From assembly GCF_900113675.1 (NCBI RefSeq), contig NZ_FOQE01000015.1:1-48132 (forward strand): a DNA stretch of 48,132 nucleotides. The letters run 5' to 3'. The position numbers were made by a program, and so were the translations under genes. How positions within the stretch are numbered: the first letter of the stretch is position 1; each line of letters opens with the position of its first letter. Of the stretch, positions 1 to 48,132 are shown piece after piece. Origin of the DNA: Pisciglobus halotolerans. Its GTDB lineage: Bacteria > Bacillota > Bacilli > Lactobacillales > Carnobacteriaceae. Below the pieces are notes generated by a model that saw only the letters and a list, made by a program, of their open reading frames with translations, was not told where the DNA came from and ran no database searches.

Positions 1-160
1 CGCCGCAAAGTTTACAGCAGGAAGGTCGATAGGTCAATTTTCCGTGTACTACCAGATATTCTTGATCCTTTTTCTTTTCCTTTGTAACGGGAACTTCAGC
101 TAATTGAACATTTGGGTCTTTAATATTGAGCAATTTTTTTATAGAATGAGTGTAGGCCAT
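1..160 (-). CDS. ISL3-type transposase, N-terminal fragment cut by the window edge
   Basis: The first 53 codons of an ORF start at ATG 160 behind an AGGAG ribosome binding site with 7-nt spacing and run off the window at base 1. The peptide contains LLNIKDPNVQL and then YRPSCCKLCG, which looks like the start of the N-terminal zinc-finger region of ISL3-family transposases. The gene lies just inside a candidate IS end at 284 and is read in the same direction as nox. The family is assigned from the N-terminal pattern and the end sequence only. The catalytic domain is outside the window, so whether the copy is intact cannot be judged. Confidence 0.72.
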   Translation of the reverse strand, partial: MAYTHSIKKLLNIKDPNVQLAEVPVTKEKKKDQEYLVVHGKLTYRPSCCKLCG

Positions 161-193
161 GTGAATTCTCCTATTCTTTTGTGTGGTAACTTA

Positions 194-222
194 ATTATAG
201 GAGTTCACTGGTCTTTTTTCAT
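194..222 (-). promoter_or_regulatory. Candidate transposase promoter
   Basis: A perfect -10 TATAAT (194-199) is preceded at 17 nt by the weak -35 ATGAAA (217-222). It lies inside the inverted repeat at 203-250 and upstream of the transposase ribosome binding site. Confidence 0.45.
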
Positions 223-250
223 TTAAAAACAAAAAATAGTGCCAGTGAAC
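203..250. repeat. Inverted repeat inside the IS end
   Basis: GTTCACTGG (203-211) and CCAGTGAAC (242-250) form a perfect 9-bp inverted repeat around an A/T-rich loop. It overlaps the spacer and -35 of the transposase promoter. Transcripts entering from nox would fold it, whereas transcripts starting at the internal promoter would not. Confidence 0.6.
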
Positions 251-284
251 CGATTGGTCCACCAACACTATATATTATAGAGCC

Positions 285-330
285 CACAAATCAAAGAGGT
301 CTGCCATTCTTTAACGGCAGACCTCTTTGA
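285..330 (-). terminator. nox intrinsic terminator
   Basis: A perfect 15-bp stem (291-305 with 316-330) has a 10-nt loop and lies just after the nox stop. On the minus strand it is followed by TTTGTG and then directly by the IS end GGCTCT, so the U-tract is short and ends at the insertion point. Confidence 0.8.
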
Positions 331-343
331 TCAGATAAACTGT

Positions 344-1717
344 TTATACTGTTGCTTTTTCTCCTGCAGCCAACTTTCTTTCTTGTTCCACAGCTGCTTG
401 TGCTAGAATATTCAAGTAGTTCCATGGACGGTCAAAATGTGGTTGGAAGAAGAAATCAACATAAGCCAAATCTTCAATCGTCATTTTGTTTTGGATCGCT
501 AATGATAAAGTGTTTGCTGATTGAGTGACATCGTATTTAGACATCAATTGTCCGCCGACAATACGTTTTGTCCCAACTTCATAAACGAGTTTCATCATTA
601 CTTTTTCATTGGTTGGCATAAATTCTGGGCGGTAGTTGTCTTCTACCATCACAGAACGTGTTTCAAGACCAAAAACAGATGAACTATTGTCTGTCACACC
701 AGTCGAACCAATGTTAAAACCAAATAGATGTAATCCTGAAGTAGATTGAGTTCCTCTGTATCTAACTGCAGGTTCCATAATGTTTTTACCTACTAATGTT
801 CCCATACGAACAGCGTTTGTAGCCAATGGAATGTAAGCTGAACCACCATTTGGATTGTAGTGAACTGCACAGCTATCTCCAGCTGCATAAATGTCAGGAT
901 TGCTGGTTCTCATATATTCATCTACAAGAATCGCACCATTTGGCATCATGTCTACTTTGTCTTTCAGCAGTTCATTGTTTGGACGGAAGCCCACACACAT
1001 GATGACCATATCAACATCAAAAGAATTTTCAGAAGTGGTTACTTTTACAACTTCGCCAGCTTCATTTGCTTCAAAGCCATTAACTGTTTGATTTAATGCA
1101 AGTGTGATGCCGCGTTTTTGCAAGTCGCTTTCTAAAACGTCTGTGAATTCTTTGTCTAAATATTTATTTAAAATGCGGTCTAAACCGTCAATCAACGTCA
1201 CATTCTTACCAGATTCAGCAAAGGCTTCTACTAATTCGATTCCAATATAGCCTCCACCAACGATCGTGATGTTTTGTTTGTCTTTTGCTTGTGCAATGAT
1301 TTCATTTGCTTGGTTGTAATTTTTACACAACAAAATGTTTTTATAGTCGATCCCTTTGATAGGTGGAACAATTGGCCAAGAACCTGTAGTGTTCACTAAT
1401 TTGTCGTAACTTTCTTCAAAAGTTTCGCCTGTTTTCAAGTTTTCTACTGTTACTTTTTTAGCTTCTGTATCAATCTCTGTTACATTGTGTTCCATATGAA
1501 CGCTTGCTCCCATTTGAGCTAACTCGTCAGGATTTGAATAAAATAGACCTGCTGGATCTTTCACAACGCCGCCTACATAAAGCGCAATACCGCAAGACAG
1601 AAATGAAATATTGTCATTTCGCTCGTAAACAGAAACTTCAACTTCTGGATTATCATTTAAGATTGTTTTTACTGCTGAAGTACCTGCATGTGTACAGCCG
1701 ATTACTACTACTTTCAA
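344..1717 (-). CDS. nox: NADH oxidase, water-forming (Nox)
   Basis: This is a 457-residue flavoprotein of the pyridine nucleotide-disulfide oxidoreductase family, most like the enterococcal NADH oxidase that reduces O2 to water with NADH and regenerates NAD+. It shows an N-terminal FAD fold (VVVIGCTHAG), a single redox cysteine at position 42 in SFLSCGIALY, a second nucleotide fold GGGYIGIELVEA near 155, and AAGDSCAV for FAD. The start is TTG behind GGAGG with 7-nt spacing. The gene is monocistronic with its own promoter and terminator. CoA-disulfide reductase is the main alternative in this family, but the overall match favours Nox. Confidence 0.9.
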   Translation of the reverse strand: MKVVVIGCTHAGTSAVKTILNDNPEVEVSVYERNDNISFLSCGIALYVGGVVKDPAGLFYSNPDELAQMGASVHMEHNVTEIDTEAKKVTVENLKTGETFEESYDKLVNTTGSWPIVPPIKGIDYKNILLCKNYNQANEIIAQAKDKQNITIVGGGYIGIELVEAFAESGKNVTLIDGLDRILNKYLDKEFTDVLESDLQKRGITLALNQTVNGFEANEAGEVVKVTTSENSFDVDMVIMCVGFRPNNELLKDKVDMMPNGAILVDEYMRTSNPDIYAAGDSCAVHYNPNGGSAYIPLATNAVRMGTLVGKNIMEPAVRYRGTQSTSGLHLFGFNIGSTGVTDNSSSVFGLETRSVMVEDNYRPEFMPTNEKVMMKLVYEVGTKRIVGGQLMSKYDVTQSANTLSLAIQNKMTIEDLAYVDFFFQPHFDRPWNYLNILAQAAVEQERKLAAGEKATV

Positions 1718-1802
1718 AATAATTCCTCCTAAAGATCAACGATATTGATCTAAAAATTAAGGCATATGGAACATTTAACTATTCCTTTCTGCTACATTTA
1801 AC

Positions 1803-1831
1803 AATATAACATACTTCACAAACTTTTTAAA
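1803..1831 (-). promoter_or_regulatory. Candidate nox promoter with a weak Rex-like half site
   Basis: An extended -10 (TG-T-TATATT, 1803-1811) lies 17 nt from TTTAAA (1826-1831). Between them TTGTGAA matches one arm of the Rex operator (TTGTGAA-n4-TTCACAA), but the other arm matches only 3 of 7. Rex control is therefore only a possibility. The rest of 1718-2030 holds this promoter and the terminator at 1907-1950. Confidence 0.45.
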
Positions 1832-1906
1832 ACAATTTAATCAACTTTTTTATTAAAATGTGCATTTTTTTACAAAAAACATAAAAAAATTGTTTAAACG
1901 CATAAA

Positions 1907-1950
1907 ATCCTATAAAGAAACTCACTTTTCATGAGATGTCTTTACAGGAT
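1907..1950 (-). terminator. Terminator after the AI-2E family permease
   Basis: A long hairpin with ATCCT-TAAAGA type arms (1907-1924 with 1931-1950, one bulge) is followed on the minus strand by TTTT. It ends the M42/permease transcript before the nox promoter. Confidence 0.65.
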
Positions 1951-2030
1951 CCTCTTGTTCTTATTTTATATTGTATTCAGGCTAAAATGGCATTCTTATT
2001 CTGAATAGACACCATCAGATGATCACCCAT

Positions 2031-3134
2031 TCAACTCATTTTATACATGCGATATTTGTTTCTTAGCGTCCACATATCATGAAGATAGATCACGATTGTC
2101 TTGACAACAGCATAAGAAGGTACACCTAAAATCAGCCCTAGCATCCCGGCTATGTTGCCTGCTACAAGCAATATAACAATGATGGTCAATGGATGAATCG
2201 ATAATGTTTTCCCAATGATATTTGGCGAAAGAAAATTACCATCTATCTGCTGAACAGTAAGCACGACAAGCGTTGTCAGAATAGCCTGCCCCGGTGAAAC
2301 CGTCAAAGCCACGATGACAGCAGGCGCTGCACCAATAAACGGGCCGATATAAGGAATGATATTCGTTACACCCGCGATCAGGCCAAATAACATCGCATAA
2401 TCTTGCCCTACGAGAAGATAGCCCAAATAAGTGAATGTACCGACAAACAAGCAAACTAAACCTTGTCCACTAATATAGGATGAAATAGTTTTATTCATCT
2501 CCCCTAATAAGCCAATCATCTCTGTGCGGTAATCCTTTGGAATAAAACGTGCAATCGCACGTGGCAATTTTTCTCCATCAAGCAGCATGTAAAAAAGCAT
2601 GATCGGTACAGTCACGACAAAAATAGCTGTATTCGTTATAATCCCTATCAAGGAAGATAAACTAGAAGAAACAGAAGTCAACACGATATTTGACATTCTT
2701 TCAAAAGTCAAACCAACATTATCTAAAATGCTTTCTACCTTTAACCCTTGCATCCAGGACTGATCATTTAAACTAGTAAAAAATGTTTCTAGCTCTGAAG
2801 CGAACACTGGAACATTACGGATCAACTGAGCAATCTGGTCAACAATTTTGGGTAAAAAGCTGATGAGGGTAACGATCACTAAACTAATAAATAATATCAT
2901 GACTAAAGCAATACCATAAGTACGTTTTACTTTCACTTTTCCCAATACATTGACTAAAGGATTCAACAGGTAGTACAAAAAACCTGCTGTTAATATTGGT
3001 GTGAACAAGGTCGCTATAAAAGTGGTCACTGGATAAAAAACAAAATTAATCTTCGTTAAAACGAAGATCAAACAAGCCATCACTAGTAACCACACTGACC
3101 AATACATCAGTTTTGATTCATTCAACTGTTTCAC
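2031..3134 (-). CDS. AI-2E family membrane transporter
   Basis: This 367-residue polytopic membrane protein has about eight hydrophobic segments and the C-terminal signature GVTNIIPYIGPFIGAAPAVIVAL followed by QQIDGNFLSPNIIGKTLSIHPL, typical of the AI-2E (PF01594/YtvI-type) permeases. Members export autoinducer-2 in some species or act in Na+/H+ exchange; the substrate here is unknown. The start is GTG with AAGGAG 9 nt upstream. It lies 50 nt after the M42 peptidase stop without an intervening terminator, so co-transcription is likely. A 7-codon ATG mini-ORF (MMSETVE) overlaps the GTG start in another frame. Confidence 0.85.
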   Translation of the reverse strand: MKQLNESKLMYWSVWLLVMACLIFVLTKINFVFYPVTTFIATLFTPILTAGFLYYLLNPLVNVLGKVKVKRTYGIALVMILFISLVIVTLISFLPKIVDQIAQLIRNVPVFASELETFFTSLNDQSWMQGLKVESILDNVGLTFERMSNIVLTSVSSSLSSLIGIITNTAIFVVTVPIMLFYMLLDGEKLPRAIARFIPKDYRTEMIGLLGEMNKTISSYISGQGLVCLFVGTFTYLGYLLVGQDYAMLFGLIAGVTNIIPYIGPFIGAAPAVIVALTVSPGQAILTTLVVLTVQQIDGNFLSPNIIGKTLSIHPLTIIVILLVAGNIAGMLGLILGVPSYAVVKTIVIYLHDMWTLRNKYRMYKMS

Positions 3135-3184
3135 TCATCATTTCTCCTTCATGATAAGATTTTTTAAGCATGATTTCCGTCTTT

Positions 3185-4231
3185 TTAATGCATTGCTGAC
3201 ATCAAGTAAGCTTGTACAAGTTCTTCAGTTGCTTTGATTGATTCCTCATGTGTTCGCTCATAAGCATGGCTTGCATCAATACCAGCTCCAACTAAGGCGT
3301 GTCTAACATCGGCACCGGCCTTCATTGCTGCCGAAGCATCACTGCCATAATAAGGATAGATGTCAAGCTGATAGGGGATATGATTTTTCTGGCATAATTC
3401 AGTCAGTCGTTGACGGAATAAGTAATGATACGGACCACTAGCATCTTTCACACATATAGACACAGAGTATTCATCTGTTTGTTGGTCGTCTCCCATTGCG
3501 CCCATATCTACGGCTAGATATTCCTCCACTTTTTCAGATATATTGGAATTTCCACCATAGCCGATTTCTTCATTGTTGGAAATAAAGAAATGAGTCGTAT
3601 AAGGCAATTCCCAACCTTCCTCTGAATACTTTTCTAGAAAAGATAATAAAATAGCTACGCTGACTTTATCATCCAAATGACGGCTCTTAATAAAGCCATT
3701 ATCCATAATCTCCGTTCTTGGATCGAAACTGATAAAGTCTCCTACTGCGATACCCAGTGAACTTGTTTCATCTGCAGAAGAAACTTTTTCATCAATTTTG
3801 ACTTCCATATTTTCTTGGTTTCTTTCAGCCGTTCCAGCGTCTTTATAGACATGAACACTGGTTTGATGCATGAGGATCGTTCCGCTAAACGTTTTGCCTC
3901 CTGCTGTATGAATAGTGCAATATTCTCCTTCCACTGCATTGAAACGAAAACCGCCAATCAAATCGATTTTCAGTCGTCCATCTGGTTTAATTGCGCGTAC
4001 CATTGCCCCCAATGTATCAACATGAGCAGTGATAAATCGCTGTCTTTCCTCGTCTTTGCCTTTTACTGTCAGCATCAAGCTGCCTTTACGATTCAAAACA
4101 GGTTGGTAGCCATAGCTTTCTAACTGTTCTTTGATCTTCTTGATGATCATAAAAGTATTTCCTGTTGGAGATGGGATCATGGTTAACTCCCCAACTTTTT
4201 CAATTGTTTTTTCTTTCAATACTTCCACCAT
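3185..4231 (-). CDS. M42 family metallo-aminopeptidase (first of three)
   Basis: This is a dinuclear metallopeptidase of the M42 family, cytoplasmic aminopeptidases that form large tetrahedral particles. Metal-site motifs are visible: TAHVDTLG, RHLDDKVSVA, SNNEEIGYG, VDMGAMG and a C-terminal YERTHEES. The frame is open up to 4336 from a TTG codon. The start at ATG 4231 (MVEVLKEKTIEKVGEL) fits the family N-terminus best but has only a weak purine-rich ribosome binding site (AAAGAAAGA). It is first in a pair with the AI-2E permease. It is more divergent than the other two M42 proteins here; exact peptide specificity is unknown. Confidence 0.82.
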   Translation of the reverse strand: MVEVLKEKTIEKVGELTMIPSPTGNTFMIIKKIKEQLESYGYQPVLNRKGSLMLTVKGKDEERQRFITAHVDTLGAMVRAIKPDGRLKIDLIGGFRFNAVEGEYCTIHTAGGKTFSGTILMHQTSVHVYKDAGTAERNQENMEVKIDEKVSSADETSSLGIAVGDFISFDPRTEIMDNGFIKSRHLDDKVSVAILLSFLEKYSEEGWELPYTTHFFISNNEEIGYGGNSNISEKVEEYLAVDMGAMGDDQQTDEYSVSICVKDASGPYHYLFRQRLTELCQKNHIPYQLDIYPYYGSDASAAMKAGADVRHALVGAGIDASHAYERTHEESIKATEELVQAYLMSAMH

Positions 4232-4408
4232 TCTTTCTTTATTGATACCTTCAGTATAATCGAAACATTTCGACAAAGAAACCCTTCCAACAGAACTGAC
4301 TTGATTCATAGAACTTTTTTTGATCAAAAACAGCAATTTATTTTAGTAGGCTTTTCACTTTTCTTGTGCTAACCTTACCTTATCTCTTAACGAAGTGAGG
4401 AATAAAAG

Positions 4409-4840
4409 ATGAACTATCATTGGACAGAAGACTTGCAATCAAAAACATATCAGGATTCCTTAAAAATCAGAAAAATAGTTTTCATGGAAGAACAACATGT
4501 GCCACTTGAGCTAGAGATAGATGAATTAGAAGATCAAACGATCCATGTGGTCGGTTACTTGAAAGACGAACCCGTAACAACTGCCCGCATTTATGAAACC
4601 TCTTCTGACATTTACAAAGTACAGCGCGTTGCTGTGCTAAAAGAACAGCGCGGTAAACAATATGGAGCCGACTTAATGAAAGAGATCAAACGGTTTGTTC
4701 TAGAGCGACATGGAAAATCTTTAGTTTTAGATGCACAAGATCATGCACTTCATTTCTATGAAAAATTAGGCTATACTATCACAAGCGAAGGCTTTATGGA
4801 TGCAGGCATTCCTCATCACACAATGACACTTGAACTCTAA
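4409..4840 (+). CDS. GNAT family N-acetyltransferase (YjcF-like)
   Basis: A 143-residue single-domain GNAT protein. RVAVLKEQRGKQYGADLMKEI is the acetyl-CoA binding motif A (R/Q-x-x-G-x-G/A variant) and ALHFYEKLGYTITSEGF is motif B. The N-terminal KIRKIVFMEEQHVP matches YjcF-type acetyltransferases, whose acceptor is not established. It is transcribed divergently from the M42 gene, with GAAGTGAGG as ribosome binding site, and it converges on mgtE across a shared terminator. Confidence 0.82.
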   Translation: MNYHWTEDLQSKTYQDSLKIRKIVFMEEQHVPLELEIDELEDQTIHVVGYLKDEPVTTARIYETSSDIYKVQRVAVLKEQRGKQYGADLMKEIKRFVLERHGKSLVLDAQDHALHFYEKLGYTITSEGFMDAGIPHHTMTLEL

Positions 4841-4888
4841 AAAAAAGCTTCTCTTTAAGCTGAAACGCTTTAAAGGGATGCTTTTTTG
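4841..4888. terminator. Bidirectional terminator between the GNAT gene and mgtE
   Basis: AAGCTTCTCTTTAAGC (4845-4860) pairs with GCTTTAAAGGGATGCTT (4867-4883). It is flanked by an A-run on the left and a T-run on the right, so it can stop transcription from both converging genes. Confidence 0.8.
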
Positions 4889-4925
4889 ACAAGTTCTGTC
4901 TATTTTTTGCTCATTCTTCAATTGC

Positions 4926-6287
4926 TCAAAAGAACGACAAAAAGTATGAAGCAATCGTAAAATAGATAAAGACGCTGGTCAAATCACTGAGCGTTGTAAT
5001 AAAAGGTCCACTTGCGACTGCAGGATCAAAGCCTAGTCTATCCATTAGCAATGGTATAAAACTTCCAGCAAGACTGGCTACTGTTATGGCACAAAGCATA
5101 GCCATTCCAATCACAAATCCTAAGATAAAATTGTGCTGCCAAATTCCGACTACGAGAAAAATCACTAACCCTGTAACCAGTCCACTGACCAAACCAGTTG
5201 CTAACTCTTTAAAGATCAGTTTCAGGTTATTCTTCTTTTCATTATCTTTATCTGCTAATTTTCGGACGGCTACGGCTAATGATTGAGTTCCCGCATTTCC
5301 GGCCGTACCAGTGATCAAAGAAATAAAAACAGCTAAGATGCTTGCCGTGCTGACCATGCTTTCATAGCGGCTGATCAGCGTTGAAGTACCCATCCCTAAA
5401 AAGAGTAGAGTAATCAACCAAGGAAGACGCTTTGATGCGGCAACAAAAGGATTTTCCGTTCTTTCTTCTACGTCAACGGCAGCCAATCCAGAATAGTCGC
5501 TTGCTGCTTCTTCATCAATAACATCAATAATATCATCAACCGTGATAATCCCGACAAGCCTGTTTTCCTCATCGATGACTGGAACGGCTAGTAAATCATA
5601 GTCTCGAATGGTATGAGCGACATCTTCCTGATCTTCGTTGATATGGACAGAAATCACGCGTTCCCCCATGATATCCCGAATCAATTCATCATCGCTGCGC
5701 AAAATCAAGTCTCTTAATGAAAGAACGCCCACTAATTTCCTTTCCGCATCCACTACATAAATGTAATAGATCGTTTCAGCTTCTTGTGCTTGTCTCTTGA
5801 TATCCGCCATGGCTTCTTTGATCGTCTGACCAGCAAATATAAAAGCAAATTCTGTTGTCATGATCGAACCAGCTGTACTTTGCTTGTAATCCAGCAAGTC
5901 GATCAATTCGCCCGCCTCTTCTTTAGGCATCAAAGCTAAATATTTTTGCTGATCAGCGACTTCTAATTGTTTCAAAATATCGACTGCATTATCTGTATAC
6001 ATTTTGCTCAACATATCCGCAGCATATTGTTTGTTCATTTCTTTTAGATATTGTTCAGTTTCCTCATTTTCTTCTTCGATTTCTTCGAATAAATCCGCCA
6101 TCTCTGCAGGAGAGAGAAAATGATATAGTTTTTTCCTTTCTTCTTCTGATAAAGACAAGTAAAATTGCGCTTGATCATAATTGTGAAGAGAAAGAAATTC
6201 TTTTCGAAAAGGTTTAATTTTCCCTTTATTTAAAAAATATTGTAAATAATCCGCTTTTGCTTCTGGATATGAAGATACGTTTCTCAC
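4926..6287 (-). CDS. mgtE: Magnesium transporter MgtE
   Basis: A Mg2+ channel/transporter of about 453 residues. It has a cytoplasmic N domain (residues 1-120, helical superhelix), paired CBS domains (GSIMTTEFAFIF through EAASDYSGLA) and five membrane helices near the C-terminus, with TGTAGNAGTQSL and FDPAVASGPFITTLSDL forming the pore. MgtE is gated shut by high cytosolic Mg2+ through the N and CBS domains. The best start is GTG 6287: AAGGAAGG precedes it by 5-6 nt and it overlaps the TGA stop of the pseudouridine synthase, indicating translational coupling. An upstream ATG (6338) lies within the previous gene and lacks a good site. It is the last gene of the relQ operon, and no M-box leader is present. 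Confidence 0.92.
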   Translation of the reverse strand: MRNVSSYPEAKADYLQYFLNKGKIKPFRKEFLSLHNYDQAQFYLSLSEEERKKLYHFLSPAEMADLFEEIEEENEETEQYLKEMNKQYAADMLSKMYTDNAVDILKQLEVADQQKYLALMPKEEAGELIDLLDYKQSTAGSIMTTEFAFIFAGQTIKEAMADIKRQAQEAETIYYIYVVDAERKLVGVLSLRDLILRSDDELIRDIMGERVISVHINEDQEDVAHTIRDYDLLAVPVIDEENRLVGIITVDDIIDVIDEEAASDYSGLAAVDVEERTENPFVAASKRLPWLITLLFLGMGTSTLISRYESMVSTASILAVFISLITGTAGNAGTQSLAVAVRKLADKDNEKKNNLKLIFKELATGLVSGLVTGLVIFLVVGIWQHNFILGFVIGMAMLCAITVASLAGSFIPLLMDRLGFDPAVASGPFITTLSDLTSVFIYFTIASYFLSFF

Positions 6288-7207
6288 ATTAACCTTCCTT
6301 TCTGCGTATATGAAACTATTTTCTGATGGCGCAGCCATTCTCTTAAATCGCTTGGAACATCTGTTTTAAAGTTCACCGGCTGTTTGGTTAAAGGATGAGT
6401 AAAAGTCAATTCACGACAATGCAGCGCCTGCCTGGAGATCCACTGATCTTCAGGTGCTCCATACAGCGTATCACTAATCAATGGATGGCCAATATAGCTA
6501 AAGTGAACCCGAATTTGATGCGTTCTTCCTGTATGCAACTGAATTTCCGCTAAGGTTCCTTTTTCAAACGTTTCTCGTACCCAGTACTCTGTCAATGCTG
6601 GTTTCCCGCTGTCATGAACTCTTCGCGTTACAATGGAATGATCCGTTCTTGCAATAGGTGCGTTGATCATACCGTGATTTTGCTGTAAATGTCCATTAAT
6701 GGCTGCTACATACTTCTTTTGGATCTGTTTTAAACGCAGTTGTTGATCCATTAAAGCATGCGCATACCGATGTTTAGCAAAGATCATCAACCCTGATGTA
6801 TCTTTATCTAAACGTGTGACGATATGAATCACAGTACTCGCATACTTTTGTCTGATAAAGTAACCTTTTACTCGATTAGCCATCGTATCCTTCACATAAA
6901 TATTAGAAGGCAGAGAAGCTACGCCGGCAGGTTTGTCAATAATCAGAATATGTTCGTCTTCAAATACGATCGAAATAGGCTCATGCGAAACCGAAATGGC
7001 CTCTGTTCCTTGTTCATCAGGGATCGTTAAAGCTAACGTCTCCCCTTTGTGTAGATAGTACAAGACATTCTTTTCTTCCTGATTGACTTCAATTTTGCCT
7101 CCATGAAACTTAACCCTAGCAAGAAGACCTTTCGACACGCCTTGCTGTTTTAAAAATGTTTTGATTTGAAGTGATTCATTTTTTTCGTATATCCAATTAA
7201 ACCTCAT
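6284..7207 (-). CDS. Pseudouridine synthase, RluA/RluD family (YjbO-type)
   Basis: This 307-residue RNA pseudouridine synthase has an S4-like N-terminal region (residues 1-65) and a catalytic domain with the conserved TRLDKDTSG motif; Asp134 is the expected nucleophile. Further family motifs are LHTGRTHQIRVHF and HPLISDTLYG. It probably modifies rRNA, though the site cannot be predicted from sequence. Its start overlaps the nadK stop by 11 nt and its stop overlaps mgtE, in the same order as B. subtilis yjbM-yjbN-yjbO. Confidence 0.88.
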   Translation of the reverse strand: MRFNWIYEKNESLQIKTFLKQQGVSKGLLARVKFHGGKIEVNQEEKNVLYYLHKGETLALTIPDEQGTEAISVSHEPISIVFEDEHILIIDKPAGVASLPSNIYVKDTMANRVKGYFIRQKYASTVIHIVTRLDKDTSGLMIFAKHRYAHALMDQQLRLKQIQKKYVAAINGHLQQNHGMINAPIARTDHSIVTRRVHDSGKPALTEYWVRETFEKGTLAEIQLHTGRTHQIRVHFSYIGHPLISDTLYGAPEDQWISRQALHCRELTFTHPLTKQPVNFKTDVPSDLREWLRHQKIVSYTQKGRLM

Positions 7208-8009
7208 ACTTCTGTTGTGCTCCTATAAATCCTGCTTCGACACGGTTCCAAAAATGGGTATGTCGGTATTTAGCAAAGTGTATTCTTTCATTTGCTACGC
7301 GGTACTTTAATTCTGTAACATTCTTTTCCGATGAGGTGAGATGATCGATCGTTAAAATAAATCCTTCTGTTGTTAGTGGTTTTAAAACGATCCATTCATC
7401 TGTGGGGATGATCATAGGAGAACTCAATGTTCGAAAAACACGATTATTGATGGAAGCGATCTCCGCCAACTGTATGGCATCTAAACGAGGATGAATAACA
7501 GCTCCTCCAACAGACTTATTATAACCGGTCGATCCAGTAGGTGTAGAAACACACATTCCATCTCCTCGAAACCGCTCAAACAATTCTTCTTTAACATAAA
7601 CGTCACAGACCATTGTGCCGTTCACGCGCTTGATAGTAGACTCATTCAAGGCCAAAAAATGAGCTGCCTCTTTCTTTCCTTGATAACGAGCAATGACATC
7701 AAGCAAAGGATAACTCACACTTTCTCCTTCATCTTTGACTAAACTTTCTACAAGTGCTTCGATTTCGTAATCACGCCAGTCAGTATAAAAACCTAAATGT
7801 CCTGTATGCACCCCAACAAAACGTACTTTGTCCAACATATGAGCGTAACGATGGAATGCAGATAAGAGCGTCCCATCTCCGCCAATCGTCACCACGATCT
7901 CTGGATTTTTTGTATCAATGGTCAGTTGGTGATGTGACAATAGGGCTTGCAGCTTTTTTACTACAGGCAATGTTTTTTCACTATTATTGTGTACGATCCC
8001 AATTTTCAC
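7197..8009 (-). CDS. nadK: NAD kinase
   Basis: A 270-residue ATP-NAD kinase that makes NADP+. The signature GGDGTLLSAF begins at residue 43, and the NAD-binding segment TPTGSTGYNKSVGGAVIHP is intact. The length is typical for the short Gram-positive form. It lies between relQ (27-nt gap) and the pseudouridine synthase (11-nt overlap), so it is translated from the relQ transcript. Confidence 0.95.
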   Translation of the reverse strand: MKIGIVHNNSEKTLPVVKKLQALLSHHQLTIDTKNPEIVVTIGGDGTLLSAFHRYAHMLDKVRFVGVHTGHLGFYTDWRDYEIEALVESLVKDEGESVSYPLLDVIARYQGKKEAAHFLALNESTIKRVNGTMVCDVYVKEELFERFRGDGMCVSTPTGSTGYNKSVGGAVIHPRLDAIQLAEIASINNRVFRTLSSPMIIPTDEWIVLKPLTTEGFILTIDHLTSSEKNVTELKYRVANERIHFAKYRHTHFWNRVEAGFIGAQQKYEV

Positions 8010-8036
8010 GGTTTGCCTCCTTCTGTTTTTTTATTC

Positions 8037-8693
8037 CTATGAAAGTCGATCTTGGCCGCTTTCTTTCTTTTTCCTGCCCTTACTATAAGAAAACAAGTGC
8101 TGTGCCTCTTGAATTTCTTCTCTGATTTGAGACATCTCTTCATCCAATTGGAAAGCAGCTTCTGCAGCTCTTTCTAACCGTTCACTGATTTCTTGCGGCA
8201 GTTCATCTTGGTATTTGTAATTTAAAGAATGTTCTATCGTGGCCCAAAAATTCATCGCCAGTGTGCGGATTTGAATTTCTGCTAAAATCTTTTTTTCTCC
8301 ATTGATCAATTGCACAGGATATTCGATCACCACATGGTAAGAACGATAACCACTTTCTTTTTTGTGCATCACATAATCTTTTTCATCAATAATTGTAAAA
8401 TCTTTTCTTTTTTTCAGCATTTTTACAACATCTTGGATATCTTCTACAAATTGACACATAATTCGCAAACCGGCGATATCTTGCATTTCTGATTCTAAGT
8501 TTTCCAATGCGATATGTCGCAAATCAGCCTTTGCTAAAATACTGTCGGCTGGTTTAACACGTCCTGTCACAAATTCAATGGGAACGTGAGTATTGCCTTG
8601 CCGGTATTGTTTTCTGATCCCTCTCAGCTTGACTTTTAATTCCTCAACGGCTTGCGCATAAGGGGCTAGAAATGCATCCCAATTTATTTCCAT
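8037..8693 (-). CDS. relQ: Small alarmone synthetase RelQ (GTP pyrophosphokinase, YjbM)
   Basis: A 218-residue, synthetase-only RelA/SpoT homologue that transfers pyrophosphate from ATP to GTP or GDP to give (p)ppGpp. Visible motifs are VPIEFVTGRVKPADSI, DIAGLRIMC, ESGYRSYHVV and EIQIRTLAMNFWATIEHSLNYK. There is no hydrolase, TGS or ACT domain, as expected for RelQ. It heads the operon relQ-nadK-rluD family-mgtE and is divergent from the CYTH gene, as in other Firmicutes. Confidence 0.93.
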   Translation of the reverse strand: MEINWDAFLAPYAQAVEELKVKLRGIRKQYRQGNTHVPIEFVTGRVKPADSILAKADLRHIALENLESEMQDIAGLRIMCQFVEDIQDVVKMLKKRKDFTIIDEKDYVMHKKESGYRSYHVVIEYPVQLINGEKKILAEIQIRTLAMNFWATIEHSLNYKYQDELPQEISERLERAAEAAFQLDEEMSQIREEIQEAQHLFSYSKGRKKKESGQDRLS

Positions 8694-8735
8694 CGTTTCT
8701 AACCTTCTTTTCTGTTAAATGTATTCAATACTTTT

Positions 8736-8764
8736 ATTTTAACATAGTTTGCATTAAAGAAGAA
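8736..8764 (-). promoter_or_regulatory. Candidate relQ operon promoter
   Basis: The extended -10 TG-T-TAAAAT (8736-8744) has only a weak -35 (TTCTTC) 17 nt upstream. It is about 45 nt from the relQ start. Confidence 0.45.
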
Positions 8765-8792
8765 TTACACTGGTCTCAAAATATGGTAGGAT
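8765..8792 (+). promoter_or_regulatory. Promoter of the CYTH gene
   Basis: -35 TTACAC (8765-8770), 16-nt spacer, and extended -10 TG-G-TAGGAT (-10 at 8787-8792). It is back to back with the relQ promoter. Confidence 0.55.
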
Positions 8793-8867
8793 GAAAATAA
8801 ACTCAGCAACTTTTAAACATTTATCTAAAAAGAAGTGTATCATTAAATGTGATAAGGAGAGAAGAAA

Positions 8868-9449
8868 ATGAGCAAAACGCCAGAGATCGAATTTAAAAAC
8901 CTATTAACTGAAAAGGAATATCAAACCCTATTAAACCTGTACCAAGTAAAAGAAAGTGATTTTTTTGTACAAGAAAATATTTACTTTGATACTGTTGATA
9001 AAACATTAGAGAACAGCCATGCCGCTCTTCGTATTCGCTTATTTGCTGATAAAGCTGAACAAACATTAAAGACACCTTTTAAAACCTATTTGATGGAAAC
9101 AACGGATGCGCTGCAGTTAGAAGAAGCCCGGCAACTGATAAAAAAAGAACAGATCAAAAAAGAAGGCGCTGTTAATGAAACTTTATCAAAGATGGCCATT
9201 TCCCTTTCTGATCTAAGAATAATCGGTTCGTTAAAAACAACACGGTTTGAAAAAGAACTATCCCATGGATTGCTCGTATTAGATAAAAGCGAGTATTTTG
9301 GAACAGTTGATTACGAATTAGAATATGAAGCTCAAGAAGAATTAGCAGGTAGTCATTTCTTTGCTCACTTTTTGAATCAGCATCATATTCCGAGACGTGA
9401 AACCAAAAATAAGATCCTTCGCATGAAAGAAGCTCACCTAAATGAATAG
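8868..9449 (+). CDS. CYTH domain protein (YjbK-like)
   Basis: A 193-residue CYTH-superfamily protein. The N-terminal EIEFKNLLT carries the ExExK hallmark, and charged strands of the triphosphate tunnel follow (ALRIRLF, TRFEKEL, LVLDKSEYFGTVDYELEYE, KNKILRM). CYTH proteins bind triphosphates with divalent metal, and several are triphosphatases. Its conserved neighbourhood next to relQ suggests, by inference, a link to nucleotide or polyphosphate metabolism. The start is ATG with AAGGAG. Confidence 0.85.
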   Translation: MSKTPEIEFKNLLTEKEYQTLLNLYQVKESDFFVQENIYFDTVDKTLENSHAALRIRLFADKAEQTLKTPFKTYLMETTDALQLEEARQLIKKEQIKKEGAVNETLSKMAISLSDLRIIGSLKTTRFEKELSHGLLVLDKSEYFGTVDYELEYEAQEELAGSHFFAHFLNQHHIPRRETKNKILRMKEAHLNE

Positions 9450-9527
9450 CCTTTTTGCAGAGTTGTTCATAATTGTGGCAACATTGTTACAACAGGACAA
9501 ACTTTTTTTAAAAATCAGGTATTCAAG

Positions 9528-9555
9528 TTACAAAAAATAATTTATTTTTGATAAA
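9528..9555 (+). promoter_or_regulatory. Candidate spxH promoter
   Basis: -35 TTACAA (9528-9533), 16-nt spacer and -10 GATAAA (9550-9555). Transcription would begin inside the first arm of the inverted repeat at 9556-9600. Confidence 0.4.
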
Positions 9556-9600
9556 GTATATTTACTGCAAGGGACAAACTCCTGTAGACAGTAAATATAC
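9556..9600. repeat. Perfect 12-bp inverted repeat upstream of spxH
   Basis: GTATATTTACTG (9556-9567) and CAGTAAATATAC (9589-9600) are exact reverse complements separated by 21 nt. The repeat lies directly downstream of the candidate -10 and ends 7 nt before the spxH ribosome binding site, so it could be an operator or a 5' UTR hairpin. It has no U-tract and is not a terminator. Confidence 0.75.
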
Positions 9601-9621
9601 GATAATAAGGTGAAGATAAAA

Positions 9622-10257
9622 ATGCAATCTAAAAACCAAGTGCTTGAGGTTTATTTGTTTATTAACCCTTTTGAACAAGCATCTTATCAAGACGAAAAAA
9701 ACGTATTAGCTTTTGCTGAAAATCAAACAAAAAAAAATAAAATCCATTTTATGCCTTTCCTTAACTTTAATACCTTGTCTCAATATATGTCAGCTCATCA
9801 CATTCCTGAAAAAGACTTAGACAAAAGAAACGCACTTTATTCACAAATGTATGACGCTTGTTTAGCCTATGCAGCTGCAACAATGCAAGGTAAAAAGAAA
9901 GCACGGAATTTTCTTTTAGCCTTGCAAAAAGGATTATTTGAAGAACAAAAAATCTATTCACAAGACTTAGTCGTTGAGAAAGCACGTGAAGCAAAATTAG
10001 ACGTTCCGATGTTTTTAGAAGACAAAGCATCTGATTATGCTAGAACTGTTTTTCTAGCTGATCAAAAAGTAGCAACTGAAATGCACATCTCTTCTACAAC
10101 GTCATGTGTGATTTATAATGAGGCACTGTTTGATTTTGGTGTCCTGATTGAAGAAAGCGTAACTGCTGAATTGTTGACTCGTTTATGTGCTGATAAAGCC
10201 ATGATTACAGAACATCTTGCTTCAAAAGAAAAACCAGCTTTAAGAGTTTTGAATTAA
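9622..10257 (+). CDS. spxH: Spx adaptor SpxH/YjbH (DsbA-like fold)
   Basis: A protein of about 211 residues with the thioredoxin/DsbA-like architecture of YjbH, the ClpXP adaptor that brings Spx to proteolysis. The start is ATG 9622, placed 8 nt after AAGGTGA; an upstream in-frame GTG (9610) overlaps that site and is unlikely. Where B. subtilis YjbH has a CPxC-type motif, this protein reads INPFEQAS, so the redox cysteine pair is absent. It is convergent with the pepF-coiA-mecA-spx block, which encodes its client Spx and the second adaptor MecA. Confidence 0.82.
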   Translation: MQSKNQVLEVYLFINPFEQASYQDEKNVLAFAENQTKKNKIHFMPFLNFNTLSQYMSAHHIPEKDLDKRNALYSQMYDACLAYAAATMQGKKKARNFLLALQKGLFEEQKIYSQDLVVEKAREAKLDVPMFLEDKASDYARTVFLADQKVATEMHISSTTSCVIYNEALFDFGVLIEESVTAELLTRLCADKAMITEHLASKEKPALRVLN

Positions 10258-10288
10258 TGATTTGTTTCATTCGGTTTTGCTCTTATTC

Positions 10289-10314
10289 TTCAAATAAAAC
10301 ATGTTTTATTTGAA
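10289..10314. repeat. Perfect 26-bp palindrome after spxH
   Basis: The 26 bases are a complete palindrome centred on ACATGT, with outer arms TTCAAATAAAA. No U-tract follows on either strand, and separate terminators exist for both converging genes. Confidence 0.75.
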
Positions 10315-10315
10315 A

Positions 10316-10346
10316 CAAAAAAAGGCCTGTTCAAGGTCTTTTTATT
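10316..10346 (+). terminator. spxH terminator
   Basis: AAAAAGGCC pairs with GGTCTTTTT across a 7-nt loop and is followed by ATTTT. It lies just after the palindrome. Confidence 0.7.
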
Positions 10347-10363
10347 TTGTACGCCTCTAAATC

Positions 10364-10408
10364 CAAAAAACAAGAGGAGCTGAGGATAAAAGACCTCAAC
10401 TTCTCTTG
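10364..10408 (-). terminator. pepF terminator
   Basis: A 15-bp stem with two G-U pairs (10371-10385 with 10394-10408) is followed by TTTTTT on the minus strand, just beyond the pepF stop. Confidence 0.8.
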
Positions 10409-10421
10409 TTTTTGCTCTCTT

Positions 10422-12239
10422 TTATTTCTTTAGTTCTTGTACAAGTTTTTCCAGTTCATTCAAGCGCATTTCAAAGACACGCATCGCTTGTTCAATATAA
10501 CCTTTCTGCGTCATATCCACGCCTGCTTTTTTCATCACTTCGATTGGATAATCGCTGCTTCCAGCTTTCAAATACGCTAAGTAATGATCTAAAGCTCCTT
10601 CTTCTCCTTTAGTAATCTTATCTGCTAAAGCAGTAGCTGCTGAAAAACCAGTAGCATATTGATAAACATAATAGTTATAGTAAAAATGAGGTATTCGTGA
10701 CCATTCTAAAGCAATCTCTGGGTCCTTTTCTACAGAAGGTCCATAATAACGAGCATTCAATTCACCGTAGTATGTTGTAAGGTAATCGCTCGTTAACGGC
10801 GTCCCTTTTGCCGCCTCTTCATGGATCGTATGTTCAAACTCAGCAAATTGAGTTTGACGGAAAATCGTTCCTTTAAATCCATCTAAATAGTGGTTTAAAA
10901 CATAAGCCCGTATATGCGGATCTTTTTGTGTATGCAGTAAATAATCTGTTAAGATGTTTTCGTTCGTAGTCGAAGCGATCTCTGCAAGGAAAATAGAATA
11001 ATCTCCATACACATATGGCTGGTTACTTCTAGTAAAGTAACTGTGAACACTATGCCCCAATTCATGTACGAGCGTATATAGATGATTCAAAGAATCATGC
11101 CAATTCAATAAGATGTAAGGATTGGTTTCATAAGCACCTGAAGAATAAGCACCGCTTCTCTTACCTTTATTTTCAACAACATCGATCCAGCGATCATGGA
11201 AAGCTGTTTCGAGTACTTTTCGATACTCTTCCCCAAGAGGCTGCAAAGCTTTTAATGTTGCTTCTTTTGCTTCTTCGTAAGCATACTTGATTCCTGCTTC
11301 GCCTGTTAAAGGTGTATACATATCATACATGTGCAATTCTTCTACATTTAATAACTCTTTTCTTAAGGCTACATAACGATGCAGCAAAGGCAAATGGTCA
11401 CTGACGACTTCCAACAAGTTTTCATGAACGGATTCAGGGATATGATTTGCAGATAACGCTTTTTCTCGAGCAGAATGATAGTGATGTACTTTTGCATCAT
11501 AGTTATGGTACTTCACATTAGATGAAAGCGTGCTTGCGAAAGTGTTGATCAATCCTTCGTAAACTTTATATAAGTTTTTAAAAGCTGCTTCTCTTACAGA
11601 ACGATCTGTGCTTTCCATCAATTGACCGTATACACCATGAGACAATTGAATATCATTCCCATCCTCGTCTTTGATAACTGGAAATTGCAAATCTGCATTG
11701 TTCAGTACATTGAACGTTTTACTAGAAGCAGAGAATAACTCGCTGGCTCCTGCCAACAAGGCTTCTTCATTTGCTGACAAAGTATGTGCTCGGTTTTCTG
11801 TCATTTGTTCGATAAAGTGTCGATAAATAGTCAAATTGCTATTTTCTTCAAAGTAGCTATTAAGTTGTGCTTCTGGGATTTTTAAAACTTCTGGTTCAAA
11901 CCAAGACATCGCTTCACCTGTTTTAGCCGCCAAAGCTGAAACACGTTCGTACATTCCTTGATAAGTTGCATTCGCAGTATCTTGATCATTTTTCATATGG
12001 GCGTATACATACACTGTTTCCAATTGGTTCGATACGGTCAACAACTTTTCAATCGCTTGTTGAAACACCTCTGCTCCTTCATTTAGTCTTCCTTTAAAGC
12101 TTGTCATGTCACTCAATTGATTATCCACTGCTTGGTAAGCTGCTTCAAAATCTTGATCCGTTTTAAAAATGACACTTAAATCCCATGTCAGTTTTTCTGG
12201 AACTTCTTTTCTATTTGGTAAACCTTTAGATTCGTTCAT
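10422..12239 (-). CDS. pepF: Oligoendopeptidase F
   Basis: A 605-residue M3-family zinc metallopeptidase that cleaves medium-length peptides in the cytoplasm. The zinc motif HELGHSVHSYF starts at residue 392, and EIASTTNENIL supplies the downstream Glu ligand. The length is normal for PepF. GAGGAGG precedes ATG with good spacing. It follows coiA by 89 nt with no clear terminator between, in the same order as B. subtilis mecA-coiA-pepF, so it may be read with coiA or from a weak local promoter (TG-T-TAAGAT). Confidence 0.95.
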   Translation of the reverse strand: MNESKGLPNRKEVPEKLTWDLSVIFKTDQDFEAAYQAVDNQLSDMTSFKGRLNEGAEVFQQAIEKLLTVSNQLETVYVYAHMKNDQDTANATYQGMYERVSALAAKTGEAMSWFEPEVLKIPEAQLNSYFEENSNLTIYRHFIEQMTENRAHTLSANEEALLAGASELFSASSKTFNVLNNADLQFPVIKDEDGNDIQLSHGVYGQLMESTDRSVREAAFKNLYKVYEGLINTFASTLSSNVKYHNYDAKVHHYHSAREKALSANHIPESVHENLLEVVSDHLPLLHRYVALRKELLNVEELHMYDMYTPLTGEAGIKYAYEEAKEATLKALQPLGEEYRKVLETAFHDRWIDVVENKGKRSGAYSSGAYETNPYILLNWHDSLNHLYTLVHELGHSVHSYFTRSNQPYVYGDYSIFLAEIASTTNENILTDYLLHTQKDPHIRAYVLNHYLDGFKGTIFRQTQFAEFEHTIHEEAAKGTPLTSDYLTTYYGELNARYYGPSVEKDPEIALEWSRIPHFYYNYYVYQYATGFSAATALADKITKGEEGALDHYLAYLKAGSSDYPIEVMKKAGVDMTQKGYIEQAMRVFEMRLNELEKLVQELKK

Positions 12240-12328
12240 CTTTTAGCCTCCTCTTTTCATCATCACTTTTTAATCTTAACATAACTCAGCATCATGAGGG
12301 GTCTAAAATACCTTTTTTAGCTTATTTT

Positions 12329-13507
12329 TTATTTCAAATTCAATGAATGCTGTTTCGTCATAGTCCGTTCATCTTGTTTCTTAAAAATAGCTAATTTCTC
12401 TGACTCTGATTGAAAAAGATATGGTTTCTTCCTAATCAACCAAGCATCAGAAGAAACTGGCAACAAGATTTGTTGCGCAATCAAAACTGAAACAAACTGC
12501 TTCCACGTTTGGTGTGTAATGTCTTTTGATAAACACGGCAATGTATAAAAAGCTATTTTCTTTTCTATGATCATTTGTTTGATTTTTTGTTCGAATTGAA
12601 AACGATCGATCACTTGACCGATGCCTTGACTAATGACCCAGTCCAACAAAATAAATTTCCAATAATGCGAAATAGATTGAATATAGATATCATTTTTTAT
12701 CGGTATATAAACTTCTAACGGCAAAGAAATGAGTGAATAGCCTTTGCAATAGATATATTTTTGGAATTGAACCATTTTAGCATCTTGAAATAACCGGCCT
12801 TTGTTTAAATAGTCATGACTTTTCAGCAATGAAAAATGTTCTTTATTTTTTGCCTTTCCATGTTGTACGATCCACTTTAATTCATCGAGTGTAATCGGTT
12901 TATCATGGAGACAAAATGTAAAGGTATCATAGAAAATAGACGTTGAAGATGGATAGACTCCTAAGTTAGTCAGTATTTTCAATTCAGTCGTCTCGCTGTT
13001 AAATTGCAGATAGACATTACGAGCAACTTCTCCATTCTTTAAAAACAGCCGTTGAAACGAAGAAATTTTATGGTGTAAATGAAACTTCTTTCCCATGATC
13101 CAGAAAACCTCATAGCCATTCATTTGATATCCTTTTGTTCTTTCGATCATTCGCTTGGTTGACAAAGAACTGCATTGGAATTCAATTGCTGTAGGTTTCC
13201 CTCCAGGAGGCCAAATCAATAAATCAGGACGCTGACTCAACTCTGGCAAATACGCCTCCATCTGGCAAGGAATGTGTTGTTTCTCAAACCATTCATATAA
13301 ACATTTTTTTCCTAATAAGTGTTCTTCTGATTCACCTTCTGAAAAAGCTTGGCATTCACTATGTTGATAATGAGCAAAATGAGGTTGTTTAAATGTACCT
13401 TTTTTTAAAAACACTGTTTCATGACAACTTGGACAATAAAAATGTTCTTTTTCTTTAGCAATTTCTGCGTTGATCAATCTATGTTGAGTATCTAAAGCTT
13501 TTAACAT
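12329..13507 (-). CDS. coiA: Competence protein CoiA
   Basis: A protein of about 392 residues. The N-terminal half has a Cys/His cluster (CPSCHETVFLKKG, HFAHYQHSEC) followed by a nuclease-like core with RPDLLIW and AIEFQCSSLS, the D-ExQ pattern of the CoiA restriction-endonuclease-like fold. CoiA promotes recombination of incoming single-stranded DNA in competent streptococci; its role in enterococci is not established. ATG 13507 is preferred because GGAGG lies 7 nt upstream; the ATG at 13513 sits on top of that site. An ISL3-type remnant lies about 100 bp upstream. Confidence 0.85.
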   Translation of the reverse strand: MLKALDTQHRLINAEIAKEKEHFYCPSCHETVFLKKGTFKQPHFAHYQHSECQAFSEGESEEHLLGKKCLYEWFEKQHIPCQMEAYLPELSQRPDLLIWPPGGKPTAIEFQCSSLSTKRMIERTKGYQMNGYEVFWIMGKKFHLHHKISSFQRLFLKNGEVARNVYLQFNSETTELKILTNLGVYPSSTSIFYDTFTFCLHDKPITLDELKWIVQHGKAKNKEHFSLLKSHDYLNKGRLFQDAKMVQFQKYIYCKGYSLISLPLEVYIPIKNDIYIQSISHYWKFILLDWVISQGIGQVIDRFQFEQKIKQMIIEKKIAFYTLPCLSKDITHQTWKQFVSVLIAQQILLPVSSDAWLIRKKPYLFQSESEKLAIFKKQDERTMTKQHSLNLK

Positions 13508-13604
13508 GTGCATTCCTCCTCTTTTCTAATAATGTACGAAGAATATGCTTTGTTCCATTTTTTTGGACAAAAAGTTTCTTCATCTTCTAACATTGCTAAA
13601 AAAG

Positions 13605-13674
13605 TGGGATACTAACCGGTTTAACATGAATTAAAAAATGTTTTTTTATTGATCAACGTTAAATATGTAGGACC
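13605..13674 (-). repeat. ISL3-type element end, remnant copy
   Basis: Read on the minus strand, 70 bp from GGTCCTACATATTTAACGTTG inward align at roughly 75% identity with the right end of the 282-bp element (42680-42750), including the poly-A/poly-T tract and GTTAGnATCC. Only one end is present. The outer end at 13674 lies 4 nt beyond the mecA terminator U-tract. It might supply an inward promoter toward coiA (TTGATC with A/T-rich -10), which is speculative. The rest of 13514-13604 shows no gene. Confidence 0.65.
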
Positions 13675-13677
13675 GAC

Positions 13678-13719
13678 AAAAAAAGATTGAAGCAGAACAG
13701 TTTCCTGTCTACTTCAATC
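13678..13719 (-). terminator. mecA terminator
   Basis: GATTGAAGCAGAACAG (13685-13700) pairs with CTGTCTACTTCAATC. On the minus strand TTTTTTT follows, and then the remnant IS end four bases later. Confidence 0.85.
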
Positions 13720-13825
13720 CTTTTCTCTTCTATACTCAAACTTTTTTGAACAAATCATCAAACTCATGAGCTAACACTGATGACTTCTTTTTCTCATGTC
13801 AACACTTCTGCTGAAAATGCGCCAC

Positions 13826-14491
13826 TTATGATTTGAAATAGTATCTTGTCAACTCCAATGCACTCTTTTCCATTAATTGTTTCCCATGTTCTTCTAAAAC
13901 AGAACCTGTTACAGTCGTATGGTGGGCAAATTCCAGTGCAATAGCTTCTTCTTTTTCTGTGTTTCCTTCAATCATTTCGTCCATAAAGAAAACCAGTTGA
14001 ATATAATAATGGTCTCGGTAATAGTATAAATTAGAGATCGCATTTTCTAAATGTAATCTCTTAGAGAGACCGATCATGTCTTCAAATTGTGCTAGTTCAT
14101 ATACTTTTTCTTTCACTTCTTTTTGTGGATCATTTAAATAAGAGTCAATTTCATCATCCTGATTTTCAGTGAGTTGTTTGCGGATGTATTGCGAAAGATG
14201 TTCTGAGTCAAAGTCCTCAGACGTAGAAGAAAAGTCTAACTGTTCGTTGAGTGGACCATCCTTGCTGATAAACAATTCCAGACCATTTCCTTTAGGTAAT
14301 ACTTGGAAAGTAATTGCATCAGATTCATGGAAGTTATCATCAACGTCTACTTCTTCTAAGATACTATAGAAAAAATTTTCAATTTGGTTACGGTTCCCTA
14401 AAAGGTCTAGAAAAGTGATTCCTCTTTCTTCTAAATCTTCATTATCGATCACTACACGAATAGTATCTTCATTGATACGTTCCATCTCCAT
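13826..14491 (-). CDS. mecA: Adaptor protein MecA
   Basis: This 221-residue adaptor targets substrates to ClpC(P). The N-terminal module MERINEDTIRVVIDNEDLEERGITFLDLLGNR is highly conserved and binds substrates such as ComK or Spx family proteins. An acidic linker (about 85-120, ENQDDEIDSYLN) leads to the C-terminal ClpC-binding domain (LAQFEDMIGLSKRLHLEN). The start is ATG 7 nt after GAGGTG. It has its own promoter and terminator. Confidence 0.95.
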   Translation of the reverse strand: MEMERINEDTIRVVIDNEDLEERGITFLDLLGNRNQIENFFYSILEEVDVDDNFHESDAITFQVLPKGNGLELFISKDGPLNEQLDFSSTSEDFDSEHLSQYIRKQLTENQDDEIDSYLNDPQKEVKEKVYELAQFEDMIGLSKRLHLENAISNLYYYRDHYYIQLVFFMDEMIEGNTEKEEAIALEFAHHTTVTGSVLEEHGKQLMEKSALELTRYYFKS

Positions 14492-14565
14492 AGTCCAACA
14501 CCTCTTTTCATCATCTAATTAGCACGCTGGAGAATAGGCGTTATTATATTTCTCTATCTAAATCC

Positions 14566-14593
14566 ATTGTAAAGGAAATCTATCAAATGTAAA
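14566..14593 (-). promoter_or_regulatory. mecA promoter
   Basis: -35 TTTACA (14588-14593), 16-nt spacer, -10 TACAAT (14566-14571). A second perfect TATAAT lies further downstream with poorer spacing. The rest of 14492-14823 (about 330 bp) holds the spx terminator, an 8-bp inverted repeat TGCTTCTC/GAGAAGCA and no gene. Confidence 0.6.
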
Positions 14594-14777
14594 GCTAAAA
14601 ATACCCGGAAACCTTGAAATCACTAGGAAAAGACCCTTAAGAAAAAGTAAAGTCAAAGATCTTTTTTGCCTCTATTCTCTTTTATGACTCACAAATCGAA
14701 CTCAGCTATCCTATAGACGTCCTGCTTCTCAAAAAATAAGCATGATTGAATTGGATAAGAGTTTCAAATGAGAAGCA

Positions 14778-14807
14778 AAGAGCTGGAACAATTGTTGTCC
14801 CAGCTCT
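14778..14807 (-). terminator. spx terminator
   Basis: GAGCTGG-ACAA pairs with TTGT-CCAGCTC in a compact hairpin 17 nt after the spx stop. The U-tract is better on the plus strand than on the minus strand, so efficiency is uncertain. Confidence 0.6.
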
Positions 14808-14823
14808 CATTTTTTCTTTGATT

Positions 14824-15222
14824 TTAAATACCTGCAATCAATTGTGCTCTTTGTAGCTCGATGGCTCTGACTTCTCTTGGAAGGAAACGACGTATTTCAT
14901 CTTCGTTGTAGCCAACTTGCAATCTTTTTTCATCTAACATGATTGGTCTGCGTAGCAATCCAGGATTTTCTTGAATGAGATCAAATAATTCATTTAATCC
15001 TAAATCGTCTAAATCAACATTCAGTTCCTGAAAAGCTTTTGAACGCGTAGAGATCACTTCTTCCGTGCCGTCTTCTGTCATTCTTAAAATCGATTTGATT
15101 TCAGTGATCGATAAAGGTTCTGAAAAAACATTTCTTTCTTGGTAAGGAATGTGATTTTCTTCGAGCCATGCTCTTGCTTTCCGACATGAAGTGCAGCTAG
15201 GTGATGTAAATAAAGTTACCAT
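14824..15222 (-). CDS. spx: Global regulator Spx (ArsC family)
   Basis: A 132-residue Spx protein with a CxxC redox switch (Cys10, Cys13 in [10 protein letters not shown]) and the RPI motif ([21 protein letters not shown]). Spx binds the RNA polymerase alpha C-terminal domain and reprograms transcription under disulfide stress. Reduced Spx is degraded by ClpXP through SpxH, whose gene lies about 4.6 kb away. The long upstream region (15223-15777) carries a good promoter and a candidate PerR box, consistent with layered control. Confidence 0.93.
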
Positions 15223-15298
15223 ATGTATCTCTCCTTTTGTGTTTGGAACGTGTCTATTTCATTAGACCAGTCAGTTAACTTACTAGCTCATGTTCATT

Positions 15299-15327
15299 AT
15301 TATAGCGTATACAATATTTTAAGTCTA
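15299..15327 (-). promoter_or_regulatory. spx promoter
   Basis: A perfect -10 TATAAT (15299-15304) lies 17 nt from -35 TAGACT (15322-15327), giving a leader of about 70 nt. Confidence 0.65.
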
Positions 15328-15456
15328 CCCCTTTTTGACATTTTTTGTACAAATTTCGTCATTTTTTTGTTTATTTTTCGTAGAGGTAATACAAAAAAAT
15401 GTGTAATATTGCTAAACATTGCATTTATACAGGCTTTTTTAACGCTTTTTGTATAA

Positions 15457-15471
15457 TTATAATTATTACAA
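15457..15471. promoter_or_regulatory. Candidate PerR box upstream of spx
   Basis: TTATAATTATTACAA matches the PerR 7-1-7 consensus TTATAATNATTATAA in 14 of 15 positions. The minus strand of the box contains TATAAT. It is about 130 bp upstream of the clear spx -35, so it would act on a second, upstream promoter. The rest of this 555-bp gap is very A/T-rich and shows no gene. Confidence 0.5.
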
Positions 15472-15671
15472 ATAAACAATAATTTTAAACGTACGAATGC
15501 TGTTAAAATTTAATCTTCCTTCCAATTCACAAGGATTTCTTTCCTAGACCACCTTTTTTTATAGTCGTTATTTTATAATGGAAAAGCTAAAGCATCTACT
15601 CCTCTTCTTCAAGCTTTCAGTTTGTCTGCAGGGTTTTCATATTCTATGATTCTGTCTTACCATAAATGTAT

Positions 15672-15711
15672 TTTTTAAAAAGAAGAGCTGAATCCATTTT
15701 CAGCTCTTCTT
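15672..15711 (-). terminator. lplA terminator
   Basis: A 13-bp stem AAGAAGAGCTGAA/TTCAGCTCTTCTT (15680-15711) is followed on the minus strand by a T-rich tract. Confidence 0.8.
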
Positions 15712-15777
15712 TCAGTTTCTGCAACCCCGGTCTCCTTTTGTGCCTATCTCACAAGAAATAGAAGCACATACCGTTCA

Positions 15778-16797
15778 TTAATAAATCAATTTGACTAGAT
15801 CATCAACAGAAATGTCACCAAAGTATTTCTTTATATCGATTTGGCTCATCACGTCTTTAATCGCTGCAGCTTCATATTTAGTTCCTTTTAATCGTGCTTC
15901 AACATCAGCGATTTCTCCCATACCAAAGAAATCTCCATAAATACGGATGTCTTGTATCACACCATTATTGACATCCATTTTTACATCGATCGTACCAATT
16001 GGAAAACGTTGTCCACGTTCAACATCAAATTTCGGTGATTTTCCATAGTTCCATTCCCAATTTCCGAAATAATTCTGCGTGTATTCATCGATTTTTTTCC
16101 AGTCTTCATCTGTCAATACATATTGCTTAGCTTCTTCCGCTATATCAACATCAAAAATACTGAGCAGTAGACGCTCACGGAATTGTTTTGTGTTCATATT
16201 TTGATATTCATCTGACATATACGGTTTAATATTGGTTACACGACTTCTGATCGACTTGATGCCTTTTGATTCTAATTTCTCTTTTTTAGGTTTCAGTGCC
16301 TTTACAACTTCATTGATTTCACTATCGAACATAATGGTTCCATGAGCAGTCATACGTCCATTTTTAGCATACATCGCATTACCGGAAAACTTTTGGCCGT
16401 TGATCAATAAGTCATTTCTGCCTTTCAATTCTGCCCCTTCAACACCGATTTTATGCAGTGCTTGGATAACCGGTTCTGTAAATTTACTGAAATTTCGGAA
16501 AGAGTTGCCATCGTCTTTTGTAATAAAACAAAAGGATAGGTTGCCATAATCATGATAAACAGCTCCTCCACCTGAAAAACGACGTACAACATAGATACCA
16601 TTTTCTTCTACATAATCACGATTGATTTCTTCATAAGCATTTTGGTTTCGACCAATAATGATTGAAGGTTGATTGATATAAAATAAAAGAATCGATTCAT
16701 CTAGTTGAACTTCATTTAATAAATAATATTCGATCGCTAAGTTTACTCGTGGATCAAAAATTTCTTTTCCATTGCGTTCATTTTTTACATAATACAT
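15778..16797 (-). CDS. lplA: Lipoate-protein ligase A
   Basis: A 339-residue lipoate-protein ligase that activates lipoate with ATP and attaches it to E2 or GcvH proteins. Motifs are RRFSGGGAVYHDYGN (lipoyl-AMP loop, about residue 71), LKGRNDLLINGQKFSGNA with the catalytic-site Lys, and the C-terminal accessory domain (from about 250). The start is ATG behind AAAGGAG. It lies 61 nt after the MBL-fold gene and may be co-transcribed with it. This type supplies lipoylation for pyruvate dehydrogenase in organisms that scavenge lipoate. Confidence 0.9.
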   Translation of the reverse strand: MYYVKNERNGKEIFDPRVNLAIEYYLLNEVQLDESILLFYINQPSIIIGRNQNAYEEINRDYVEENGIYVVRRFSGGGAVYHDYGNLSFCFITKDDGNSFRNFSKFTEPVIQALHKIGVEGAELKGRNDLLINGQKFSGNAMYAKNGRMTAHGTIMFDSEINEVVKALKPKKEKLESKGIKSIRSRVTNIKPYMSDEYQNMNTKQFRERLLLSIFDVDIAEEAKQYVLTDEDWKKIDEYTQNYFGNWEWNYGKSPKFDVERGQRFPIGTIDVKMDVNNGVIQDIRIYGDFFGMGEIADVEARLKGTKYEAAAIKDVMSQIDIKKYFGDISVDDLVKLIY

Positions 16798-16858
16798 ACT
16801 ATTTTCTCCTTTATCCGTCTACATCGTTAAATAGATCCTATAATATTTTTTGTCCTTT

Positions 16859-17599
16859 TTAAATATCAACGATCAGATGTTTTTTAGCAATAAGAATTTC
16901 GCCGTCTTTATAAAGCGCTGCTGCTTGGTGTTTTAATTCTTCCACGTTTCCTTCTTGCGGCAAGTGAGTCAAAATGAGCTTTTTCACTTTTGCTTCTGCA
17001 GCAATTTTTCCTACTTCGTCTGCAGACATATGCACTTGACGATTACCTGTTCCTTCATAGAAATTCGTATCCGCTAAAAGTACATCTGCATCTTCAGCAA
17101 ATGGAATAAAACCTTCCAGGTAACCTGAGTCCGCAGTGAACACCAGTATTTTTCCCGTTTTCTTTTCTTTTATACGAAAAGCGAAACAAGGAACAGGGTG
17201 CAGCGTTCTCATGAAGGTTACTTCAAATGGACCAATTTCCAAATGGTCTTCTTCGTGGTAAGCCTTGCCTAAAGAAACATTTTCCATTGTTAAACGCGCA
17301 AAATTTTCCTGGTCTTCTTGATGTCCATAAATGGACAGCAGTGAAGAGCGTTGTTTTTCGCTTTTCTTTAACTGATGGGTAAATTGCAGTACACCTAAAT
17401 CAGCAATATGATCATAGTGATAGTGAGAAATTAAGACAGCATCTAAATCTAAAGGATCTAATACTTCTTCTAACGAAATCAAAGAAGCACTGCCGGCATC
17501 GATCAAAAGGTGATCATCTTCTGATTCTAACAAATAGGAACTTGTGCCACCATTTCGGGTCGGATAACCTCCCCAAAAACCTAAAACTGTTAAGCGCAT
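16859..17599 (-). CDS. Metallo-beta-lactamase-fold hydrolase (YhfI-like)
   Basis: A 246-residue metallo-beta-lactamase superfamily protein with the metal motif HYHYDH (His59, His61, Asp63, His64), LIDAGS before it and TADSGYLEGF, LLADTNFYEG and LILTHLP after it. It resembles YhfI and the RNase Z/phosphodiesterase branch, but lacks features that would assign it to RNase Z. The substrate is unknown. It precedes lplA on the same strand. Confidence 0.82.
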   Translation of the reverse strand: MRLTVLGFWGGYPTRNGGTSSYLLESEDDHLLIDAGSASLISLEEVLDPLDLDAVLISHYHYDHIADLGVLQFTHQLKKSEKQRSSLLSIYGHQEDQENFARLTMENVSLGKAYHEEDHLEIGPFEVTFMRTLHPVPCFAFRIKEKKTGKILVFTADSGYLEGFIPFAEDADVLLADTNFYEGTGNRQVHMSADEVGKIAAEAKVKKLILTHLPQEGNVEELKHQAAALYKDGEILIAKKHLIVDI

Positions 17600-17662
17600 C
17601 TCTCTTCTCCTCTCTCATTGGTCTCTTTTACTACTTTACAGCACAAAACCCCAAATGAAAAT

Positions 17663-17701
17663 AAAAAAAGCCATTCTTCTATCAGAAGAACAAGCTTTTT
17701 T
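17663..17701 (-). terminator. hemY-like gene terminator
   Basis: An AAAAGCTTGTTCTTC-type arm pairs with GAAGAATGGCTTTT and is followed on the minus strand by TTTTTATTTT, 5 nt after the stop codon. Confidence 0.8.
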
Positions 17702-17705
17702 TAAT

Positions 17706-19133
17706 TCAATCCGTCTTTCTTTCATTATTGATACAATTTTGTTTTTTAATGTACGATACCATTTCTTCTCCAACTCGATTTCCTTGTCGGATGCATTGAC
17801 TGATACCAAAACCTTCTAAGCCCGTTCCAGCGATATAAACACCTTGGTAGTATTGATGGAGTTTCTCAGTGATTTTTTTCATTTCTTCTTCCTGTTTTAC
17901 CGTATATTGCGGGATAGCATTTAGCCAACGCTTGATAACACAATATTTTGGCGGACGAGTGATCCCAAGAATCGTTTCTAAATCTTTTAGAATCGATTCT
18001 TCTATTTCTCGATTGCTTAAAGACACCAGCATATCTTCGCCTTTGCGACCAAAGCTGACGTTGATCAATAGATCATCTGAAGATTGCATAGACGGCCATT
18101 TTTTATTTAAGAAAACAATGGAAGTAACAAATGAGTCATTTCTTCTCGGCGTAACCACTCCAAAGCCTTTTGGCTCTATTGGCACATCATCTTTAGAAAA
18201 GCTGAACAAAACGGAACCTATCGAAGAAGTGTGGATCTGACTGAATAATGGGTTCAATTCATCCTCTTCTGTCAATAGATTTTGATACTCAGTTGGAGGA
18301 ACAGCCACACACAATGCTCCTACACGAACTTCTTCCTTGTTATTGATACTAAGGATATAAGTGTTTTGAGTACCTTTACGGATTTCCATTACTTTTTTCC
18401 CGTATTGAATATGCGGTTCCAAAATACTAGCCAATGTCTCCGTTAGTTTAGAGAGCCCTTGTTTAAAGGTCACATAATTTCCTGACTGATCCATCAATTC
18501 AGGGTGATGCGCCAGCCCTTTAGAAATGCTGCCGTATTCCTGCTCCAAAAAATAAATGATTTCACGAGAAGCTTTTATTCCCATATCATCTAAATCACTA
18601 GCATAAACTTTCGAAAAGAAAGGCTCTACAATATGTTCTACCATTTCTTCTCCGAGTCTTCTTTTTAAAAACTGACTCATTTCAAGATCTTCTTCAATTT
18701 GTTCTGCAGGTAAAATACTGTCTTTAAAACTTGATAACTTCCCATTGAAAGTCAATAACTTGTTTTTCCAAATATCACTTTTGTTAACTGGAATTCCTTT
18801 ATATGTAGGATAAGGCAGTTGATGGAGCTGATTATAAAAGAAGATATCTTGCTTGTCTCCTTCACTGTATATCAAGTCATTTTCTAATCCTAGTTCCTTG
18901 ACCAAGGCTAATCCTTCTGGGTATCTCGTATCGATCGATTCGGCCCCAAGATCAACAAATTGTCCTTCAATGTTAGCTGTATAAATTTTTCCGCCAGCTC
19001 TTAATCCCGCCTCTAAAATCATGAGTTCGAAAGGTAAATTTTCTGCTTCGATTTTTTTCTTTATGCGATAGGCTGTCGTTAACCCCGTGATTCCTGCCCC
19101 AATGACAGCAATCCTTTTCTTCGAACGTTTCAA
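17706..19133 (-). CDS. hemY: HemY/CgoX-like porphyrinogen oxidase (orphan heme gene)
   Basis: A protein of about 475 residues of the flavin amine oxidase/protoporphyrinogen oxidase family. RIAVIGAGITGLTTAYRIKKKI is the FAD-binding start, ILEAGLRAGGKI follows, and YIAGTGLEGFGISQCIRQGNRVGEE is the C-terminal FAD motif. Firmicute members act as coproporphyrinogen III oxidases. TTG 19133 is preferred because AGGTGAAGG stands just before it; an upstream ATG (19154) has no site. No other heme-synthesis gene is in the window, and enterococci generally lack the full pathway, so it may act on imported intermediates (inference). Confidence 0.82.
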   Translation of the reverse strand: MKRSKKRIAVIGAGITGLTTAYRIKKKIEAENLPFELMILEAGLRAGGKIYTANIEGQFVDLGAESIDTRYPEGLALVKELGLENDLIYSEGDKQDIFFYNQLHQLPYPTYKGIPVNKSDIWKNKLLTFNGKLSSFKDSILPAEQIEEDLEMSQFLKRRLGEEMVEHIVEPFFSKVYASDLDDMGIKASREIIYFLEQEYGSISKGLAHHPELMDQSGNYVTFKQGLSKLTETLASILEPHIQYGKKVMEIRKGTQNTYILSINNKEEVRVGALCVAVPPTEYQNLLTEEDELNPLFSQIHTSSIGSVLFSFSKDDVPIEPKGFGVVTPRRNDSFVTSIVFLNKKWPSMQSSDDLLINVSFGRKGEDMLVSLSNREIEESILKDLETILGITRPPKYCVIKRWLNAIPQYTVKQEEEMKKITEKLHQYYQGVYIAGTGLEGFGISQCIRQGNRVGEEMVSYIKKQNCINNERKTD

Positions 19134-19163
19134 TTCCTTCACCTGCCTGCTCATCAGAAGTTT

Positions 19164-19219
19164 AAAAATGCAATGACTGACAAATCACTTTAAAATAGGT
19201 AGTCATTTGCCAGTCATTT
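19164..19219 (-). terminator. Terminator after the second M42 gene
   Basis: AATGACTGaCAAATcACT (19173-19190) pairs with AGTCATTTGcCAGTCATT (about 19201-19218). On the minus strand GCATTTTT follows. It separates this gene from the hemY-like gene. Confidence 0.7.
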
Positions 19220-19229
19220 TGTTTCTTGC

Positions 19230-20312
19230 TTACTGAAGGATAATCTTTTTAGCTGTCTCGGAGTCAAGACGTTTAACGACTTCTGTCATCAGTTTTACCG
19301 TATTCAAATAATCATCTTCATGGATGATCGAAGTATGTGAATGTAAATAACGGGTAGCTACTGTAACAGCTAAAGCAGGTAAGCCATTTCTTGTTACATG
19401 TTGGCTTCCAGCATCAGTTCCGCCGCCAGGGATAACAGTCAGTTGATAAGGAATATTCATTTCTTCCGCTACTTGGATGACAAAATCACGCAATCCTTTA
19501 TGTGCAACCATTGAAGCATCATAAATAATGATTTGTGGACCTTTGCCAAGTTTTGAATCTGCCTCTTTCTCTGTCATTCCTGGTGTATCACCAGCCGTTC
19601 CAGTATCTAATGCAAATGCAATATCAGGATCCGCTAGATGAGTCGCTGTTTTTGCTCCTCTTAGTCCAACTTCTTCCTGAACATTTCCAACTGCAAAAAT
19701 TTTATTTGGATGTCCTTCGTTGACCAACTGTTCTAATACTTTTAATGTTACAGCTGTACCAATACGGTTATCCCATGCTTTAGCCAGTAGGAACTTTGAA
19801 CCGTTTAGACGTCTGAATTCCGTATAAGGTGTTACCATATCTCCTGGTTTCACGCCCCAAGAACTTGCTTCTTCTTTGCTTGATGCTCCGATATCAATGA
19901 ACATCTCTTGAATATCATAAGCCTTTTCTCGCACTTCTTTTGTCAATACATGCGGTGGCTTGCAGCCGATCACACCGTGTATGATAGTATTGTCAGCAGT
20001 TGTGATTTCGACCTGTTGTGCCAGCATAACATTTGCCCACCAGCCGCCAAGCGGTGTAAATTTAAGAAAGCCTTCTTCTGAAATTTTCGTAACCATGAAG
20101 CCAACTTCATCTAAGTGACTTGCAAAGAGTACTTTAGGACCTTCCTGAGCGCCTACATGTTTTGCGATCACACTTCCAAGTCCATCATATGAAATGTTTT
20201 CTGTTGATTGACGGGCATACTTTTCAAAGACGTTTCTCACTTGCCCTTCGTTTCCGGGCACGCCTTTTGCATCTGTCAATTCTTTTAAAAAGTTCAATTC
20301 TTTTTCATCCAT
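19230..20312 (-). CDS. M42 family glutamyl/leucyl aminopeptidase (second copy)
   Basis: A cytoplasmic dinuclear metallo-aminopeptidase of about 360 residues. Metal and catalytic motifs are [51 protein letters not shown] and a C-terminal RYLHSHTS, all intact. It resembles PepA/YsdC-type peptidases. ATG 20312 is chosen because GGAGG lies 7 nt upstream; the upstream in-frame ATG overlaps that site. It has its own promoter and terminator. It is clearly paralogous to the gene at 39798-40877. Confidence 0.9.
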
Positions 20313-20341
20313 CAGATTGCCTCCCATTTCGTTTCCTTGCT

Positions 20342-20371
20342 ATTATATCATGATTTTCCTTTATATGACTA
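20342..20371 (-). promoter_or_regulatory. Promoter of the second M42 gene
   Basis: Extended -10 TG-A-TATAAT (-10 at 20342-20347) with -35 TAGTCA (20366-20371) at 18 nt. Confidence 0.6.
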
Positions 20372-20411
20372 TCGAAACTTTTTTCAGCTGCTTGCTGATA
20401 GCGAGGATAGA

Positions 20412-20459
20412 AAAGAGGAAGCCGTTTACCTCATACTGCACAAAAACGCCTTCCTCTTT
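20412..20459 (-). terminator. Terminator of the peptide-binding lipoprotein gene
   Basis: AAGAGGAAGCCG-type arms (20412-20424 and 20447-20459) pair with one mismatch around a long loop. TTTTC follows the inner arm on the minus strand. The stem overlaps the end of the coding region by a few bases at most. Confidence 0.6.
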
Positions 20460-20460
20460 C

Positions 20461-22131
20461 TTATTTTTTGATTGTTGTCCATTTATACGTGTATTCAGGA
20501 CCTACTGTAGACGTAATAACATCTTGAACATAATCTTTCTTTAATATTGCTTTATATTGTTGATAAACAGGTGCAATAGCTGCCTCTTCCATTAACCTCT
20601 TTTCCGCTTCTAGAAGGGTTTGCCAGCGTTTATTCAAATCAAGCGTAGACGTTTCTGCTTCAGCGATCAAATGATCATAAACATTGTCTGAAAAACTTGT
20701 ATGGTTATTGCCGTTGTCTGTTGTAAACAACTCTAGAAAGTTAAGTGGATCAGCGTAATCAGCAGACCAACCCGCTAATTGAATGTCATAGTCTTGATTC
20801 TCGTCAGTCGATAAGCGTGTATAAAAAGGAACATTTGTGATTGTAATGTCTAAACCCTTTAGATTTTCTGTTAGTTGTTTTTGTAAGTATTCTAAAGATT
20901 CTCGTGCAATTGCGGTATCATCCGCGATAATTTCAAGTTGAAGAGACGTTTTTCCTATTTCTTTCAATCCTTTAGCAAAATATTGCTGAGCTTTTAGTTT
21001 TTGATAAGACAACAGCGAGCCATTTTGATTTCTAAAGTCTTCTCCTGTTTCTGGATCATAAGCAAACTTTTGAGGAACGAGAGCATCAGTAGGAATCGAA
21101 CCATTTTGTAAAACAGTAGAAACAAAACCTTTTTTGTCGAATGCCATGGCTATCCCTTTACGAATATGCTGATTAGCTAGAGGCGTCGGTTTTCCGTCTC
21201 GTTCTTGGTTAAATTTTAAATAATAAACAGAAGAGGTAGGAATAAAGGTTAATTCTTTTTTATCTTGTAAAGAAGCAACTGCTTCTCCTGAGAGCGTGAT
21301 TTGATCGACCATGTCATCATAATACAAGTTTAATCCAGTATAATTTTCTTTGACCACATCAACATTGATCTCATCTAAGTTGACGTTTTTTGCATCCCAA
21401 TAGGTGTCATTTTTTTTATATACCCAACTTAATCCAACGCCATCCCATTCTGATAACACAAAGGGACCATTATAGACCAAGTCATCGCTAGACGTGCCAT
21501 AAGTTTCTCCTTTTTCTTCAAAAAATGCTTCATTTTGAGGATAAAATGCCGGCAACGTCAGTAAACTTTTGAAATAAGGCAAGGCATGAGTCAATTGAGC
21601 TTCCAAGTGTTTAGCATCTATAGCTTTAACACCTAATGTTTTCGGATCCTCTTCTCCTGCTAAAATGTTATCTGCGTTTTTGATCAAGTCTTCTATTAAG
21701 TAGCTATAAGCAGCTTCTGTGTCAGGATCTGCTAACCTGCGCCAAGCGAAAACAAAATCTTCTGCTGTTACGGGTGATCCATCCGACCAGAAAGCATCGT
21801 CGCGTATCGTAAAGACATAGGTCATTCCATCCTCGCTTACTTCAGGTTCATCTTCTGCCATTCCTGGAACAATTTCCCCTTCTTCCCCTTGTCGATAGAG
21901 CCCTTCAAAAACATTATTCATTACATTTCCGCTGACACTATCTCTCTGGAGTACGCTATCCATAGTTGGGATTTCAGAAGTTTCAGTCAGGTTCAGGACC
22001 TTTTCTTCTTCCTGTTGAGAGGCTGATGTTTGACTGACTGCAGGATTCTCCTTTTCTGATTGACACGAAGCCATTAAGGGCAAGAATAAAAGAGAAATGC
22101 TAAACCATTTTTTAAAATTCTTTTTCTTCAT
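20461..22131 (-). CDS. Peptide ABC transporter substrate-binding lipoprotein (OppA family)
   Basis: A 556-residue extracytoplasmic solute-binding protein of family 5. The N-terminal MKKKNFKKWFSISLLFLPLMASC is a lipoprotein signal with Cys23 as the lipid-attachment residue. FVFAWRRLADPDTEAAYSY and IQLAGWSADYADPLNFLELF are typical OppA features. No permease or ATPase genes are nearby, so it either serves a transporter encoded elsewhere or senses peptides; related enterococcal lipoproteins bind pheromones or glutathione. GGGAGGC precedes the ATG. The ligand is unknown. Confidence 0.88.
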   Translation of the reverse strand: MKKKNFKKWFSISLLFLPLMASCQSEKENPAVSQTSASQQEEEKVLNLTETSEIPTMDSVLQRDSVSGNVMNNVFEGLYRQGEEGEIVPGMAEDEPEVSEDGMTYVFTIRDDAFWSDGSPVTAEDFVFAWRRLADPDTEAAYSYLIEDLIKNADNILAGEEDPKTLGVKAIDAKHLEAQLTHALPYFKSLLTLPAFYPQNEAFFEEKGETYGTSSDDLVYNGPFVLSEWDGVGLSWVYKKNDTYWDAKNVNLDEINVDVVKENYTGLNLYYDDMVDQITLSGEAVASLQDKKELTFIPTSSVYYLKFNQERDGKPTPLANQHIRKGIAMAFDKKGFVSTVLQNGSIPTDALVPQKFAYDPETGEDFRNQNGSLLSYQKLKAQQYFAKGLKEIGKTSLQLEIIADDTAIARESLEYLQKQLTENLKGLDITITNVPFYTRLSTDENQDYDIQLAGWSADYADPLNFLELFTTDNGNNHTSFSDNVYDHLIAEAETSTLDLNKRWQTLLEAEKRLMEEAAIAPVYQQYKAILKKDYVQDVITSTVGPEYTYKWTTIKK

Positions 22132-22185
22132 CTGTTGCCTCCCATCTGAGCCTGCTTTACTGAAACACGACCTTTACTCCGCCAT

Positions 22186-22214
22186 ATCGTAACATCAAAA
22201 TCTTGAACTGGCAA
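22186..22214 (-). promoter_or_regulatory. Promoter of the peptide-binding lipoprotein gene
   Basis: -35 TTGCCA (22209-22214), 17-nt spacer, extended -10 TG-T-TACGAT (-10 at 22186-22191). The rest of 22215-22490 is A/T-rich, with the TIR-like sequence at 22449 and no gene. Confidence 0.65.
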
Positions 22215-22448
22215 TCTTTACGGGAAACCTATGAAAAGAATATGAAAAAACAAAGGAAATTTTTAATCAATCTTTATTCATTTTCTCTTCAACAAAAATA
22301 AGTCGATCTGTTGCTGAACAATATTTTTTATCGATTAAACAAGTTCCCCTAAACCATTCTCAAACATTGATTTGAATATGGAGTTATCCTTTTTTGTTTT
22401 CTTGATTGCATAATTCTTCTGAAAAATTGAAGATATCAAAAAAAATTC

Positions 22449-22473
22449 GGGTCTATAGTATTTAACCTTGGTC
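22449..22473 (+). repeat. Degenerate ISL3-type end (solo)
   Basis: GGGTCTATAGTATTTAACCT followed by TGGTC resembles the element ends at 284 and 42750, with one deletion and scattered substitutions. No partner end or target duplication was found, so this may be a decayed copy or chance similarity. Confidence 0.4.
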
Positions 22474-22490
22474 AAAAATTCATAAAGATA

Positions 22491-22535
22491 AAAAAAGACA
22501 AGACGAAGGCATATGCCTCACATCTTGTCTTTTTA
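22491..22535 (-). terminator. infC-rpmI-rplT operon terminator
   Basis: AAAAAGACAAGA pairs with TCTTGTCTTTTT, with an inner AGGCATATGCCT palindrome. The T-run is on the minus strand. Confidence 0.85.
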
Positions 22536-22543
22536 TCATTATG

Positions 22544-22903
22544 TTATTTGTTTAATGCTGTTTTTGCTTGTTCAGTCAAAGCAGTGAATGCTGCTGGGTC
22601 GCTAATGGCAACGTCAGCTAACATTTTACGGTTGATATCGATACCCGCTACTTTCAATCCATGCATCAAAGTGCTGTAGCTCATGTTGTTCATACGAGCA
22701 GCTGCATTGATACGAGCGATCCATAATTTACGGAAATCGCGTTTCTTTTGACGACGATCTCTGTAAGCGTATTGGTAAGATTTCATTACTTGTTGGTTTG
22801 CAACTTTAAATAAAGTATTTTTTGAACCGTAGTAACCTTTAGCTAATTTCAAAACTTTTTTACGACGTTGGCGCGTCACTGATCCACCTTTTACACGTGG
22901 CAT
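22544..22903 (-). CDS. rplT: Ribosomal protein bL20
   Basis: A 119-residue bL20 protein beginning [33 protein letters not shown], which is needed early in 50S assembly. ATG 22903 follows GGAGGAGAACATT; upstream in-frame codons to 22930 are not conserved. It is last in the infC-rpmI-rplT operon. In Firmicutes bL20 represses this operon by binding the leader RNA. Confidence 0.97.
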
Positions 22904-22987
22904 AATGTTCTCCTCCTTTAAACATTCCATTTTCGGAAATGTTTAACTTCATTCTAGTTTATTTTCTATTTCTATCTAAGTGTTAGC

Positions 22988-23188
22988 TTATTTCATTTGA
23001 GATAATTGTTGGCGAATACGTTTGTAGTCATCTTTAGAAACCATTGCTGCTTTACGTAATTTACGTTTTTGTTTTTGTGATTTGTTAGCAAACATATGGC
23101 TTGTTTTAGCATGGTGACGTTTTAGTCCGCCATTACCTGTTCTTTTGAACCGTTTTGCTGAACCACGGTGTGTTTTTTGTTTTGGCAT
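22988..23188 (-). CDS. rpmI: Ribosomal protein bL35
   Basis: A 66-residue bL35 protein ([24 protein letters not shown]), a small basic 50S component. It sits 23 nt after infC and 84 nt before rplT on the same transcript, with a GGAGG-type ribosome binding site. Confidence 0.97.
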
Positions 23189-23211
23189 TTGATATTCCTC
23201 CTAAAATCCTC

Positions 23212-23733
23212 TTACTTTTCACTTTTTGGTGCTAACATAATAAACATGCTGCGTCCATCCATTTTAGCTTTCGTTTCTAAAACAGCAATGTCTTCTGTTT
23301 CTTTAGCTACACGTTCAAGGACTTCTCTACCGATTTCTTTGTGCGTGATCGCGCGTCCTTTAAAGCGGATAGATGCTTTGACTTTATCTCCTTTTTCAAG
23401 GAACTTCCGTGCATTGCGAAGTTTGGTATTAAAGTCGTTTACGTCAATTGAAGGACTCAAACGAACTTCTTTAACACTGAAGGTTTTTTGATTTTTACGA
23501 GCTTCTTTTTCTTTCTTTTGAATCTCGTAACGGTATTTACCGTAATCCATTATACGTGCAACTGGCGGTTTTGCATTTGGTGCAACTAATACTAAGTCTA
23601 GGTTTGCTGCTTCTGCAAGTTTTAAGGCTTCACTCTTTGATTTCAAACCAATTTGTTCCCCATCACTACCAATAACGCGTAATTCACGAGCACGAATGCC
23701 GTCATTTACCATCATATCTTTTGCTATGGTCAT
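23212..23733 (-). CDS. infC: Translation initiation factor IF-3
   Basis: An IF-3 of 171-173 residues with the N domain ([29 protein letters not shown]), a lysine-rich linker and the C domain ([46 protein letters not shown]). IF-3 selects correct start codons and keeps 30S subunits apart from 50S. The frame can start at ATG 23733, but that is only 3 nt after GGAGG. The ATA at 23727 is 9 nt away, an ideal distance, and non-AUG starts are characteristic of infC. It heads the infC-rpmI-rplT operon. Confidence 0.96.
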
Positions 23734-23907
23734 TCACCTCCACATTATTTGAGAGAAAGAACAGCAGAAAAATAGACGGATCCACATGAACCCGCCTATA
23801 AAAAGTTCCGTACTTATGCCGTGCATAAGACTTCATCGTTTATATCTAGCCCAGAGACAATCGTCAACTAAGGCGAGAAGCGGGTGCTTCTGCTTTGTTT
23901 TCTCAAC
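23734..23907 (-). ncRNA. L20-type leader RNA of infC-rpmI-rplT
   Basis: The leader of about 170 nt starts after the promoter at 23914-23942. It has a 5' hairpin AGAAGC-acc-GCTTCT, a middle region and then a terminator-like hairpin before infC, which is the layout of the Firmicute L20 leader. That leader senses free bL20 and attenuates transcription. The family was assigned by position and architecture, not by a covariance search. Confidence 0.7.
23768..23800 (-). terminator. Attenuator hairpin in the infC leader
   Basis: On the minus strand ATAGGCGGGTTC pairs with GATCCGTCTAT with G-U pairs, followed by TTTTT, about 35 nt before the infC ribosome binding site. It is a plausible bL20-controlled attenuator. 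Confidence 0.65.
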
Positions 23908-23913
23908 TTTTAT

Positions 23914-23942
23914 AGTATAGCATCATTTGAAAATGTCGTCAA
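23914..23942 (-). promoter_or_regulatory. infC operon promoter
   Basis: Near-consensus: -35 TTGACG (23937-23942), 17-nt spacer, -10 TATACT (23914-23919). It lies immediately behind the thrS stop. Confidence 0.8.
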
Positions 23943-23952
23943 CTATTTTCTT

Positions 23953-25905
23953 TTAGTCTTTCGTCGTTTCTTTTCCAAATGTTTTGATTTCATCATCGAT
24001 CATTTGTAAAAAGGCTGCTAAGCTTTGCGTATGGGTAGCTTTTTCATTGTATTTACGGACAGTCACGGTATTTTCAGCTACTTCGTTATCACCAACAACT
24101 AATTGATATGGAATCTTTTGCAATTGAGAAGCACGGATCTTATAGCCCATTTTTTCGTTGCGGCTATCCAACTCAACGCGCATACCTAAACGTTGCATTT
24201 TTTCTTTGATCTCATTTGCATAATCCATGTGTAGTTCAAGGTTGACTGGAATGATCGTAGCTTGAACAGGAGCAAGCCAGGTTGGGAAGGCCCCTTTATA
24301 TTCTTCGATTAAGTAGGCAACGAAACGTTCCATTGTTGAAACAATGCCGCGGTGGATAACAACCGGACGATGCGTGTTTTCTCCATCTTCACCTACATAA
24401 GTCAAATCAAAGCGTTCTGGAAGTAAAAAGTCTAGTTGAATAGTTGATAAGGTTTCTTCAATTCCGATAGCAGTTTTCACTAGCACATCTAGTTTTGGAC
24501 CATAAAAGGCTGCTTCTCCTTCTGCTTCAAAATAATCCAATTCCATTTCATCCATTGCTGCTTTCAACATTGTTTGAGCTTTTGTCCACATTTCATCATC
24601 ATCGTAATACTTTTCCGTGTTGTTCGGATCACGGTAACTTAAACGAAAACGGTAATCGGTAATATTAAAGTCATCATAAACGGCCAGCATCAATTCTAAC
24701 GTGCGCTTGAATTCATCTTGGATTTGATCTGGACGTACAAATGTGTGCCCATCATTCAATGTCATTTCACGTACGCGTTGTAATCCAGATAAGGCTCCAC
24801 TCTTTTCATAACGGTGCATCATGCCAAGCTCGGCAATACGAATCGGCAGTTCTCTGTAGCTGTGAATGTCATTTTTATAAACCATCATGTGATGCGGACA
24901 GTTCATTGGACGTAAAACAAGCATTTCACCGTCTCCCATATCCATTGGTGGGAACATGTCTTCATGGTAATGATCCCAATGTCCGGAAGTTTTATACAAT
25001 TCAACGTCTGCCATGATCGGAGTGTATACATGTTGATATCCCAAACTGATTTCGCGGTCAGTAATGTAGCGTTCAACTGTGCGACGAATGGTAGCCCCTT
25101 TTGGAAGCCAGAACGGCAAACCAGAACCCACTTCTTGAGAAATCATGAATAAGTCTAGCTCTTTGCCTAATTTACGGTGATCACGTTCTTTGGCTTCTTC
25201 ACGCATTTTCAAAAATTCCTTGAGCTCTTTTTTATCAAAAAAGGCTGTTCCGTAAATGCGTTGCATCATTTTATTGTCTGATTTGCCTCGCCAATAAGCG
25301 CCTGCAAGCGAAAGAAGCTTGAAGACCTGGATGCGACCTGTTGTTGGAACATGCACTCCGCGACACAAGTCAACAAAATCGCCTTGGTCATAAATTGAAA
25401 TGACTTCATCTTCAGGAAGTTCATTGATCAATTCAACTTTGTAAGGATCATGTTTAAACATTTCTAATGCTTCTTCACGCGATACTTCTTTGCGGATGAT
25501 CGGTTTATTTTCCTTCACGATTTTCATCATTTCAGCTTCGATTTTTGGAAGGTCTTCTTCTGTAATGGTTTGTTCTGAATCTGTATCGTAGTAAAAACCA
25601 TTCTCGATCGCTGGACCAACACCAAAGTGAATTCCAGGATATAAATGAACCAACGCATTCGCCATCAAGTGGGCAGCCGAATGCCGTAAAATCCCTAATG
25701 CATCTTCGTGATTGGGTGTAACGATTTCGATCGTACCGTCTTCTTCTAAAGAACGTTTGTAATCCACTAATTCTCCATTAAATTTTCCGGCAATTGCTTT
25801 TTTGCTTAAACTTTTGCTGATACTTTGTGCGATTTCTTCTGTTGTTGTTCCAAACGGAAAAGGTTTCACTGCTCCATCAGGAAAAGTAATCATGATTTCT
25901 GACAT
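23953..25905 (-). CDS. thrS: Threonyl-tRNA synthetase
   Basis: A 650-residue class II synthetase with a TGS domain (1-62), an editing domain with [14 protein letters not shown], a catalytic core with [14 protein letters not shown] and [32 protein letters not shown], and a C-terminal anticodon-binding domain. The full-length form includes editing, so Ser-tRNAThr clearance is expected. GGAGG precedes the ATG. Expression is controlled by the upstream T-box. Confidence 0.97.
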
Positions 25906-26137
25906 TTTATTTCCTCCATATCTTTTTAAATCCTCTTTACATGTTCGTTAGCAAAGATGCTGCAGCTCTAAAGACTGCCAATCCTTTTTTGAACACGTAA
26001 AATAGATTTCCTATTTTGTTAACATTTGGTAACTTCAAGATAAACCCTAAAAAACAACACGTTCATGGCTGAAAAGTGATTTCTAAAATAAGGCTGATGA
26101 AGGGAGTTGCCCCTCATTAAAAATTTAAACTTTTCGT

Positions 26138-26186
26138 CAAAAAAACGTCCCATTTACAATCCATATTGGATTGCAAATGGGACGTT
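26138..26186 (-). terminator. T-box terminator of thrS
   Basis: A perfect or near-perfect 19-bp stem (26144-26162 with 26168-26186) is followed on the minus strand by TTTTTTT. It competes with the antiterminator containing the T-box motif. Confidence 0.9.
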
Positions 26187-26396
26187 TAACACGCGGTTCC
26201 ACCCAAGTTCAACAGACCTTTAGACGATCTGTCCTCTTGGCTTATTAACGTTAGCTAAACGACAAAGACTACTTTATTCATCTTTGCACTCGAAAGTGGT
26301 AAACATAAGGTTCATTTAGGAAACTTCCACCAATTATTTCCTTCTCTTGAAATGAATGGTCTTATCTTCATATCTTTCTCACAGATTTATCTTTTC
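26138..26396 (-). ncRNA. T-box riboswitch, threonine-specific
   Basis: On the minus strand the T-box motif GGGTGGAACCGCG (26192-26204) lies just before the terminator. In stem I, GAAAG/CTTTC and TAAG/CTTA close an internal loop whose 3' side holds ACC followed by A (ACC at 26298-26300), a threonine codon in the specifier position. Uncharged tRNAThr would stabilise the antiterminator and allow thrS expression. About 230 nt without a gene then separate the terminator from the thrS start (25906-26137). Confidence 0.92.
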
Positions 26397-26402
26397 ATTA
26401 TT

Positions 26403-26431
26403 ATTAAAGCACGTTTATGTTTTTGAAGCAA
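26403..26431 (-). promoter_or_regulatory. thrS promoter
   Basis: -35 TTGCTT (26426-26431), 17-nt spacer, -10 TTTAAT (26403-26408), just upstream of the T-box. Confidence 0.65.
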
Positions 26432-26485
26432 GCCTTTTTTTTCTTGAATAGGTCAGTCGATCACAGATAAAGATTCCCTTTTGTA

Positions 26486-27409
26486 TTAAGCGAATCGACG
26501 ATTGTGTCCCTCCATTTTGACTTCTTTTGCCAAATAACGAATTCGTTCCATCAATCTTTTAGCTTTTAGCGGTTCTTCTTCTCCTCGTTGCGAAACGGTA
26601 AGATGTTCTTCAAGTTGTTCCATATCTAAATTAGAAGAGAAAAAAGTTGCCAGCTGTTCCTGCATACGATACTGCAAGATCACACCTAATACATCATCCC
26701 TGATCCAACTTGACATACTATCGGCGCCAATATCATCCAACATTAAAATAGGCGCTTGTTTTACCCATTCAATTTTTTCTCCTGATGTATTGTTACCGAT
26801 TGATTGTTTCATCTCAACTGCAAAAGAAGGAAAATGAACGAGAGTTGTATTAAATCCTTCTTCTGCTAATTCATGAGCGATAGCGCCTAGCAAATAGGAT
26901 TTACCAACACCAAAAGATCCTTGTAAATACAATCCTTTTTGGAATCGTTGAGGATGGTCAGTATAATTGTCAATAAATTCCATTGCCTCATTTGTAGCTT
27001 GCATTCGGTCTTCCGATGCTTCATACCGGTCAAAAGAAGCTTCACGAACGTCTTTAGGCATATCCATGGCGTGAATACGATTTTTGATTTCTTGTCTTTT
27101 TTGTTTGTCTATCAACTCAGCCGTCGGTACATATGTCACATCAATAAAATGATGGTTCATGATCAGTGTTGGTCGATAGCCTGGTGCCAAAGGATTGTTG
27201 TTTTGTCTGAATTTATTTTTTTCTTGCACGAATTCATACAGTTTAGCATAAGACTTAACAATTTTCTCTTCATTCAACTGTTCGGAATGCTCCTGAATAA
27301 ATTGAATAACTTCCGGATCTTTCAACACTTCTTTCATCAACTGTTCAAAGGTTTCATCCCAATTCCTTGTTTTAAAGATCCGGCTCAATCCTTTTCCTAC
27401 GTTATCCAT
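26486..27409 (-). CDS. dnaI: Helicase loader DnaI
   Basis: A 307-residue AAA+ helicase loader that delivers the replicative helicase DnaC to origin or restart complexes. Walker A is GSFGVGKS (164-171) and Walker B LMLDDIG; sensor residues FFSSN and the arginine-rich KAKRLMERIRYL follow. The N-terminal helicase-binding domain contains no cysteines, unlike B. subtilis DnaI where four bind zinc. It starts 2 nt after the dnaB stop. Confidence 0.92.
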   Translation of the reverse strand: MDNVGKGLSRIFKTRNWDETFEQLMKEVLKDPEVIQFIQEHSEQLNEEKIVKSYAKLYEFVQEKNKFRQNNNPLAPGYRPTLIMNHHFIDVTYVPTAELIDKQKRQEIKNRIHAMDMPKDVREASFDRYEASEDRMQATNEAMEFIDNYTDHPQRFQKGLYLQGSFGVGKSYLLGAIAHELAEEGFNTTLVHFPSFAVEMKQSIGNNTSGEKIEWVKQAPILMLDDIGADSMSSWIRDDVLGVILQYRMQEQLATFFSSNLDMEQLEEHLTVSQRGEEEPLKAKRLMERIRYLAKEVKMEGHNRRFA

Positions 27410-27411
27410 GC

Positions 27412-28860
27412 TTATTCACCTTCTTTTTTCTTATTCCGAATCCGATTCAAACGATCACGAAAAGCTTGTTGATCCTCTTCCGTTGCGACTTTTTCTTTTG
27501 GTGCCACATAATCATCTTTTGCCCAATCCGGCAAACGTTCTTTTCTGACCGTTTTATTACGGTAAGCAGAACCAGCTGATCGATTCGCCGTTGAAGAAGA
27601 GGCATTTTTCCTTCCAATATTTCGTTTATATTTTTCAGTTTTTTCTTTATGGAATTTTTTCACTTTCAACATAGCTTCTTCAGGTGTTGTCACACCACTT
27701 TGCGCCCAATCGTTAGCAATTTTTTCAGAAAAATTCCGTTCAAACATAACATTTTGTTGGACGATCAAAACATAATGAATCAGAATGTTAATGACAGGAG
27801 TTGGTAAACTCGATCTTTTTACCAAATCTGTAATGACATTTTCTTCTCCTCTAGAAACATATCCTTTCATCTGTTCTTTGATGTTGGTGATAAACTCTAT
27901 TGGTGAGAATTGCGAACTGATTTGAATCATATTGATATCAGAATCTGAAAACCCTTCTTGTTTTAACCGTTCGATATACTGTGTTTGCTGTTGATGTTGC
28001 TCTTCTGTCGCTTCTTCTGGTTTTGTTATTTCTAGCTTAGCTGGATGCTGACGATGAAAATCGTCATAGACTACTTTTTTTAGTCGGCGTGTATCGATTT
28101 TCCCTGTTTCAAGATTGCTGGCATCGGCCAAGTAGTGTTGAGCTGCCATTTCATCCATACCATATAAATGGTGCAGTGTGATAACAATTTCTTTTACTTC
28201 TTCTGTAATCGCTGAGCGGTCCACATATTGACTATGCAACCCAGCATAGAAAAAGTCCCAGTCAAATGTCGTTGCATCTAGTTTAGGGCTGTTTTGCGGT
28301 TCTTTAGAAATCAAAGGTACCGGTTCTTTTAAAACTGATTGAGCTGATGTTAGCTTAGCCGGGTCGAATTGATACACATCAAGAAAAGATTTCGTGATGT
28401 CTTCAAAAGAAGACGATATTTGCTGGACAGAAAAATGTTTTCTCAGCTTTTTAAACTTTCTTTCACCTACTTGTTCTAATAATAATAAACTCAACAAGTC
28501 ATCTTTAAAAAAAGCTTCACTTTCTTGAGGCCGCTGTAATTCGTAAATATACTTTTTTTCAGGACTGGTTTGGAGATAAGTCTTTAAAAGACCAATAGCT
28601 TCCAGTTTGACTCTTGCTTGATAAAACTCCGGTATGCCGATACTCAAAAGAGATAATAATTCGGAATGAAGATTTCCTTCACTCCAATAGGTCTCTTTCT
28701 CCACTTCTGTCCACAAGGTCATATATAGACTGTAAGCCGCTACTCCTATTAAAGGTTGATACAAAAACGTCAGCATTTGATGATCGATATCTGAAAGCAG
28801 CGCTTGTTGTCTAACCAAGAAGCCATCTTTTGGACTGAGGGATTTCCATGGGTAACTCAT
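27412..28860 (-). CDS. dnaB: Replication initiation and membrane attachment protein DnaB
   Basis: A 482-residue primosomal protein homologous to B. subtilis DnaB (not the helicase). It helps load the helicase with DnaD and DnaI at oriC and stalled forks. The N-terminal winged-helix region (DGFLVRQQALLSDIDHQMLTFLYQPLIG) and the C-terminal DnaD/DnaB-like domain (PTPVINILIHYVLIV, IANDWAQSGVTTPEEA) are visible. It lies between nrdR (24-nt gap) and dnaI. Confidence 0.9.
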   Translation of the reverse strand: MSYPWKSLSPKDGFLVRQQALLSDIDHQMLTFLYQPLIGVAAYSLYMTLWTEVEKETYWSEGNLHSELLSLLSIGIPEFYQARVKLEAIGLLKTYLQTSPEKKYIYELQRPQESEAFFKDDLLSLLLLEQVGERKFKKLRKHFSVQQISSSFEDITKSFLDVYQFDPAKLTSAQSVLKEPVPLISKEPQNSPKLDATTFDWDFFYAGLHSQYVDRSAITEEVKEIVITLHHLYGMDEMAAQHYLADASNLETGKIDTRRLKKVVYDDFHRQHPAKLEITKPEEATEEQHQQQTQYIERLKQEGFSDSDINMIQISSQFSPIEFITNIKEQMKGYVSRGEENVITDLVKRSSLPTPVINILIHYVLIVQQNVMFERNFSEKIANDWAQSGVTTPEEAMLKVKKFHKEKTEKYKRNIGRKNASSSTANRSAGSAYRNKTVRKERLPDWAKDDYVAPKEKVATEEDQQAFRDRLNRIRNKKKEGE

Positions 28861-28884
28861 CTTACTGACCCCTTTTTGCTTAAA

Positions 28885-29358
28885 CTAATCCTCATATTGT
28901 TTCTTCTTTCTTTCTTCTAACTCCTTCATTTCTTGCATAAATACTTCAATGTCTTTAAATTGACGATATACGCTGGCAAAACGAATATAAGCCACTTCAT
29001 CTGTTTTTGCTAATTTCTGCATCACATGTTCGCCGATCACGGTTGAAGTAACTTCACTTTCACCTAGATTGCGAATCTCATTTTCTACTTCATCTACGAT
29101 TTTTTCAACTTGTTCCATAGCTACTGGTCTTTTTTCGCATGAACGAACGACACCACGTAAAATCTTCTCGCGATTGAATTCTTCTCGGTTGCCGTTTTTC
29201 TTTACTACTAAAAGCGGCAGCTGTTCTAACCGTTCAAACGTTGTAAAACGGTAACCGCAGGATTCACATTCTCTTCTTCTCCGGATAGCACGACCATCAT
29301 CGGCTGGGCGACTATCCACAACTCTCGTTCCATTATGTTGACAGCGAGGGCATTGCAC
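28885..29358 (-). CDS. nrdR: Transcriptional repressor NrdR
   Basis: A 157-residue repressor of ribonucleotide reductase genes. It has a zinc ribbon with Cys3, Cys6, Cys31 and Cys34 ([31 protein letters not shown]) and an ATP-cone domain from about residue 47 ([18 protein letters not shown]) that senses dATP/ATP. It is followed by dnaB-dnaI, linking nucleotide supply to replication initiation. Confidence 0.96.
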
Positions 29359-29471
29359 TGCTCATCATCCTTTTTATACATGATTGGTTTCTGATTTTAT
29401 TATAACACATGCGCAACTAACGAAGAAACAGCTTCTTTTTCGTTTTATTTTCGTTAACACTCCACTAACGC

Positions 29472-30077
29472 TCACTTTGCAAATCCTTCTTTTGTTAACC
29501 AATGTAAAACTTGCTTTTCCGTATTCTCTTTGGTGCCATTGTTGTCGATCACGTAATCAGCTCGCATAACTTTTTCAGCAATGGATAATTGTGCAACTAT
29601 TTTTGCTTGTGCAACCTCTGCTTTGATCTGTTCTCTTTTCATCAACCGCTCCAGTTGCGTTTCCTCTGTAACCGTTACGACCATCACTTTGTCCACTTCT
29701 TTATCATAACCCGCTTCAAATAGCAATGGAATATCCAAGACCACGAGATCTGCTCCTGCCGCAATGTACTGATCTTTTTCCTTTTGGATCCACTGATAGA
29801 TCAAATCCGCTAACAAACGATCAAGATGCTGTCGTTTGTCTGCATCACTAAAAACGATGCCGCCCAATGCTTTTCGATCGAGCGTACCATCTTTAGCAAT
29901 CACGCTGCTGCCAAAAGTCTTTTCAATCCGTTTTAAGCCGATGGTTCCGGGTTCCACTACTGCTCTAGCGCCGACATCCGCATCAACAACCGGGATCCTT
30001 TGTTGTTTAAAAATCGTACTGACGGTTGATTTTCCAGTTCCTATGCTGCCTGTTAACCCTAATATACATTTTTTCAT
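29472..30077 (-). CDS. coaE: Dephospho-CoA kinase
   Basis: A 201-residue kinase for the last step of coenzyme A synthesis. The P-loop is GSIGTGKSTV (10-19), followed by VVDADVGARAVVEPGT and LVVLDIPLLFEAGYDKEVDKVMVVTV. It is 44 nt after mutM and about 110 nt before nrdR. Confidence 0.94.
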   Translation of the reverse strand: MKKCILGLTGSIGTGKSTVSTIFKQQRIPVVDADVGARAVVEPGTIGLKRIEKTFGSSVIAKDGTLDRKALGGIVFSDADKRQHLDRLLADLIYQWIQKEKDQYIAAGADLVVLDIPLLFEAGYDKEVDKVMVVTVTEETQLERLMKREQIKAEVAQAKIVAQLSIAEKVMRADYVIDNNGTKENTEKQVLHWLTKEGFAK

Positions 30078-30121
30078 AGTACCCCTCGCTTCTTCTAAAC
30101 GTCTGTCCTTAACAAAGTCGT

Positions 30122-30949
30122 TTATTCAGGCTGACAATAGGCACAGAAATGAGTTCCTCGCTGTGCAACTGTCATTTTTTTGATGGGTCTTCCACAAGTT
30201 GGACAAGGTTCTCCAGTCTGACCATAGACTTTGAGAGCGAGTTGAAATTTCCCTGCTTCTCCCAAAGCATTTTTGTAGGTACGAATCGTTGTCCCGCCAG
30301 CTTCTACTGCCCGCCCTAAAACAGAAATAATGGCTTGATGCAATGAGCGGATCTCCTCATCACTTAATTGATTTGCTGCTCTTAAAGGATGGATCTTTGC
30401 TTCAAACAGTGCTTCATCAACATAAATGTTTCCTAGTCCTGTAACCAGCGTTTGATCCAGCAGCAAAGGTTTGATCGCTTTTTTGTGTTTTTTTAAATTT
30501 GTCTTGAATAGATTTAAATCAAACTTTTCTTTCGTCGGTTCAGGTCCGAGCTTTTGTATCCCTGGATAGTCATTCTCTTTGTTTAAAGGAACCAAAGCCA
30601 TTCTGCCGAATTTGCGAACATCTAAGTATCGCAAATCTCTTCCATCTTCTAAATGAAAAACAACATGAGAATGTACTTTTAAAGGTTCCTCACTAGAAAC
30701 AACTTCATATTTCCCTTCCATCCGCAAGTGAGAAATCAATGTCCAATGATCCAAGTAAAAAAGCAGAAATTTTCCTCTTCGACCGATTTGATGAATGGTT
30801 TCATTTTCTAAAGCAATCGAAAAATCGTCTTCTGTTTTTTCGCCTGCAATGATCCTAGGCCAATAAACATCGACACTTTTTATCTTTGCGCCTTGAACAA
30901 GCTGCATTAATCCTTTTCTTGTTGTTTCTACTTCTGGTAATTCTGGCAA
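30122..30949 (-). CDS. mutM: Formamidopyrimidine-DNA glycosylase
   Basis: A 275-residue base-excision glycosylase for 8-oxoguanine and FapyG. It begins MPELPEVETTRKGL with the catalytic Pro2/Glu3 (after Met removal), has VDEALFEAKIHPLR in the middle, and ends with the zinc finger CPTCGRPIKKMTVAQRGTHFCAYC. It lies 22 nt after polA. Confidence 0.96.
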   Translation of the reverse strand: MPELPEVETTRKGLMQLVQGAKIKSVDVYWPRIIAGEKTEDDFSIALENETIHQIGRRGKFLLFYLDHWTLISHLRMEGKYEVVSSEEPLKVHSHVVFHLEDGRDLRYLDVRKFGRMALVPLNKENDYPGIQKLGPEPTKEKFDLNLFKTNLKKHKKAIKPLLLDQTLVTGLGNIYVDEALFEAKIHPLRAANQLSDEEIRSLHQAIISVLGRAVEAGGTTIRTYKNALGEAGKFQLALKVYGQTGEPCPTCGRPIKKMTVAQRGTHFCAYCQPE

Positions 30950-30971
30950 ACACTTGGCCTCCTATTATTTT

Positions 30972-33635
30972 TTATTTTGCATCGTACCAACTTTTCCCGT
31001 TGTCGCTTTCAACTAGCAAAGGTACGCTTAACGCAACGGCGTGTTCCATCACGTCAGTTACTAACTTTTCTAATGTTTCGATTTCTTCTTCCGGGGCTTC
31101 AAAAATCAATTCATCATGCACTTGCAACAGCATTGTTGCACGTAAATCTGATGCTTTCAGCGCTTTCTCCATTTGAATCATCGCAACTTTGATAATATCC
31201 GCCGCACTGCCTTGGATAGGTGTGTTGATGGCTGTTCGCTCTGCAAATGAACGCAAATTATAGTTTCTAGAATTAATGTCACTGAGATAGCGGCGGCGAT
31301 GGAATAATGTTTCCACATACCCTTTATCTTTTGCTTCTCGCACGACATCTTCCATATATTGTTTAACGCCTGGATACTTTTCAAAGTACGTATCAATAAA
31401 CTGTTGCGCTTCTTTACGCGAAATTCCTAGATTTTGGGATAAACCGTAATCACTAATACCATAAACGATACCGAAATTAACAGCTTTAGCTTGTCGTCTA
31501 ATATTAGGAGTGACATCTTCTGCTTTTTCTAAGCCAAAGACACGCATAGCTGTACTCGCATGAATATCCTGCCCTTCAATAAACGCTTCTTTCAAATGCT
31601 GATCATCTGAAACATGAGCCAATACGCGCAACTCGATTTGTGAATAATCTGAAGCAAAAATGCGCCAATTTTCTTCACGCGGTACAAAGGCCTGTCTGAT
31701 CTTTCGCCCTTCTTCCAATCGGATCGGAATGTTTTGTAAGTTAGGATCGACTGAGCTGAGGCGTCCTGTACGTGCCGTTGTTTGGCTGAAACGTGTATGG
31801 ACTTTTCCAGTCTTTTTATCGATCACTTTCAATAAACCCTCGATATAAGTGGACTGGATTTTTGCGATCTGACGGTATTGAAGGATGTATGCAACGATCG
31901 GTGCCTGGTCTTGCAACTGTTCCAAAACATCGACTGCTGTTGAATAACCTGTTTTCGTTTTTTTGATCACGGGATAACCCATTTTTTCAAACAAAATGAC
32001 TCCTAGCTGTTTAGGTGAATTGATGTTGAATGTTTCACCTGCTTCTGCATAAATCTTTTGCTCCAATTCTTGCAGCTTTTCTGCAAACTCGCCTTTCATT
32101 TCTTCTAGGCGTTTGCTATTGACTGTTATTCCAGCCATTTCCATGTCTGCTAAGACGTTAGCTAGCGGCAGCTCTATATCTGTAAACAATTCCGTTTGCT
32201 GGTTTTCCTCTAATTTTTCCATCAGCTGGTCACAAAGAATAGCGATGGCTTTGATTTTTCGCGCCAAATGAGCATACAATTGTTCTTTGTCTTCCGGCAC
32301 TTTTCGTTTGGCACCTTTTCCATAAACACTTTCATCTGTTGCCACATCAAAATAATCATATTCTTCAGCGATCGCTGCTAAGTCACTGCTATTGTCCTTC
32401 ACGTCTAACAAATAAGCTTCTAACGAAAGATCTGCTACTACCCCTTTCAATTCGATCCCATGATGTTTCAGTGCTACATAAGTTCGTTTGGAATCAAAGG
32501 TCTTTTTCTTTGAGTGACCATCTTCTGCCCATTTTTTAAAAATGTCAGAATGAAACGCAACTTCAGGTTCGCAAGCATAGATTTTCTCTTCGTTTCCCCA
32601 ACTGATACCGACTACTTGAGCTGTATGATAGTTATCGGTCAACATTTCAACATAAATGGATTGGTTGTCTTTGAACATTTCGTCTGTAAGAATGGTTACC
32701 TTTTGGAATTGAATATCCGAACGATTGGCTTCAAGTGTTTCTTCTAACTCGCTTGTATCCAATCGATTCAAGTGAGACTTGAAATCCATTTCTTTATAAA
32801 AATCTATCAGTTTTTTCGTGTCTGGACCATTATAAACTAAGTCATTTAGTGTGATGGCTAAAGGAGCATCTTTTATGATCGTCGCTAGTTTTTTACTGAG
32901 AAGTGCTGTTTCTTTTTCATTGATCAAATTTTCTTTGCGTTTGCTTTTTTTCATATCGTCAATATGCTCGTATAGCCCTTCAACTGTGCCATACTCTTGC
33001 AGCAACGTGAGCGCTGTTTTTTCACCGATTTTGGTTACTCCTGGGATGTTATCTGATTTATCGCCAGCTAGTCCTTTCATGTCGATGATCTGTAATGGCG
33101 CAATGCCATATTCTTCCTTGATCGATTCAACTGTATACGTTTTGGTTTCACTAACACCTTTGACCGTGATGTCAACTTTTACATTATCTTTAGCCAACTG
33201 CGTCAAGTCGCGATCACCTGAAACAACGACAACATCAAATGCTTTTTCATCTGCTTGAGCAGAGAGCGTCCCAATAATGTCGTCTGCTTCGTAGTTTTCC
33301 AGTTCATAGTAATAGATTCCAAACCCTTTCAAAAGCTCACGCAAATAAGGCATTTGCTCAGTAAACTCTCTTGGTGTCTTCGCTCTGCCTGCTTTATACT
33401 CTGGATAAAATTCAGTTCGAAAAGTGGTTTTTCCTGCATCAAAAGCGACAAGTGCATGCGTTGGGTTTTCTTCCTTTAAGATCTTTTCGATCATGTTATG
33501 GAATCCATACAAAGCGTTCGTATGCAGACCGTTTCTGTTTTTGAAGCTTTCCAGTTGATTATGGAGTGCAAAAAAAGCTCTGAACGCTACACTGCTTCCA
33601 TCAATGAGTAACAATTTATTTTTTTTAGCCATCAT
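30972..33635 (-). CDS. polA: DNA polymerase I
   Basis: An 887-residue family A polymerase. The order is 5' nuclease (residues 1-290, LLIDGSSVAFRAFFAL, KGLAGDKSDNIPGVTKIG), an exonuclease-like domain and the polymerase (ASDYSQIELRVLAHVS, RRQAKAVNFGIVYG, LLQVHDELIFEAP). In the middle domain the segment IYVEMLTDNYH lacks the E. coli Asp-x-Glu pair, so proofreading is probably absent, as in related Bacillus enzymes. Two adjacent ATG codons are possible; the second is 7 nt from AAAGGAG. Confidence 0.97.
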   Translation of the reverse strand: MMAKKNKLLLIDGSSVAFRAFFALHNQLESFKNRNGLHTNALYGFHNMIEKILKEENPTHALVAFDAGKTTFRTEFYPEYKAGRAKTPREFTEQMPYLRELLKGFGIYYYELENYEADDIIGTLSAQADEKAFDVVVVSGDRDLTQLAKDNVKVDITVKGVSETKTYTVESIKEEYGIAPLQIIDMKGLAGDKSDNIPGVTKIGEKTALTLLQEYGTVEGLYEHIDDMKKSKRKENLINEKETALLSKKLATIIKDAPLAITLNDLVYNGPDTKKLIDFYKEMDFKSHLNRLDTSELEETLEANRSDIQFQKVTILTDEMFKDNQSIYVEMLTDNYHTAQVVGISWGNEEKIYACEPEVAFHSDIFKKWAEDGHSKKKTFDSKRTYVALKHHGIELKGVVADLSLEAYLLDVKDNSSDLAAIAEEYDYFDVATDESVYGKGAKRKVPEDKEQLYAHLARKIKAIAILCDQLMEKLEENQQTELFTDIELPLANVLADMEMAGITVNSKRLEEMKGEFAEKLQELEQKIYAEAGETFNINSPKQLGVILFEKMGYPVIKKTKTGYSTAVDVLEQLQDQAPIVAYILQYRQIAKIQSTYIEGLLKVIDKKTGKVHTRFSQTTARTGRLSSVDPNLQNIPIRLEEGRKIRQAFVPREENWRIFASDYSQIELRVLAHVSDDQHLKEAFIEGQDIHASTAMRVFGLEKAEDVTPNIRRQAKAVNFGIVYGISDYGLSQNLGISRKEAQQFIDTYFEKYPGVKQYMEDVVREAKDKGYVETLFHRRRYLSDINSRNYNLRSFAERTAINTPIQGSAADIIKVAMIQMEKALKASDLRATMLLQVHDELIFEAPEEEIETLEKLVTDVMEHAVALSVPLLVESDNGKSWYDAK

Positions 33636-33703
33636 TTTTCTCCTTTGATCTACTGCTTATTTCTTTTTTTCATATCAGTCCAATTTGTTCTTATATCCCT
33701 ACC

Positions 33704-33732
33704 ATTTTAACAAAAAAGAGATAAAAAGTCAG
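33704..33732 (-). promoter_or_regulatory. polA promoter overlapping the murC terminator
   Basis: Extended -10 TG-T-TAAAAT (-10 at 33704-33709) with -35 CTGACT (33727-33732) at 17 nt. The -35 lies within the 3' arm of the murC terminator stem and the spacer is its U-tract. Confidence 0.5.
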
Positions 33733-33758
33733 AAGAATCCGGTTTGACTTTTTATCTC
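33712..33758 (-). terminator. murC terminator
   Basis: A perfect 14-bp stem GAGATAAAAAGTCA/TGACTTTTTATCTC is followed by TTTTTT on the minus strand. Confidence 0.9.
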
Positions 33759-33765
33759 AACTTTT

Positions 33766-35094
33766 TTATTTAGTTAACGCAGTATGGCTTAACAAGGTTT
33801 CATAAGCTTGTTCAAATTTTTGAACATCGCCTGCTCCCATAAAAATGACGACAGCATCATGGTAATCCAGCAAAGGAGACATATTGTCGACTTTTAAAAT
33901 AGACGCATTACCTTCGATTTTTTCAGCCAAATCTTCAATCTTCACTTCTCCTACATTTTCTCTAGCAGAACCAAAAATATCGCATAAGAAAGTGACATCG
34001 GCTAAGTTTAAAGCTCCTGCAAATTCTTCCATTAAAGCGATCGTACGTGTAAAAGTATGGGGTTGGAAAACAGCAATGATTTCTTTATCTGGATACTTTT
34101 GACGAGCAGCATCGATCGTAGCTCTGATCTCTGACGGATGATGAGCGTAATCATCAATAATGATGATGTCTTGAACGATTTTTTCAGTAAATCTTCTTTT
34201 TACGCCTTCGAAAGTCAAAAGGTTTTCTTGTACCTTTTCTTTGGAGATCTTTTCAAGATGAGCTGTCGCAATAACTGCTAACGCATTTAGCACATTATGC
34301 TTTCCAAATGTCGGTATCTCAAAATGTCCATAAAATTGGTCTTGCACATAAACATCAAATTGTGAACCAGTTGTGGAACGAGTAAGGTTCCTTGCTTGAT
34401 AATCATTGTCTTCATTAAAGCCATAATAAAAAATCGGCACGTTTGATTTTAATTTTCTTAAATAAATGTCGTCGCCACATGCGATCACAGCTTCTTTTAC
34501 TTGATCAGCCATTGATTGAAAAGCATCGAAAACATCATTGATGTCTCTAAAGTAATCTGGGTGATCAAAGTCGATATTGGTCATAATAGCATAATCTGGT
34601 CGATAAGCTAAAAAGTGCCGTTGATATTCACAAGCTTCTAACACAAAGAAATCAGCATCTGGATCACCGTGGCCTGTTCCATCGCCAATCAGATAACTGG
34701 TACTTTCAATATTGCTCATCACATGTGACAATAGACCGGTTGTACTCGTTTTGCCATGTGATCCGGTTATCGCTATGCTCGTGTAGCTATGCAATAACTC
34801 ACCAAGAAAATCGTGATAACGAATCACTTCAAGGCCTAATTTTTTTGCTTCAACAATTTCTTCGTGTGTGTCTGGGAAAGCATTTCCCGCTATAATCGTT
34901 AGTCCTTCATGGATGTTATCTTTACTAAAAGTAAACATCGGAACATGTGCTTCTTCTAAGTTTTTTTGAGTAAAGAAATATTTTTCTACATCAGAGCCTT
35001 GTACTTTAAATCCTTTATCATGTAACACTAATGCAAGTGCGCTCATACCTGAGCCTTTGATCCCTACAAAGTGGTATACTGTATCTTTATTCAT
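33766..35094 (-). CDS. murC: UDP-N-acetylmuramate--L-alanine ligase
   Basis: A 442-residue Mur ligase that adds L-alanine to UDP-MurNAc. It has a Rossmann start ([20 protein letters not shown]), P-loop [10 protein letters not shown] (111-120), substrate motifs [30 protein letters not shown] and [14 protein letters not shown], and the C-terminal [15 protein letters not shown] precedes the ATG. It is transcribed separately from sftA. Confidence 0.97.
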
Positions 35095-35270
35095 TTTTTA
35101 TTTCCTCCATACAAATGGTTTAACATGATTTTGTTGCGGAATCATTACCGAATAAAAAACAGCATTTTAATTAAAAACGTGTTCTGCTTTATCTAAGTAT
35201 TCTTGCATTGAAAAAAATGTATTTACTATTTTACAATTGCATGATCGCTGTTTTTGCTCAGAACGAGTCC

Positions 35271-35279
35271 AGTATATCA
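35271..35279 (-). promoter_or_regulatory. Candidate murC promoter (extended -10)
   Basis: TG-A-TATACT (-10 at 35271-35276) has no convincing -35. It gives a long leader of about 170 nt. The rest of 35095-35432 holds the sftA terminator and no gene. Confidence 0.45.
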
Positions 35280-35363
35280 TGATTTTCAAAGTTACGGTAC
35301 TTAAAATAGTCAAATTGCATGAGATTGTAAAATGTTTGAAATTGACAGCGAATACAACTACAA

Positions 35364-35405
35364 AGAAAAAAGAAAAAGAAACAGATCTATTCCCTCTGCT
35401 TCTTT
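35364..35405 (-). terminator. sftA terminator
   Basis: AAAGAAGCAGA (minus strand) pairs with TCTGTTTCTTT, followed by TTCTTTTTTCTTT. Confidence 0.7.
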
Positions 35406-35432
35406 CTCTTTATTATTTTCAGGTCGCATGGA

Positions 35433-38120
35433 TCAAATAAACTTATCTTCATACTCTTGTTGGGTTAAGTAGACTTCTCTTGGTTTTGATCCTTTATTTT
35501 CTGAAATGATGTTTTCCTGTTCTAATGCTTCAATTAAATTGGAAGCACGGTTAAAGCCAATTTTAAACTTGCGCTGTAAAGAAGAAGCAGATACATGACC
35601 AGCCTCAACGATATAAGGCAGCACTTCTTCAAATAATTCATCTCTCTCTTCAATGGTTTCAGCTTTCTTCATCAAAGATTCCGGTTGAAAGGCATAAACT
35701 GGTTTTCGTTGTTCTTTGACAAAGTCCACTACGCTGTCGATTTCTTCATCGACAAATGTCCCTTGAAGGCGAACAGGACGATTCGTACCGTTTCCTAAAA
35801 ACAGCATATCTCCTTTTCCTAACAATTTTTCAGCTCCGCTTGCATCAAGAATCGTACGGGAATCGACTTGACTAGAAACCATAAATGCAATACGCGATGG
35901 GATATTGTTTTTGATCGTTCCTGTGATTACATCCACGCTTGGTCTTTGTGTCGCAACAATCAAATGAATCCCAGCAGCACGCGCTTTTTGAGTGATTCGT
36001 GCTATTGAATCTTGCACTTCATTACTTGCAACCATCATCAAATCAGCCAATTCATCGATCACGATAACGATATAAGGAATTTTAAGTCCGTAATCCCCAG
36101 CTTTTTCGGCTTTTTGGTTAAATTGTTCTATGTTTCGGGCACCAGCTGCAGCCAATTTTTGATAACGTTCTTCCATTTCATTAACGGCCCATTTTAAAGC
36201 CTCATTGGCAGCCTTTGGTTCTGAAATTACCGGCGACAACAAATGCGGAATACCGTTATAAGGTGCAAGCTCCACAGCTTTTGGATCGATCAAAATCAAT
36301 TTTACTTCACTTGGTTTTGCTTTGTATAATAGACTGACCAAAAGGGAGTTGATAAAGACACTCTTTCCTGAGCCAGTAGCTCCGGCGATCAGTCCATGCG
36401 GCATTTTATTTAAAGTCGTTACAATAGATTCACCTGAAAGATTGATGCCGATCGCAATCGTCAGCGGAGAAGGACTTTGAACAAAGGCTTCGCTTTTCAT
36501 GACCTCTGCCAACATGACCGGACGTGAATATTCATTAGGAATCTCTACTCCAACAGTGTTTTTACCTGGGATCGGTGCTTCGATCCTGATATCTTTAGCT
36601 GCTAGAGAAAGCTTCAAATCATCAGACAAATTTGTGATTTTATTTACTTTGACACCGCGTGCTAACTGTAGTTCAAATTGAGTAACTGCTGGTCCGATCG
36701 TCCAACTGACGACTTGTGCATCTACATTAAAAGCATCCAGTGTTTCATTTAACCGTTCTGCTTGTTCCAATACCCAATCATCGATCGCAGATGTCTCAAA
36801 CGCTACAGGCTCTTTTAACAGCGAAACAGATGGAAAAGTATACCTTTTCTCGCTTTCTGTTGATGTTAATAGTGTCTCTTCGTCTGCTTGTTCTTTCGTT
36901 CTATCCAATTCTTCTATTCTATCCGATTCTTCTAATGAAGAGAGAATCTCTTGAATACTTTCTTGTTCTTCCATGACTTTGTGATGTTTTTTGATGCCAT
37001 CAATTGTTTCATCTTTAACAGTTTGTTCTTGGACAGATCCCTCATTGTTAGTATTTTCATCGTCTTCTGCTGTTTTGCTTGCTTCTCCAACAGCTTTTTG
37101 TCGCCGTTCTTTTATCCACTCTATAGAAGATCTTGACTGTAAAGATCGCGTCTCTTTTTGTTCAGTTGACTGGATTTCAGACAAGATGTCATTGATTTCT
37201 GAAGAACTAGTAGGTGTAGCTACGGACGGTAAACCAGCTGGAAACTCATCAAAATAACGGCCGATTTTCCCGCCTCTGCTCTCTCTTAAACTAAATTCTT
37301 CCGCAATCATTCCAGCTAATGAACGCGACAAACTTTTTCGTTTGGGTTTAACCAACGGCTCTGGATCTAATTTTCCTGAAAAGACGGTTTTGAAAGAAGT
37401 TGTCTCTTTGAGGTCTTCTTCAGGCAAGATATGTTCTTCTGATCGCGCAACACCATTTTCTTGTTTGTGTTGCTCGTCTGTAGCTGCCACGACAGGCAGA
37501 CTCCCTTCTTGTACAAGCAATCGATGTTTTTCTGCCTCTGCGCCTTCAGTTACTTCTTGCTGAAGATCTGCATCTGTTTCATTATCTATTGCTTCTTGTG
37601 TTTCTTCATCTACTTCTACAAGTGCGGCTTCTTTGATTTCTTGCTGTGCTTCTTCCTCGGTCTCTTCCTCTATTTCAACTATGTTTTCATCTATTTCTTC
37701 ATTCGTTACGATGTAAAGCGACTCACCAAGCGAAGACAAATAACAATCGAGTAGAAGAAAGTCATCTTCACGTTTCGTTAAGCTTTCTTTCAATTTCGAA
37801 AAGTCAATATCATCTTTTTTCTTTAAAACTTTGCGATGATGTTTTCCAAAGTAAGAAGGAGGAACTTCATGCACTTTAAAGGGGGTAGAACTTCTCTCTT
37901 CATGAAAAAGATTGATTTGTTTCCTATTGCTATGTTCAGAAGTTCGCTGCGGGACTATTGTTTTCTTATAAGGGTGTTGGTCATGCTGCTGAAAAAAAGG
38001 AATCTGAGTTTGTTTCTGCTCTGCTGCAGAATGTCTTTTTTTTCGGTTAGGTGAATACAGCTGTTCGCTCTGCTTCAATTCGCGCCTCTTTTGATAAATA
38101 GGCCCATTATATTTAGCCAT
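35433..38120 (-). CDS. sftA: Soluble FtsK/SpoIIIE-type DNA translocase (SftA-like)
   Basis: About 895 residues. There are no N-terminal membrane helices; instead there is a basic then strongly acidic Glu-rich region (about 120-230) and a C-terminal motor with Walker A GATGSGKSVFINS, Walker B IVIVIDELADLMM and a winged-helix gamma domain (ASSLQRKFKIGFNRASNLIEALEQ). This matches B. subtilis SftA (YtpS), which moves chromosome ends away from the closing septum; its position between ytpR and murC also matches. ATG 38120 follows AAAGGAG with 8-nt spacing. A membrane-anchored FtsK is presumably encoded elsewhere. Confidence 0.87.
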   Translation of the reverse strand: MAKYNGPIYQKRRELKQSEQLYSPNRKKRHSAAEQKQTQIPFFQQHDQHPYKKTIVPQRTSEHSNRKQINLFHEERSSTPFKVHEVPPSYFGKHHRKVLKKKDDIDFSKLKESLTKREDDFLLLDCYLSSLGESLYIVTNEEIDENIVEIEEETEEEAQQEIKEAALVEVDEETQEAIDNETDADLQQEVTEGAEAEKHRLLVQEGSLPVVAATDEQHKQENGVARSEEHILPEEDLKETTSFKTVFSGKLDPEPLVKPKRKSLSRSLAGMIAEEFSLRESRGGKIGRYFDEFPAGLPSVATPTSSSEINDILSEIQSTEQKETRSLQSRSSIEWIKERRQKAVGEASKTAEDDENTNNEGSVQEQTVKDETIDGIKKHHKVMEEQESIQEILSSLEESDRIEELDRTKEQADEETLLTSTESEKRYTFPSVSLLKEPVAFETSAIDDWVLEQAERLNETLDAFNVDAQVVSWTIGPAVTQFELQLARGVKVNKITNLSDDLKLSLAAKDIRIEAPIPGKNTVGVEIPNEYSRPVMLAEVMKSEAFVQSPSPLTIAIGINLSGESIVTTLNKMPHGLIAGATGSGKSVFINSLLVSLLYKAKPSEVKLILIDPKAVELAPYNGIPHLLSPVISEPKAANEALKWAVNEMEERYQKLAAAGARNIEQFNQKAEKAGDYGLKIPYIVIVIDELADLMMVASNEVQDSIARITQKARAAGIHLIVATQRPSVDVITGTIKNNIPSRIAFMVSSQVDSRTILDASGAEKLLGKGDMLFLGNGTNRPVRLQGTFVDEEIDSVVDFVKEQRKPVYAFQPESLMKKAETIEERDELFEEVLPYIVEAGHVSASSLQRKFKIGFNRASNLIEALEQENIISENKGSKPREVYLTQQEYEDKFI

Positions 38121-38191
38121 CTCAGGTACTCCTTTCTCCATAAGTACGGTGTATAGTTTACCACAAAAAAATAAGGGTTTATACCCAAAAT

Positions 38192-38221
38192 AAAGAGGCT
38201 GTTATCCGAACCAGCCTCTTT
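38192..38221 (-). terminator. ytpR operon terminator
   Basis: A perfect 10-bp stem AAAGAGGCTG/CAGCCTCTTT is followed by ATTTT on the minus strand. It ends the pepA-type/ytpP/usp/ytpR transcript before sftA. Confidence 0.8.
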
Positions 38222-38360
38222 CTATCATGCTTCAAGTTCTATGAAAAACGCTCTGTTTAAAAAAGCATCGGTTTCACTTCTGCATAAGTGTTGCCTTTTT
38301 TAAGATGCATTTTTAGATCCTATGATTTTGCTTATCGTTTGTTTACTTTCAACCTCTACT

Positions 38361-38978
38361 TTAAAAATCAACTTGAAATGCTTCTCCTGTTGGTGTTGCT
38401 TCTGGCAGTACTAAGATCCCTTTTTTTGCAGGTTCTTGTTCAAGATTCAGTTCTCTGGCAGAGCAGATCATTCCATGGCTTGGTTCTCCTCTTAGCTCGC
38501 CATCCCAAATGACCATTCCGCTTGGCATGATGGCTCCAACTTTTGCTACAACCACTTTTTGTCCTTGCGCAATATTTGGAGCACCACAGACGATTTGAAG
38601 AACTTTACCTCCATCAATCTCTGTTTGGGTGATCGATAAATGATCTGAATCTGGATGAGGGACACATTCTTTAACATGCCCAACCACAAATTTGGGTGAC
38701 AAATCCGCTGTTAAAAGGTCTGAAAACCCAGCCTCTTCTAAAGCTTTATTCATGACGGCTACTTGTTGTTCCGTTAATGTAACAGGCCCTTTTTCATTGA
38801 TCGAGAATAAATCTGAAACAGAAAAGAAATTATATCCCTTTGTTTCGCCTGAAGTCTCGTCAAAGACACGCGCAATATTTTGTCGTCTTTCTGTTTTTAA
38901 TTGCGTTTGTTCACTATTATTCAGCATCACGATCAATGTATCACCGATGCCTTCTCTATTGTAACTACTGATTAACAT
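38361..38978 (-). CDS. ytpR: YtpR family tRNA-binding protein
   Basis: A 205-residue protein with a DUF4479-type N-terminal domain (to about 100) and a C-terminal EMAP/OB-fold tRNA-binding domain (FVVGHVKECVPHPDSDHLSITQTEIDGGKVLQIVCGAPNI, GMICSARELNL), like the domain fused to PheT or MetG. The precise role is unknown. Its ATG directly follows the usp stop (TAAATG), indicating translational coupling. Confidence 0.88.
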   Translation of the reverse strand: MLISSYNREGIGDTLIVMLNNSEQTQLKTERRQNIARVFDETSGETKGYNFFSVSDLFSINEKGPVTLTEQQVAVMNKALEEAGFSDLLTADLSPKFVVGHVKECVPHPDSDHLSITQTEIDGGKVLQIVCGAPNIAQGQKVVVAKVGAIMPSGMVIWDGELRGEPSHGMICSARELNLEQEPAKKGILVLPEATPTGEAFQVDF

Positions 38979-39446
38979 TTATTCTTCATTCTCCTCTTCA
39001 TTTCTAACAATCAACACGTCACAAGGTGCTGCACGAATAATTTGCTCGCTCACACTTCCTACCATCCAACGTTCGATCGCATTGAGACCAGTTTGTCCTA
39101 CTACGATCAAGTCTGCATGATACTTTCTTGGCAGTTCTTTTGAAAGTACAGTTTTAGGATTGCCTTTTGTTAGATCTATCGTTACTTTTTCTACACCCGC
39201 TGATGCAGCTCTATGTTTATATTCTGCAAGCTTTTTTTCTATTTCAGATGTATCAAAATCAATGTCATCAAAATACAAAGCAGGTTCTCCCATAGTATAG
39301 ACATGTGTATCGATGGCATGAGTAATGATCAGTTCGCTGTGATTGCGCAAAGCGATTTCGATCGCTTTCATCAAAGCGTATTCGGCTGATTCACTGCCAT
39401 CTACCGCTGACAGAATGCGTTTGTATTCCTGTTTGTCGTTTTGCAT
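38979..39446 (-). CDS. Universal stress protein, UspA family
   Basis: A 155-residue Usp domain. KRILSAVDGSESAEYALMKAIEIA is the start, and GQTGLNAIERWMVGSVSEQII is the ATP-binding G-2x-G-9x-G-S motif, so nucleotide binding is likely. It lies between ytpP and ytpR on one transcript; most other Firmicutes lack a usp in this operon, as far as I know. Confidence 0.92.
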   Translation of the reverse strand: MQNDKQEYKRILSAVDGSESAEYALMKAIEIALRNHSELIITHAIDTHVYTMGEPALYFDDIDFDTSEIEKKLAEYKHRAASAGVEKVTIDLTKGNPKTVLSKELPRKYHADLIVVGQTGLNAIERWMVGSVSEQIIRAAPCDVLIVRNEEENEE

Positions 39447-39472
39447 CTAAATCTCCTCCATAGAAATATTTT

Positions 39473-39784
39473 TTATAAAGTTGCGATAAATGCTTCGATC
39501 TCTTCCTTTGTTTTTCGATCTTTATTGACAAAGCGTCCTATTTCTTTGCCGTCGTTATAAGCGACAAAACTTGGAATACCAAAAATAGAAAGCTCTTCGC
39601 ATAAATCAATAAACTCATCTCTATCCACTTCTATGAAACGGATATCAGTATGAGAAGCCGTGATTTCTGGCATCACAGGCTGGATAAATCGACAGTCGGG
39701 ACACCAGTCTGCTGTGAAAAAGAAAAGCACTTTTCCTTGGGTCATCAGTGTTTGGTATGCTTCAACTGAAGTCAGTTTTTCCAT
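39473..39784 (-). CDS. ytpP: Thioredoxin-like protein YtpP
   Basis: A 103-residue thioredoxin-fold protein with the active-site WCPDC (27-31) in FFFTADWCPDCRFIQP and the cis-proline segment SIFGIPSF. The CPDC active site differs from the CGPC of TrxA. It follows the M42 gene by 13 nt, as ytpP follows ytoP in B. subtilis. Confidence 0.92.
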   Translation of the reverse strand: MEKLTSVEAYQTLMTQGKVLFFFTADWCPDCRFIQPVMPEITASHTDIRFIEVDRDEFIDLCEELSIFGIPSFVAYNDGKEIGRFVNKDRKTKEEIEAFIATL

Positions 39785-39797
39785 TCTTTTTCCTCCA

Positions 39798-40877
39798 CTA
39801 GTTATTTTTCAATATAGTTTCCAATGTACTGCGGTCTAGCGTTTGTACTACCTGTTTCAACATTTCTTTAGCTGCTGCATAATCATCAATATGAAAAACA
39901 GTTTGATGAGTGTGGATATAGCGCGCACAAACACCGATTACTGCGCTTGGTACTCCATTATTGATCACTTGAGCCGCTCCTGCATCTGTTCCGCCTTTTG
40001 AAACAAAATATTGATAAGGAATATCATTGGTCTCTGCTGTGTCTAAAAGAAATTCTCTCATTCCTTTCAACGTGATCATGCCTGGGTCTTGAATTCTTAG
40101 TAAGAACCCTTCTCCTAAATGACCAAAGGATGATTTATCGCCCGTCAAGTCGTCAGCTGCAGAACAGTCAACTGCAAAAAACAAATCTGGTTTGAATTGA
40201 TGTACCGCACCTTTTGTTCCTCTTAAGCCAACTTCTTCTTGTACATTCGCACCAGCGATCAACGTGTTTGGTAAAGATTCATTTGCCAATTCTTTCAGCA
40301 TTTCGATCACAACGGTTGTTCCATAGCGATTGTCCCAAGCTTTAGACAAAATTCTTTTGCCATTCGCCATTTTGACTGTTTCGACATCTGGCACGATCGC
40401 ATCTCCCGGTCTCACACCAAAAGACATTGCTTCTTCTTTTGATTCAAAACCAGCATCAAATAGAACATCCGCAATTTCAAGCTTGCCGCTATTTCCATCT
40501 TTTCCTCTTAGCAAATGAGGCGGAACAGAAGAAGACACACACGGATAATCGCCTTTTGCAGTTTGTAATGTAAAGCGTTGTGCAGAAACGACATAAGGAT
40601 TCCAGCCACCGAGCGGAACCACTCTGAATAAACCTTGTTCCGTTATATTCGCAATCATAAAACCAACTTCATCCATATGCGCTGCAACCATCACTCTTGG
40701 CGCCTGTTCAATATTGCTTTTTTTAATCCCAAATATTCCTCCGAGCCCATCTTGTCGAACTTCATCGACGTAAGGAGTGATTTGCTTGCGCATCTCTTCT
40801 CGGACACGGTGTTCAAACCCGCTTGTACCTTGTAGCTCAGTCATTTTTTTTATCAAATCAAAAGTGTCTTTTTCCAT
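39798..40877 (-). CDS. pepA: M42 glutamyl aminopeptidase (third copy, YtoP/PepA-type)
   Basis: A dinuclear aminopeptidase of about 359 residues. Motifs [54 protein letters not shown] and YIHTHQTVFH are all present. It heads the ytpP-usp-ytpR operon. The likely ATG 40877 has no ribosome binding site. A strong AAGGAG (40920-40925) instead serves a 5-codon ORF (40894-40911) ending 16 nt upstream. An in-frame TTG (40892) is another possible start. Confidence 0.88.
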   Translation of the reverse strand: MEKDTFDLIKKMTELQGTSGFEHRVREEMRKQITPYVDEVRQDGLGGIFGIKKSNIEQAPRVMVAAHMDEVGFMIANITEQGLFRVVPLGGWNPYVVSAQRFTLQTAKGDYPCVSSSVPPHLLRGKDGNSGKLEIADVLFDAGFESKEEAMSFGVRPGDAIVPDVETVKMANGKRILSKAWDNRYGTTVVIEMLKELANESLPNTLIAGANVQEEVGLRGTKGAVHQFKPDLFFAVDCSAADDLTGDKSSFGHLGEGFLLRIQDPGMITLKGMREFLLDTAETNDIPYQYFVSKGGTDAGAAQVINNGVPSAVIGVCARYIHTHQTVFHIDDYAAAKEMLKQVVQTLDRSTLETILKNN

Positions 40878-40893
40878 TTTTTGTATACACAAA

Positions 40894-40911
40894 CTACTGA
40901 ATCTTCAGCAT
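40894..40911 (-). other. Five-codon leader ORF (MLKIQ) before the third M42 gene
   Basis: ATG at 40911 stands 8 nt after AAGGAG, and the ORF reads Met-Leu-Lys-Ile-Gln-stop. The real gene begins shortly after the stop without its own site, so translation may depend on re-initiation. Confidence 0.45.
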
Positions 40912-40952
40912 TTGTGTTTCTCCTTCCTTATGAAAAATACTTCTCCTCTTTC

Positions 40953-40981
40953 ATTATAACTGATTTTCACTATGTTTTTAA
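40953..40981 (-). promoter_or_regulatory. Promoter of the third M42 gene operon
   Basis: A perfect -10 TATAAT (40953-40958) with -35 TTAAAA (40976-40981) at 17 nt. Confidence 0.6.
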
Positions 40982-41066
40982 ATAAGACTATCTAAATTTC
41001 TTTTTTTATCAAAATAAGCTATACTGAAATTAGTATCATGCAATCTAAAGTCAGGAGGTTTTTTAA

Positions 41067-41405
41067 ATGATTAGAAAAAAAGAATTATGTCCTTGGCTGA
41101 TATTCGCAGGCGGTGTATTAGTGGGAACAGGAGTTGCAGCTGGTTTTGGATTAAGCCGTTATATGCAAAAACACAAACCAATGAACGGAGACAAAATTCT
41201 TGAACGCGTCAAAAAGGCCTTTTTGGAAGAAGGTCCAATCGAAGGTTCATGGATCGAATTAACAAAAGTTCCTTTAAATAAGTTTGCATTAAAAACGAAA
41301 GCCTATTACGGTGGCATTTCGCGTATGGAAGAAGATCAGCTGATCCAATACGAATTTATTGCAGATGCCTATACTGGGAGTGTGTTAGACATTTACCGTC
41401 TCTGA
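41067..41405 (+). CDS. Small membrane-anchored PepSY-like protein
   Basis: This 112-residue protein has one N-terminal membrane segment (about 11-33, LIFAGGVLVGTGVAAGFGL) and a soluble domain ending EDQLIQYEFIADAYTGSVLDIYRL, like PepSY-related YtzB proteins that sit next to ytoP in bacilli. PepSY domains are thought to inhibit or regulate peptidases, which would fit its divergent pairing with an M42 gene, but this is inference. AGGAGG precedes the ATG, and a TATACT -10 lies at 41020-41025. Confidence 0.7.
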   Translation: MIRKKELCPWLIFAGGVLVGTGVAAGFGLSRYMQKHKPMNGDKILERVKKAFLEEGPIEGSWIELTKVPLNKFALKTKAYYGGISRMEEDQLIQYEFIADAYTGSVLDIYRL

Positions 41406-41440
41406 TGAAAAGGTTTCTTCTTTTCATCAGTTTTCTTTTT
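41402..41440 (+). terminator. Terminator of the PepSY-like gene
   Basis: CTGATGAAAA (41402-41411) pairs with TTTTCATCAG (41421-41430), followed by TTTTCTTTTT. Confidence 0.85.
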
Positions 41441-41479
41441 TAATAAGCAAGTTTTAAGCATTTATCACTAACTTTCAGG

Positions 41480-41508
41480 TTTCAATTGCTCTAGCAGAAC
41501 AATTGAAA
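41480..41508. repeat. Inverted repeat in the 41441-41600 gap
   Basis: TTTCAATTG and CAATTGAAA are exact reverse complements around an 11-nt loop. It has no T-run and no known role. The rest of the gap shows nothing else. Confidence 0.55.
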
Positions 41509-41596
41509 TTACTTTTGAAATAGCACGTTCCCACTTCACTACGAAGAACAGCTAAAAGGTCATATCCTCAACTTTTGCTGATTCTAATCGATAGAA

Positions 41597-41642
41597 AACA
41601 AAAAAGCGGCTGAGAGAAAATAATTTTCTCTCAGCCGCTTTC
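41597..41642 (-). terminator. trmB terminator
   Basis: An 18-bp perfect stem AAAGCGGCTGAGAGAAAA/TTTTCTCTCAGCCGCTTT is followed by TTTTG on the minus strand. Confidence 0.9.
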
Positions 41643-41648
41643 TTATAC

Positions 41649-42296
41649 TTATTTTTTTGCATTAAACTGTGCTTCAACACGATAAATGCGATTCCCTCTC
41701 GAAGAAAATTTTTCTTCATATTCTGTCATTATATTGCCTTCGTAATCACTCTGGTGCAAGTCTAACCACACTTGTTTCAACAACATGCCATATTTTGAAA
41801 AACTAACCAACGAATATTCAAACAGGCCTTGGTTATCTGTTTTGAAATGAATTTCGCCATTTGGTATCAATATATTTTCGTAGACTGCGAGAAATGTTTG
41901 GTACGTCAAACGTCTCTTTTCGTGACGTGTTTTTGGCCATGGATCTGAAAAGTTCAAATAAACCCGATCTACTTCATTTTCTGCAAAATATTGCGTTAGT
42001 TCTCCCCCATTTACATGAAGCAGTTGGAGATTAGGTTGAGGATCCTCCACCTGTTTATCTAGCGCACTTACGATTACACTTGTTTGAAGTTCGATTCCAA
42101 TGTAATTGATTTCAGGATGCTGTTTAGCCATTTGGTAGACAAATTGTCCTTTTCCCATTCCGATTTCGATATGGAGCGGTTGTTTATTTTCAAATCTTTC
42201 ACTCCATCTGCCTTTCCATTCTTCAGGTTGATCGGGGATATATTGAGGATAAGAAGCAATTTTTTGTGGTGCTTCCGGCTTATTTCTTAAACGCAT
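41649..42296 (-). CDS. trmB: tRNA (guanine46-N7)-methyltransferase
   Basis: A 215-residue SAM-dependent methyltransferase forming m7G46. The motifs are [16 protein letters not shown] (SAM loop), [11 protein letters not shown] and [23 protein letters not shown]. It is normally next to ytmP; here a hairpin and the 282-bp element lie between them. A 5' leader hairpin is at 42362-42396. Confidence 0.95.
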
Positions 42297-42361
42297 AAGG
42301 TTTCTCCTATCTCAGTCTAATGATGATGTCACATACTTTTTGTGCGATCCACTCTGTAAAA

Positions 42362-42396
42362 GAATCACATCAGTTGCTGCATGGTTCAGCAGATTC
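42362..42396 (-). repeat. Hairpin in the trmB 5' region
   Basis: Nested arms GAATC/GATTC and TGCTG/CAGCA can form a hairpin in the trmB leader. No known leader family is recognised. Confidence 0.4.
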
Positions 42397-42428
42397 TTAT
42401 AAGATCGTATTCTTTTTTACAGAAGAAG

Positions 42429-42460
42429 AGAGACTGGAAATTTATTCCGGTCTCTTTTGT
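42429..42460. terminator. Terminator-like hairpin between ytmP and trmB
   Basis: AGAGACTGGAA (42429-42439) pairs with TTCCGGTCTCT (42445-42455), followed on the plus strand by TTTGTCTTT. The minus-strand tract is poorer. The 282-bp element inserted just beyond it. Confidence 0.55.
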
Positions 42461-42468
42461 CTTTATTG
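42461..42468. repeat. Target-site duplication, left copy
   Basis: CTTTATTG is identical to 42751-42758 and flanks the 282-bp element directly. Eight bases is the ISL3-family duplication length. Confidence 0.85.
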
Positions 42469-42750
42469 GGTTCTTCCTCTTTTAACGTTGGTAAAGAAAT
42501 TTCCTACGGTCGATGGGCTACTGATGGAAAGCCATGAGAACACATTGAGCCGAAAATCGCGTCTCAATGCTTGCAAGCTTCAAACTTAGTGTAACGGCTA
42601 AAGCCTAACACTAAGTGATTCACATTGCATCTTTTTTCATGACTATCAGTAGCCCTATGCGCCTCCTGAAATTTCTAGAAATAGGATTCTAACGAGTTTA
42701 GCATTAAAAAACTGATTTTTTTGCAGACCAACGTTAAATATTGTAGAACC
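42469..42750. mobile_element. Structured 282-bp MITE-like element with ISL3-type ends
   Basis: The left end begins GGTTCTTCCTCTTTTAACG and the right end, read inward, begins GGTTCTACAATATTTAACG; both continue TTGGT and match in 19 of 24 positions. A perfect 8-bp duplication flanks it. No transposase is present. Inside are nested inverted repeats: GAAATTTC (42496/42668), GGGCTACTGAT/ATCAGTAGCCC (42515-42525/42645-42655), CATTGAG/CTCAATG (42543/42563) and ACTTAGTGT/ACACTAAGT (42584/42608) around GGCT/AGCC. It is probably mobilised by an ISL3-family transposase such as the one at the window start (inference). Confidence 0.85.
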
Positions 42751-42758
42751 CTTTATTG
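42751..42758. repeat. Target-site duplication, right copy
   Basis: This second CTTTATTG ends one base before the ytmP stop codon (42760), so the insertion is immediately 3' of that gene. Confidence 0.85.
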
Positions 42759-42759
42759 T

Positions 42760-43545
42760 TTAGTTTTGTTGCAAAATCAACTGTTGTAAACGAATAATGG
42801 CTTGATTCATTTTATGAAATTTTGTTTCTTTATGATATTTCTTGATTTGTAATAAATCGTTCATTGCAGCATACCAAACCATTCGGTGAATCAGATCTTT
42901 CGACAATTCTTCTCCATAGCCTTCAAGCCAATTCTGCCAGTTTTCTTTTTTTACATATTGACACAATAACATCCCGAGATCCATTGCTGGGTCACACAGC
43001 ATAGCGGACTCCCAATCTACAAGATATAAGCGGTCTTCATCTGACAAAAGCCAATTTTTACGATCGATATCTCCGTGACAAACGGTCATTTTTTCTGTTT
43101 CAAGTGAAGGAAGAGTATTTTCCAATTGATACACGACCTCTTGCAGAAAAGGATGATTTCTCAGATCTAAAGAAAGACCATCTAAGTAGCTATCGACTAA
43201 GTCAACTGGATTGATGGTTTTTCCACCCACTCTTGTCAACATTCTTTTCAGTGTTTGCGAATGATGGATTCTACTCAGCAGTCCGGCAACTTCTTGAGAA
43301 GACATTTCATCGCTATGCAAAGTTCGTCCATTAAGCCACTCTTGAGCAGTCAAGACATCGCCATTTCCGATTCGTTTTGTCCATACTAATTTTGGCGTGA
43401 TGCCTTCAACAGAAAGCGCAGCTAAAAAAGGAGACGAATTTCGTTTCAGAAAAACTTTTTCTTCCTCTTTCGTTCCCATATAAGCTTGTCCGGTGTCACC
43501 ACCTATTGGATGCAGCTTCCATCCAGAATCGATTTGCAAATCCAT
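42760..43545 (-). CDS. ytmP: YtmP-like phosphotransferase (choline/aminoglycoside kinase fold)
   Basis: A 261-residue protein of the aminoglycoside phosphotransferase/choline kinase-like family. The catalytic loop is VCHGDIDRKNWLL and the metal motif is LYLVDWESAMLCDPAMDLGMLL. The substrate is unknown; a sugar or small-molecule alcohol kinase is likely, and nothing suggests drug resistance. It is next to trmB as in B. subtilis, but a mobile element sits 2 nt after its stop. Confidence 0.85.
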   Translation of the reverse strand: MDLQIDSGWKLHPIGGDTGQAYMGTKEEEKVFLKRNSSPFLAALSVEGITPKLVWTKRIGNGDVLTAQEWLNGRTLHSDEMSSQEVAGLLSRIHHSQTLKRMLTRVGGKTINPVDLVDSYLDGLSLDLRNHPFLQEVVYQLENTLPSLETEKMTVCHGDIDRKNWLLSDEDRLYLVDWESAMLCDPAMDLGMLLCQYVKKENWQNWLEGYGEELSKDLIHRMVWYAAMNDLLQIKKYHKETKFHKMNQAIIRLQQLILQQN

Positions 43546-43703
43546 ATATTATCATTCCCTATTCAGTAATCAAGCTGTTACCTTTAGACTAAAAAAAGAC
43601 AGATATCAATTCTGACACCTCTCCTATTCTCGATATCTATTTTAGTTTCTATTTTCTTTCTCGTCAAGCGCATATGTGTTCTTTTTTTGTCCTTCTCATT
43701 TAC

Positions 43704-43745
43704 CAGCGAAAAAGGAGCCGGCCTTTAGACCTTTGCTCCCTTTCA
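43704..43745 (-). terminator. dat terminator
   Basis: GAAAGGGAGC pairs with GCTCCTTTTTC on the minus strand, giving a stem plus T-run after the dat stop. Confidence 0.65.
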
Positions 43746-43792
43746 CTTTTGATATTTTAGGTTTAGTTTCTCATACATCACAAGCAAATGCC

Positions 43793-44659
43793 TTACACAT
43801 TCTGTCTGAGGCTTCCGCATTGTTCTTCTACTTCATTTAAATAATATTGTTGAAGTTTTTCAACGATAGGGCCTTTTTTACCGCTTCCCACTGGGCAGCC
43901 ATCTATTTCAATAATCGGCATCGCTTCGATCGTTGTACTAGATGAAAAAGCTTCATCTGCATTCTTTAGCTGTTCTACGGTAAAAGTTTCTTCTTTTACT
44001 GGGATTCCAGCTTTTTCAGCAGCTCTTAATAAAACGATTTTCGTTACACCTGGTAAAATCAAATTGCCATCTGGATGGGTATAAATCGTGCCATCTTTGA
44101 CCATCCACATATTAGAGGAAGAACATTCTGTAACGGCACCATCACGGTGTAAAACAGCTTCATCAGCTCCATTTTTGTGTGCTTCATGTTTAGCCATGAT
44201 GTTTCCCAATAAACTGATCGACTTGATGTCACAATGAAGCCACCGTGTATCTGGAATAATGCTAGCAGTTATTCCTCTATTCATTTTTTCCTGGTCTCGA
44301 GGAACAACTGTCGCTGAAGCTGTAAACACTGGAGCAACCACCTCAGGATCTGGATAAGTATGATTTCTTGGAGAAGCAATTCCTCTCGTGATTTGGAAAT
44401 AAACATTTCCTGTATCGATTTGATTGATTTTGATCAAAGTTGTTAATCTTTCTTTCAATTCCTCTTTTGAAAAAGGAAGTTCTAAGTCAGTTTGACAAGC
44501 TCCTCTAAAAAAGCGATCGACATGTTCATCTAATGTAAAAAACTTTCCATTATAAGCACGAACAACATCATAAATACCGTCTGCGAACTGATACCCTCTA
44601 TCTTCCATATCTATCTTGACTTCATTACGATCAACGATCTTGTCATTCCAAATGACTTT
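43793..44659 (-). CDS. dat: D-amino-acid aminotransferase
   Basis: A 288-residue fold-type IV PLP enzyme that interconverts D-alanine and D-glutamate with their keto acids for peptidoglycan. The PLP lysine is Lys147 in CDIKSISLLGN. GYQFADGIYDVVRAYNGKFF and GVTECSSSNMWMV-type segments mark the Dat branch rather than IlvE. ATG 44659 is behind GAAGGAACAAGG; the upstream in-frame ATG (44692) is less conserved. Confidence 0.9.
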   Translation of the reverse strand, partial: KVIWNDKIVDRNEVKIDMEDRGYQFADGIYDVVRAYNGKFFTLDEHVDRFFRGACQTDLELPFSKEELKERLTTLIKINQIDTGNVYFQITRGIASPRNHTYPDPEVVAPVFTASATVVPRDQEKMNRGITASIIPDTRWLHCDIKSISLLGNIMAKHEAHKNGADEAVLHRDGAVTECSSSNMWMVKDGTIYTHPDGNLILPGVTKIVLLRAAEKAGIPVKEETFTVEQLKNADEAFSSSTTIEAMPIIEIDGCPVGSGKKGPIVEKLQQYYLNEVEEQCGSLRQNV

Positions 44660-44700
44660 CATCCTTGTTCCTTCTCTCTTTATTCTGTTCATTTTTCTCT

Positions 44701-44709
44701 ATCCTACCA
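44701..44709 (-). promoter_or_regulatory. Candidate dat promoter (extended -10)
   Basis: TG-G-TAGGAT with -10 at 44701-44706 and no clear -35. It repeats the -10 element found at the CYTH gene promoter. Confidence 0.35.
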
Positions 44710-44762
44710 TGCTTTGGAGGATGATGCATCTATTTTTAGGTGATCTGCTTCATTTACTTTCT

Positions 44763-45977
44763 TTACTTCGCCTTCACTCTTTTTGGTACATAAAAGTAGC
44801 AGAAAAAAACAGCAAAAAGGAGACTGATCACAAAGAGCAAGCTTCCTTCTGCTAATCCAGACACAATCAATGAACTAACTGAAAATACTAACAACTGAAC
44901 CATTAATAGCAAAAAAAGGATGTGTTGAATCGCTTGTTCTTTGTTTTTATGAGTGATTGGATATAAAGCTGTTAACAGTTGATGATCATAGTGATAATAA
45001 AGCGGAATCAATTGAAAACCAGTCAAGTATAAAAATAATATGGCTATCACCACTTGTAGAATACCTGAAGTCAGGAAAAGCATGATCACACCGATCAAGG
45101 ACAAACGGATGAACAAGCCACTGTATTCTGTTCCTCTAATAAAAGCACGCGCATATAAATACAAAAAGGTTTGTTTATTTTCTATTTTGATCCATTTAAC
45201 AAAGCCATCAAGGTATTTTCTGCGTTTCACAGAACTTTTTACAGAAGGAATATCTGTAAATAAGTTAAAGAACTGCAGCAAATGTTTCATCCGACTTGTT
45301 TCTTCTGTGATAAGGTAGTTCCACTGGTAAAAGGTCTGTTGTCTTTTCTTTTTAGCTTTCGCTTGTTCAAATAGTAAAAGCAGTACAGCTGCTGCAATCC
45401 CTATTAAAGGATGAAGAAAAACACCTAATAGATTTGTCAGAAAAACAGCAGCCATCAGCGCTCCTCGCCACGCCTTCTTCTTTCGATGATCTTTGGTTTT
45501 CAGTAATACATGTTGAATATCTAACATCATCACTTTTAAAAGAAGCAAATAGCCAAAGAAAAAGAACCATTCTTTAAAAGACGCGACCCCAATCGCAACC
45601 AGCAACGGCATTACGATCGCTGAAGCAACACCTAAGAAAAATCCTGGCAACAGTAAGCTATGTGATTTTGCTTTGGCTAGATAATCATCCAACTCGTTTT
45701 CTTTTTGAAGAAGAAAAATCGCATCAGCCGGCACGGTCAATGTAGCCAACTTACCTACAAACACACTAGCTGTTAAAAGAAAGACCGCCAACCACTTTGC
45801 AAAAATAACATTTTCTTCTGGAATCACTTTTAAATATTCTGCATAAGCATACCCTACAGCACCAATCAGAAAAATGCAGATGATAACAAAATGATCATTC
45901 AGCACGTACTTTAAGTATTTCATCATTTTCTTCTGATGCTGCTTCGTTCTCTTATGCCACAGATCAGTCAAATTCAT
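44763..45977 (-). CDS. ecsB: ABC transporter permease EcsB
   Basis: A 404-residue membrane protein with about eight hydrophobic helices, homologous to B. subtilis EcsB, the permease of the EcsAB ABC transporter. EcsAB affects secretion, competence and the site-2 protease RasP in bacilli and pheromone peptide export in other species. The ecsA stop overlaps its start by 4 nt (ATGA). Confidence 0.88.
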   Translation of the reverse strand: MNLTDLWHKRTKQHQKKMMKYLKYVLNDHFVIICIFLIGAVGYAYAEYLKVIPEENVIFAKWLAVFLLTASVFVGKLATLTVPADAIFLLQKENELDDYLAKAKSHSLLLPGFFLGVASAIVMPLLVAIGVASFKEWFFFFGYLLLLKVMMLDIQHVLLKTKDHRKKKAWRGALMAAVFLTNLLGVFLHPLIGIAAAVLLLLFEQAKAKKKRQQTFYQWNYLITEETSRMKHLLQFFNLFTDIPSVKSSVKRRKYLDGFVKWIKIENKQTFLYLYARAFIRGTEYSGLFIRLSLIGVIMLFLTSGILQVVIAILFLYLTGFQLIPLYYHYDHQLLTALYPITHKNKEQAIQHILFLLLMVQLLVFSVSSLIVSGLAEGSLLFVISLLFAVFFCYFYVPKRVKAK

Positions 45978-46711
45978 CTTGCACCTTCCTCTTTTGTCAA
46001 TTGCAGATAAATTTCATCCAAAGACGCATCCGGCATCTCGAATACCTTTCTCAGCTCTTCTAGAGTCCCTACAGCCTTTACTTGCCCTTCATGCAAAACG
46101 ACAAAGCGATCACAATATTGTTCAGCTGTTGCTAGAATATGCGTTGACATGATGATCGAGGCACCTGCTTTTTTCTTTTCTTCCATTAATGTCAGTAAAG
46201 CATGAATCGCAAGCGGATCTAAACCAAGAAAAGGTTCATCAATAATGTATAAGCTAGGTTCCACTAAAAAAGCACACACGATCATTACTTTCTGCTTCAT
46301 CCCTTTGGAAAAGTCTGCAGGAAACCAATCCAGTTTTTGATTTAAACGAAATGTTTTTAATAGTGATTCTGCTCTTTCAAAAGCTTTTTCTTTTGGGATC
46401 GCATAAGCCATGGCAGTGATTTCAATATGCTCTCTTAACGTCAGTTCCTCGTACAATACCGGTGTTTCAGGAATAAAAGCAAACTTTTTTCGGTATTGGA
46501 TCAAATCACTAGATAGCGTTAAACCGTCAATATCGATTTTTCCTTTAAAAGGTTGCAACAAGCCAATAATATGCTTGAGAGTGGTGCTTTTTCCAGCGCC
46601 GTTCAAACCGATCAATCCGACCATTTCTCCATCTTCAATGCTAAATGAGACGTCTTTTAATACAGGAATCTGCTGGTAACCGCCTGTCACATTCGCAATA
46701 TGTAAACTCAT
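45974..46711 (-). CDS. ecsA: ABC transporter ATP-binding protein EcsA
   Basis: This 245-residue ABC ATPase has Walker A GLNGAGKST (35-43), Q-loop FIPETPVLYEEL, signature FSKGMKQKVMI (a degenerate LSGGQ, usual for EcsA), Walker B LYIIDEPFLGLD and the H-loop MSTHI. It drives EcsB. It is divergent from hit, as in B. subtilis. Confidence 0.92.
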   Translation of the reverse strand: MSLHIANVTGGYQQIPVLKDVSFSIEDGEMVGLIGLNGAGKSTTLKHIIGLLQPFKGKIDIDGLTLSSDLIQYRKKFAFIPETPVLYEELTLREHIEITAMAYAIPKEKAFERAESLLKTFRLNQKLDWFPADFSKGMKQKVMIVCAFLVEPSLYIIDEPFLGLDPLAIHALLTLMEEKKKAGASIIMSTHILATAEQYCDRFVVLHEGQVKAVGTLEELRKVFEMPDASLDEIYLQLTKEEGAR

Positions 46712-46744
46712 CCTATTACCCCTTTACTTTGCTTTATTTTTCTT

Positions 46745-46753
46745 ATTGTAACA
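46745..46753 (-). promoter_or_regulatory. ecsAB promoter
   Basis: Extended -10 TG-T-TACAAT (-10 at 46745-46750). The -35 is weak. The 415-bp gap 46712-47126 also holds the hit promoter and a possible small ORF at 46900. Confidence 0.5.
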
Positions 46754-46899
46754 CATAGAAAAGAGGACAAGGAGAAAAGATCGCTTCATTGTTACCAGCT
46801 AATAAAAAAGCAATGTACATTTATCAAAAGCTTCCTGTTATTATTCCCTATGCATATTTCTATCGTTTATTAGAGAAAAAATAGAGGAGGAAAAACACA

Positions 46900-46962
46900 A
46901 TAGATAAAAAACAAAACAGTACCAACGTGCAAATATTAATTTTGCTCTTAAGAAAGATGTAA
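46900..46962 (+). other. Possible 20-codon ORF with ATA start
   Basis: GAGGAGG (46884-46890) is a strong ribosome binding site 9 nt before ATA, which opens a 20-codon frame (DKKQNSTNVQILILLLRKM after the start). It may be a decayed or non-AUG small gene; no homologue is recognised. Confidence 0.25.
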
Positions 46963-47031
46963 AGAAAAATAGACACGCAGCCCTATAACACCTTTCATCA
47001 TAATGGGATAGCTTGCTGTCGTCTTTCTTAT

Positions 47032-47060
47032 TTCACATTAAAACCCTTTTATGATACATT
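47032..47060 (+). promoter_or_regulatory. hit promoter
   Basis: -35 TTCACA (47032-47037), 17-nt spacer, extended -10 TG-A-TACATT (-10 at 47055-47060). Confidence 0.65.
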
Positions 47061-47126
47061 AAACATAACAAAAGGAACCTTTTTTTTGGGTTATATCCAA
47101 TACGTTTCATGAAGGAAGGAAAAACT

Positions 47127-47561
47127 ATGTCTGATTGTATTTTTTGCAAAATTGTTAACCATGAGATTCCTAGTCGAAAGGTGTACGAAGATGATGTTGT
47201 TGTCGCCTTTTTAGATCTCACCCAAGTAACACCAGGGCATACCTTGGTTGTTCCTAAAAAACATATCCAAGATATTTTTGAATACGATGAAGCTTTAGCG
47301 CAAGCTGTGTTCTCTCGCATCCCTAAAATTGCTAAAGCCATCAAAGATTCAAATCCTGATATCAAAGGAATGAATGTCATGATGAATAACGGACCATTAG
47401 CTTATCAATCCGTTTTTCATAGCCACATCCATCTTTTGCCGCGTTATAGTGAAGAAGATACTTTTTCAATTCAGTTTGGTGATAATTCTGAGAAGCATTC
47501 ACCAGAAGAGTTAGATCAAATTGCATTATCTATAAAAAATGAACTGGAGGAATCAAAATGA
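47127..47561 (+). CDS. hit: HIT family protein
   Basis: A 144-residue histidine-triad nucleotide hydrolase/transferase. The triad is His98-Ser-His100-Ile-His102 (VFHSHIHLLPRY), and an N-terminal CIFCKIVNHEIP has the paired cysteines of the zinc-containing Hit subgroup. The start is ATG 47127 behind AAGGAAGG; an upstream ATG (47109) overlaps that site. It overlaps the next gene by 4 nt. Confidence 0.93.
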   Translation: MSDCIFCKIVNHEIPSRKVYEDDVVVAFLDLTQVTPGHTLVVPKKHIQDIFEYDEALAQAVFSRIPKIAKAIKDSNPDIKGMNVMMNNGPLAYQSVFHSHIHLLPRYSEEDTFSIQFGDNSEKHSPEELDQIALSIKNELEESK

Positions 47562-47914
47562 AATTAACATTTCTAAAAGGCCTTTTCGTAGGCAGCCTTG
47601 TTGGCGGAACGATTGGCTTGCTGAAGACGCCTCGCTCAGGAAAGCAGAATAGAGAAGCTTTTAAAGACTATATTGATGAAACGACTATACTCGTAGAAGA
47701 TGTGTCGAATAAAGTCAATGATCTAAAAGGTGCTATAACGCAACTATCAAATGAAAGCCAATCTTTTGCTACTACTTTTACAAAAGAGATGAACGAAACA
47801 GCACAGGCGTTTACTTATGAAGCTGAACCAAGATTACGTCGCATTCAAGAACAAACAGAAAAATTAACAACGGACATCAATGACTTGAATCAAGCTGTCA
47901 GCTCTGATGCTTAA
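47558..47914 (+). CDS. YtxH-like membrane-anchored coiled-coil protein
   Basis: A 118-residue protein. The N-terminal FLKGLFVGSLVGGTIGLLKTPRSGKQNRE is the Gly-rich YtxH membrane segment followed by a positive stretch, and the rest is a predicted coiled coil (about 45-115). YtxH/YhaH proteins are general-stress or surface proteins of unknown function. It is translationally coupled to hit (ATGA overlap with GGAGG upstream). Confidence 0.82.
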   Translation: MKLTFLKGLFVGSLVGGTIGLLKTPRSGKQNREAFKDYIDETTILVEDVSNKVNDLKGAITQLSNESQSFATTFTKEMNETAQAFTYEAEPRLRRIQEQTEKLTTDINDLNQAVSSDA

Positions 47915-47951
47915 GCTTTTTTCTTGCTCAAAATTTGATCATCCAATCCTT

Positions 47952-47988
47952 TAAAAGGCCTTATCTTTAATGAGATAAGGCTTTTTTT
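47952..47988 (+). terminator. hit/YtxH terminator
   Basis: GCCTTATCT (47958-47966) pairs with AGATAAGGC (47973-47981), followed by TTTTTTT. Confidence 0.9.
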
Positions 47989-48059
47989 CATCCTCAACAC
48001 TTCAGATAAAAACGGCTCCTTCCTTAATAGACGAAAGCGCATCCTCGTATAATATAGTT

Positions 48060-48087
48060 AGTTAATAAATATACGTATTTGTTAACT
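48060..48087. repeat. Imperfect 28-bp palindrome near the window end
   Basis: Arms GTTAATAAATA and TATTTGTTAAC pair with about three mismatches in 14. A TATAAT lies on either side (48048-48053 and 48117-48122), so this may be the operator of a gene outside the window. Confidence 0.45.
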
Positions 48088-48132
48088 TTTTAAATCATTA
48101 TGTCTCTCATTTGAGATATAATTTATTTGTAC

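Follow-up and report, generated by a model that had tools for sequence, protein, structure and literature searches.

An ISL3-type MITE of Pisciglobus halotolerans with a folded core shared among Lactobacillales

Here we describe a 282-bp element (positions 42469-42750) that is, by its ends, an ordinary non-autonomous MITE of ISL3 type, without a transposase, and that bears both the signature of insertion and a folded core common to other Lactobacillales genomes. It lies in the window, the whole 48,132-nucleotide stretch of Pisciglobus halotolerans DNA analysed, which is the entire contig C78 of a 2.44-Mb draft assembly of 88 contigs. The element is probably a MITE moved by ISL3 transposases and carrying a conserved Lactobacillales module that is read as folded DNA.

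Structure, copies and insertion of the element

The features of the element are listed in Table 1. A first-pass annotation of the window had described 24-bp ends matching at 19 positions and an exact target duplication, and both stand. The same holds for the outer 11-bp pair with two further hairpins that it had outlined, the second hairpin having an inner GGC/GCC stem, and for the ISL3-type end that it had placed near position 284, which agrees with the right end of the element at 19/24 positions in a by-eye count. Its suggestion of an Enterococcus host did not hold: the family of the genome is Carnobacteriaceae, from the NCBI placement of related genera. On one side of the element is a methyltransferase gene (Methyltransf_4; 41649-42296, minus strand), and on the other an APH/choline kinase-type gene (42760-43545, minus strand) ends 9 bp from it. 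The left edge of the window (1-290, minus strand) holds the 5′ end of an ISL3-family IS, with the end GGCTCTATAATATATAGTGTTGGTG and a transposase start near 160; this IS runs off the contig, so that the contig break falls in a repeated IS.

Table 1. Features of the element and its target site, in window coordinates
Feature	Position	Strand	Detail
Left 8-bp target-site duplication	42461-42468		CTTTATTG
Left terminal inverted repeat, ISL3 type	42469-42492	+	GGTTCT...ACGTTGGT; 19/24 identical to right repeat
Outer stem P0, 5′ arm	42495-42503		AGAAATTTC; pairs with 42668-42676
Conserved folded core	42513-42658	+	Model R1 positions 1-147; 160.1 bits; covariation in A1
Stem P1a, 5′ arm	42515-42525		GGGCTACTGAT; pairs with ATCAGTAGCCC, 42645-42655
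Bulge between P1a and P1b	42526-42529		GGAA, 5′ side only
Stem P1b, 5′ arm	42530-42536		AGCCATG; pairs with 42638-42644
Hairpin P2	42543-42569		42543-42549 with 42563-42569; both-sided changes in 5/7 pairs
Stem P4, 5′ arm	42572-42576		TGCAA; pairs with 42625-42629
Conserved unpaired stretch	42577-42583		GCTTCAA
Hairpin P3	42584-42616		42584-42592 with 42608-42616; both-sided changes in 6/9 outer pairs
Inner stem of P3	42596-42605		GGC/GCC
Conserved unpaired stretch	42617-42624		GATTCACA; AATTCNCA in most relatives
3′ arms of P1b and P1a	42638-42655		
Outer stem P0, 3′ arm	42668-42676		GAAATTTCT
Right terminal inverted repeat	42727-42750	-	GGTTCTACAATATTTAACGTTGGT on the - strand
Right 8-bp target-site duplication	42751-42758		CTTTATTG; exact match to left copy

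The annotation had proposed a search for further copies and for duplications flanking them, and both are plentiful. A 26-base piece of the 3′ end, allowed up to three mismatches, matched 73 loci in the own genome, all of which were read; the reversed 26-base control pattern had 0 matches there. At 68 of the 73 loci both ends could be paired (L020, L098, L107, L110 and L112 gave no end pair under the thresholds used and are left out of these counts, yet L020 is a full-length match in the whole-element search). These 68 comprise 43 long copies (at least 250 bp, mostly 282) and 25 internally deleted ones, namely 17 of 135-142 bp, 6 of 99-109 bp, one of 165 bp and one of 202 bp. The total is a lower bound, as it starts from a 3′-end pattern: the covariance model R1 described below finds at least 52 cores in the own genome, at least two of them (C59:25850 and C87:51992; loci L374 and L375) outside the 73. 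The median divergence of long copies from their consensus is 2.9%, and that of the window copy 2.5%. Target sites are A/T-rich, and an exact 8-bp duplication stands at the boundary of 47/68 copies, with a one-base difference in 11 more; the left flank of one copy and the right flank of another agree exactly over 8 bp in 21/4,556 pairings.

All 17 copies of 135-142 bp are without the core. The 137-bp form lacks the stretch between CTACTGA (element positions 50-56) and CTCCTGA (195-201); because 12 of the 17 have one common deletion junction and 10 have exact boundary duplications, this deleted form has itself transposed. A form without the core has thus spread as well, and the core is dispensable for transposition in cis. 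The 100-bp form looks like the product of a similar deletion, between AGAAAT repeats. Two single loci may be recorded here: in a 137-bp copy at L090 (G000:C45:50700-51400) the inner segment is inverted between GAAATTTC arms, and L079 (423-488) holds a 66-bp element, scarcely more than two MITE ends, which adjoins an ISL3 copy.

A MITE with ISL3-type ends is a known kind of element, and the ends, duplication, shortness and copy number seen here fit it. A PF01610 search of the own draft genome brought up five ISL3 transposase pieces, whose end type differs from that of the element, and none that shares it. Four of the five lie at contig ends, and their end agrees with each end of the element at 15/24 positions. 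A resident ISL3 as carrier of the core was considered and dropped, as the own-genome pieces end soon past the gene and hold no core. Closer ends are found elsewhere in the same family: in G004 and G007 the ends of ISL3 ISs agree with the right end of the element at 22/24 positions on the transposase-5′ side and with its left end at 18/24 on the transposase-3′ side, and the G004 end continues with AAAGAA, like the element. More widely, the element agrees with the ISL3 ISs (PF01610) of G004, G007 and G103 in its type of end, GG(C/T)TCT...TGTTGGT or ACGTTGGT, and in its 8-bp duplication; in two ISs with matching ends (L346 and L347) the 8-bp duplications were read by eye. The element differs in having no transposase and in carrying a conserved folded module absent from the ISs with matching ends, L346 and L347 giving no match to the model. 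Judged by its ends, the element would have been moved by an ISL3 transposase of the G004/G007 end type. Such a putative DDE transposase would recognise GGTTCT...ACGTTGGT-type ends, move the element in trans and produce the observed 8-bp duplication at A/T-rich sites.

Distribution and settings of the core

A DNA search matched 10/18 genomes of the family, the own genome included, and in four of them the interior alone. We built the covariance model R1 from an alignment (A1) of 22 of 30 extracted rows, leaving out six near-duplicates and the decayed own copies L119 and L123; L077 and L078 had been dropped from the first core alignment for their large insertions. R1 matched 11/18 family genomes, with 71 cores in G009, 69 in each of G012 and G014, 47 in G007, 28 in G011, 25 in G016, 19 in G004, 11 in G013, 7 in G015 and 4 in G010. 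It also matched 38/395 Lactobacillales genomes in five families, often in multiple copies; in family f9, represented by four genomes, the matches are weak (best E 1.6e-4 to 9.9e-6). In a class-wide sample 3/398 genomes had a match, all three in Lactobacillales. In the genus of G378 the core is present in 1/22 genomes, and that genome has 35 copies. Patchy presence with high copy number is the pattern expected from a mobile unit.

Some names among the matches were set aside. The labels 'Streptococcus sp. 263_SSPC' and 'Carnobacterium maltaromaticum 757_CMAL' disagree with kinship and are not relied on, as a core of each has the same letters as one of G145 and one of G392 respectively; these two both belong to genus g16 of family f4, which from locus L189 would be the family of Aerococcus. 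Matches in Marinoscillum, Lachnospiraceae and Bacteroidetes look like chance and give no R1 match. Plasmid records gave no match for the element or for the two cores compared with them, one from G378 and one from G310, and viral contigs had 0 exact matches to the core pattern. Against Rfam the element gave nothing above chance on the core (one overlap, E 4.6 and 11.3 bits), and 20 relatives of the core gave no match at E 0.05.

The core is found in ISL3-type MITEs, in ISL3 ISs of two genera and in terminator-like stems. ISL3-type ends surround core copies, as read by eye, in the Carnobacterium-type genomes G009 and G011-G014 and in G004, G007 and G279. A 1,781-bp ISL3 IS of G103 contains the core downstream of its transposase gene; three compared copies of this IS are 99.8-99.9% alike, and an exact 8-bp duplication flanks all five with both ends read (L322, L323, L324, L331 and L348). 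On either side of the G124 core is an ISL3-type end; this core is upstream of an ISL3 gene, and no duplication was seen there. The different positions in G103 and G124 suggest that there are at least two places where the core inserted into ISL3 elements. The core of L344 in G378 was rejected as an IS-borne case, since its R1 match falls outside the IS end and so beside the ISL3 element. Many cores of G145, the genome labelled 'Streptococcus sp. 263_SSPC', stand, by eye, within variable stems followed by T runs, as in terminators.

Empty sites, a further check proposed in the annotation, did not appear in the locus comparison made, which set one 8-kb stretch with three cores against 7 genomes of genus g16, that of the query included. 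In G062, one junction (L361, corresponding to L212:2266) has a terminator stem that is already occupied by a broken relative, with what looks like another nested in it; at a second, the G062 match runs straight across the core.

Two arrangements of the core copies were also seen. At L077, L078, L322 and L350 the core has other hairpin repeats inserted into its P3 loop or linker, and those of L077, L078 and L322 carry a CCGTACGTCGC-like motif. At six G009 loci (L058, L066, L282, L283, L286 and L289) two cores stand in the same orientation with starts 239-264 bp apart, which suggests tandem duplication of the whole element.

The core is best explained as a separate, older unit common to several Lactobacillales families. 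Whether it also moves on its own account is a more tentative matter: we give a minor though real chance to a gene-free mobile unit of folded DNA, spread across Lactobacillales by a recombinase that reads its single strand and enters other hairpins. If so, terminator stems, MITE loops and ISL3 ISs, the last at different places, would be its targets, and the window element would be a hairpin-DNA parasite inside an ISL3 MITE, amplified by ISL3 transposases.

Paired changes and the strand of the fold

Folding of the element is strong in either medium. As RNA, positions 42461-42758 fold with a z score of -8.65 (0/200 shuffles as good); as DNA, positions 42469-42750 fold with z scores of -8.01 on the plus strand and -7.25 on the minus strand (0/200 shuffles each). 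The annotation had suggested compensatory changes in the stems across copies as a check, and across species they are abundant. In the 22 sequences of A1, 92.1% of cells pair and both-sided changes occur at 20/41 pairs, a covariation that 0/500 shuffles reach; with slid partners only 31.5-37.7% of cells are paired. In stem P4, which stands between two linkers, the second pair is G-C, T-A or A-T according to lineage. Some unpaired letters are held as well: AGCCATGG, GTCT, CAAGC-TCAAAC, GTAATTC and CATGGCT are among the motifs that are mostly constant in 85 distinct rows of alignment A4. Mean conservation is 0.78 in unpaired columns (59) and 0.76 in paired ones (82), and since unpaired columns are hardly more conserved than paired ones, the constant loops amount to a few motifs only. 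The 146-bp module appears to be kept as a branched three-stem structure with a handful of constant unpaired motifs.

Paired changes could in principle arise by mutation, if in a long quasi-palindrome template switching carried changes across from one arm to the other. The expected result would be Watson-Crick double changes that favour neither strand. The element is indeed a long palindrome, the inner segment of L090 is inverted between its GAAATTTC arms, and both-sided changes among the own copies are slightly above expectation (5 against 2.75). Arm correction is not fast, however, because the 43 long own copies show 5 both-sided cells (4 Watson-Crick, 1 not) against 152 one-sided, outer stems included. 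Non-complementary parts, namely the bulges and the stretches GCTTCAAA and AATTCNCA, have moreover been retained. We therefore regard a mutational origin of the paired changes as distinctly unlikely.

Selection on the pairs leaves the question of which molecule folds. In RNA stems, G-U keeps pairing and A-C breaks it. On hand-set structures the counts of G-U and A-C are 29/34 in A1, 15/19 in A2, 22/19 in A3 and 66/87 in A4, ratios of 0.76 to 1.16 from alignments that share sequences, of which A2, A3 and A4 were fitted to R1 and lean to its structure; the core of the 43 own long copies gives 46/40. RNase P of the same order, with its RNAalifold structure, gives 197/13, a ratio of 15 (this yardstick covers 30 of 40 matched genomes, those with loci). 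The difference between 66/87 and 197/13 is large (Fisher p about 1e-27), to be read with the fact that RNase P is single-copy with RNAalifold pairs and that neutral decay of most core copies draws the core ratio towards 1. Because single copies decay without selection, we also took the majority pair of each genome, which meets this objection in part. In 15 genomes there were 517 Watson-Crick, 2 G-U, 3 A-C, 14 other and 6 gapped majority pairs (60% agreement needed, others left out; G010, with one copy, and the own genome, absent from A4, excluded), against 197 G-U and 2,348 Watson-Crick pairs in RNase P (Fisher p 5e-14).

A functional RNA of one strand, small or cis-regulatory and carried by the MITE, is thereby made very improbable. 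The branched fold, strong covariation, invariant loop motifs and RNA z score of -8.65 would suit it, and in a free RNAalifold fold of 82 pooled sequences the antisense strand has 62 G-U and 29 A-C (sense, 29/51). This antisense tilt is not predicted by a strand-neutral reading, and it is mild and far below the 15-fold of RNase P. Against such an RNA stand the hand-set ratio of 0.76 to 1.16 beside 15, G-U at 2/519 canonical majority pairs beside 197/2,545 in RNase P, the lack of an Rfam match to the core above chance, and the orientation of the copies. Among 29 own copies with long flanks, classed by simple ORF calling, 8 are convergent, 8 tandem sense, 11 tandem antisense, 0 divergent and 2 unclear, so that tandem copies have no clear orientation bias (11 antisense, 8 sense). 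The suggestion of the first-pass annotation that the element may act as RNA, taken as one functional strand, thus lacks support on two counts, G-U being no commoner than A-C (66/87, unlike 197/13) and the tandem copies lacking a clear bias.

Watson-Crick pairing selected without a clear strand points to a DNA fold or a fold needed on both strands. The core might accordingly be selected as RNA on both strands, with the element landing either way in transcribed 3′ regions, for instance as a bidirectional insulator or RNase target. The same symmetry would result, because a G-U pair reads as A-C from the complementary strand; all 27 classable own copies lie 3′ of at least one gene with none divergent, and the window element starts 9 bp past the end of the kinase-like gene. 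The unpaired motifs held constant across families are not explained by this reading itself, since the two strands carry different loop letters, and we consider it unlikely.

The evidence points to a well-supported and unusual conserved fold that behaves more like DNA than RNA. On the favoured reading of the core as folded DNA, the module would extrude as a hairpin, from DNA that is single-stranded or supercoiled, and be read in that form, probably by a putative protein that recognises its unpaired motifs. Its carriers would be ISL3-type elements and, elsewhere, other sites; it may act at the DNA level in replication, recombination or the persistence of the element.

Likeness to known repeats and meaning of the fold

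Insertion of the EFAR repeat into stem-loops deletes most of the target. EFAR, of E. faecalis, may be the closest named element; it is reportedly about 170 bp long with two stem-loops and inserts into stem-loop targets (Venditti et al. 2007). By this description it resembles the window element in size and two-hairpin layout, and the relatives of the core that in G145 lie, by eye, inside terminator-like stems recall it too. The window element differs in having a clean 8-bp duplication and no deletion of a stem-loop target, and E. faecalis is absent among the named matches of the core search. Folded DNA is recognised in integron attC sites and in REP/TnpA-REP, to which the proposed reading of the core may be likened by analogy.

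BOX, RUP and SPRITE of pneumococcus are multi-copy, strongly folded small interspersed elements, according to the part of PMC3049150 consulted, and share this nature with the element by description, not by sequence; homology with BOX, which had been entertained from a likeness of two short motifs, was dropped. In the portions seen of three further sources, the name EfaR denotes a regulator and not the EFAR repeat (PMC6620374), EFAR is unmentioned (PMC2229807), and a 2024 MITE review mentions none of EFAR, Enterococcus, ISL3 and Carnobacterium (PMC10969869). The open literature yielded no paper on Carnobacterium MITEs or repeats, which is no proof of novelty, and for ISL3 MITEs no title naming such an element among the matches listed.

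In the usual view, a MITE consists of its two ends and hardly anything else; in this one, matched changes preserve a module without genes in several families, and a simple count of G-U against A-C separates its pattern from that of RNA. Calibrated on RNase P, this count could also be applied wherever it is disputed whether a folded repeat works as RNA or as DNA. If confirmed, the finding would define DNA folds under selection as a class open to testing in Gram-positive genomes, and would offer a route to the protein that reads them.
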